36,133 nt of DNA, from assembly GCA_005792635.1 (NCBI GenBank), contig SXRF01000015.1, forward strand, positions 1 through 36,133. Reading direction: 5' to 3'. The position numbers and the translations under genes are program-made. The notes beneath the pieces were generated by a model. It did no database searches, was not told the origin of the DNA, and saw only the letters and a list, made by a program, of their open reading frames with translations. Below, piece after piece: positions 1 to 36,133 of the stretch. Source of the stretch: Rickettsiales bacterium. GTDB taxonomy: Bacteria > Pseudomonadota > Alphaproteobacteria > Rickettsiales > SXRF01. The stretch's first letter is position 1. Each line of letters opens with the position of its first letter.

Positions 1-541
<541 letters not shown>

Positions 542-548
542 TTATAAA

Positions 549-618
549 GTGCTGGTGATTAGTGCTAGTGGCTAGTGATTTTTCTTTTTCACTAGCACTG
601 ACCACTAATCACTAGCAC
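549..618. repeat. Heptamer-based inverted repeat between groES and groEL
   Basis: Two 29-nt arms (549-577 and 590-618) pair around a T-rich 12-nt loop. Each arm is made of degenerate 7-nt units such as CTAGTGG, CTAGTGA and CACTAAT, and each contains one 6-nt unit at a matching place, so the arms arose as inverted copies. About 22-23 of 29 positions pair, including a G-T wobble. It lies inside the groESL transcript. There is no terminal T-run on the minus strand, so it is not a typical terminator; it could act in mRNA processing or attenuate groEL. Confidence 0.8.
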
Positions 619-624
619 CAAAAA

Positions 625-936
625 CTATGCGGCTTTCTTCGCCTTAGCATCCTCAATGATGCCAATAACATCCGATTCTTTAAGAACCAGATATTCCTTG
701 CCATCAAGCTTGATTTCACTGCCCGCCCACTGGGTGAACAGAACAATATCGCCAACAGCAACATCCACAGGGATGCGCTTGCCGTTTTCGTCTTTCGCGC
801 CCGCACCAACGGCAAGAACCTTGCCTTGCTTCGGTTTTTCTTTTGCGTTATCAGGGATGATGATGCCGCCAGCAGTTTTTGCTTCCTGCTCGATGCGCTC
901 AACCACGAGGCGATCCGCCAAAGGTTTGATATTCAT
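625..936 (-). CDS. groS: Co-chaperonin GroES
   Basis: The 10-kDa lid of the GroEL chamber, 103 residues against the family's usual 95-105. [14 protein letters not shown] is the conserved N-terminal strand, [18 protein letters not shown] is the mobile loop that contacts GroEL, and [19 protein letters not shown] is the core beta-barrel. The frame is open upstream to 996, but the ATG at 936 matches the family start and has an AGGAG site about 9 nt upstream. A 142-bp palindromic element ends about 70 bp upstream of the start, so the promoter is squeezed into the short gap or lies within or beyond that element. No heat-shock sigma or CIRCE sequence was convincing. Confidence 0.97.
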
Positions 937-1007
937 AGAATAATCTCCTAAATTGTTTGAAAAATTGGATAAACTTAGGCGATGGCTACCCGCCACCGCA
1001 CTTCGTT

Positions 1008-1149
1008 AGATCTCTTTAGAAACTCATTTTGCTGAGAAAATTGCGAAGCAAATGGAGTGGAAAAGCGCAGTGTATGCTTATACATGAGCATTTTCCGAGG
1101 CTTCATTTGCAAGTGAATTTTCCAGCAAAATGAGTTTATGGAGAGATCT
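1008..1149. repeat. 142-bp palindromic (MITE-like) element, copy 1
   Basis: A long imperfect inverted repeat with ends AGATCTCT / AGAGATCT. Arms of about 57-59 nt (1008-1064 and 1091-1149) match at 24 of the first 27 positions, including AAACTCATTTTGCTG. The centre reads AGTGTA-TGCTTA-TACATGAG. It is flanked by GTT on both sides, a possible 3-bp target duplication. The element at 21269-21410 has the same length and shares an ordered set of blocks: TCCATAAA(C/T)TC at one end, then TGCAAATGA, then CTCATGTA and the AGTGTA core. No coding capacity is seen. It sits upstream of groES. Confidence 0.75.
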
Positions 1150-1202
1150 GTTGTGCCAGTGATATAGGAAACTATACTCGGCTTTCAAGGGGTAAATTTA
1201 TT

Positions 1203-2084
1203 TTATTTTTTCCAAACAGCTGCCGCGAAAGGATCATTTTTACTTTTCCAAACAGACGCAGCAAAAGACTTATCTTCGATTTGGTTGGATAATTCTTCTT
1301 TTTTATCTTTAAGCAACAAAGCTTTTTTGCTTTCAAATTCTTTGTCTTTCTGTTCAGCAAGTGTCGCCAGTCCCCTTATTTTTTCGTAGAATTTATCACG
1401 CTGAGCATCCTCATTCCCAACATTAATGTCTATTGACATCGAATTTTCTAAATTTTCGAACAAGCCTTTAACAATATGACATTGTTTTTGCTCTTTACTT
1501 GGAACGCGTCCTTTTTCTACTTGGGTTTCAAAAGAACTATCAAGAGATTTTACGGCTGCTCCAAATATGTTCTTTATTAAAGATTTTTCTTGTTTTTTCC
1601 ACTCAGAAGCGACAAATGGATCTTTCTTATTATTAAGCTCCAAAAGAAATTCTTTCTGCTTATCAAAAAGATCGCCAACGGTTTTAATTCCATTTTCTCC
1701 AAAAACCACTTCAAGCCTTCGTATATAAGGCAAAGTTGGCTCTCCTGAGATTCTAAAGGCGGTATATGGCTTTTCTCCATTATTCGTGTCTATGTATTCC
1801 ACATGGTCATCTTTTGCGAATAGATCCAGCAACTCATCAATCCTTACGGCTTTTAACTCATCGTCGCTCATTGAAAGTAGATCTTTTGCCGATGTTTTAC
1901 ATTTTTCAGAACGAAGATACATTTGCACATCTTCGATTTTTTTATTACCCATAATTTTATCTACATCTTGTAGTGTTGATTCCTTCGTAAGATTGCTTCC
2001 TGTACGATTAGCCATTTCTGTATTAGCCATTTCTGTCAAAGCTTTAATTAGGGTACTTACACTAAAATTCCCAATATCAGACAT
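1203..2084 (-). CDS. Unrecognised 293-aa protein with a repeated F-A-x-x-W-K motif
   Basis: I do not recognise this soluble, charged, mostly helical protein. It has no signal peptide or membrane segment. A ten-residue motif occurs three times: DPFVASEWKK (155-164), KSFAASVWKS (272-281) and DPFAAAVWKK (284-293). The last two are nearly tandem and form the extreme C-terminus. The N-terminus has a short EMAN duplication near residues 18-26. The region 245-272 is rich in Lys and Glu and probably a coiled coil. The ATG at 2084 has an AGGAG site, and TATAAT lies about 70 bp upstream, so it is probably its own transcription unit. The repeated aromatic tail could be a docking peptide, which is inference only. 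Confidence 0.75.
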   Translation of the reverse strand: MSDIGNFSVSTLIKALTEMANTEMANRTGSNLTKESTLQDVDKIMGNKKIEDVQMYLRSEKCKTSAKDLLSMSDDELKAVRIDELLDLFAKDDHVEYIDTNNGEKPYTAFRISGEPTLPYIRRLEVVFGENGIKTVGDLFDKQKEFLLELNNKKDPFVASEWKKQEKSLIKNIFGAAVKSLDSSFETQVEKGRVPSKEQKQCHIVKGLFENLENSMSIDINVGNEDAQRDKFYEKIRGLATLAEQKDKEFESKKALLLKDKKEELSNQIEDKSFAASVWKSKNDPFAAAVWKK

Positions 2085-2154
2085 AATTTACTCTCCTGCG
2101 TTTTTTTGTTGTTTGTTAATAGCACTCGCTCTTATGGCGGTGGCTATGGCAAGG

Positions 2155-2160
2155 ATTATA
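2155..2160 (-). promoter_or_regulatory. Possible -10 box for the 293-aa protein gene
   Basis: A perfect TATAAT on the minus strand, about 70 bp upstream of the ATG at 2084. No good -35 hexamer lies at 16-18 bp, so this is only a candidate. Confidence 0.3.
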
Positions 2161-2212
2161 GCATGAAAATCGGTAAGTATTGTTAAGATTTGATGACAAT
2201 TTAGCTATCGAG

Positions 2213-2902
2213 CTAAACCATTGAAAAACAAGCATTGCTGTTTATAAGTTGCTTCACTTGCTTAAAACTATGGGCTTTTCCTAGCCCCGTTTGCACGATA
2301 AAATCGGCTTTTTCTTGCTTTTCACGGTCGGGCATTTGAGTTTTTATGATGCGTTCGAATTTTTCCGCGCTCATGCCCGCCCGTGCCAAAACTCGCCTGC
2401 GCTGAATAAATTCTGGCGCGGTGACCACTATCGTATAATCCACCCGATTTTGCGCACCAGTTTCAAAAAGCAGTGGAATATCCAGAACCAGCAATTTCGC
2501 GCCCAGCCGCCTTTGCGCCCACCCGAATTCTTCCTCTAGCGCAACCACTCTTGGGTGCAAAATCCGCTCTAGTATTTTTCGCTTTTCAGCATCGGCAAAC
2601 ACAATTTTTCCAAGGGCTTGGCGATCAATATATTTTGCTGTCACCCCGTTTTTATAACGGGGTCTGGTAATAAAGCTACTGGCGGAGTTTGTCTCCCCAG
2701 ACCCCGCAACAAGTGCGGGGTGACAATGCAAGATGGCTGTCGGAAAATTTTGCTCTATTTCAGCGAACACCTGTTTATCGCTGGCGAGCAGCTGATGCAC
2801 AAAGCCATCGGCACTTGCAGTCTTCGCACCAAGCGCGGAAAACTGCGCCGCCACCGTGGACTTGCCCATACCGATACTGCCTGTGAGACCGACGACTATC
2901 AT
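2213..2902 (-). CDS. coaE: Dephospho-CoA kinase, with an in-frame palindromic-element insertion
   Basis: Catalyses the last step of CoA synthesis, ATP-dependent 3'-phosphorylation of dephospho-CoA, in the cytoplasm. The P-loop GSIGMGKST is at residues 8-16. DRQALGKIVFADAEKRKILERILHP and VLDIPLLFETG are the CoA-domain and lid signatures. At 229 aa it is longer than the usual 195-210. The excess is a block around residues 58-90, starting HCHPALVAGS and ending RPRYKNGVTAK, encoded by a palindromic element at 2640-2724. The insertion falls in a variable stretch just before the conserved YIDRQALGK, keeps the frame and removes no catalytic motif, so the enzyme is probably active. Its ATG overlaps the aroE stop as ATGA, indicating translational coupling. 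Confidence 0.93.
   Translation of the reverse strand: MIVVGLTGSIGMGKSTVAAQFSALGAKTASADGFVHQLLASDKQVFAEIEQNFPTAILHCHPALVAGSGETNSASSFITRPRYKNGVTAKYIDRQALGKIVFADAEKRKILERILHPRVVALEEEFGWAQRRLGAKLLVLDIPLLFETGAQNRVDYTIVVTAPEFIQRRRVLARAGMSAEKFERIIKTQMPDREKQEKADFIVQTGLGKAHSFKQVKQLINSNACFSMV
2640..2724. repeat. RPE-like palindromic element inside coaE
   Basis: An 85-bp inverted repeat with ends GTCACCCCG / CGGGGTGAC. Each end is itself a perfect small hairpin: ACCCCGTT-N5-AACGGGGT and ACCCCGCA-N5-TGCGGGGT. A TCTGG/CCAGA pair closes an outer stem. Translated in the coaE frame it gives residues of about 60-88 (HPALVAGS and RPRYKNG). Translated palindromic elements of this kind are established in Rickettsia (RPE), and similar CCCCG hairpins are common repeats in alphaproteobacteria. 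No second copy was noticed in this window. Confidence 0.85.
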
Positions 2903-3735
2903 TTGCCTAGCACATAATCTCTAAGTTCATCATCCACCACTGGCACATCCCCCACTGGCACATCCCCAAACCACGCCGCAAAGGCGGGAACAGCTTGGTG
3001 TAGCAGCATTCCAAGCCCGTCCACAGTTGGGTTGCCTCGCGCCTGCGCTTGGGCAAGTAGCGGCGTAATCAGCGGTTTATAAACAATATCGGTGACGAGC
3101 GCGGTTTTGGGAAGTCGGGAAAGGTCAATATCCAGCGGCTCTTTGCCCGTCATCCCTAGGCTCGTGGTATTTACCAACAAATCTGCATCAGCAAGTATTT
3201 CGCTGCGTTTTTCCCAGTCCACAATTTGCGAACTTGAAGAATATAAATGTTGCAACATCAATGCTCGTTCACAGGTACGATTAGTAATTATAATTTCTTC
3301 AAATTCTAATAGTTCCAATGCAAAAATCACGGCTTTTGCCGCACCGCCCGCCCCCAAAACCACGGCCTTTTTCCTGCCTATAATATGAGATTCTATATTT
3401 TGATAAAAACCTTCTGCATCGGTATTTGTACCGTATAATTTTCCGTCATCCACGATAATCGTATTAACAGCACCAATCGCTCGTGCGTATTTGTCTATTC
3501 CATCCAGAAATGGAATAACCGCTTCCTTGTGGGGAATGGTGACATTCACACCACTATAGCCATTCGCGGACATATTTTTTATGAAGTTCTCTAATTCTTC
3601 TGGCTTTACTTCTACCGCGCTATATTCGCCAGCAATGCCATATTTCTTTAGCCAAAAACCATGCAGCCGTGGTGACAAGCTATGCGCAACAGGATAGCCG
3701 ATAACCGCTGCTTTTTTAATGTTGTCCTGAGCCAT
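2899..3735 (-). CDS. aroE: Shikimate dehydrogenase (NADP+)
   Basis: Reduces 3-dehydroshikimate to shikimate, step four of chorismate synthesis. In 278 aa it has the shikimate-binding SLSPRLHG (residues 19-26), NVTIPHK with catalytic Lys70, NTDAEGF with the partner aspartate, the nucleotide-binding GAGGAAKA, NRT for NADP specificity, and NTTSLGM. The frame is open further upstream, but the ATG at 3735 begins the family's N-terminus (MAQDNIKKAAVIGYPVAHS) and leaves only a 20-bp overlap with the upstream DUF299 gene. The C-terminal tail has a five-residue tandem duplication (GDVPV twice) from a 15-bp repeat near 2937-2966. The order DUF299 regulator-aroE-coaE is common in alphaproteobacteria. 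Confidence 0.96.
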   Translation of the reverse strand: MAQDNIKKAAVIGYPVAHSLSPRLHGFWLKKYGIAGEYSAVEVKPEELENFIKNMSANGYSGVNVTIPHKEAVIPFLDGIDKYARAIGAVNTIIVDDGKLYGTNTDAEGFYQNIESHIIGRKKAVVLGAGGAAKAVIFALELLEFEEIIITNRTCERALMLQHLYSSSSQIVDWEKRSEILADADLLVNTTSLGMTGKEPLDIDLSRLPKTALVTDIVYKPLITPLLAQAQARGNPTVDGLGMLLHQAVPAFAAWFGDVPVGDVPVVDDELRDYVLGK

Positions 3736-4555
3736 CTTTCGCCAGTTTTTCTTTGTGTTTTTTGATATATTGCACAATATTTGCCGCAGTTTCCTCCACC
3801 GAGCGTTTGGTGACATCAATCACTGGCCAGCGATGCTTGGAGTATAATTTCCGCGCTTCGGCGATTTCGCGTTGCATATATTCCATATCGATATAATTGC
3901 TCTCACCTTCTTGATTGATTGATTGCAAGCGGGTTTTACGGATTTGCTGCAAGCGTTCAGGATTGATGGTCAGCCCGATAATCAGCGGTTTTTTAAGCGT
4001 TTCTAGGCTAGGCGGCAGCGGACAATCAACCACCAGCGGAATATTCGCCGCCTTATAACCCTTATATGCCAGATACATGCAGGTTGGCGATTTTGAAGTG
4101 CGCGACACGCCGAGGATAACCACATCCGCCTCTTCCATTTCCCAATGCCCCTGCCCGTCATCATGCGCCAGCGCGTAGTTTATCGCGTCCATGCGGGCGA
4201 AATATTCCTCGTTCAGCTCATATTGCTTGCCAGTATGGGCGTGACTTTCCACCCCAAGATATGAAGAAATTTCGGACACCACACCAGAAATAACCGCAAT
4301 ACATGGCAGTCCGCGCTTTGAACATTCCATTTTTAGCATATCGCGTAAGCTTGTGTCAGCCAGCGTATAAAGAACCACGCCCAGATTTTCACGAATGCCC
4401 TCGATAACTTTTTCCATTTGCGCCTTGCTGCGTACTAGTGTCCAGCTAAATTCTTCGGCTTCCACCGCTTCAAATTGAACAAGGGCGGCGCGAGCAACAC
4501 TCCCCACCGTTTCACCAGTTGAATCCGAGACCAGATGTAAATTGAATTTTTTCAT
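3716..4555 (-). CDS. DUF299 kinase/pyrophosphorylase (PPDK / PEP-synthase regulator)
   Basis: This family reversibly phosphorylates pyruvate phosphate dikinase or PEP synthase with ADP as donor and removes the phosphate with Pi, switching gluconeogenic PEP formation. The 279-aa length is normal. Visible signatures are the N-terminal LHLVSDSTGETV, ESHAHTGKQYELNEEYFARMDAINYALAHDDG, and the P-loop GVSRTSKSPT (149-158), followed by PLVVDCPLP. The C-terminus has the usual DVTKRSVEETAANI. The sequence does not tell which enzyme is the target, and neither candidate lies in the window. It overlaps aroE by 20 bp and starts 2 bp after the stop of the upstream DUF2336 gene, so the four genes are probably co-transcribed. 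Confidence 0.93.
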   Translation of the reverse strand: MKKFNLHLVSDSTGETVGSVARAALVQFEAVEAEEFSWTLVRSKAQMEKVIEGIRENLGVVLYTLADTSLRDMLKMECSKRGLPCIAVISGVVSEISSYLGVESHAHTGKQYELNEEYFARMDAINYALAHDDGQGHWEMEEADVVILGVSRTSKSPTCMYLAYKGYKAANIPLVVDCPLPPSLETLKKPLIIGLTINPERLQQIRKTRLQSINQEGESNYIDMEYMQREIAEARKLYSKHRWPVIDVTKRSVEETAANIVQYIKKHKEKLAKDGSGQH

Positions 4556-4557
4556 AA

Positions 4558-5688
4558 CTACTGCGCCACGCGCCGAACCAAGGCAATAATATAGGAAAGA
4601 TTTTCCACAGGATTTTCCTCAGAATACTGCAAAATTCGCTCAACAATGCTGTTGGCATATCTTGCTGTATCTGGCTTATAGCCTTCAACATCCATTTCTC
4701 GAACGATTTTTAGCAGCAATTTAACCGCAGGGAACATCGCATCAGGAAGCCCAGATTTATTGTAAATAGCGCGAAACCCAAGGTCTCCGCGATCGGCAAT
4801 CAGCGTGCGGGCATTATCCACAGGAATATTTGAAAGCAACGCCAACGACGACTCGAAAAAGTCAAAATTCCCCTGACAGAGCGCACTTAAAATCATCGAC
4901 GGTGTTAGCCGTTCAGATTTTTTAAGCTGACCAATAAGCGCGTCAACCTCACCTTGCGAACGCGCCGAGCGCACAAGGCTTAGGGTTTCCGTCTCCCGAG
5001 TTTTTTCGACTTCTTTATTAATTTCTTCGCTTGGCAGTTGGTATCTTTGCCTTAGCGTTGCGGCTAGGTTATCAGAAACTACACTCATCAATTTTTCTGA
5101 CATGCTAATTGACAGTTGCGGACGGCGCATAACCGCTTCCATCAGCGAATCATTTTCTTTATGCGTTTCGATAATCTTGTCAAAAATCTGTTCAGAAATT
5201 ACCGCCCCACCATTATCCAGCAACGAGCTAATAACCCTATCATCACCCTTATCAACTAATTTATCAGATAGTAGCTCGGAAACTTCTGACCGACGCGCAA
5301 TGGCAACAAAACGCGACATTTCCTCAGTGGAATTTATTATTTCAAGCAAATCGTCATCGCTTAGCACTTTTGAATATTCAAGCATGGGAAGAGAAACTTC
5401 CTCTACATCTCGCGCCATAGACATGACGATGTCGCGTGGAATTTGCGTGCTTTCTTTTAAGTGTTCCGCAAGCGAGGCGCGAACTTTCAGCTCCGTATCC
5501 CGAACCAATAAACGGAACACCTGTTCGGCAATTTGCCGCTCTTTTTCGTCCAGCGATGCACCACTATAAGAGGCGGCAATTTTCCCAGTAATCGACGCAC
5601 GACTGGCGGGAGATTTATCTTCCAACAACCGCCTTACATCTTCTTCGCTAAGGGTAAAGCGTTCCGCAGAAATTTTATTTCGTGTCAT
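4558..5688 (-). CDS. DUF2336 protein, copy 1
   Basis: A 376-aa all-helical cytoplasmic protein of the DUF2336 family, typical of alphaproteobacteria and of unknown function. Recognisable family blocks are SDDDLLEIINSTEEMSRFVAIARRSEVSE and LLDNGGAVISEQIFDKIIE, with HEAT-like repeated helices across about residues 20-220. The C-terminal third varies more. It has no signal peptide or membrane segment. Its stop is 2 bp before the DUF299 ATG, and its start is 5 bp after the stop of a paralogue with the same block order, so the pair arose by tandem duplication. No strong ribosome-binding site precedes the ATG at 5688; translation may be coupled to the upstream paralogue. Confidence 0.85.
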   Translation of the reverse strand: MTRNKISAERFTLSEEDVRRLLEDKSPASRASITGKIAASYSGASLDEKERQIAEQVFRLLVRDTELKVRASLAEHLKESTQIPRDIVMSMARDVEEVSLPMLEYSKVLSDDDLLEIINSTEEMSRFVAIARRSEVSELLSDKLVDKGDDRVISSLLDNGGAVISEQIFDKIIETHKENDSLMEAVMRRPQLSISMSEKLMSVVSDNLAATLRQRYQLPSEEINKEVEKTRETETLSLVRSARSQGEVDALIGQLKKSERLTPSMILSALCQGNFDFFESSLALLSNIPVDNARTLIADRGDLGFRAIYNKSGLPDAMFPAVKLLLKIVREMDVEGYKPDTARYANSIVERILQYSEENPVENLSYIIALVRRVAQ

Positions 5689-5693
5689 AAGGA

Positions 5694-6845
5694 TTAACTA
5701 ACCGCCGCAAATTCTGAATATACAAGAGCAGAAGAACCATCAGATATTCTTCCACCAATGATTGATAAAAGATAGCCCATTCCATCCACCGTGCGATGAT
5801 AGCCTTTTATATATACTTCTTCAATCACTCGTTTGCGAAAATCATCAGGTTTAGAATATCCATATTGACTAAGTGATAATGCTATATTTAGCAATTTCTC
5901 CACCGCTACGGCAAAACCTTCGGGCATGTGCGCTGTTTTATAAATCGCATGAAATCCGTTCGCCCCGCCAGTAAGTAAAATTCGCGCATTAACGCGTGGA
6001 ACACCCGCCATTCTGGCAAGTGCGGTCTCAAATAAATTCAGCGTCCCCATACATAATGCGCGGATAATCAAAGAATGGGTAAGCCTACCCGTTGCAGCAA
6101 GCTGCTCCACCAGATCTTCAACCTGCTCATCATCATCGGGATGAATAATCCCATCAATCGGCATCAACCCCAACATCCGCCATTCACGCGCATCAAGGGC
6201 GGCTTTGTGAACAATTGGGGAAGTAAATCTATACTCGCGGGAAATATAGTTTTTAAGCTCATCGGAAACCACGCTATATAATTTTTCTGCAACAGTTAGC
6301 GGCAAGCCCCCCCTGCGCACCAATGTCTGCATCAACGAGCCGTCATTGGCAAAATTTTCCCACGCTCGCATCAGCCCTTTTTCACTAAGATTTGCCCCTT
6401 TGTTATTGAATAAATCGCGCAAAACTTTTGCCTGCCCCGCATTCAGCAAGCTATCCGATACACGCTCCGACACTTTGCTGCGCTTGGCAATAGCGCATAA
6501 ATTCAAAACTTCCTTGGTGCTGGCAACTATTGCGAGTAAATCATCATCTGTAAGCACTAGCGAAAACTGTAAGATTCGCGCTGCAACATCCGTCTCGTCA
6601 TTGGCGAGTTGCAAAATAACATCATGCGGCGCATTTTTGCTATTACAGAGATGTTCAGACAGCGTCTTGCGTATAGATTTCTCCGCATCTTGCAGCAGCA
6701 AACGAAATATATCAGCGGCAATGGCGTTTTCTTTGTCACTAAACCCACCAGCGCAATATGCAGAAGCGACCTTCGCCGCTAGCGACCCGCGAGAGGCAGC
6801 AGATGGGTTTTTTATCAATTTTTGCAAATCGGAGGCTAGTTTCAT
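5694..6845 (-). CDS. DUF2336 protein, copy 2 (first gene of the pair)
   Basis: A 383-aa paralogue of the next gene. Parallel segments are PSAASRGSLAAKVASAY, LTDDDLLAIVASTKEVLNLCAIAKRSKVSERVSDSLL and LFNNKGANLSEKGLMRAWENF. It is a helical DUF2336 protein of unknown function. Because of the HEAT-like helices a scaffold or adaptor role is possible, which is inference. An AGGTG purine stretch precedes the ATG at 6845. The 180-bp region upstream holds a good promoter and a triple 11-12 bp-spaced repeat, so this gene probably heads a transcript running through its paralogue, the DUF299 gene, aroE and coaE. Confidence 0.85.
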   Translation of the reverse strand: MKLASDLQKLIKNPSAASRGSLAAKVASAYCAGGFSDKENAIAADIFRLLLQDAEKSIRKTLSEHLCNSKNAPHDVILQLANDETDVAARILQFSLVLTDDDLLAIVASTKEVLNLCAIAKRSKVSERVSDSLLNAGQAKVLRDLFNNKGANLSEKGLMRAWENFANDGSLMQTLVRRGGLPLTVAEKLYSVVSDELKNYISREYRFTSPIVHKAALDAREWRMLGLMPIDGIIHPDDDEQVEDLVEQLAATGRLTHSLIIRALCMGTLNLFETALARMAGVPRVNARILLTGGANGFHAIYKTAHMPEGFAVAVEKLLNIALSLSQYGYSKPDDFRKRVIEEVYIKGYHRTVDGMGYLLSIIGGRISDGSSALVYSEFAAVS

Positions 6846-6943
6846 TTTACAGCACCTCGTTTATTAGACATTTAATAAGCGTACATTTATAAGCATGTTC
6901 GGTCGACTATAATCTAATATATCACGCAATACGAAATATTACC

Positions 6944-6972
6944 GTGACATTTTTGTGACATCGTATGTGACA
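6944..6972 (-). promoter_or_regulatory. Triple TGTCAC direct repeat (OmpR/PhoB-type operator candidate)
   Basis: TGTCAC occurs three times on the minus strand, at 6944-6949, 6955-6960 and 6967-6972, spaced 11 and 12 bp and so on one face of the helix. The pair with AAAA between units (ATGTCACAAAAATGTCAC) resembles the Pho-box layout CTGTCAT-4-CTGTCAT bound by PhoB. It lies 19 bp or more downstream of the apparent -10 box, a position that suggests repression, unless a second, nearer promoter is used. Confidence 0.45.
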
Positions 6973-6990
6973 ATGTTCTCCGTGAACGAG

Positions 6991-7019
6991 ATTATAGCAT
7001 TAATAACTTTATAATTCAA
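6991..7019 (-). promoter_or_regulatory. Sigma70-type promoter for the DUF2336 operon
   Basis: TTGAAT (7014-7019), a 17-bp AT-rich spacer and a perfect TATAAT (6991-6996), reading toward the DUF2336 genes. The start would fall near 6984, leaving a leader of about 140 nt that contains the TGTCAC repeats and a small GTTC-N5-GAAC dyad (6975-6987). Confidence 0.6.
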
Positions 7020-7027
7020 GATATTCG

Positions 7028-7384
7028 TTATGTTTTACCCATTCTCCATAACACGCCAATAAAAATCCCTTTCGCCCGCGGCAAAATCAACATTGCAAGA
7101 GCGAGAGCGAATAAAGGAATGGCAATCATAAAAACATAGCTGGGCAAGCTGGAATCAGGAACAATTTCTAAAAGTATCGGCGCGAGTATATGCCCAACGA
7201 CAACAATGGTAAGCCATGCAGGGCCATCATCAGCGCGTATTCCAGCAAATTTTTCGCCGCACACAGCGCAGGCATCAACCTGTTTCAAATATCTGGCGAA
7301 TAATTTTCCCTCACCGCAATTCGGGCAGCGATACACCAAGCCGCGCAGCAACACCAGCCAAAATCCATGTTGCGCTTCATCCAT
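7028..7384 (-). CDS. DUF983 zinc-ribbon membrane protein
   Basis: A 118-aa inner-membrane protein of the DUF983 family, widespread in alphaproteobacteria; function unknown. The N-terminal cytosolic part has a four-cysteine ribbon, CPNC near residues 20-23 and CAVC near 39-42, likely binding zinc. The linker GIRADDGPAWLTI leads into two transmembrane helices (about 58-75 and 82-101). It overlaps the rnc stop by 8 bp, so it is translated with rnc and lepB. The motif arrangement and length match the family closely. Confidence 0.88.
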   Translation of the reverse strand: MDEAQHGFWLVLLRGLVYRCPNCGEGKLFARYLKQVDACAVCGEKFAGIRADDGPAWLTIVVVGHILAPILLEIVPDSSLPSYVFMIAIPLFALALAMLILPRAKGIFIGVLWRMGKT

Positions 7385-8051
7385 TGCTTAATGCTTCCAA
7401 TAAAGCGGCGGCGGCGGCTTGTTCGGCTGCGCGTTTTGAGGTGGCTTTCGCGCTGGCGGGCGCATAGCCCTGTACGCCAACCTCTATGGTGAAAATTGGC
7501 GCGTGTGCAGAGCCAGCAGCCTCAATTAATTTATAAATAGGCAGCGGCAAGCCGCGCCCTTGCGCCCATTCTTGCAGGGTGGTTTTCGCGTCTTTTGGAG
7601 CGGTTAGCACATTTTTTGCCAAGACATTCCAGAGCGGAATGATGAAATTTTCTGCTGCCTGCAAACCACCATCCAGATAGATCGCGCCGATTAAAGCCTC
7701 CATCGCATCCTCAAGATTGGAAGGGTTCGCCCGCCCACCGCTTTGCTCCTCACTTAGTGCAATTTTTAGTGCATCACCCAAGCCAATTTGCGTTGCCACT
7801 TTGGCAAGAGTTTCACCGCGCACTAGATCCGCCTGTCGCCTTGCCAGCTCGCCTTCTTGTTCATCGGGGAATAAATCATATAAAATTCGCGCTACGACCA
7901 GAGCCACCACAGCGTCGCCTAAAAATTCCAAGCGTTGATTGTTCTTTTGTCGAGCAAGCCCATGATGAGCAATGCTGGGATGTGTGAGTGCTCGTTCCAG
8001 CAATTTTTCATCGCGGAACTGATAGCCAATGCGCTGCTGAAGCGATTTCAT
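7377..8051 (-). CDS. rnc: Ribonuclease III
   Basis: Cleaves double-stranded RNA in rRNA and mRNA maturation. The 224-aa protein has the endonuclease signature NQRLEFLGDAV with metal ligands Glu42 and Asp46, and the second acidic pair Asp115 and Glu118 in LEDAMEALIGAIYLDGG, as in E. coli Asp114/Glu117. A C-terminal dsRNA-binding domain starts near residue 153 (DAKTTLQEWAQGRGLPLPIY) and ends with SKRAAEQAAAAALLEAL. Its ATG shares one base with the lepB stop (TGATG), and its own end overlaps the DUF983 gene. lepB-rnc is the usual order; era and recO, often next, are absent. Confidence 0.97.
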   Translation of the reverse strand: MKSLQQRIGYQFRDEKLLERALTHPSIAHHGLARQKNNQRLEFLGDAVVALVVARILYDLFPDEQEGELARRQADLVRGETLAKVATQIGLGDALKIALSEEQSGGRANPSNLEDAMEALIGAIYLDGGLQAAENFIIPLWNVLAKNVLTAPKDAKTTLQEWAQGRGLPLPIYKLIEAAGSAHAPIFTIEVGVQGYAPASAKATSKRAAEQAAAAALLEALSNG

Positions 8052-8830
8052 CAGTCAATCTTTTTGAAAAAGCGGTCAAGCCGCAAAGCGGAAAACCAGC
8101 TGATAGGGTTTAGCAAACTCGCGCTGCCATCCGTGGAAAACCAGATGATTTCCGCCCGTCCGACCAAATTTTCCGCAGGCACAAAACCAACACCACCGCC
8201 ACCAATCCCATGAATAAAACCATCATCATCGCCAAAACGACTGTCCCGAGAGTTGTCGCGGTTGTCGCCCATCATAAAATAATGCCCAGCAGGAACAGTG
8301 TATATCGGGGTGTTATTGGCATCATAATCACCAGATTTAGTCTTCAAAATGGTGATGGTTTTTCCTTCGGGCAAAGTTTCTGTAAAGCGCGGAATGGTCT
8401 GCACGATGTTATTTTCATTATCCGAAAATTCATCAACAAAATGTCGCTCCAAAGCCTTGCCATTGATGTATAAAATACCGTTTTTCACCTGAATTTTATC
8501 ATTCGGCAAACCAACCAACCGCTTGATATAATCAATGCGCGGATTAGGAGGATAGCGAAACACCACAACATCGCCGCGCTTCGGCTCAGAAGCAAAAACC
8601 CGCCCAGAAAATAGCGGCAAACCAAGTGGAAATGAATAGCGGCTATAGCCATAAGAATATTTGGAAACGAATAAATAATCGCCAATAAGCAGATTGCTTT
8701 TCATCGAGCCAGAGGGAATATTAAACGGCTCAAAGGCAACACTCCTCACCAGTAAAGCCAGCAAAACCGCGGTAATAACCGTGCGGATTGTTTCATTCCA
8801 TGAATAATGTTTTGGTTCAGAATTTTCCAT
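8051..8830 (-). CDS. lepB: Signal peptidase I
   Basis: Inner-membrane serine protease that removes signal peptides from exported proteins. It has one N-terminal anchor (about residues 14-32), then catalytic Ser42 in PSGSMK, the general-base Lys103 in DYIKRLVGLP, and box E GDNRDNSRDSR. The length, 259 aa, is typical for alphaproteobacteria. A glycine-rich loop, GFIHGIGGGGVGFVP, sits just before the final beta strand, where other members have a shorter WG(F/Y)VP turn. A 47-aa membrane protein is encoded just upstream on the same strand. Confidence 0.97.
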   Translation of the reverse strand: MENSEPKHYSWNETIRTVITAVLLALLVRSVAFEPFNIPSGSMKSNLLIGDYLFVSKYSYGYSRYSFPLGLPLFSGRVFASEPKRGDVVVFRYPPNPRIDYIKRLVGLPNDKIQVKNGILYINGKALERHFVDEFSDNENNIVQTIPRFTETLPEGKTITILKTKSGDYDANNTPIYTVPAGHYFMMGDNRDNSRDSRFGDDDGFIHGIGGGGVGFVPAENLVGRAEIIWFSTDGSASLLNPISWFSALRLDRFFKKID

Positions 8831-8848
8831 GCTTATAAGATGCGGTGA

Positions 8849-8992
8849 TTATTTTTTATCTGTATTGGCATAAGTCAGCGCGGCATCAACACCGTGCATA
8901 GCAAAATGCCCAACAATTGGCGGAACAGCAAGCAACAACACAATCGCCAGCACCAATAAATATCCGCTTTTGGAATTTTTCTTAGATTTCAT
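8849..8992 (-). CDS. 47-aa single-pass membrane protein
   Basis: A short but well-supported gene: ATG at 8992 with a GGGAG site 7-8 nt upstream, and a typical membrane-protein layout. A basic start (MKSKKNSKSG) is followed by one hydrophobic helix (about residues 11-30, YLLVLAIVLLLAVPPIVGHF) and a short polar tail. It lies 18 bp upstream of lepB and may be co-transcribed with it. Function unknown. The frame is open further upstream, but only this start has a ribosome-binding site. Confidence 0.6.
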   Translation of the reverse strand: MKSKKNSKSGYLLVLAIVLLLAVPPIVGHFAMHGVDAALTYANTDKK

Positions 8993-9092
8993 AACACAAT
9001 CTCCCACCGAAATATTACATAATGAGAGATATATGAAGCCCACACCAGATTTTGTCAACCAAGCAATTATGCCAAAGAATTATGCCAAGAAA

Positions 9093-10142
9093 CTATAAAA
9101 GACCCAGAGCAACCGCTTCCTGATTACCCAGCCCACCAACAAAATTTTCGGATGGTTTTTTGATGGTGGTTTCGCGCTTGCCAACCTTGCTGGCATATTG
9201 CGCCTGTGGTTTGCCTAGGTCTTGCTCATCAACAACAATATGGTGATTTACCTCATGCCCTTTTGGGTCATTGCTATCGTCAATTTCTCGCTCTAGCTTT
9301 ACCTTTTTCGTGCCGTTGGTGGCTTTCATCACAACCTTGGTTATCACCGTAAAAAACACATCAAGCGCGGCCAGTGCCAGCCAGCGTTGCGTAGTCTGAT
9401 GGGCAATAACTTTTTCGCCCACCACAGGGACATGCTTTAAGCCTTCATTTATTTTGCCCACTATCCAATTCGTTGCGCGTTTATTACCGCCCAGAGGCTT
9501 GGCATTATAAACGATCTCCTCACCACCAATTACATATTTTTCTGGGTCAAGAAGATTTTTTTTATCCTTAAAGAATTTATCCAGACTAAGGCTCGCGCTG
9601 CACACAGCAATAGTTGCCAAAACCCGCCGCCAAATTACCCCACCAACCGTTTGTTTTGGCTGTTCATTTTCAATATGAATTTCTTCTGGCGTTTCCTCAT
9701 GTCCATCTGGCGCAGTTTGCGGAACACCCATCATTTTATTTAATTTATGAACATATTCGCGCTTATGGTTTTCAAGATGCATCATTGGAAACAAAACCAA
9801 TATGCCGCCAGTCAACAAAGTAAGGGTTTCAAGAATGTTTTTTACAGGACCATGCACAGCCATTTTGCTTGCGCCAAGCATTTTTGAAACATTGACCGTT
9901 GCCTTTTCAATCCAAGAATCTAGGCTTTTGCGCCCTGCAAGATTGGTAAAATAATCAGAAATCCCAAGCGATAAAATGAGGTTTGTCCAATAGTTAATCC
10001 CTGTATAGACTATGGAATCAAAGCGTTTTTCCCCCCTGCTCATCTCTGGCTTGGGGTTTTTTGGTGCAGGCGCAACCTCCTGCGCTCGATCGTCCTCTGG
10101 CGCAGAAGTGTCTTTTGAGTTTAATTGTTCATTTTCAGTCAT
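9093..10142 (-). CDS. Unrecognised 349-aa membrane protein
   Basis: A conserved-looking protein I cannot name. The N-terminal 40 residues are acidic and proline-rich. Hydrophobic segments follow near 48-66 (TGINYWTNLILSLGISDYF), 107-122 (TLTLLTGGILVLFPMM), 170-185 and 255-272 (WLALAALDVFFTVITKVV), separated by charged loops, suggesting an inner-membrane protein with about four helices. The hydrophilic C-terminus is rich in Lys and Glu. The segment LDKFFKDKKNLLDPEK is reminiscent of WDKLLSDKLLLPVEEK in the protein at 31409-32116; the two may be distant relatives, which is weak inference. Upstream lie tandem 11-bp repeats overlapping the expected -35 region. An 11-bp direct repeat (AATTATGCCAA twice, 9065-9088) follows the stop. 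Confidence 0.75.
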   Translation of the reverse strand: MTENEQLNSKDTSAPEDDRAQEVAPAPKNPKPEMSRGEKRFDSIVYTGINYWTNLILSLGISDYFTNLAGRKSLDSWIEKATVNVSKMLGASKMAVHGPVKNILETLTLLTGGILVLFPMMHLENHKREYVHKLNKMMGVPQTAPDGHEETPEEIHIENEQPKQTVGGVIWRRVLATIAVCSASLSLDKFFKDKKNLLDPEKYVIGGEEIVYNAKPLGGNKRATNWIVGKINEGLKHVPVVGEKVIAHQTTQRWLALAALDVFFTVITKVVMKATNGTKKVKLEREIDDSNDPKGHEVNHHIVVDEQDLGKPQAQYASKVGKRETTIKKPSENFVGGLGNQEAVALGLL

Positions 10143-10206
10143 TTACTAAACCTTATTGCCGTCACCACCAATATTATGGTCAAGGTGACGAGTTCTCATA
10201 AGACTA

Positions 10207-10250
10207 TTTATAACACAAAAATTTGAAAGTTTTGTGAAGATTTTGTGAAG
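10207..10250 (-). promoter_or_regulatory. Promoter with tandem 11-bp activator-type repeats
   Basis: On the minus strand CTTCACAAAAT (10240-10250) and CTTCACAAAAC (10229-10239) are exact-length tandem 11-mers. A weaker third unit, TTTCAAATTTT (10218-10228), follows, and then TATAAA (10207-10212) as a -10. The -35 position (10230-10235) reads ACAAAA and is poor, as expected for a promoter driven by an OmpR/PhoB-family activator sitting on the -35. The shared TCACAAAA core links it to the repeats at 6944-6972. Confidence 0.45.
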
Positions 10251-10314
10251 GTTGCACCTAAATCCATGCCCTGAATAAATAAATGTTATTATTCAATGAC
10301 TTAACTTGAGCGCT

Positions 10315-11631
10315 CTATTCCCGCACCTCAATAAAGGCGGCGAGTTTCAGGTTGCGAAGATATTTTTGCGCTTCCAGCTCAAATTTCTGGCGGAAGAGAA
10401 CTTCGCGGATTTTATCATCGCTTAAGCCATTAATCGGCTTTTTCTCGCAGAGCATATAAAGGCGGACGCCTTCTTCGCTGGCAAATGGGTTGGACATGCC
10501 GCCCACTGGCAAGCCCTCGGCAATGGTGCGAATCGCACTGGGCAATGACGACAAGCTGGTTTTCAGGAAATTGACTTCTATGTTGAAAGCGTCCAAATCC
10601 TTTATACTGGCGATGCTGCTGTTATCACAACTATCTGGAGTTTTGGCAATTGCCTCGCTGATTTGTAATAAAATATCTGCCTCGTTTTCGTCAGATGTGT
10701 TTTTCAGTTTTAACAATATTTCCTTGAGCTTCACATCAGCGTCTGGAGTTTCCGCATCATTTTTTGCGGCGCGGATATTAAGCAGTTTTACGATGCTAAA
10801 GCCATTTGCCGTACGGATTGGCTGACTTATTGCCCCCGCCGCAAGGGTTTTGATTCCGTCGGCTATAATCGGGTCAAGCTGCTGCGGGCGCACCCAAAAG
10901 CTTTTGCCGTCACTGGTTGCAGAAAATTGCCGTGCTACTTCGCTAAATTGCGCACCTTTTTGCAGCTCGGCTAGCAGCTTTTCGCTGGTTTTTTTGACGG
11001 CGGCAAGCTGCTGCGGCTTGTCCACTGGCAGCGCGATAACCGCGATTTCCAGCTCCTTGTCAGTTGCCACTGGCGAAGCAAGACGCCCACGAGCCAGCGC
11101 GATTTCCTCATCGCTGATTTTAATGCGCGGGCGAATATTTTTGCCGATTAATTTATTCCACGCCAATTGAGCGCGGATTTGATCCACAAAAGTTTTTTCT
11201 GGAACATTGCCCGAGCGCAGCATATTTGCTATGCCGCCTGCTGGCATTCCGCGCTGCGCCTCAATAGTCATAATCGCTTGCCGCACCTCGGTGTCGGGAA
11301 TGGTTATATCATTTTTTTCCGCTTCCTGAATTTGCAAGGATTCATCAATCAGTGTGCGGATAACTTGCGGGCGGATGTTCTTGAGAACCTCAGGCGAATC
11401 AGTGATTTTCGTGGTAGCGACAATAAATTTTATGCGCGAATCAACATCAAAAGACGAAATCGCCCGCTCACCAGCCACCGCTGCAATGTCTAGTGCAGGT
11501 GCGGACTGCGCTGGTTTAGACGCGGTTTTCTGCGGCGATTTTGCCGATTTTAATTTCGTTTCTGCAAAGCTTTCAGCAGGACTAACCAACATAGAAAACG
11601 CAAGAAGAAAGGAAAAATAATTACTCTTCAT
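10315..11631 (-). CDS. surA: SurA-like periplasmic chaperone / peptidyl-prolyl isomerase
   Basis: Escorts unfolded outer-membrane proteins, LptD among them, through the periplasm. The 438-aa protein starts with a signal peptide (MKSNYFSFLLAFSMLVSPAESFA) and a Lys/Ala-rich linker. The SurA N-domain spans about residues 48-170 (AVAGERAISSFDVDSRI, RTLIDESLQIQEA). A parvulin-type domain follows at about 195-300, ending PIRTANGFSIVKLLNIR. A second, degenerate parvulin-like part reaches the C-terminus. It starts 5 bp after lptD, the standard lptD-surA pair; pdxA and rsmA, which often follow, are missing. Confidence 0.9.
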   Translation of the reverse strand: MKSNYFSFLLAFSMLVSPAESFAETKLKSAKSPQKTASKPAQSAPALDIAAVAGERAISSFDVDSRIKFIVATTKITDSPEVLKNIRPQVIRTLIDESLQIQEAEKNDITIPDTEVRQAIMTIEAQRGMPAGGIANMLRSGNVPEKTFVDQIRAQLAWNKLIGKNIRPRIKISDEEIALARGRLASPVATDKELEIAVIALPVDKPQQLAAVKKTSEKLLAELQKGAQFSEVARQFSATSDGKSFWVRPQQLDPIIADGIKTLAAGAISQPIRTANGFSIVKLLNIRAAKNDAETPDADVKLKEILLKLKNTSDENEADILLQISEAIAKTPDSCDNSSIASIKDLDAFNIEVNFLKTSLSSLPSAIRTIAEGLPVGGMSNPFASEEGVRLYMLCEKKPINGLSDDKIREVLFRQKFELEAQKYLRNLKLAAFIEVRE

Positions 11632-11636
11632 AAAAA

Positions 11637-13976
11637 CTAATCCAAATTTTTGAATGAAACGGTAAGCATAAAATTAGTGGCAGGTTTAATATCGCGATCC
11701 TTGGTATATTCCTTACCCAGACTACCCAAAATAGCAACACATTCATTTTGGTATAGCAAACTGCTAGAAACGCCTGTCATCAGCCCAAGCTGAATATCGC
11801 GGCGGGCGGCAACACCCCATTGCCATTTCTTGGTTAGATTAATCGCCGTTGCACCAGAAATTTCTTCTTTATTTTGCAGGGTTGGATCATTTTTTAGCTT
11901 TAAGTATGATCCACTCAAGGAAACAGGATAATAGTTAAACGAAGCATCCACCGCATTTTGGTTCATCGCCAGCGAATTTTTATCTATTCTTGTGCGATAG
12001 GTCAGAGTTACTGGGTCATAAGCAAAACTAACGCCGCCAACATAATCAGACAAATGGCTGGTTGGGTCGTTAGAAAAAGGAAAATTGCTGTCAGTATCAC
12101 TATGGTAATTCTGCCCGACTAGCCAATCAATATATTTATTGCTATAAATTTGCGCCTGTCCGCGCAGACCATAGCTAACCTGCGAGCCAGTCTGCACGCG
12201 GTCATAGCCCGCAAAACGGTTCGGATCGAAAAGATTGCTGGCGTTGAATTCAGGAACTTGGCTATCCTCATTGGGGATTTTATTAGAATCATTGGGTATT
12301 TTGTTAGAATTTTCAGTATTCGGGCTGGCGGAGAACATCACTACTGGCTCAATCAATATATTGCCCGTTTCAAAATTATTGATGAACGGATAACGCCAGA
12401 TCAAGGATGCTTGCGGTAAAACCCTAGCAACATTACCATCATAGCAATATATATGGTCGTTCTTAAAAAAATACACACTTGGTTCACCATTATTACAAAA
12501 AACCGAGTTATCCTTAATAAGGCTTTCTGCGTTTAATCCACTATACAGCAATACTTGATTTGACACTGAATAAATATCGGTGCGAAGCTGCGCTCCAAAC
12601 TCAATAGACTGCCCATCTGCGGTGATATAAGGCATTTTCCAACCCGCAGTGGTTGACAAGCGGCGGCTATCCGCACCAAGATCACGGCTCAGCGACATCA
12701 TATTGCCACTGAGCGAGAAACGCCCATCATAGCTAGTGCGCGGCGATTGCCAGTTGAAATCTACTAGCGGCAATACTAGCGGCGCAGAGCGGTTGTTATC
12801 TGCCGCTGTCAGTCCATAAAATTTTAGGGTTTGAATGCCTGCGAAACTGCGCCCACCATCACCAACAAAATCATATTTTTCTGCGTAAAGCCGCGAGGTT
12901 AGCAGAGAAGTATCGTTAAAATCATAGCGGCGTAGATAGGTATCATCGCTGGTACGATGCAAGTCAAAACCCCAGAAGGTTTGCCCTTCTTCGGCAAAGT
13001 CCCCCGTAGCGTTCAAATGCCCGCGCCAGTTTTGCCCCTTATTAACTGCACCACCCGCATCCCGCGTTTGCGGTTGGGTAAAGCTGCCATCAAGCAACAC
13101 CGAGCCATTGTTAAATGCTTGGCGGTATTCACCTATTAGCAAAGGCCCTTCTAGGCTGGTATAAACTGGGGTGATGGTTAGGTCTTTATCAGGTGAAATC
13201 GTATAATAAACTGGCTGCCGATAAACACTGCCAAGATTGGTGGATTGCTTAAAACTTGGCATCAGCAAGCCTGTTTGGTTATCAGCATTAGGCGTTGGAT
13301 GCGAAAGATACGGAGTATAAAGAACAGGAACACCATATAATTCCATAAAAGCATTATGATAGGTAACCTTCTGTTTTTCTTGGTCTATTAATATATCATC
13401 CGCATTTAATTGCCACAATGGATAGGAATCACTATCACCAGCGCAAACTTTACATGGAGAATAAACTGCGTTTTTCAGCTCGGTTTTATTGTCATCGGGC
13501 TTATTTGCCTGCGCTGCGACAAATAAAGAATTATCAGAAAGCCGCGCCTTAAACTGTTTGATTACTCCCGCCTTCATGTCGTCTTTCAACTCCAGATCAT
13601 CGGCAAAATAAACATTCCCGCTAGCTTCCAGCACGCTGATATGCCCGCGGGCAATCACCAGATTCGCCATCTGGTCATATAACACAAAATCCGCGAGCAT
13701 AACCGTATCACCTTGAGAAATCTCTACATTTCCCTGTGCATAGACCAACGAATTTTCCTTATCATAATCCATTTCGTCCGCATTCATTACCACTGGTTCT
13801 TTGGAACTTACAGGTTTTACTTGCGTGAATGTAGTTTTTGGAAAGGCTGGGGTTGGCGCAGTTGCCACCGAAACAGCAATGGCAAAAGCCGAGCTGGAAG
13901 ACAGCAACGCCAAGGGCAGGGAAAGAAGAACTGCTCGTTTTTGGCAATTTAATAGTCGCTGCGCTTTATAAGTCAC
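11637..13976 (-). CDS. lptD: LPS-assembly outer-membrane protein LptD
   Basis: Inserts lipopolysaccharide into the outer leaflet with LptE. The 779-aa protein has a signal peptide (to about residue 32), a periplasmic OstA/LptA-like jellyroll (about 62-190, VVMNADEMDYDKENSLVYAQGNVE form) and a large C-terminal barrel opening with GVPVLYTPYLSHPTP. A CKVC pair and later cysteines (FCNNGE, IYCYDG, NECVAI) could form the rearranging disulfides. The only sensible start is GTG at 13976, without a clear ribosome-binding site. A Fur-like palindrome begins 6 bp upstream, so initiation may be leaderless or unusual. A 21-bp tandem duplication (12269-12310) encodes SNKIPND-SNKIPNE in a surface-loop-like region. 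Confidence 0.93.
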   Translation of the reverse strand: MTYKAQRLLNCQKRAVLLSLPLALLSSSSAFAIAVSVATAPTPAFPKTTFTQVKPVSSKEPVVMNADEMDYDKENSLVYAQGNVEISQGDTVMLADFVLYDQMANLVIARGHISVLEASGNVYFADDLELKDDMKAGVIKQFKARLSDNSLFVAAQANKPDDNKTELKNAVYSPCKVCAGDSDSYPLWQLNADDILIDQEKQKVTYHNAFMELYGVPVLYTPYLSHPTPNADNQTGLLMPSFKQSTNLGSVYRQPVYYTISPDKDLTITPVYTSLEGPLLIGEYRQAFNNGSVLLDGSFTQPQTRDAGGAVNKGQNWRGHLNATGDFAEEGQTFWGFDLHRTSDDTYLRRYDFNDTSLLTSRLYAEKYDFVGDGGRSFAGIQTLKFYGLTAADNNRSAPLVLPLVDFNWQSPRTSYDGRFSLSGNMMSLSRDLGADSRRLSTTAGWKMPYITADGQSIEFGAQLRTDIYSVSNQVLLYSGLNAESLIKDNSVFCNNGEPSVYFFKNDHIYCYDGNVARVLPQASLIWRYPFINNFETGNILIEPVVMFSASPNTENSNKIPNDSNKIPNEDSQVPEFNASNLFDPNRFAGYDRVQTGSQVSYGLRGQAQIYSNKYIDWLVGQNYHSDTDSNFPFSNDPTSHLSDYVGGVSFAYDPVTLTYRTRIDKNSLAMNQNAVDASFNYYPVSLSGSYLKLKNDPTLQNKEEISGATAINLTKKWQWGVAARRDIQLGLMTGVSSSLLYQNECVAILGSLGKEYTKDRDIKPATNFMLTVSFKNLD
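12269..12310. repeat. 21-bp tandem duplication within lptD
   Basis: Two adjacent 21-bp copies differing at three bases encode SNKIPND and SNKIPNE. The frame is kept. The position fits an extracellular loop of the LptD barrel, where such repeats can expand or contract without loss of function. Confidence 0.8.
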
Positions 13977-13981
13977 GGATA

Positions 13982-14000
13982 TATAATGATAATCATATTG
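13982..14000. promoter_or_regulatory. Fur-like operator upstream of lptD
   Basis: The 19-mer TATAATGATAATCATATTG matches the Fur consensus GATAATGATAATCATTATC at 15 of 19 positions, with the ATGATAATCAT core intact. It lies 6 bp upstream of the lptD GTG and so overlaps the expected -10 region. A second partial match (GATAATGATTAA on the minus strand) and an inverted repeat, GAGTTAAT-N13-ATTAACTC (14014-14042), lie just beyond, between lptD and the divergent gene at 14158. Confidence 0.5.
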
Positions 14001-14157
14001 TTATCGGCAAATGGAGTTAATCATTATCACCATAATTAACTCTTGTAAATAGCCACGCAAATGGGTTTATAAGGAAATCTATTTACTTACATTGCTAAAA
14101 TGCTGTATATTCACGGGATATATGTAGAATTTTGGCAAAAGCTATCCATGAGCGGTA

Positions 14158-14532
14158 ATGAGCAATAATTGGAACAACGAAGAAACTAGCAAGAGCGTCT
14201 CTGCCGACAAATTCGGTGAGCTGTTCAAGGATGAATTTGCCGTTATTTTGCTTCAGGGCAAAAACTCTTTTGGCGACATGATTTACAGCTATGTTCAGGT
14301 TACCTTGCCAAATATCAAACGCTTATACAGCGCACTTAACTCTGGCGAGGATTTTTCACCAAGCGATTTTGGGACAATCATCGCCGCGGGTAAGGGTGTT
14401 CCATCGGATGAAATCCGTGCGGAAATGGCAGCTAGCTATAAAAACCTACAACCAATAGCACCCGCGTCCTTCCCACCAGCGAAATCAGCGGCTTCTATTC
14501 CTGAAGAAAAAAAAGCTTGGGATGAATATTAG
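14158..14532 (+). CDS. Unrecognised 124-aa protein divergent from lptD
   Basis: A small soluble protein without signal peptide or membrane helix. The central part (about residues 28-92: EFAVILLQGKNSFGDMIYSY, VTLPNIKRLYSALNSGEDF, DFGTIIAAGKGVPSDEIRAEM) reads like a compact conserved domain. The tail is Pro/Ala-rich and probably disordered. It looks like a conserved alphaproteobacterial hypothetical, but I cannot name the family. The ATG at 14158 has a GAGCGG purine stretch just upstream. It faces pgi tail to tail with 9 bp between stops. Confidence 0.75.
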   Translation: MSNNWNNEETSKSVSADKFGELFKDEFAVILLQGKNSFGDMIYSYVQVTLPNIKRLYSALNSGEDFSPSDFGTIIAAGKGVPSDEIRAEMAASYKNLQPIAPASFPPAKSAASIPEEKKAWDEY

Positions 14533-14548
14533 AGCCTACTCTTAGGCT
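14533..14548. terminator. Short hairpin between two convergent genes
   Basis: AGCCTA (14533-14538) pairs with TAGGCT (14543-14548) around a 4-nt loop. It starts right after the stop at 14530-14532 and includes the pgi stop codon. It has no T-run on either strand, so terminator activity is doubtful. Confidence 0.3.
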
Positions 14549-15861
14549 TCGTTGCTACTACCGCCATCAGCAGCGAGATATTCCCGCGCCAGAACTTTGC
14601 TTTCTTCAACCGCTGGCTGATCGAAAGGATTTACTTCCAACAAAAACGACATAAAAATTATTTCCAAGGTGAAGTGCATCAACAGCGCACCCAGCGTTTC
14701 AACATTCAGCGCGTCAATTTCCATTAAGCGCGTTGGGCAGCGGTTTTTAATCAGCGTTTCAAAAGTTGCCCGTTGCTGCGCTGCCATTATGTCGCCAATA
14801 GTTTTATTCTTCAGGTAGGAAAGCTCTGGATATTGCTCAAGCAAACCTTCGGGCAGAAGGATAAAATCGCCAGTTCCTTCGCGTTTCAAAGTTATTAGGG
14901 TAAAAATTTTGTCTTTTGGCCCACTTAAATAAAGCTGCAACTGGCTATGTTGATCGGTGCTGCCAACCGAACGAACAGGGGTCGTACCCTTGCCGTCCTT
15001 GCCGAGGCTTTCCGCCCAGCACTGGCGATACCACGCGGAAAAACCCGAAAGTCGCTGGCTATATGGCAACATAATACTCATATTACGGCTGCGCTGCGCG
15101 AAGCCATATTGCACCGCCGCACCAAGGGCAGGGGCAAAATCAGCTGGGCTTTGCGCGGCTTCCAATTCTGCGACCACACTGCCCGCACCGCGGCGAAGCC
15201 CGCGAATATCAATGCCTGCAATGGCGGCTGGCAGCAAGCCAACATTGGTCAGAATGGAAAACCTGCCGCCAATATCAGGGGCATGGTCAAGCACTCTTAT
15301 ATCATATTCCAACGCCAAAGAACGCATCGGGTTTGCGCCTTCCTGCACTTCTGGCTCGGTTATCATAATAAAACCAGTAGAGATATAGCTGCGCCCAACG
15401 ACATTTTTCACCCGTTCAATCAGCGCGTAAAGCTGGCTCAAAGTTTCCACTGTTGTGCCTGATTTGCTGATGACAATAAAACAAGTATGTTCCAGCGGTG
15501 CACGCGCCAGAATATCTTCCATCATGTCAGGGTCAATATTGTCCAGAAAGGAAAAAGACGGGCTGCGACACGGCGAAAACTCCAGCAAAGCCGAGCCACT
15601 CAAACCAGAACCACCAGAACCAACCACCACAACATGAGCAAAGCGTTTGCGGATTGCCTCTGCCAGTGCTTCAATTTCCTCAAAATCATCGCCACGAGAT
15701 GGCAAATCAAGCAGCGGCACAGCCCCCAAAAACTCACGGTTTTTCAGCTTATCAAAGCCAAGCGCAAGCGATTTGGTAAGCCCAACCACTTCTTCCTCGC
15801 TCAAACCATGCACCCCGATTTCGGCTTGCATACAGTAATCTATAAGATGACGATAAAGCAT
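14542..15861 (-). CDS. pgi: Glucose-6-phosphate isomerase, short form
   Basis: Interconverts glucose-6-phosphate and fructose-6-phosphate. At 439 aa it belongs to the shorter bacterial type and not the 550-aa E. coli type. Phosphate-binding motifs are VVVGSGGSGLSG and ISKSGTTVETLSQ. The classic signature is GGRFSILTNVGLLPAA. Catalytic Glu is in WAESLGKDGKG and His in STDQHSQLQLYLSG. NPFDQPAVEESKVLAREYL carries the C-terminal lysine region. It starts 16 bp after the stop of the M16 protease gene upstream and has its own ATG at 15861. Confidence 0.96.
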   Translation of the reverse strand: MLYRHLIDYCMQAEIGVHGLSEEEVVGLTKSLALGFDKLKNREFLGAVPLLDLPSRGDDFEEIEALAEAIRKRFAHVVVVGSGGSGLSGSALLEFSPCRSPSFSFLDNIDPDMMEDILARAPLEHTCFIVISKSGTTVETLSQLYALIERVKNVVGRSYISTGFIMITEPEVQEGANPMRSLALEYDIRVLDHAPDIGGRFSILTNVGLLPAAIAGIDIRGLRRGAGSVVAELEAAQSPADFAPALGAAVQYGFAQRSRNMSIMLPYSQRLSGFSAWYRQCWAESLGKDGKGTTPVRSVGSTDQHSQLQLYLSGPKDKIFTLITLKREGTGDFILLPEGLLEQYPELSYLKNKTIGDIMAAQQRATFETLIKNRCPTRLMEIDALNVETLGALLMHFTLEIIFMSFLLEVNPFDQPAVEESKVLAREYLAADGGSSNEA

Positions 15862-15877
15862 TATGGTTTTTCCAGTC

Positions 15878-17200
15878 TTATTTATTTTTCTCGGTTGTTG
15901 TTTCTAGATTTGGCTTTCCAACCATTACAATTTGCAATTTATTTACATCAATCAAGCGTTTGGCTAGTTGGTTTATTTGCTGCCTAGTTGTTGCGCGGAT
16001 GAGATTATTGCGTCTTTCTATATAGTCAATTCCTAAATTTTGCAACTGCATCATAGTTATAAAATTCACGATGCTTCCGTTGCTGTCCAGCCCTACGATA
16101 AACGAGCCTGTCAGGAATTTTTTCGCGTCCTCCAGCTCTTTTTCGCTAACGCCATTTTCCGCGAATTCTTTAATGGTATTTTTCAGCACAGCAACCGCCT
16201 CACCCACTTTTTCATTGCGCGTGGCAAAACTGCCCTGCCAAATTGCCGCATGGCGCATCGGAGTAAGCGCGGAAGAAACCGAATAAGCCAGCCCGCGCTT
16301 TTCTCGGATTTCACTGCCAAGGCGCGAGCCAAACACGCTGCCGCCGAGCATATAATTCAGCACAAAACCTGTAATAAATTCTGGGTCATCGCGCTTTAAC
16401 CCTTTAAGCGCGAAACGCACCATCGTCTGCGGAATATCCTGATCAACGACGATTTGCTTGACAGCATCAGGAATAGCAATATCGGAAATTTTTATTTCAG
16501 AATTATATTTTGCGGGTAATTTCTCCAAGTTTTTGTCCAGTAGTACGGAAAGTTCCGCAGCCGTAATATCACCAACTACCGAAATGATTATATTTTCGCG
16601 TGATAGGTAATTACTGGTAAATCTACGAAAATCCTTGGCGGTTAGTTTTTGAACGATTTCCTGCGTTCCCAACTCAGGATAGCTATAGGCATGTTTGCCA
16701 AATAGCTGCGCCTGCCAAGCACGACCGAGGCGATAGGCTGGTTTTTCTTGCTGTTCTTTTATTGCAGCTAGCGTCCTGCTTTTTACGCGCTCAACCGCGC
16801 TATCGTCAAAGCGCGGGTTGGTCAGTGCTAGCCCCAAATAGGCAAAGGCTTTTTCTTTGTTTTCGCTTAAACTTTCTAGGCTTGCATAAAAATTGTCATA
16901 ATCAGCTGAGAAGTTCAGGCGCACCGCACTATTTTCCAGCGCGAGGCTGAAAGCTTTTGCGTCCATATCGCCCACCCCTTCGCTGAGCAGCTCCGACACC
17001 ATGGCAACGCGCCCGTTTTCCGCTTCTGCGTCATAAGCAACGCCACTATCCCGAAAGGCAATGCTCACCGAAATCAGCGGCTGTGAATGTTCTTCAACCA
17101 ACCAAGCAGTGAACCCAGCAGCTGTTTTCACCTCCTGCACCGTAGCGGCAAAGGTCGGGAAGGAAAAGAAGATGGCGATTATAAAAATTATCTTCTTCAT
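15878..17200 (-). CDS. M16 peptidase-like protein, inactive partner
   Basis: A 440-aa insulinase/PqqL-family protein with a signal peptide (MKKIIFIIAIFFSFPTFAA). It lacks the HxxEH zinc motif of the active partner: the equivalent stretch reads GRVAMVSELLSEG. It keeps the C-terminal R/Y pair in REKRGLAYSVSSAL. Catalytically dead M16 subunits paired with an active one are known from mitochondrial processing peptidase and many bacterial operons. It overlaps the active subunit's stop by 4 bp (ATGA), so the two are probably made in equal amounts as a periplasmic heterodimer; the complex itself is inference. Confidence 0.9.
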   Translation of the reverse strand: MKKIIFIIAIFFSFPTFAATVQEVKTAAGFTAWLVEEHSQPLISVSIAFRDSGVAYDAEAENGRVAMVSELLSEGVGDMDAKAFSLALENSAVRLNFSADYDNFYASLESLSENKEKAFAYLGLALTNPRFDDSAVERVKSRTLAAIKEQQEKPAYRLGRAWQAQLFGKHAYSYPELGTQEIVQKLTAKDFRRFTSNYLSRENIIISVVGDITAAELSVLLDKNLEKLPAKYNSEIKISDIAIPDAVKQIVVDQDIPQTMVRFALKGLKRDDPEFITGFVLNYMLGGSVFGSRLGSEIREKRGLAYSVSSALTPMRHAAIWQGSFATRNEKVGEAVAVLKNTIKEFAENGVSEKELEDAKKFLTGSFIVGLDSNGSIVNFITMMQLQNLGIDYIERRNNLIRATTRQQINQLAKRLIDVNKLQIVMVGKPNLETTTEKNK

Positions 17201-18528
17201 TTTACGCTCTTTTCTTCAGGAAGCAACAGCGCGGTGACGCATTGCTCGCGCTTTAGCGTGTCTTTCGCCGCCGCTAAAACGGCTTCCGCGGAAACGCCGT
17301 CCACCAGCTTTTCCCAACGCGAAAAATAGCCAATATCTTGCCCAGTTATCCGCACCCAACCTATGATATTGGCTAGTGACGACAAGCCGTCGCGGGAGAA
17401 TATGGTTTCGGCTTTCAGCAAGGTCTTGGCGCGGGACAGCTCATCCGCGGTCAAGCCACTTGCCATAAATTTTGCGATTTCAGCATCGGCGGCGGCTTCG
17501 GCTTTTGCTGGGTCAATGCCCGCCGCTGGCGTAATTTCCAGAGAAAACTCCCCTATACCAATGGCAAAACCATTGTAATTTACGCTAACGCCAGTTGCGA
17601 TTTTTTGCTGTGTAACCAGCGCGTCATATAACCTGCTGGTTTTGCCACCGCCTAGAACCTGCGCGAGAATAAATAACGGCAAAACATCGTCTTTCTTGCC
17701 ATAACCAAGACTGGCGGCGGTATAAACCCGCGACCACTGCGCCTGCGATACTTGTTTATCATACATGGTGATACGCCGTTCCGCCCGTTGTGGCGGCTCT
17801 TCGTTCCATTTTCGTGGCGGCACAGCTGCACTTGGCAAATCACCATAATATTTTTCGGCAAGCGGGCGGATTTCTTTCGCTGTCACATCCCCACCAATAA
17901 TCAAAATAGCATTATTAGGATGATAATATTTGCGATGAAAATCAATAACATCCTGCTTGGTTAGCCCTTCCATCTCGCTCATCCAACCAATCACGGGGAT
18001 ATGATAGGGATAATTGCGATAAAGCGCGGCGTGAATTTGCTCGCTCAGCAAGGCTTCAGGATTATTTTCAATCCGCATTCTGCGCTCTTCAATGATTACC
18101 TGTTTTTCCTTTTCCATATCAGCATCAGTCGGCGTTATACCGCGCATTCTGTCAGCTTCCATCTCCATCACTAGCGGCAGTTTTTCCTTGGCAATATTTA
18201 CAAAATAAGCCGTCGCATCATGCCCAGTGAACGCATTTTGCTCGCCACCATTTGCTGTAATTATCTTCGTATATTCGCCGTTTTTATATTTTTTCGTACC
18301 CAAAAACATCGCGTGTTCGTGGTAATGCGCGAGTCCCGACTTGCCCGACGGGTCATCCGCCGCACCAATACGATACCAAATAGTGTGATTAACCGCGGGA
18401 ATGCGGTGATTTTCCACCACCACAACTTCCAACCCATTTTTCAGAGTAAAGCTAGTAATAGGAAGCGCGTCCGCAGCAAAGGCGGGAGATGCCAAAAGAA
18501 AAAACAGGGCAAAAAGCCGTTTGGTCAT
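17197..18528 (-). CDS. M16 zinc metalloprotease, active partner
   Basis: A 443-aa insulinase/PqqL-family protease with the zinc site HYHEH, followed by MFLGT and, further on, the third-ligand region EKEKQVIIEERRMRIENNPE. A signal peptide (MTKRLFALFFLLASPAFA) puts it in the periplasm. The frame allows an ATG at 18543, but the ATG at 18528 starts exactly at the signal peptide, has AGG upstream, and overlaps the lipoprotein stop as TAATG. The order DUF3035 lipoprotein - active M16 - inactive M16 is common in alphaproteobacteria. Substrates are unknown. Confidence 0.93.
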   Translation of the reverse strand: MTKRLFALFFLLASPAFAADALPITSFTLKNGLEVVVVENHRIPAVNHTIWYRIGAADDPSGKSGLAHYHEHAMFLGTKKYKNGEYTKIITANGGEQNAFTGHDATAYFVNIAKEKLPLVMEMEADRMRGITPTDADMEKEKQVIIEERRMRIENNPEALLSEQIHAALYRNYPYHIPVIGWMSEMEGLTKQDVIDFHRKYYHPNNAILIIGGDVTAKEIRPLAEKYYGDLPSAAVPPRKWNEEPPQRAERRITMYDKQVSQAQWSRVYTAASLGYGKKDDVLPLFILAQVLGGGKTSRLYDALVTQQKIATGVSVNYNGFAIGIGEFSLEITPAAGIDPAKAEAAADAEIAKFMASGLTADELSRAKTLLKAETIFSRDGLSSLANIIGWVRITGQDIGYFSRWEKLVDGVSAEAVLAAAKDTLKREQCVTALLLPEEKSVK

Positions 18529-19160
18529 TACCAACCTATCCATTCACGAAGCCAGCCGCGATCTTTGTCCTTCGCCTCTGGTGTCTGCCCTTCGGTTACG
18601 GGTTTTCCTGCTTCTTTATTGGCTTTTATGCGCTCCGCCTCGCCGCTAGCATCCACCAAGGCTTCTTTCTTTTCTGGCGCAGAGAAAACATTCCACCAGC
18701 CAGCTTCTTCCTTTTTCTCCTGCACCGATATTTGTTGCTGCACTAGCTCATCACGCACCTTTGGGTCAGCCTTATCCGCACCAATTTTTTTAAGAAATTG
18801 CTGCTCGCTGTTGCTGCTAGATTCGCCCGCAGTTTTGGAAAGTGGCGCAGAACTAACAGGCGTCACAGCCGTATCAGCCGCCCCCTGCTTCAAGCTAAAA
18901 GTATCGCCTTCTTTTGCCGCACCTCCACCAATAACCAGAGATTTCGCCTGTTTATCGGCGGGAACAACCGTTGGCGACTCCGCACTTGCCGACGGAGGCT
19001 GCAAATTAAACTGCGGTGGAACAGAAAGCGGCGGACGCGCCACCACACGAAATTCGTCAGGAGCTTTGCGGTTAATCCCCAGCGTTTCTTTCACGCTGCC
19101 ACTACCGCAAGCGGCAAGCACCAATAAACTGCACCCAGCAAGTAATATTTTGATTTTCAT
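18528..19160 (-). CDS. DUF3035 lipoprotein
   Basis: A 210-aa outer-membrane-type lipoprotein. The signal MKIKILLAGCSLLVLAAC ends in a lipobox with the acylated cysteine at residue 18. The family signature follows: LGINRKAPDEFRVVARPPLSVPPQFNLQPP. The rest is low-complexity, Ala/Ser/Lys/Glu-rich and probably extended. The frame is open up to 19361, but the ATG at 19160 begins the lipoprotein signal and has GGGGACGAG just upstream. The function of DUF3035 proteins is unknown. Its fixed position between lspA, which processes lipoproteins, and the M16 pair is the usual alphaproteobacterial neighbourhood, here interrupted by a toxin-antitoxin module. Confidence 0.88.
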   Translation of the reverse strand: MKIKILLAGCSLLVLAACGSGSVKETLGINRKAPDEFRVVARPPLSVPPQFNLQPPSASAESPTVVPADKQAKSLVIGGGAAKEGDTFSLKQGAADTAVTPVSSAPLSKTAGESSSNSEQQFLKKIGADKADPKVRDELVQQQISVQEKKEEAGWWNVFSAPEKKEALVDASGEAERIKANKEAGKPVTEGQTPEAKDKDRGWLREWIGW

Positions 19161-19236
19161 AACTCGTCCCCTAAGTAGGTTTTTTATTCTCAAAGAATAT
19201 ATACAATCAATGCCAAGGATTGCAAACGGTAATAAT

Positions 19237-19265
19237 TTGACAAAATGATTTTTTATAGCTATATT
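19237..19265 (+). promoter_or_regulatory. brnTA promoter, probably giving a leaderless transcript
   Basis: A near-consensus promoter: TTGACA (19237-19242), a 17-bp spacer, TATATT (19260-19265). The expected start lies 6-7 bp further, at 19271-19273, which is the brnT ATG itself (19272). There is no room for a ribosome-binding site. BrnA-type antitoxins repress their own promoter, so the operator is expected here. Confidence 0.75.
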
Positions 19266-19271
19266 TAATAC

Positions 19272-19544
19272 ATGTTTGAATGGGACGAAAAAAAGCGTAA
19301 AAGCAATTTTACCAAGCATCAAATTGACTTTGATGAGGTGTGGGAACTTGATTGGGAACATGCTATCCGCACCCCATCTGGTAATTTTGAATATGGAGAA
19401 ATTCGCTTTGTTGCTCTTGGTAAAATCGAGGGTAGGCTACATGCCTGCGTTTATACGCCTCGTGGCAATAATTATAGAATTATCAGTTTGCGCAAGGCGA
19501 ATAAAAGAGAGGAAAAGATTTATGAGCAAAAAACTGACGAATAA
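19272..19544 (+). CDS. brnT: BrnT family RNase toxin
   Basis: A 90-aa toxin of a type II toxin-antitoxin pair; BrnT toxins fold like RelE and cut mRNA. Family features appear in order: FEWDEKKRKSNFTKHQIDFDEV at the N-terminus, then GEIRFVALGKIEGRLHACVYTPRG, and RIISLRKANKREEKIYE at the C-terminus. The usual KHGI reads KHQI here. The ATG is set by the FEWD start and lies at the predicted transcription start, so the message looks leaderless. The antitoxin gene overlaps its last 23 bp. The pair separates lspA from the DUF3035 gene and reads against them. Confidence 0.92.
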   Translation: MFEWDEKKRKSNFTKHQIDFDEVWELDWEHAIRTPSGNFEYGEIRFVALGKIEGRLHACVYTPRGNNYRIISLRKANKREEKIYEQKTDE

Positions 19545-19785
19545 AAGCGGAGAAGCAATTGGGTTAACCGATGCCGTTTTAGCGGACATGCTTCCTATGA
19601 AAGATCTGGATAACGATTTTATTGTGCGTTTTAAGAAGGCGAAGCGTGGGCGACCAGTCGGAAGAAAAAAAGCAGTTGTTAGTATAAGTATAGACAGCGA
19701 TTTGTTGGATTTACTACGCGAAGGAGGTAGCGGTTGGCAATCACGCGTAAATTCACTGTTGCGTGCTGCTGTTGGGCTTTGCTGA
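19522..19785 (+). CDS. brnA: BrnA family antitoxin
   Basis: An 87-aa DNA-binding antitoxin that neutralises BrnT and represses the operon. The C-terminal ribbon-helix-helix region shows the family pattern RGRPVGRKKAVVSISIDSDLLDLLREGGSGWQSRVNSLLR (positions 42-81), with the GWQ(S/T)R(V/I)N core. The ATG at 19522 has an AGAGG site in the brnT coding end. A longer reading of this frame from 19276 would run over brnT out of phase and is not real. The 3' end overlaps the convergent lspA by 33 bp. Confidence 0.92.
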   Translation: MSKKLTNKSGEAIGLTDAVLADMLPMKDLDNDFIVRFKKAKRGRPVGRKKAVVSISIDSDLLDLLREGGSGWQSRVNSLLRAAVGLC

Positions 19786-20271
19786 TTGCCTGTCCTCGAA
19801 AAACAGACTATGAACACATAAAACTACAACCCCTATAAAGACAAAAGAATCAGCGAGATTAAACGCTGGCCAGTGCAATTCTCCTAGGTGAAAATCAAGA
19901 AAATCCACCACCGCGCCATAACGAATTCGGTCAACAACATTGCCCGCCGCGCCACCAACCACCAGCCCTATCCCTGTCGTCACCATAACCGACTTACTAC
20001 GCCATAGCCACACCAGCAAAACAGAAATGATAATCAGCGCGAATATAATAAGCAGGAGCGGTTGATTATACCCAGCGAACATCCCAAAACTTACACCGCG
20101 ATTAAACACTAAAACCAGATTAAAAAACGATGTAATTTCTATTGTCGTATAACCAGATAACAACGGATTTCCTAGCACTTCCGCTTTGCTCCACTGGTCA
20201 AGCGCAAAGGTGGCGACGACGAGAAATACAGCTACTATTTTGTTGATTTTCTTACACTCCACACTCCACAC
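19753..20271 (-). CDS. lspA: Lipoprotein signal peptidase (signal peptidase II)
   Basis: Inner-membrane aspartyl protease that cleaves prolipoproteins. In 172 aa with four membrane helices it has the early DQWSK motif (residues 25-29), NRGVSFGMF, and the catalytic aspartates Asp114 in GGAAGNVVDR and Asp141 in FNLADS. No ATG fits. The start is a GTG at 20271, or possibly the GTG at 20262, and both lie inside a heptamer repeat that also supplies the purine-rich upstream sequence, so the first residues (MWSVEC) are repeat-encoded. In most relatives ileS lies between ribF and lspA; here ribF ends 22 bp upstream. The 3' end overlaps brnA on the other strand. Confidence 0.95.
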   Translation of the reverse strand: MWSVECKKINKIVAVFLVVATFALDQWSKAEVLGNPLLSGYTTIEITSFFNLVLVFNRGVSFGMFAGYNQPLLLIIFALIIISVLLVWLWRSKSVMVTTGIGLVVGGAAGNVVDRIRYGAVVDFLDFHLGELHWPAFNLADSFVFIGVVVLCVHSLFFEDRQSAKPNSSTQQ

Positions 20272-20315
20272 TCCACACTCTAAATTCTAAACTCTAAACT
20301 CTAAACTCGAAACTC
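20253..20315 (-). repeat. Nine-unit heptamer array spanning the ribF stop and lspA start
   Basis: Nine consecutive 7-nt units. On the minus strand, 5' to 3': GAGTTTC, GAGTTTA three times, GAATTTA, GAGTGTG three times, GAGTGTA. The array encodes the last residues of ribF, its TAG stop (20294-20296), the whole 22-bp gap and the first codons of lspA. Because 7 is not a multiple of 3, the TAG in the first unit type and the GTG in the second occur in every frame across neighbouring units, while GGAG-like purines precede each GTG. The array therefore works as a frame-independent stop/ribosome-binding/start cassette. Confidence 0.92.
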
Positions 20316-21253
20316 AATATTTTCTTTGCCGCAACGCAATCAATATCTATCTGTGTTTTTAGCTCGTCTAGCGCGGAAAATTTTTGTTCATCTCGAATAA
20401 AATCCACAAATTCAACGCACAGCCTTTTACCATATAGATTTTCGTTTGTATCAAACAAATGCACCTCCAGATTTGGCGCATAGTTTCCAAAAGTTGGCTT
20501 CACACCAAGATTGGCAACCGCATTGTAAATTTTATTTTCTAACTGCACTCGCGTCGCATATACTCCGTATTTGGGTAAAAATAATTTTCTACCAAGCGAT
20601 ATATTGGCAGTGGGAAATCCTAGTTGCGACCCGCGTTTTTCGCCGTGTTGCACTCGCCCGCTAATATGATATGACCTGCCCAGCAAGGACGAAGCCTCCC
20701 TTACCTTTCCATGCGCCAGTAAATCACGGATAAGGCTAGAAGAAATCACCGCCCCATCATTAGCGTAAATTTGTGAGTGCGCCGTATAGCCAAATCCTAG
20801 CTCGCCTGCGAATTTTGCTAGTAAATTTTTATCCCCACTCCTATTTTTTCCGAAGCAAAAATTCTCGCCTGTGATTACATGTTTTGCCGATAGCTTTTTC
20901 ACTAGCACCTCGCGGATAAATTCTTCCGCACCAAGTCCTGCAAATTTTTCATTAAAACGCATTAGAAAAACACACTCCACACCAAGTTCGCCAGCGACTA
21001 GAAGCTTGCTGCGTAAGCTATAAATCCGCATGTTTTTGTATGGTTCTTTACTAAGTAAATTCCCCAAAAACTCCTTAGGGTGTGGCTCAAATGACATCAG
21101 CGCAAGGGGGCGTTTCTCAGCCTTCGCAACAGTTGCGGCGTGAGCAATAATCGCCCGATGCCCAAGATGAAATCCATCAAAATTACCCAGCACAATAACC
21201 GCGCCTTTATAGCTTTTATCTATGGTTTCAATATCTCGAATAATTTTCACCAA
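20294..21253 (-). CDS. ribF: Bifunctional riboflavin kinase / FAD synthetase
   Basis: Makes FMN from riboflavin and then FAD. The 319-aa length is typical. The N-terminal nucleotidyltransferase domain has VLGNFDGFHLGHRAII (residues 21-36, with HLGH) and the later ISSSLIRDLLAHGKVREASSLLGR. The C-terminal flavokinase domain has HGEKRGSQLGFPTANI and VHLFDTNENLYGKRLCVEFVDFIRDEQKF. The last residues (EFRV) and the stop lie in the heptamer array shared with lspA. A palindromic element starts 16 bp upstream of the ATG at 21253, so the promoter is unclear. Confidence 0.96.
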   Translation of the reverse strand: MVKIIRDIETIDKSYKGAVIVLGNFDGFHLGHRAIIAHAATVAKAEKRPLALMSFEPHPKEFLGNLLSKEPYKNMRIYSLRSKLLVAGELGVECVFLMRFNEKFAGLGAEEFIREVLVKKLSAKHVITGENFCFGKNRSGDKNLLAKFAGELGFGYTAHSQIYANDGAVISSSLIRDLLAHGKVREASSLLGRSYHISGRVQHGEKRGSQLGFPTANISLGRKLFLPKYGVYATRVQLENKIYNAVANLGVKPTFGNYAPNLEVHLFDTNENLYGKRLCVEFVDFIRDEQKFSALDELKTQIDIDCVAAKKILSFEFRV

Positions 21254-21268
21254 TTTGACTTTCTATAG

Positions 21269-21410
21269 GTTCTGTCCAGAAATTCGCTAGAGCGTAGCGA
21301 GAATGGTAGTTTTCAGAGAACCGCAACGGAGTGTACACCGAGTACATGAGTAGCGGAAGCGCAGGAAAACATCATTTGCAGCAAGCTATAGTAGAATTTA
21401 TGGACAGAAC
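21269..21410. repeat. 142-bp palindromic (MITE-like) element, copy 2
   Basis: The ends are perfect 9-bp inverted repeats, GTTCTGTCC / GGACAGAAC, extending to 16 matches in 17. The centre reads AGTGTA-CACCGAG-TACATGAG, starting at the same internal position (base 62) as in the element at 1008-1149. Possible 3-bp flanking duplication TAG/TAG. The GTTCTGTCC ends recall insertion-sequence termini, so it could be a transposase-less derivative; I cannot identify the parent element. It lies between ribF and the terminator of the barrel-protein gene. Confidence 0.75.
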
Positions 21411-21417
21411 TAGATAC

Positions 21418-21458
21418 AAAAACAGGTCTAGCCAATCTTATCGGCTAGACCTGTTTAT
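21418..21458 (-). terminator. Rho-independent terminator of the outer-membrane protein gene
   Basis: AACAGGTCTAGCC (21421-21433) pairs perfectly with GGCTAGACCTGTT (21443-21455) around a 9-nt loop. On the minus strand the stem is followed by a five-base T-run. It lies 22 bp after the stop of the barrel-protein gene. Confidence 0.9.
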
Positions 21459-21479
21459 ATCAATTAAATACGGAAAAAA

Positions 21480-22457
21480 CTAATTCAAAAGATAGGTAAG
21501 TTTTGCACCATAAATATTTGCGGTGTCATCTGTCCTTGTTATGTTATTCGCAGGATTAGCATAGCTAGTTACACTATCATCTATAATATCATGTTCGTAT
21601 GTCAAACCAGCAACCAAACGATTTTTAATAACCGTGTAATTAAGACCAACATTAAGCGCGGTTATATCACCCGCCTTAACATGCCTGCTAACCAGAGTAC
21701 CAGCACCATTTCTGAACGATGTATTCGCTTTATCTCTAAACACATGCGACACGCCAGCATCCAAAGAAACTAGGCTGGTCAAGCGAGTTTGCGTTTGCAA
21801 AGATAGTAAATAATTCCAATTTGAATCATTCAACTTTGTCTTTACGCCTGTTGTTTGGTTCTCAGTTTCTGTATCGCCCCGATAAACAGCACCACCAGCA
21901 CCATAGATGGTGAATGCACGGGTTCTATAGCTAACAGCCGTTCCGCCGCCCACTACATAGCCGCCACGAGCGACCGTTCCATCCTGAGTTTCAGTCGCGC
22001 CTTTAGCATTGAAGACATCAGGAGAATATGAAGCAAGCAAATCAACGCTAACTGGGTTGGTTTTCTGGTCGATAACACGCCATGTCGCGCCAATAGTTGG
22101 GTTTTCAAAACCGTTGGCTTTACGCTCTGATGTCGCTCCGCGTCCAACAGTTGAAGTGCCGTAGCTATCGGAAACGCTAACCGATACAGTATCCGTTATA
22201 CCATAAGCAACATTTTGTGTGATATTATTTGTTTTTTGGTCTGCCGCCAAAACGAATGCATCATTCGCATCCCGCACATCCCACTTGGATTTTCCATACT
22301 GATAAGAAGTTTTGCCTTGCACCTTGCCTTGAGTTGGCAAGTAAGACGGATCAGCAAGATCGCGAGTTGCATCAGGCGTTATATCAAGTGCATATGCGCT
22401 TAGTGGCAACAAGCTCACTGTAAGCGCGAGTGCGATTGCGTTTAGTGATTTTTTCAT
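21480..22457 (-). CDS. Outer-membrane beta-barrel protein, unknown role
   Basis: A 325-aa exported protein. A signal peptide (MKKSLNAIALALTVSLLPLSAYA, about 23 residues) is followed by alternating amphipathic strands typical of a barrel (GKTSYQYGKSKWDV, NVAYGITDTVSVSVSDSYG, LNVGLNYTVIKNRLVAGLTYEHD). The C-terminus, AKLTYLLN, is compatible with a beta-signal, though the last residue is not aromatic. I do not recognise the family; a porin or outer-membrane transporter-like role is possible. The gene is monocistronic, with its own promoter (TTGCAT-N17-TAATTA), an AAGGA ribosome-binding site and a strong terminator, suggesting substantial expression. Confidence 0.82.
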   Translation of the reverse strand: MKKSLNAIALALTVSLLPLSAYALDITPDATRDLADPSYLPTQGKVQGKTSYQYGKSKWDVRDANDAFVLAADQKTNNITQNVAYGITDTVSVSVSDSYGTSTVGRGATSERKANGFENPTIGATWRVIDQKTNPVSVDLLASYSPDVFNAKGATETQDGTVARGGYVVGGGTAVSYRTRAFTIYGAGGAVYRGDTETENQTTGVKTKLNDSNWNYLLSLQTQTRLTSLVSLDAGVSHVFRDKANTSFRNGAGTLVSRHVKAGDITALNVGLNYTVIKNRLVAGLTYEHDIIDDSVTSYANPANNITRTDDTANIYGAKLTYLLN

Positions 22458-22504
22458 AATAATATTCCTTAATAAAGTGTTAATGGTGACCGTTGGATGT
22501 TAAG

Positions 22505-22533
22505 TAATTAGCACAAAAACAGGTTTTATGCAA
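22505..22533 (-). promoter_or_regulatory. Promoter of the barrel-protein gene
   Basis: TTGCAT (22528-22533), a 17-bp spacer, TAATTA (22505-22510), about 47 bp upstream of the ATG at 22457. The -35 is good and the -10 moderate. Confidence 0.5.
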
Positions 22534-22551
22534 CCACTATTTTTTAGCAAA

Positions 22552-23472
22552 TTATTCTTGTATTTCAGCCTGTTCGCGCAAATTAAGATAAATTAGCGCG
22601 GGCGCGGAAATGTAAATAGATGAATAAGTGCCGATTATTACCCCAAAAACCATAGCGGCGGAGAAAGCGCGAATCACCTCGCCACCAAATATCAGCAACG
22701 CTAGTGAAGCAAGCAGAGTAGTAGAAGCAGTAAGAACTGTGCGCGAAAGAGTCTCGTTTATGCTGACATTTAACAAATCAAACACAGGCATTTTTTTGAA
22801 ACGGCGCATATTCTCGCGGATGCGGTCATAAATCACCACCGAGTCATTGATGGAATAACCAACGATAGTGAGAATCGCCGCAATAGCAGTCAGCCCAAAA
22901 TCAAGGCGAGTGATGGCGAAAAACCCAAGTATCATTATGCTGTCATGAATCAGCGCGAGAATTGCCCCAACGCCATATTGCCACTCAAAGCGAAACCAAA
23001 CATAAAGCATAATAGACGCAAAGGCACACAGCACCGCGAGTATTCCAGACTGCACCAATTCCTGCCCCACTGTTGGCCCTACGAAATCAATTTTTCTATA
23101 CTCCACACTCCCACCAACTTCCGCCGCCAGCAAGCTTTTGACTTTATTGGTAACCGCCGATTGGTCATCGCTTTCGGAAACTTGGATGCGGATCATCACA
23201 TCCTTACCCGCCGCCACATCGCCAATATTTTGCAGCGAAACTTCACCGAAGCCTTGGCTGCCGAGTGTCGCCCGTAGCTTACCTAAATCCGCCGTTTCCT
23301 CGGTGTGGATTTCCATCAAAATCCCGCCCGTAAAATCAATGCCCAGATTAAGCCCCTTGGTCATCACCAAACTAATAGAAGCAATGGTAAGCGCGATGGA
23401 AAAGGCAAAGCCCAGCCACCGTTTGCCCATGAAATCAAAATTTAGCTTATGTGGAAAAATTGTAATGCTCAT
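22552..23472 (-). CDS. secF: Protein-export membrane protein SecF
   Basis: Partner of SecD in the proton-driven Sec accessory complex that pulls exported proteins across the inner membrane. The 306-aa length is normal. It has one N-terminal helix (about 17-37), the periplasmic domain opening with LNLGIDFTGGILMEI, and five C-terminal helices with the conserved IVGYSINDSVVIYDRIREN. secD, normally just upstream in the same operon, is not there. The upstream neighbour on this strand is the membrane protein of a restriction-modification cassette, so the operon appears to have been split. An AGG precedes the ATG at 23472. Confidence 0.96.
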   Translation of the reverse strand: MSITIFPHKLNFDFMGKRWLGFAFSIALTIASISLVMTKGLNLGIDFTGGILMEIHTEETADLGKLRATLGSQGFGEVSLQNIGDVAAGKDVMIRIQVSESDDQSAVTNKVKSLLAAEVGGSVEYRKIDFVGPTVGQELVQSGILAVLCAFASIMLYVWFRFEWQYGVGAILALIHDSIMILGFFAITRLDFGLTAIAAILTIVGYSINDSVVIYDRIRENMRRFKKMPVFDLLNVSINETLSRTVLTASTTLLASLALLIFGGEVIRAFSAAMVFGVIIGTYSSIYISAPALIYLNLREQAEIQE

Positions 23473-23493
23473 TTTTTTGTGCCTTTTTTTGTT

Positions 23494-24072
23494 TTATTTA
23501 TTTCCTTCTGAAACAGAAATAGTGCCTTCGCGATTTATGTTAAATACAACATTATTAGCAGGAAGTCCGAGGCTAATATAGCCTATAAGCTCACCTGAAG
23601 ATGGACGAAATTTATTATCTTCTAACTTATATTTAACGCTACCCTCTCCTTGAAAATTAAATTGTTTTTGTATTTTTGTATTTGGATTTATATTTTTCAC
23701 CTCATAATTATTTCCTAGAGGATCAATAAAAACAACATTTTCTAAAATGTTATTAGATTCGTTAGAAACAGTTACATAATTTATAGTTTCAACCTTTATT
23801 GCATAAGAAGTAATAGAAAAGGTTACTGGAAAATTAGCAAGCAATACAAAAACAACAAAATATGTTTTTATATTTACAGATTTCTGTTTTTTTATCCCAA
23901 AAAGCAAAAATAAAAGTCCAAACAGAAAACATATCCAACCAATAATTAGTAACAATAATCCAGCAAATTCTAACCATTCAAATCCTGTGATTAACCACAA
24001 AACGAATACAGCAACACCACTGAATAAAGGAAACAATCCACAGTAAAAAGCTATACGATGCTGCAAGTTCAT
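23494..24072 (-). CDS. Unrecognised 192-aa membrane protein of the R-M cassette
   Basis: An AT-rich gene coding for an unknown membrane protein. The first part holds two or three hydrophobic helices (about residues 8-26, 32-57 and 67-85). The remainder looks like a beta-rich extracytoplasmic domain (VTVSNESNNILENVVFIDPLGNNYEV). The frame is open further up into the nuclease gene, but the ATG at 24072 has an AGG site and begins a normal membrane-protein N-terminus. It lies 13 bp after the nuclease stop. Its base composition is like the nuclease and unlike secF, suggesting joint acquisition. No function can be assigned. Confidence 0.7.
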   Translation of the reverse strand: MNLQHRIAFYCGLFPLFSGVAVFVLWLITGFEWLEFAGLLLLIIGWICFLFGLLFLLFGIKKQKSVNIKTYFVVFVLLANFPVTFSITSYAIKVETINYVTVSNESNNILENVVFIDPLGNNYEVKNINPNTKIQKQFNFQGEGSVKYKLEDNKFRPSSGELIGYISLGLPANNVVFNINREGTISVSEGNK

Positions 24073-24085
24073 TTTTTGTACCTGA

Positions 24086-24625
24086 TTATTTCTTGCCAGT
24101 TGGAAGCCCAAGCCAAGCAAGGGGAAGTTCATTAAATTTATAGTGACAATTTACGCTGTGAATATATTCCAAAACGCCTTTATACCCATCTGCCTTAAAC
24201 CAATCATTGAGTACATAAACATATTCAACTTTTAACCCAAGACTTGAAACCAGTTTTAGATATTGCTTGCGCTTAAAATCACAGGTTTGCAATTTTTCAT
24301 CAACAGAACCAGCAACTTGCTGATATTTTACTTCAATAATAAACAGCGTTTCGCGCACAATAACCAACAAGGCATCATCTGGTAATAATTTTTTGGAAAT
24401 ATGTTCTTTCCAATTAACTCCTTGCTCTTCCAGATATTTATAAAAAGCATTCTTGCGAAAAAGCCTAGCCACAACAGCATCATAAAAGCAAACATCTAAC
24501 CCAGCACGACCAGATTTTTTTATGGTGTAGCCATCTATACCAAGAAGCAGTGCTTGAAAATCAACTTTCTTTTCAAAATGCAATCCTGTCATGGTTTTTC
24601 CACCGCCAACCCCACCCTCTTTCAT
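24086..24625 (-). CDS. Putative type II restriction endonuclease (PD-(D/E)xK)
   Basis: A 179-aa AT-rich protein partnered with the methyltransferase gene. A PD-(D/E)xK core is visible: PDD at residues 82-84, then a hydrophobic strand (ALLVIVRETLFII), then E98-V-K100 followed by YQQ. This fits a metal-dependent nuclease that would cut the site protected by the methylase. I do not recognise the specificity. The ATG at 24625 overlaps the methylase stop as ATGA and has a GGAG site; an inner ATG (MTGLHFEKK, residue 12) with its own GGTGGA is an alternative start. A non-restriction role for this nuclease cannot be excluded from sequence alone. Confidence 0.72.
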   Translation of the reverse strand: MKEGGVGGGKTMTGLHFEKKVDFQALLLGIDGYTIKKSGRAGLDVCFYDAVVARLFRKNAFYKYLEEQGVNWKEHISKKLLPDDALLVIVRETLFIIEVKYQQVAGSVDEKLQTCDFKRKQYLKLVSSLGLKVEYVYVLNDWFKADGYKGVLEYIHSVNCHYKFNELPLAWLGLPTGKK

Positions 24626-25545
24626 GCGTACTCCAATCTATCCTGTAAAACAGGTGCTACAGCTGCGTTTTTTAGACGCTTTATTGAAAGCTCAATAAAC
24701 TCATTTTCTAACTCTATTCCACAAAACCGACGCCCTAAACCAACGGCAGCTACGCCCGTAGTAGAGCTTCCTGCAAAGGGGTCTAAAACAAAATCGCCCT
24801 TATTGGTGGAAGATAGAATGCAGCGTTCAACCAATGAAAGTGGCTTTTGCGTTGGGTGTTTGCCGTGCGTTTTTTCGGCATTTGGCGGCGAAGTAAATCG
24901 CCACACTGACTTCATCTGCTTGCCATCATTAATTGCCCGCATATCCGCATAATTAAAAACATGTTTTGATTTAGGGCTTTTTGCCGCCCATAACACTGTT
25001 TCCGTTGAGTGGGTAAAATAGCGACAAGCAAGATTCGGCGGCGGATTTGGCTTTTCCCAAATAATATCATTAAGCAGCTTATAATCCAACTGCTGCAACG
25101 CGTAACCAATAGAATAGATCACATGCATAGTGCCAGAAATCCAGATCGTACCATTTGGCTTTAAGAGCTTTTGGCAGCGTTTCAACCACTCAAGATTAAA
25201 GGCGTGATTTGCTTCTGCACCTTCCGATTTATCCCATTTCCCCTTGTTCACAGAAACCATTTTCCCCGCTTGGCAAGAAATCCCGCCATTAGAAAGAAAA
25301 TATGGTGGATCGGCGAAAATCATATCAAAACACCCTTCTGGATGTTTTTTAATCATAGCGTCCATCATTTCCAAACAATTTGCTTGAAATAAATAGGCTT
25401 CAGCTTCTGAATTATAATAAACTAATTTGCTGGTCTGCGCTGATTTTTCATGCTGATATTCAGCAGCCGCAGTTTCACCAAACCCCGCAAAATCAGGATT
25501 GAAATTTTTAGCAAATTGTAAGAACGGTTCTTGAAGCTTTGCCAC
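24622..25545 (-). CDS. Beta-class DNA adenine methyltransferase (DpnA-like)
   Basis: A 307-aa site-specific DNA methylase. Motif IV, DPPYFLSNGG (79-88), precedes the AdoMet motif I, DPFAGSSTTG (255-264), which is the beta-class order. The run of FLSNGGISCQAGKMVSVNKG, CRYFTHSTETVLWA and GKHPTQKPLSL resembles the DpnA (second DpnII) methylase as I remember it. DPPY favours N6-adenine; the target sequence is unknown. The frame is open to 25644 inside nfu, but the GTG at 25545 has a GGAGG site 7 nt upstream and shares a base with the nfu stop (TAGTG), which I take as the start. It heads the cassette methylase-nuclease-membrane protein. Confidence 0.9.
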   Translation of the reverse strand: MAKLQEPFLQFAKNFNPDFAGFGETAAAEYQHEKSAQTSKLVYYNSEAEAYLFQANCLEMMDAMIKKHPEGCFDMIFADPPYFLSNGGISCQAGKMVSVNKGKWDKSEGAEANHAFNLEWLKRCQKLLKPNGTIWISGTMHVIYSIGYALQQLDYKLLNDIIWEKPNPPPNLACRYFTHSTETVLWAAKSPKSKHVFNYADMRAINDGKQMKSVWRFTSPPNAEKTHGKHPTQKPLSLVERCILSSTNKGDFVLDPFAGSSTTGVAAVGLGRRFCGIELENEFIELSIKRLKNAAVAPVLQDRLEYA

Positions 25546-26090
25546 TAAACCGCCTCCACCGCTACGACTTCGGGAATATAGTGTTTTAGCATATTTTCGA
25601 TGCCGTTTTTGAGGGTGATGGTGCTGCTTGGGCAGCCCGAGCATGAGCCATGGAGTTCGAGTTGCACAATACCATCCTCAAAGCCGTGAAAAATAATATC
25701 GCCGCCATCCTGCGCCACGGCTGGGCGCACGCGAGTATCAATTAATTCTCGAATTTGTTTTATTAAATCACTCTCATTTTCGTCAACTTCCACCGCTTTT
25801 TTTGCCGAACCCATCACAGGTTTTTTTGCTACAAAAAAATCCATTATGCTGGTAAGTAGCGGAGCTTTTAAGTCGTTCCACTCGCTATCTTCACTTTTGG
25901 TCACAGTCACAAAATCACTGCCAAGAAATATTGCAGTAACGCCGTCAATCGCAAAAAGCTCCAGCGCGAGCGGCGAAATCCCCGCATCCTCCACATTGGT
26001 AAAAAATGCCGTACCAGTTTCCAGCACTGGCTGTCCCACCAAAAACTTTAGCGTTAGCGGATTAGGAGTGCTTTCGGTTTGTATAAACAT
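25545..26090 (-). CDS. NfuA/NifU-type iron-sulfur cluster carrier
   Basis: A 181-aa Fe-S scaffold/carrier related to mitochondrial Nfu1. The N-terminal Nfu domain opens MFIQTESTPNPLTLKFLVG. The C-terminal NifU domain has PAVAQDGGDIIF and the cluster-binding CSGCPSS with Cys150 and Cys153. The gene has an AGAGG site before the ATG at 26090. The 3' end carries the ribosome-binding site of the methyltransferase gene, so the restriction-modification cassette is translationally hitched to a housekeeping gene. tRNA-Lys lies just upstream on the same strand. Confidence 0.94.
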   Translation of the reverse strand: MFIQTESTPNPLTLKFLVGQPVLETGTAFFTNVEDAGISPLALELFAIDGVTAIFLGSDFVTVTKSEDSEWNDLKAPLLTSIMDFFVAKKPVMGSAKKAVEVDENESDLIKQIRELIDTRVRPAVAQDGGDIIFHGFEDGIVQLELHGSCSGCPSSTITLKNGIENMLKHYIPEVVAVEAV

Positions 26091-26121
26091 TTTTTCCTCT
26101 ATTCAGTCATGTTTAGAAATA

Positions 26122-26197
26122 TGGTGGGTACAGCAGGGATCGAACCTGCGACAAGCTGATTAAGAGTCAGCTGCTCTACCAACTGAGCTATGTACCC
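26122..26197 (-). tRNA. tRNA-Lys (anticodon CTT)
   Basis: A 76-nt cloverleaf: GGGTACA acceptor arm closing with TGTACCC, discriminator A, encoded CCA (26122-26124), a D arm with AGCTCAGTTGGTAGAGC, the anticodon loop CTCTTAA (anticodon CTT) and a T arm with GGTTCGATCC. Confidence 0.97.
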
Positions 26198-26314
26198 TGA
26201 AGTATGCGCTGAAGCATTATTACATAACTCATTGCATTGCAAGCATCGCTTTGTTGGTATATGATGCGGCGATTATGTAGCTTTATCTAATTTGATTTTC
26301 CTAAAAGGAATTTT

Positions 26315-27334
26315 ATGCGTTTTTCGTTTATATTTCCAAGCCTTGCCTTGTTTTCTTGCTTGGCTTTCGCGCCACCCACCCTTGCCCGCGAGCAAATTCG
26401 AGCTGTTGGCTCGTCCACCGTTTATCCCTTTGTCACCGTGGCGGCCGAACAATTCGGACAAGGCGGAAAATTCAGAACGCCGATTGTGGAATCCACGGGG
26501 ACGGGCGGCGGTTTCAAGCTATTTTGCGAAGGTGTGGGCGAGAATACGCCAGACTTTGCCAATGCTTCACGCCAGATAACCGACAGCGAGCGCGATTTAT
26601 GCAAACGCAATAGAGTCACCGATATTGCTGAAATTGCCATCGGTTATGACGGCATTGTTCTAGCGGCAAAAAAAGGCACGCCGATACTAAATATTAGCAA
26701 AAAAACTTTATTCCTCGCCCTTGCCCGTGAAGTGCCAGATGCGGGCGGCAAGCTTGTCAAAAATTTCTATCAAACATGGAACGAGATAGATTCTTCCCTG
26801 CCCAAAAACCCGATTGAAGTCTACGGGCCGCCACCCACTTCGGGAACGCGGGATGCCTTCGTGGAGCTAGCGATGGAAAAGGGCTGCGAACAAATCAAGG
26901 AATTTGAAAAAGCTTATGCGGACGAAAAAACCCGCAAAAAAATGTGTCATCTTCTGCGCGAGGACGGAAAATTCGTGGAAGCTGGTGAGGATGACAACAT
27001 CATCGTGCAAAAACTATTTTCTAATGAAAAAGCACTTGGAATTTTAGGTTACAGCTTTGTGGAGGAAAATTCGGGAAAGGTGCAGCCAAGCAGGATAGAC
27101 GGCGTGCTGCCCAGCTTTGACAGCATTGAATCAGGGAAATACAGCGTGTCGCGCAGCTTATTCGTTTATGCGAAAAAACAGCATATCGGCATGGTTGCTG
27201 GCGTTGCCGAATTCTTAAAAGAGCTAACCAGCGAAAATGCTATCGGTGAGGACGGCTATATAACCGAGCGCGGATTGCTGCCGCTGGGTGATGCAGATCG
27301 CAAAAAAATGCGTGAAATAATTCGCAGCATGTGA
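26315..27334 (+). CDS. PstS-like periplasmic phosphate-binding protein
   Basis: A 339-aa substrate-binding protein of the PstS type. A signal peptide (MRFSFIFPSLALFSCLAFAPPTLA) is followed by the phosphate-loop motifs AVGSSTVYPF, VESTGTGGGFKLFCEG and PPTSGTRDAFVELA. An AAGGA site precedes the ATG at 26315. No pstCAB or phoU genes follow; the next gene is a lipoprotein. It may therefore work with a transporter encoded elsewhere, or act as a stand-alone phosphate-binding protein. No Pho-box-like repeat is visible in the 117 bp upstream. Confidence 0.88.
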   Translation: MRFSFIFPSLALFSCLAFAPPTLAREQIRAVGSSTVYPFVTVAAEQFGQGGKFRTPIVESTGTGGGFKLFCEGVGENTPDFANASRQITDSERDLCKRNRVTDIAEIAIGYDGIVLAAKKGTPILNISKKTLFLALAREVPDAGGKLVKNFYQTWNEIDSSLPKNPIEVYGPPPTSGTRDAFVELAMEKGCEQIKEFEKAYADEKTRKKMCHLLREDGKFVEAGEDDNIIVQKLFSNEKALGILGYSFVEENSGKVQPSRIDGVLPSFDSIESGKYSVSRSLFVYAKKQHIGMVAGVAEFLKELTSENAIGEDGYITERGLLPLGDADRKKMREIIRSM

Positions 27335-27374
27335 TAGTGATACTCTCTGCAAAAATAAAAATATGGAGAAAAAT

Positions 27375-27971
27375 ATGCTTAAATTAATAGCTCGTGGTTT
27401 TATTGTTAGCTGCGCATTGTTGCTAGCTTCTTGCGACGCACCACCACCGCCAAAAGTGAATGAATTAAGCTTCACCAAGCTGCCAATTATAAAGGTTAAT
27501 GTGGCGAATATTGAGGTGGTGGATGCTTATAAATCACCATATAAAGCTCCGAATATTGAGCATCTTATGCCCTATACGCCTGCGGATGCTATGCATATCT
27601 GGGTGAAGGATCGCTTGCGGGCGACGGGTTCGGATAAGCTGCTGCAAATAACCATTCTCGACGCACCAGTTACCAGCACTGATTTGCCAACCAGCAAGGG
27701 CGTAAAAGGCGTGTTCACCGTTGAGCAGGATAAACGCTTTGACGCGAAACTTGAGGTGGAAATGCGCCTATATGGCGGCGAGGCACTTTCAGAAGCCAAT
27801 ACCTCGGTCAGCGTCATGCGTAGCATCACCATCCCCGAAAATGCTAGCGTTAATGCTCGCCGCGCTGCCTACGAAAAGCTAATAGCGGAAATGATGGATA
27901 TGCTAAACGCCAAGCTGGAAAATAATATGCTGAATTACATGGGCAATGCGGTTAGTTTTTCTGGGAAATAG
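27375..27971 (+). CDS. Unrecognised lipoprotein
   Basis: A 198-aa exported lipoprotein. The signal MLKLIARGFIVSCALLLASC ends in the lipobox LASC, with acylated Cys20 followed by Asp (DAPPPP), which favours retention in the inner membrane by the E. coli rule. The mature part (LPIIKVNVANIEVVDAYKSP, then an alternating alpha/beta pattern ending in a helix) resembles small YajG-like envelope lipoproteins, but I do not name a family. An earlier ATG at 27363 overlaps the ribosome-binding site GGAGAA and is rejected. It lies 40 bp after the PstS-like gene and is probably co-transcribed with it. Confidence 0.8.
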   Translation: MLKLIARGFIVSCALLLASCDAPPPPKVNELSFTKLPIIKVNVANIEVVDAYKSPYKAPNIEHLMPYTPADAMHIWVKDRLRATGSDKLLQITILDAPVTSTDLPTSKGVKGVFTVEQDKRFDAKLEVEMRLYGGEALSEANTSVSVMRSITIPENASVNARRAAYEKLIAEMMDMLNAKLENNMLNYMGNAVSFSGK

Positions 27972-27990
27972 ACTTCTTTTAGAAATCTAG

Positions 27991-28019
27991 TTGCGTTTTA
28001 ATTGATTTAGCATTATACA
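27991..28019 (+). promoter_or_regulatory. ndk promoter
   Basis: TTGCGT (27991-27996), a 17-bp spacer, TATACA (28014-28019). The expected start near 28026 leaves a leader of about 40 nt with an AGGGG site before ndk. Confidence 0.6.
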
Positions 28020-28065
28020 CCGCGCAAGATTTTATGATTTTTCAACTTTTTGCAGGGGTATAACC

Positions 28066-28488
28066 ATGGCTAAACAGCGCACTTTCTCTATTCTTAAACC
28101 AGATGCAACCGAACGCAATCTTACTGGTAAGATCAACGCAGTATTTGAAGAAAACGGTCTTCGCATTGTAGCGCAAAAACGCCTACGGATGTCTCGTTTG
28201 CAAGCCCGCGAGTTTTATGCGGTTCATAAAGATCGTCCGTTTTATGATGAGTTGGTGGAATATATGGTTTCTGCGCCAGTTGTTGTGCAGGTTTTGGAAG
28301 GCGAAAACGCTGTTCTTAAAAACCGCGAAATCATGGGCGCAACTGACCCAGCGAAAGCAGAGGCAGGAACTATCCGCAAACTTTTTGGCGAAGGCATCGA
28401 GCGCAACTCGGTTCATGGCTCTGACAGCCCTGAAAACGCAGCGGCTGAAATTTCTTTCTTCTTCAGCGGCGTTGAAATTGTTGGCTAA
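28066..28488 (+). CDS. ndk: Nucleoside diphosphate kinase
   Basis: Exchanges gamma-phosphates between nucleoside tri- and diphosphates through a phosphohistidine. All family marks are present in 140 aa: [15 protein letters not shown], the [19 protein letters not shown] nucleotide pocket, and the active histidine in [12 protein letters not shown]. An AGGGG site precedes the ATG at 28066. It has its own promoter and converges on uppS with 12 bp between the stops. Confidence 0.98.
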
Positions 28489-28500
28489 ACAATAACATGG

Positions 28501-29208
28501 CTATCCCGTTGTTCCGTATCGTCGTTCCCGCTTGCTGAAATCGTTTAGTGCGGAGGAGAGATCCGCCTTGTCAAAATCTGGCCACAGAGTATCAGAAAAA
28601 TACAGCTCTGTATAGGCAGATTGCCAAAGCAGGAAGTTGGAAAGCCGTTTTTCGCCGCCCGTTCTAATCAGCAAATCCAGTTCGGGCAGCCCTGTTGTGT
28701 CCAAATTTTCTTCAAAGATTTGCTCGCTTATATCACTTGACGAAATTTCTCCGCCCACCGCTTTTTCCACCAATTTTTTGGCGGTGCGCAGTATTTCCTG
28801 CCTGCTGCCATAGCTGAGCGCGATGGTTAAGTTAAAAGCCGTGTTTTTCGCGGTAAGTTTTGCTGAATATTCAAGCTGTTCGCGGATTTCCGCGTCAAGC
28901 ATTGATAAATCACCGATAAAGCGCAGGCGCACACCGCGCTGGTAAAAATTATCCAGCTCCTGATGCAGATAATGCTGCAAAAGCTGCATCAATTCCGATA
29001 TTTCTTCTTGCGGGCGTTTCCAATTTTCCGCGGAAAAAGCATAAATCGTGAGGTAATAAACGCCCGCCGCTTCGCAGCTATCCAAGGTTCGGCGCAGTGC
29101 GTCCGCGCCTTTTTTATGCCCGTGACTTCGTGGCAAACCGCGAGCCTTTGCCCACCTGCCATTGCCATCCATGATAATGGCGATATGTTGCGGTAAGGCT
29201 TTAGCCAC
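28501..29208 (-). CDS. uppS: Undecaprenyl diphosphate synthase
   Basis: Cis-prenyltransferase making the C55 carrier lipid for peptidoglycan and LPS. The 235-aa protein has HIAIIMDGNGRWAKARGLPRSHGH with catalytic Asp14, TIYAFSAENWKRP, and the C-terminal DLLIRTGGEKRLSNFLLWQSAYTELYF. The start is GTG at 29208, 5 bp after the frr stop; no ATG fits the conserved N-terminus. The order pyrH-frr-uppS is standard, but cdsA and dxr, which normally follow, are replaced by the convergent ndk. Confidence 0.97.
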   Translation of the reverse strand: MAKALPQHIAIIMDGNGRWAKARGLPRSHGHKKGADALRRTLDSCEAAGVYYLTIYAFSAENWKRPQEEISELMQLLQHYLHQELDNFYQRGVRLRFIGDLSMLDAEIREQLEYSAKLTAKNTAFNLTIALSYGSRQEILRTAKKLVEKAVGGEISSSDISEQIFEENLDTTGLPELDLLIRTGGEKRLSNFLLWQSAYTELYFSDTLWPDFDKADLSSALNDFSKRERRYGTTG

Positions 29209-29213
29209 AATAG

Positions 29214-29768
29214 CTAGTTCCCAAGAATTTCTTTTTCCTTCACCGCTTGCGCCTCATCAATTTTTTTGATGAATTCATCGGTAAGTTTTTGGATTAGCTC
29301 ACTTTGCTTTGCGTGTTCGTCTTTAGAAATTTCTTTGTCATGTTCTTGTTTTTTAAGGGTGTCCATGCCTTCGCGGCGCACATTACGCACGGCAACCTTG
29401 GCGTTTTCGCCGTATTTCCCAGCGATTTTGGTTAGCTCCACGCGGCGTTCCTGTGAAAGTGGCGGAATTGGTACGCGAACAATCTGCCCGTCCGCTGCGG
29501 CGTTCAAGCCTAAACCCGCGGCATTGATAGCTTTTTCAACCGATTTTACCGTGCCTTTATCCCACACCTGCACAGCCAACAGATGCGGTTCTGGAATGCT
29601 GATATTAGCAACGGTGTTAAGCGCGACCATGCTGCCATACGCCTCCACCTGAATATGCTCCAGCAAGCTAGAATTAGCCCGTCCAGTGCGCAACCCGCCA
29701 AATTCAGTGTGGAGTGATTTCAGTGCGCCTTCCATGCGGCGGCGAAGTTCGTTTAAGTCTGCGGTCAT
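29214..29768 (-). CDS. frr: Ribosome recycling factor
   Basis: Splits the post-termination ribosome with EF-G. The 184-aa length and motifs are normal: MEGALKSLHTEFGGLRTGRANSSLLEHIQVEAYG, the PEPHLLAVQVWDKGTVKSVEKAI hinge region, VRVPIPPLSQERRVEL, and the long C-terminal helix with VRNVRREGMDTLKK. The ATG at 29768 has an AGGAAA site 5-10 nt upstream, directly after the heptamer repeat that fills the pyrH-frr gap. Confidence 0.98.
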   Translation of the reverse strand: MTADLNELRRRMEGALKSLHTEFGGLRTGRANSSLLEHIQVEAYGSMVALNTVANISIPEPHLLAVQVWDKGTVKSVEKAINAAGLGLNAAADGQIVRVPIPPLSQERRVELTKIAGKYGENAKVAVRNVRREGMDTLKKQEHDKEISKDEHAKQSELIQKLTDEFIKKIDEAQAVKEKEILGN

Positions 29769-29776
29769 TGTTTCCT

Positions 29777-29824
29777 CGTAATTCGTAGTCCGTAGTTAGT
29801 AGTCCGTAATTAATACGAACTACG
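29777..29824. repeat. Heptamer repeat between pyrH and frr
   Basis: Seven units of about 7 nt on the plus strand: CGTAATT, CGTAGTC, CGTAGTT, AGTAGTC, CGTAATT, AATACGA, ACTACG. The last two are inverted versions, giving a partial dyad (CGTAGTT with AACTACG). It fills the gap between the pyrH stop (29820-29822, itself in the repeat) and the frr ribosome-binding site. Confidence 0.85.
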
Positions 29825-30590
29825 CATCTGCAATTAAAGTAAATTTCCCCTTGCCGCAGACCGCTTCCGCCAGTCCGCCTGCTTCATGGATAGAGAAAAC
29901 CATAATAGGTATTTGGTTTTCCCGCGCCAGCGAAATCGCCGATTGATCCATAACCTGTAAATCTTTCACCAGCACTTCATGATAGGTAAGCCGATCAAAA
30001 TGCTTGGCTTTTTTGTCTTTGCGCGGATCGGCGGAATAAACGCCGTCCACCTGCGTGCCTTTCATCAGCAAATCGCAACCCATTTCATTAGCGCGAAGGG
30101 CGGCCGCAGTGTCCGTGGTGAAGTACGGATTACCCGTTCCCGCTGCGAAAATCACCACGCGCCCGCGCTGGATATGGCGTTCCGCACGACGGCGGATATA
30201 TGGTTCGCAAACCTGCATCATGTTAATCGCTGAAAGCACGCGGGTATCAACGCCCATGCGCTCAAGAGTATTTTGAATCGCCAGCGCGTTAAGAACAGTC
30301 GCCAGCATCCCCATATAATCGGCACTGGCGCGTTCCATGCCATTTGCTGCCCCCTGAATGCCGCGAAATATATTGCCGCCACCAACGACAAGGCAAACTT
30401 CAACGCCCATTTCCATGGTTTGTTTTATATCGCGGGAAATGCGCTCAATTACCTTTGGGTCTTGCCCATAGCCCATATCGCCCATCAAAGCTTCGCCAGA
30501 AATTTTGAGAAGAACGCGCTTGAACAGCGGCTTTGCCGATGGTTTAGCCGATGTTTTTGCAGGGATTAATTTTTTTGCTGTTTTGGTCAT
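29820..30590 (-). CDS. pyrH: UMP kinase
   Basis: Hexameric amino-acid-kinase-fold enzyme that phosphorylates UMP. The body is canonical: [23 protein letters not shown], the UMP-binding [36 protein letters not shown] and [14 protein letters not shown]. At 256 aa it carries an extra Lys/Ala/Pro-rich N-terminus of about 22 residues ([16 protein letters not shown]) that most homologues lack; no inner start codon suits the usual beginning. rpsB and tsf, normally upstream, are absent; tRNA-Arg is the upstream neighbour. The stop lies in a heptamer repeat. Confidence 0.97.
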
Positions 30591-30666
30591 AACTCGGAGT
30601 AATAATACGCTTTCGCAATTGTTGCAACGAACTTCTATCAGAAATTTATCATATATTATGAAGATA

Positions 30667-30743
30667 TGGTGGACCCAGAGCGATTCGAACGCCCGACCTT
30701 TTGATTCGTAGTCAAATGCTCTATCCAGCTGAGCTATGGGTCC
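30667..30743 (-). tRNA. tRNA-Arg (anticodon ACG)
   Basis: A 77-nt cloverleaf: GGACCCA acceptor closing with TGGGTCC, discriminator A, encoded CCA (30667-30669), a D arm with AGCTCAGCTGGATAGAGC, the anticodon loop CTACGAA (anticodon ACG, read as ICG) and a T arm with CGTTCGAATCG. Confidence 0.97.
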
Positions 30744-30825
30744 ATTGCAGATGCAAGAGGCGGCAATCTAACCAATTTATTATAAAACACAAGAGTTTTT
30801 TATCTGTGGTTTTTTTATCTATAAA

Positions 30826-30854
30826 TTGACTTGTAATCTATGATATTTTACAGT
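30826..30854 (+). promoter_or_regulatory. Promoter of the 144-aa secreted protein gene
   Basis: TTGACT (30826-30831), a 17-bp spacer, TACAGT (30849-30854), 35 bp before the ATG at 30889. The -35 is strong and the -10 moderate. Confidence 0.5.
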
Positions 30855-30888
30855 CTTTGCGACATAACTTAAATATTGGGGAAATAGA

Positions 30889-31323
30889 ATGGGCAAGCAT
30901 AGCTTGAAAAACACTGGTAAAACCACCGTATTAGCCGCTGCTGCCTTGCTTTGCGCGGCGGCGTTAATTACGCCAATGAGCAGTAAAGCGCAGGAAAATA
31001 GCCAGTTTTCCGCTATAGAATCGGCAAAGCCAGTGCTGGTTATTCGCTTTAATCAAAAGAATGTTTATTTTGAAAATGCGCTAAAAACTGTGGTTGATTC
31101 TGTCGCCAGAGGGAAAATAGACGCTAGCTACGCTGTTGAATCGGTTACCCCGATGAATGAAACTCAAGACGGGCGGGCGGACAGTGTTCATGCCGCCAAC
31201 CTGCTGGCAGTGGTTTCAAAGCTCAATAAACTAGGCGTTGACGCCAATAAAATTGGCGTTAAGGAAAGCAAATCTGACGCCGTAACCAGCCAAGAAATCA
31301 GCATATTTGTGCAGAAAAACTAG
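30889..31323 (+). CDS. Unrecognised 144-aa exported protein
   Basis: A small protein with a long basic N-region and a hydrophobic core (TTVLAAAALLCAAALITPMSSKAQ), probably cleaved after AQ or nearby and released to the periplasm. The mature part is a compact alpha/beta unit: KPVLVIRFNQKNVYFENALKTVVDSV, then NLLAVVSKLNKLGVDANKIGVKES and a final strand EISIFVQ. The pattern of a helix, the GVDANKIGV turn and a closing strand recalls OmpA-like or SPOR-like periplasmic folds, but no signature is convincing. It has a GGGGAA ribosome-binding site and its own promoter. Confidence 0.75.
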   Translation: MGKHSLKNTGKTTVLAAAALLCAAALITPMSSKAQENSQFSAIESAKPVLVIRFNQKNVYFENALKTVVDSVARGKIDASYAVESVTPMNETQDGRADSVHAANLLAVVSKLNKLGVDANKIGVKESKSDAVTSQEISIFVQKN

Positions 31324-31373
31324 CAAATTCCATGACCTGATTAATGGAATAAACATCTTAAGGTTACTAATAG

Positions 31374-31407
31374 TTGACTTTTGATGATGCGAATGATAAT
31401 CATTCGC
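31374..31407 (+). promoter_or_regulatory. Fur-like perfect palindrome over a leaderless promoter
   Basis: GCGAATGATAATCATTCGC (31389-31407) is a perfect 19-bp palindrome containing the Fur-box core AATGATAATCATT. It ends one base before the ATG at 31409. TTGACT lies at 31374-31379 and GATAAT, a -10 candidate inside the palindrome, at 31395-31400; the spacing is 15 bp, shorter than ideal. The predicted start falls on or next to the ATG, so the message would be leaderless and repressor binding would block the -10. Confidence 0.65.
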
Positions 31408-31408
31408 A

Positions 31409-32116
31409 ATGAAGCAAAAGGAAGAAAAAACGCCGCAAGAGCTGGAAGCAGCTAAAACTCCGCAAGAAAAAGCGGCGGACATTGCTTATACGCTCAACCA
31501 CACGATTGTTTGCACGGCGACGGATTTTATTGATCCCTTCATTGGCGATTTTATTCAAAAACATCTTGGCAATGAGAGCCAGCTTAAAAATTGCTGGAAG
31601 GCAGAGGTAATAGGTGATTTCGGGGCAATTCCGCTTACTGTCGGGATGCAGCGATTATTCCCCAGCCTGATGAAGGGGATTGGTGAGTTGCTAGAGCCTG
31701 TGTTCAGCTCTAGCTTCAGAAAAGGCGCGCAGAGGGAAGGAAAAGCGTGGGCGTTGCGTCATGGATATAGCCTTGATTCACAAAAATACAAAGACCGTGT
31801 TGAGAGGATTTACAACTATGAAGTTACCCATCTGCCGCAAGCTCTAGTGTGGACATGCTCATCTATCGCGCTTAATGTTACCGCGCAAAAAATGCTGCAT
31901 AACCCCGCGCCAATCGCTCATATCTTTGCAGGAAAACTAGGCGGAGCAGCACTAACCGCGGGAATTGCCGTAGGCGGCAGGTCATTATTCCCCTATCATG
32001 CGGAAAAATGGGACAAATTGCTTAGCGACAAACTTCTGCTGCCTGTAGAGGAAAAAATAGAAAAAAATTGGGTAAATCGCACACAAAACAATAATAACCA
32101 AATGAGAAATTTATGA
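31409..32116 (+). CDS. Unrecognised 235-aa protein under a Fur-like operator
   Basis: Unknown protein with an N-terminal Lys/Glu/Gln-rich stretch and moderately hydrophobic helices near residues 68-80 (FGAIPLTVGMQRLF), 142-158 (LPQALVWTCSSIALNVTA) and 172-192 (HIFAGKLGGAALTAGIAVGG), suggesting membrane association. There is no signal peptide. The region WDKLLSDKLLLPVEEK resembles LDKFFKDKKNLLDPEK in the protein at 9093-10142. The ATG at 31409 directly follows the Fur-like palindrome with no ribosome-binding site, and no other start fits. It overlaps the next gene by 4 bp (ATGA). Iron- or manganese-responsive expression is inferred from the operator only. Confidence 0.72.
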   Translation: MKQKEEKTPQELEAAKTPQEKAADIAYTLNHTIVCTATDFIDPFIGDFIQKHLGNESQLKNCWKAEVIGDFGAIPLTVGMQRLFPSLMKGIGELLEPVFSSSFRKGAQREGKAWALRHGYSLDSQKYKDRVERIYNYEVTHLPQALVWTCSSIALNVTAQKMLHNPAPIAHIFAGKLGGAALTAGIAVGGRSLFPYHAEKWDKLLSDKLLLPVEEKIEKNWVNRTQNNNNQMRNL

Positions 32117-32646
32117 TCAACATTGAAAGAATAAATAATCCAAAGGATATAATTGAGGAGTCAAACGCAGCGGGCAGGATCATCGCCCATCTGTCAGGAG
32201 CGCCGATTATTGAAACAAGTGGCAACGCCGACCACCAGATAAAGCCGTTATCGGTCGCGTTCAAAGTTGAGCTTTCGGAGAATGGCGGCGATAGGGTTTT
32301 TATCAATATAACCCAGCCTGATCGGCATCATCCAAGCTTGGTTTATCCGACCATTGTCAATATGCTGGGCATGTTGCCAGAATTCAACAATGCTATCCTG
32401 AAGCCGCTCACTCCTGAACAAGCCTATGACGCTGATAGCGGAGTTATTACCGTTGCCTATGACCTACCAATGGGTGGAGCGGATCACTTAATCCACGATC
32501 TTTCCGAAAATTTTCAGCATAAGGTCGATATCGGCTGGGCAAATAAATTTTCAAAAAGTCAAGACACCCTGCCGCCGCCACTAGAAGAAGCAGGCGGTTG
32601 GCTAGGAAGGCTAATGCAGATATTCAAGCCAGAGCTAAGCCGCTAG
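32113..32646 (+). CDS. Unrecognised 177-aa protein, coupled to the preceding gene
   Basis: A soluble protein without signal peptide or membrane helix that I cannot assign. The middle (GNADHQIKPLSVAFKVELSENGGDRVFINITQPDRHHPSLVYPTIV without its first residues) has alternating strands. The C-terminal part is proline-rich (TLPPPLEEAGG) and ends with an amphipathic helix (WLGRLMQIFKPEL). Several histidines (HLSG, ADHQ, DRHHP, ADHLIHD) could bind a metal, which would suit the Fur-like control of the pair, but this is speculation. The 3' end overlaps aceB on the other strand by 12 bp. Confidence 0.72.
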   Translation: MINIERINNPKDIIEESNAAGRIIAHLSGAPIIETSGNADHQIKPLSVAFKVELSENGGDRVFINITQPDRHHPSLVYPTIVNMLGMLPEFNNAILKPLTPEQAYDADSGVITVAYDLPMGGADHLIHDLSENFQHKVDIGWANKFSKSQDTLPPPLEEAGGWLGRLMQIFKPELSR

Positions 32647-34209
32647 TTTTTCTGAAAGTTGCTCGTAACCTTGCAAGGTCAAAAATTCTGCAAATTCTGG
32701 CGGTGCTACTAGGTCAGTAAGCAACGCCGCCGCGCGTTCGTATGGCAGGTCGCTAGCTGGCAGTTTTGCTAGCTCCTCGGCGAGCAACTGCTCATAAAGC
32801 GAAATGGTCACTGGGCGACCATCATCCAGCACACCTTTATCATGGTGAATCCACTGCCAAATTTGCGAGCGGGCGATTTCCGCCGTTGCCGCTTCTTCCA
32901 TCAAATTGAAAATCGGTACGCAGCCCACGCCGTTCAGCCACGATGCCAGATATTGCACGGAAACACTGATATTATTGCGCAGTCCCGCCTCGGTGATTTT
33001 GCCTTCAGGAATCGCCAGCATATCGCTAGCTTTAATGCTCACATCAGGACGCTGGCGAGAAACTTGGTTTGGCGTTGGCATCAGGCGGTTAAAAACCTCC
33101 ATGGCAACAGGCACAAGATTTGGATGTGCCACCCATGTTCCGTCATGCCCATCACCTGCCTCGCGCTCTTTATCAGCGCGAACCATAGCGAAAGCTTTTT
33201 CGTTAGCTGCTTCGTCGTTTTTAACTGGAATAAACGCGCTCATGCCGCCCATGGCAAACGCGCCGCGCTTGTGCGTTGTTTGGATGAGCAGGAGAGAATA
33301 AGAACGCAGGAAATGCGTAGTCATCAGGACGCTTGCACGGTCAGGCAGAACAAAATCAGGGCGTTTGCTGAATTTTTTGATGAAGCTAAAAATATAATCC
33401 CACCGTCCACAGTTAAGACCTACGCAATAGTCTTTCAGGGCAAAAAGAATTTCTTCCATCTCAAAAGCGGCAACGATGGTTTCAATAAGCACGGTCGCTT
33501 TGATTGTGCCTTTTGGCAAAGAAAGCTCTTTTTCCGAAAAGTCAAAAATATCCGCCCACAGTGCTGCTTCTTCGTGGCTTTCCAGCTTTGGCAGATAAAA
33601 ATACGGCGCAAGCCCGCGCTCTAGGAGTTTTTTCGCATTCAGATAAAAATAAACGCCAAAATCCATGAACGCACCAGCAATTGGCTTGCCATTTAGCAAA
33701 ACATGTTTTTCATCCAGATGCCAACCACGAGGGCGAACAATCAGAGTGGCGATTTCTTTATTTAGCGTATAATGCTTACCTTCTGGGCTTGTATAAGCAA
33801 TTGTTCCATCAACATAATCGCGTAAATTCACCTGCCCGTCCATGATGCTTTGCCAAGTTGGCGTTAGCGAATCCTCAAAATCTGCCATGAACACTTTCGC
33901 GCCGCAGTTAAGCGCGTTGATGATCATTTTGCGCTCCACAGGTCCTGTGATTTCCACGCGGCGGTCTTGCAAAGGCTGTGGGATAGGCGCAACTTTCCAG
34001 CTCAAATCATCGCGGATATGCTTGGTTTCAGGCAGGAAATCAGGCAGATTCCCCGCATCCAACCATTTTTGTTTTTCTATGCGTTTTTTAAGAAGCTCGT
34101 CTTTACGAGCAGTAAATTTCTCCGCCAGTTTTTCTACAAATTTTTGCACATCAGGCGTTAAAATAGCCTTATATTCTGGGGTAAGTGATGCGGTGATGGA
34201 TAGGGTCAT
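32635..34209 (-). CDS. aceB: Malate synthase A
   Basis: Condenses glyoxylate and acetyl-CoA to malate in the glyoxylate bypass. At 524 aa it is the A form, not the 720-aa GlcB (G) form more usual in alphaproteobacteria. Key segments are FMADFEDSLTPTW, LIVRPRGWHLDEKH (catalytic arginine), YFYLPKLESHEEAALW, GLNCGRWDYIFS, and the signature KRGAFAMGGMSAFIPVK. The frame is open to 34260, but that extension lies in a heptamer repeat; the ATG at 34209 with GAGGA upstream gives the family start (MTLSITASLTPEYKAIL). Isocitrate lyase is not in the window. The malic enzyme gene lies upstream on the same strand, so C2 use and pyruvate formation are neighbours. Confidence 0.97.
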   Translation of the reverse strand: MTLSITASLTPEYKAILTPDVQKFVEKLAEKFTARKDELLKKRIEKQKWLDAGNLPDFLPETKHIRDDLSWKVAPIPQPLQDRRVEITGPVERKMIINALNCGAKVFMADFEDSLTPTWQSIMDGQVNLRDYVDGTIAYTSPEGKHYTLNKEIATLIVRPRGWHLDEKHVLLNGKPIAGAFMDFGVYFYLNAKKLLERGLAPYFYLPKLESHEEAALWADIFDFSEKELSLPKGTIKATVLIETIVAAFEMEEILFALKDYCVGLNCGRWDYIFSFIKKFSKRPDFVLPDRASVLMTTHFLRSYSLLLIQTTHKRGAFAMGGMSAFIPVKNDEAANEKAFAMVRADKEREAGDGHDGTWVAHPNLVPVAMEVFNRLMPTPNQVSRQRPDVSIKASDMLAIPEGKITEAGLRNNISVSVQYLASWLNGVGCVPIFNLMEEAATAEIARSQIWQWIHHDKGVLDDGRPVTISLYEQLLAEELAKLPASDLPYERAAALLTDLVAPPEFAEFLTLQGYEQLSEKLAA

Positions 34210-34247
34210 TGTGGTGTCCTCTAATATTGAGTATGTAAATTCAATTT

Positions 34248-34307
34248 GGTCATGAGTCATGGGTCATGAGTTCAACTCCCATGACCCATGACCGAATACC
34301 TATGACC
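34248..34307. repeat. Heptamer-based inverted repeat between maeB and aceB
   Basis: Left units GGTCATG, AGTCATG, GGTCATG; right units CCATGAC, CCATGAC, CGAATAC, CTATGAC. A perfect 13-bp stem forms between 34256-34268 and 34280-34292 (GTCATGGGTCATG) around an 11-nt loop. It starts 2 bp downstream of the maeB stop in the direction of transcription and lies before the aceB leader. There is no T-run, so it is not a standard terminator. Confidence 0.9.
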
Positions 34308-34309
34308 AT

Positions 34310-36133
34310 TTAAGCCTTCGCCTTCTTCCCCTTAGCGATTGGGGTTACTTTGGTTTGCTTTTCGGCGATTGCTTCCATCGCAGCGATGGCGGCGAGGTTA
34401 AGCATTTCCGAAAGAGTTGCTCCCATCTGCACAATCTGTACAGGGCGAGTAAGCCCCATTAGAATTGGCCCGATGGTCACACCGTCACTCAGTTCCTGCA
34501 ACATGTTAGAGGCAATATGCGCCGAGTGCAAAGCAGGCATCACCAGAATATTCGCCGTGTCAGAAAGGCGGCAGAACGGATAGAGCTTCATCAAATCTTT
34601 ATTCAAAGCCACACCAGCGGACATTTCGCCGTCATATTCAAAATCAACATTCATGCCATCCAGAACTTTAACCGCATCGCGGATACGATCCGATTTATCG
34701 CCCATCGGGTTACCGAAAGTTGAATATGAAAGCAACGCAACCCGTGGGTCATGCCCCATTTGACGAGCTTTCGCCGCTGTTTTAACCGCAATCTGCGCTA
34801 GCTGCTGCGCATCTGGCAATTCCTGCACCGTGGTGTCGGAGAAGAAAATAGTTTTTCCCTTCGCCACCACCAAAGAAATTCCGAACAGGAATTCGTCCTG
34901 CTTGGTGTCAATAACCCGTTTTACATTATCCAAAGACACATTGTAATTGCGGGTAAGCCCCGTCATCAGCGCGTCACCATGCCCCATTGCCAACATACAA
35001 GAAGCAAAAATATCGCGGTCATTTTTCACCATACGGGCAACATCACGATAGAGATAACCAATGCGTTGCAAGCGCGGATATAGGTAATCAATATAAGCGT
35101 CGACATGCTCGCTCACCGCCGCATTAGCGATTTCGATATTTTGATAATCGATAACTCCCATTTTTTTCATTAGCTCATGGATGCGCTCAACCCGCCCGAC
35201 AAGGATTGGTTCGCCATAACCATTATCGCGCCACTGCACAGCAGCGCGGATGATTTTTTCTTCCTCACCTTCAGCAAAAATTATGCGCTGCGGGTTTTCA
35301 CGAACTTTATCAAAAATATGCTGCATAGAATTCGCTGTCGGGTCGCGCCGCGCCGCTAGCTCTTGCTTATACGCCACAAAATCGGTGATTGGCTTGCGAG
35401 CCACGCCCGTACGCATCGCAGCTTGCGCCACGGCAACAGGAACGGTGGTCATCAGCCGCGGGTCAAACGGCGCGGGAATAATATATTCCTTGCCATATTC
35501 CATCTTGCGCCCAGCATAAGCCGCGGAAACTTCCTCAGGAACATCTTCGCGGGCAAGAGCCGCAATAGCTTCCGCCGCCGCAACTTTCATTTCTTCGTTA
35601 ATCTGCGAAGCGCGAACATCAAGCGCACCACGGAAAATATATGGGAAACCCATAACATTATTCACTTGGTTTGGATAATCGCTACGACCAGTCGCCATAA
35701 TCGCATCAGAGCGAACACTGCGAACATCTTCAGGCGTGATTTCTGGGTCAGGGTTCGCCATCGCAAAAATAATCGGATTTTTCGCCATGGTAGCAACTTG
35801 CTCTTTGCTAACTGCGTTTTTCCCCGCCAGCCCCATGAACATATCCGCGCCGTTCAGAGCGTCAGAAAGAGTGCGCTTGTCAGTTTTTACAGCATGTGCG
35901 GATTTCCACTGGTTCATGCTTTCGGTGCGCCCCTCGTAAATCACGCCCGTTTTATCAACCAGCAAAGCATTTTCATGTTTAATGCCCATGCGCTTAATCA
36001 GCTCAAGACAAGCAATCCCCGCCGAACCCGCGCCAAGCACCACCACCTTAATATCTTTCAGGTTGCGCCCAGTCAGATGCGCCGCATTGATTAGTGCCGC
36101 CGCACAGATGATAGCCGTGCCGTGCTGATCGTC
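34310..36133 (-). CDS. maeB: NADP-dependent malic enzyme with phosphotransacetylase-like domain (5' end outside window)
   Basis: Oxidative decarboxylation of malate to pyruvate. The N-terminus is cut by the window edge; the first visible codons read DDQHGTAIICAAALINAA, the malic-enzyme substrate-site motif, and the Rossmann fold follows (VVVLGAGSAGIACLELI). NPIIFAMANPDPEITPED is the next family block. From about QHIFDKVRENPQRIIFAEGEEEKI onward the protein is a phosphate acetyl/butyryltransferase-like domain (SAHIASNMLQELSDGVTIGPILMGL) that in MaeB proteins is regulatory, responding to acetyl-CoA. The C-terminus is Lys/Ala-rich. Only about 607 codons of a usual 750-770 are present. Confidence 0.96.
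   Translation of the reverse strand, partial: DDQHGTAIICAAALINAAHLTGRNLKDIKVVVLGAGSAGIACLELIKRMGIKHENALLVDKTGVIYEGRTESMNQWKSAHAVKTDKRTLSDALNGADMFMGLAGKNAVSKEQVATMAKNPIIFAMANPDPEITPEDVRSVRSDAIMATGRSDYPNQVNNVMGFPYIFRGALDVRASQINEEMKVAAAEAIAALAREDVPEEVSAAYAGRKMEYGKEYIIPAPFDPRLMTTVPVAVAQAAMRTGVARKPITDFVAYKQELAARRDPTANSMQHIFDKVRENPQRIIFAEGEEEKIIRAAVQWRDNGYGEPILVGRVERIHELMKKMGVIDYQNIEIANAAVSEHVDAYIDYLYPRLQRIGYLYRDVARMVKNDRDIFASCMLAMGHGDALMTGLTRNYNVSLDNVKRVIDTKQDEFLFGISLVVAKGKTIFFSDTTVQELPDAQQLAQIAVKTAAKARQMGHDPRVALLSYSTFGNPMGDKSDRIRDAVKVLDGMNVDFEYDGEMSAGVALNKDLMKLYPFCRLSDTANILVMPALHSAHIASNMLQELSDGVTIGPILMGLTRPVQIVQMGATLSEMLNLAAIAAMEAIAEKQTKVTPIAKGKKAKA

Follow-up and report, generated by a model that had tools for sequence, protein, structure and literature searches.

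Organization of the ribF–lspA joint

The window analysed here, meaning the whole stretch of DNA under study, comprises 36,133 nt of contig SXRF01000015.1 from Rickettsiales bacterium (SXRF01), assembly GCA_005792635.1, a genome referred to as G000 below. In this window, ribF, which encodes a bifunctional riboflavin kinase/FAD synthetase, and lspA, which encodes signal peptidase II, meet at a tandem array of heptamers (Table 1). An earlier note on this DNA had described nine 7-mers running through the end of ribF and into lspA, with a change of unit type falling between the two genes and with stops and starts recurring in all frames, and these features were confirmed. Read along the minus strand from 20315 to 20253, the contiguous units are GAGTTTC, GAGTTTA (three times), GAATTTA, GAGTGTG (three times) and GAGTGTA; the switch from the first type to the second, at 20281/20280, separates the RibF stop from the LspA start, and every reading frame contains a TAG within the first block and a GTG within the second. 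No other stretch of the window reached 22 of 28 self-matches at distance 7. The RibF stop itself is the TAG at 20296-20294, which lies within units 3-4.

The array was also confirmed to supply lspA with an SD-like GGAG and with the sole usual start codons within its reach. Upstream, the LspA frame is closed by a TAG at 20289, after which come a GTG at 20271-20269, where the mechanically called ORF begins, and a second GTG at 20262; no in-frame ATG, GTG or TTG was found between the array and the first LspA membrane helix. Initiation at GTG 20262 would leave 23 residues up to the Q of LDQ, a distance equal to that in two genomes of the same genus, G001 and G003 (counted by eye). This congener-like N-terminus, together with the GGAG located 8 nt upstream, led us to prefer GTG 20262 over GTG 20271, and LspA translation probably starts there. 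The GGAG remains a weak candidate for a Shine-Dalgarno sequence, given that such sequences were seen at 3–12 nt in only 6 of 24 window ORFs, a hand-picked set with mostly ATG starts that is uninformative on start-codon use. Since ribF also lacks an ATG ahead of its conserved core, non-ATG starts appear to be used in this operon. RNA folding at the joint did not exceed that of shuffled sequences (z 0.42), and a regulatory role of the joint therefore receives no structural backing. On the other side of lspA, two small adjoining ORFs matched a BrnT toxin and a BrnA antitoxin above Pfam cut-offs, a type II toxin-antitoxin pair.

Table 1. Coordinates of the features considered in the window
Feature	Position	Strand	Remarks
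BrnT toxin and BrnA antitoxin	19272-19785	plus	two small ORFs
lspA (signal peptidase II)	19753..20262	minus	TIGR00077 (NCBIfam) above cut-off; preferred GTG 20262-20260, in unit 8
Nine-unit heptamer array	20253..20315	minus	five GAGTTTA-type units (20315-20281), then four GAGTGTG-type units (20280-20253)
GGAG, candidate Shine-Dalgarno sequence	20271..20274	minus	unit 6/7 border
ribF (riboflavin kinase/FAD synthetase)	20294..21253	minus	TIGR00083 and NF004160 (NCBIfam) above cut-off
Third heptamer element, CGTAGTT/ACTACGG type	29774..29825	minus	end extends to the GAGG ahead of the next gene's ATG
Second heptamer element, GTCATGG-type hairpin	34248..34307	minus	four units and inverted units separated by a loop; lies between two minus-strand genes

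The joint in related genomes

The ileS gene sits between ribF and lspA in many other bacteria. On this ground the earlier note had taken ileS to be missing and had proposed that the array may mark the scar of its deletion between ribF and lspA. The gene is not missing from the genome: a search for it elsewhere found ileS intact on contig C105 of G000 (844.8 bits over its joined stretches), and it was likewise present elsewhere in G001, G002, G003 and G005. Moreover, lspA directly follows ribF, without ileS, in 14 of the 15 other genomes of the family; in the fifteenth, G002, the contig ends 219 bp past ribF and these bases do not contain lspA. A deletion scar is contradicted by both observations, and we regard this explanation as almost certainly wrong.

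In G001 and G003, ribF and lspA overlap by ATGA without any array, and the ATG of this overlap is absent in G000, which suggests that the array occupies the former stop/start overlap and supplies both signals. No period-7 array was found after ribF in the 15 other family genomes, where the top score was 12 of 21 self-matches, compared with 20 in G000.

A genome-wide family of four-unit arrays

Arrays related to that of the window occur throughout the genome, and many of them lie in frame inside proteins. Three consecutive GAGTNNN units matched the G000 genome 43 + 57 times, versus 5 + 4 times for the reversed control pattern. With the narrower word GAGTNTN, 36 elements were delimited: 13 opposed pairs (62–86 bp, with 6–30 nt spacers), 22 single blocks of 28 bp and the one-directional nine of the window. 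Most are not palindromic. The consensus over 196 units is G A G T n T n, with GG at most. Among the 48 GAGTNTN arrays counted, 44 have four units, two have three, one has five and one, at the ribF–lspA joint, has nine and is the only one with more than five. This count demands exact units at both ends and omits array L033; the two arrays scored as three units possess a fourth with one mismatch.

Elements located inside open frames of at least 100 codons, in either orientation and mostly in housekeeping genes, accounted for 29 of the 36. By family match, their hosts include MurB, 2-oxoglutarate dehydrogenase E1 (partial), GatA, two E2 acyltransferases, UbiD, MtaB, D-Ala ligase, a YggS-like protein, PurL, PriA and CarB (two arrays each), a SpoU methylase, a pseudouridine synthase, PheT, NuoG, ValS, CoaBC, SerB and, at their N-termini, NuoC- and NuoB-like proteins. 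No family was matched by the ORFs at L017 and L032.

These counts bear on the suggestion of the earlier note that gain or loss of units could act as a switch. The joint would then be a contingency locus, in which slipped-strand events of 7 bp alter the RibF and LspA ends as well as the efficiency of LspA initiation. Stops and starts available in all three frames and the exceptional length of this array, the longest of the 48, are in line with such a role. However, 44 of the 48 arrays have exactly four units, which is not the spread to be expected from slippage (one genome was available per species), and both lspA and ribF are housekeeping genes. Slippage, and hence switching, is disfavoured by this near-fixed block size, and we consider a contingency locus quite improbable.

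Triples of GAGTNTN were found in three of the 55 related genomes searched, G000 included, the other two being G001 and G005. Outside the family, opposed GAGTNTN pairs extend to many phyla (at least 112 stretches), where unit counts range from 3 to 9 (the pattern needs three).

Heptamer words are diverse within the genus and include GAGTNTN, GGATTCR, GTCATNN, GGTCAGA, GGCATTA, GGGCTTY and more. In 350–400 kb of each genome, regardless of word, period-7 arrays numbered 25 in G000, 13 in G003, eight in G001 and six in G002, the G000 sample coming largely from contigs with known GAGTNTN arrays and the three others being drawn without such a choice. Any other period from 4 to 14 yielded 0–6 arrays in each genome, and codon shuffles yielded none. 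A looser unit rule applied to all words in G000–G003 gave a mode of four to five units; the sharp four-unit rule was shown for GAGTNTN in G000 only. A period of 8 instead of 7 was apparent at L250 (priA slot 1, G001), L372 (priA slot 2, G005) and L409 (G000), the last in a slot that we take to be TrmB-like, and six arrays of the G000 sample had this period.

Two further heptamer elements, with other words, lie in the window itself (Table 1). The ORF start at 34260, within the GTCATGG-type element, might have been another start provided by an array, but this was rejected, an ATG with an SD-like AGAGGA lying downstream (by eye). The CGTAGTT word of the third element also occupies the murD slot in G000.

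Shared slots with changing words

The positions of G000 arrays within genes were compared with the orthologous positions, or slots, of congeners. The threshold for a positive slot was 14 self-matches out of 21 at distance 7, and windows elsewhere in the same ORFs served as controls. Alignment covered 22 of the 36 elements, and a relative was available for 20 of these; the 14 unaligned elements were omitted for want of a long open frame, for a flank below 60 residues or for a short, N-terminal or uncertain ORF. For these 20 in-gene elements, a period-7 array was present at 18 of 59 orthologous slots in G001–G003, versus 12 of 1795 control windows. Judged by eye, the word at these positives was different in 11 cases, the same or a decayed GAGT in five and ambiguous in two. 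At least one positive was obtained at 12 of the 20 slots; the remaining eight (gatA, ubiD, ddl, valS, both carB sites, pheT and the pseudouridine synthase gene) were without an array at this threshold in G001–G003. Slot sharing is thus common but not the rule. The same comparison started from the arrays of G003 and G001, of which 11 were found in frame (seven used, four dropped as repeats of slots already counted), gave 10 positives among 20 orthologous stretches versus 13 among 612 controls, and all 10 words look different from those of the query (by eye). The ileS and ThiC-like slots of G003 were empty in the other congeners, and such empty slots indicate that recent insertion also happens, as at ribF–lspA.

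Individual slots illustrate the change of words. In the YggS-like gene, GAGT units in G000 face GGATTC-type units in all three congeners, in the same columns and without gaps. The purL slot holds GAGT units in G000, a GCCT type in G002 and GGGAACT in G003, and four words were observed in the murD slot (GGTCAGA in G001, CGTAGTT in G000, GGCATTA in G002 and GGGATTC in G003). A DNA-polymerase-I-like gene with a 3'-5' exonuclease domain has paired arrays in all four genomes, with three words; G001 and G002 are alike. Family matches identified MurD and LeuS. In five genomes of other genera, arrays with the same or other words were found in slots chosen as shared; the six slots of this comparison were picked for looking shared, so that it is biased and gives no rate. 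The mtaB slot, which has a heptamer array in G000, is filled in G001 (L221) and G002 (L218) by longer, different in-frame inserts that look palindromic.

The array slots of host proteins are variable loops, and ordinary polymerase slippage followed by selection might account for such a distribution: heptamers would arise locally, and slots would be shared because few loops tolerate about ten extra residues. In its favour, published work reports that heptamers are over-represented among the longer simple repeats of many bacteria and proposes slippage related to the polymerase footprint (PMC4692102, PMC4679880). Local origin is difficult to reconcile, however, with the single consensus of dispersed copies over the 196 units, with opposed pairs of near-fixed size whose arms differ, and with the presence of the same word in opposed pairs across many phyla. 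We therefore consider slippage with selection unlikely, although it is the strongest of the rival explanations.

Array edges and candidate machinery

At 12 of 44 array sides, a hairpin with a stem of at least 5 bp lay no more than 4 nt away, versus 125 of 4071 random points. A separate count of stems of at least 6 bp gave 10 of 48 flanks on the outer side, three of 48 on the inner side and 42 of 1887 controls. In comparison with alignable relatives, 43% of bases matched in the hairpin arm bordering the array and 68% in the far arm. The new arm may have been copied in inverted orientation from native host sequence, and such a copy would hint at foldback or template-switch synthesis; the lower conservation of the array-side arm could also come from the variable edge of the slot itself.

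Searches for two protein families, PF01797 and PF00078, revealed no machinery shared by the array-bearing genomes. A Y1 transposase (PF01797) was found in G000 only, as a single gene (L354, contig C69), and none in G001, G002, G003 or G005, all of which have heptamer arrays. Reverse transcriptase RVT_1 (PF00078) had no match in G000–G003 and one in G005. This distribution rules out either enzyme as a shared engine.

A more far-reaching reading of shared slots and edges can be proposed tentatively, at somewhat less than even likelihood. Fixed slots in the proteins of this bacterial family may be overwritten in place with about four heptamers in words proper to each species, as in the murD and DNA-polymerase-I-like genes, by an undescribed DNA-writing process that would set the length and number of units without setting their sequence and would leave a foldback copy of host DNA at the edge; at ribF–lspA, the stop/start overlap would have been rewritten into a self-sufficient joint.

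Comparison with known repeat systems

The window array was filed as an STRR-type heptamer array and not as a Rickettsia palindromic element (RPE), a REP or a quadruplex repeat. Its family consists of tandem degenerate 7-bp units dispersed genome-wide, as is characteristic of STRR arrays. Published cyanobacterial STRR units, such as CCCCATR, differ from the word GAGTNTN. A close precedent comes from the heptanucleotide STRR arrays of cyanobacteria and the P6b stem-loop of the Nostoc tRNA-Leu intron. In P6b, degenerate heptamers form a hairpin in a functional gene (PMC4476775, PMC3488679), and a given slot can exchange its repeat class for another as a whole motif (PMC4476775). That case concerns one RNA slot and two classes, whereas many in-frame protein slots, many words and a near-fixed block of four units are involved here.

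RPEs are described in a review as short palindromes that insert in frame into genes unrelated to one another (PMC10969869). In-frame insertion is shared by other members of the present family, the ribF–lspA array being at a gene joint. However, RPEs are given there as about 150 bp long with a conserved family peptide, in contrast to blocks of 28 bp or pairs of 62–86 bp; no conserved palindrome of about 150 bp was seen, 22 of the 36 elements being single blocks and the window copy being one-directional. Assignment to REP/RAYT systems or other elements driven by a Y1 transposase is opposed by the restriction of this enzyme to G000 among the five array-bearing genomes searched, and assignment to retrons, DGRs or group II introns by the lack of an RVT_1 match in G000–G003.

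Heptamers of Xanthomonas and Nostoc (GGGAATC and GGGGA(T/C)T) have been linked to G-quadruplexes, and opposed pairs and a preference for four units are described for Xanthomonas (Rehm 2015, PMC4692102). According to that account they are mostly intergenic, in contrast to GAGTNTN, which keeps four units without GGG and lies predominantly in open frames. Quadruplex formation was rejected as the reason for four units here, four tracts of at least three G being absent from GAGTNTN arrays.

The TAACTGA direct repeats of Beggiatoaceae offer a parallel at gene joints: they bring stops in all three frames (MacGregor 2015, PMC4679880), overlap upstream stop codons in 13 cases and sit just before starts (PMC4679880). 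They are described there as having two to six copies and little Shine-Dalgarno character, and related heptamers form repeats rarely, if ever, in the genome concerned (PMC4679880). The ribF–lspA array differs from this description in also containing the start codon and a GGAG, and many other words are repeated in the present genomes. Since a post-transcriptional regulator was proposed, in the same study, for TAACTGA repeats just before start codons (PMC4679880), the heptamers might be bound in sets of four by a regulator acting on translation or on DNA, which would fit their fixed count. Neither the placement of 29 of 36 elements inside open frames, in either orientation, nor the change of word between species at one slot is expected of such sites, and this explanation appears very unlikely.

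In the open-licence literature searched, no title or abstract was found on species-specific heptamer replacement at protein slots. What did not appear there is the joint occurrence of numerous slots in proteins, blocks of near-fixed size and words specific to each species.

Proposed origin and significance

Taken together, the array likely belongs to a dispersed STRR-like family, with a basic unit in this genome of four heptamers occurring alone or as an opposed pair, and it landed at the ATGA overlap and was tolerated by virtue of its own stops, GGAG and GTG. According to this preferred account, the array would have arrived, written or inserted, exactly at the ribF–lspA overlap in this lineage, removing the old stop and start. 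It would have been tolerated because its words hold TAG, GGAG and GTG in every frame, with RibF now ending at TAG 20296 and LspA probably starting at GTG 20262. Equivalent arrays elsewhere in the genome sit in frame in variable loops of housekeeping proteins, which would act as permissive slots. Arrays may be created by foldback or template-switch DNA synthesis, and we infer that they are selfish or neutral. With its nine units in one direction, the window array is atypical and its origin may differ from that of the four-unit elements.

Heptamers are reported to be in excess in bacterial genomes, with polymerase slippage as the proposed cause (PMC4692102, PMC4679880). A genus whose species carry near-fixed blocks at shared protein slots, each with its own words, renders the question testable, since array sizes and edges should differ according to whether slippage, selection or mobile copying is at work. 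The four-unit blocks of GAGTNTN also count against quadruplexes as a general explanation of the number four. The ribF–lspA array indicates that the joint of two housekeeping genes can be rewritten when the incoming repeat brings a stop, a ribosome site and a start in every frame.
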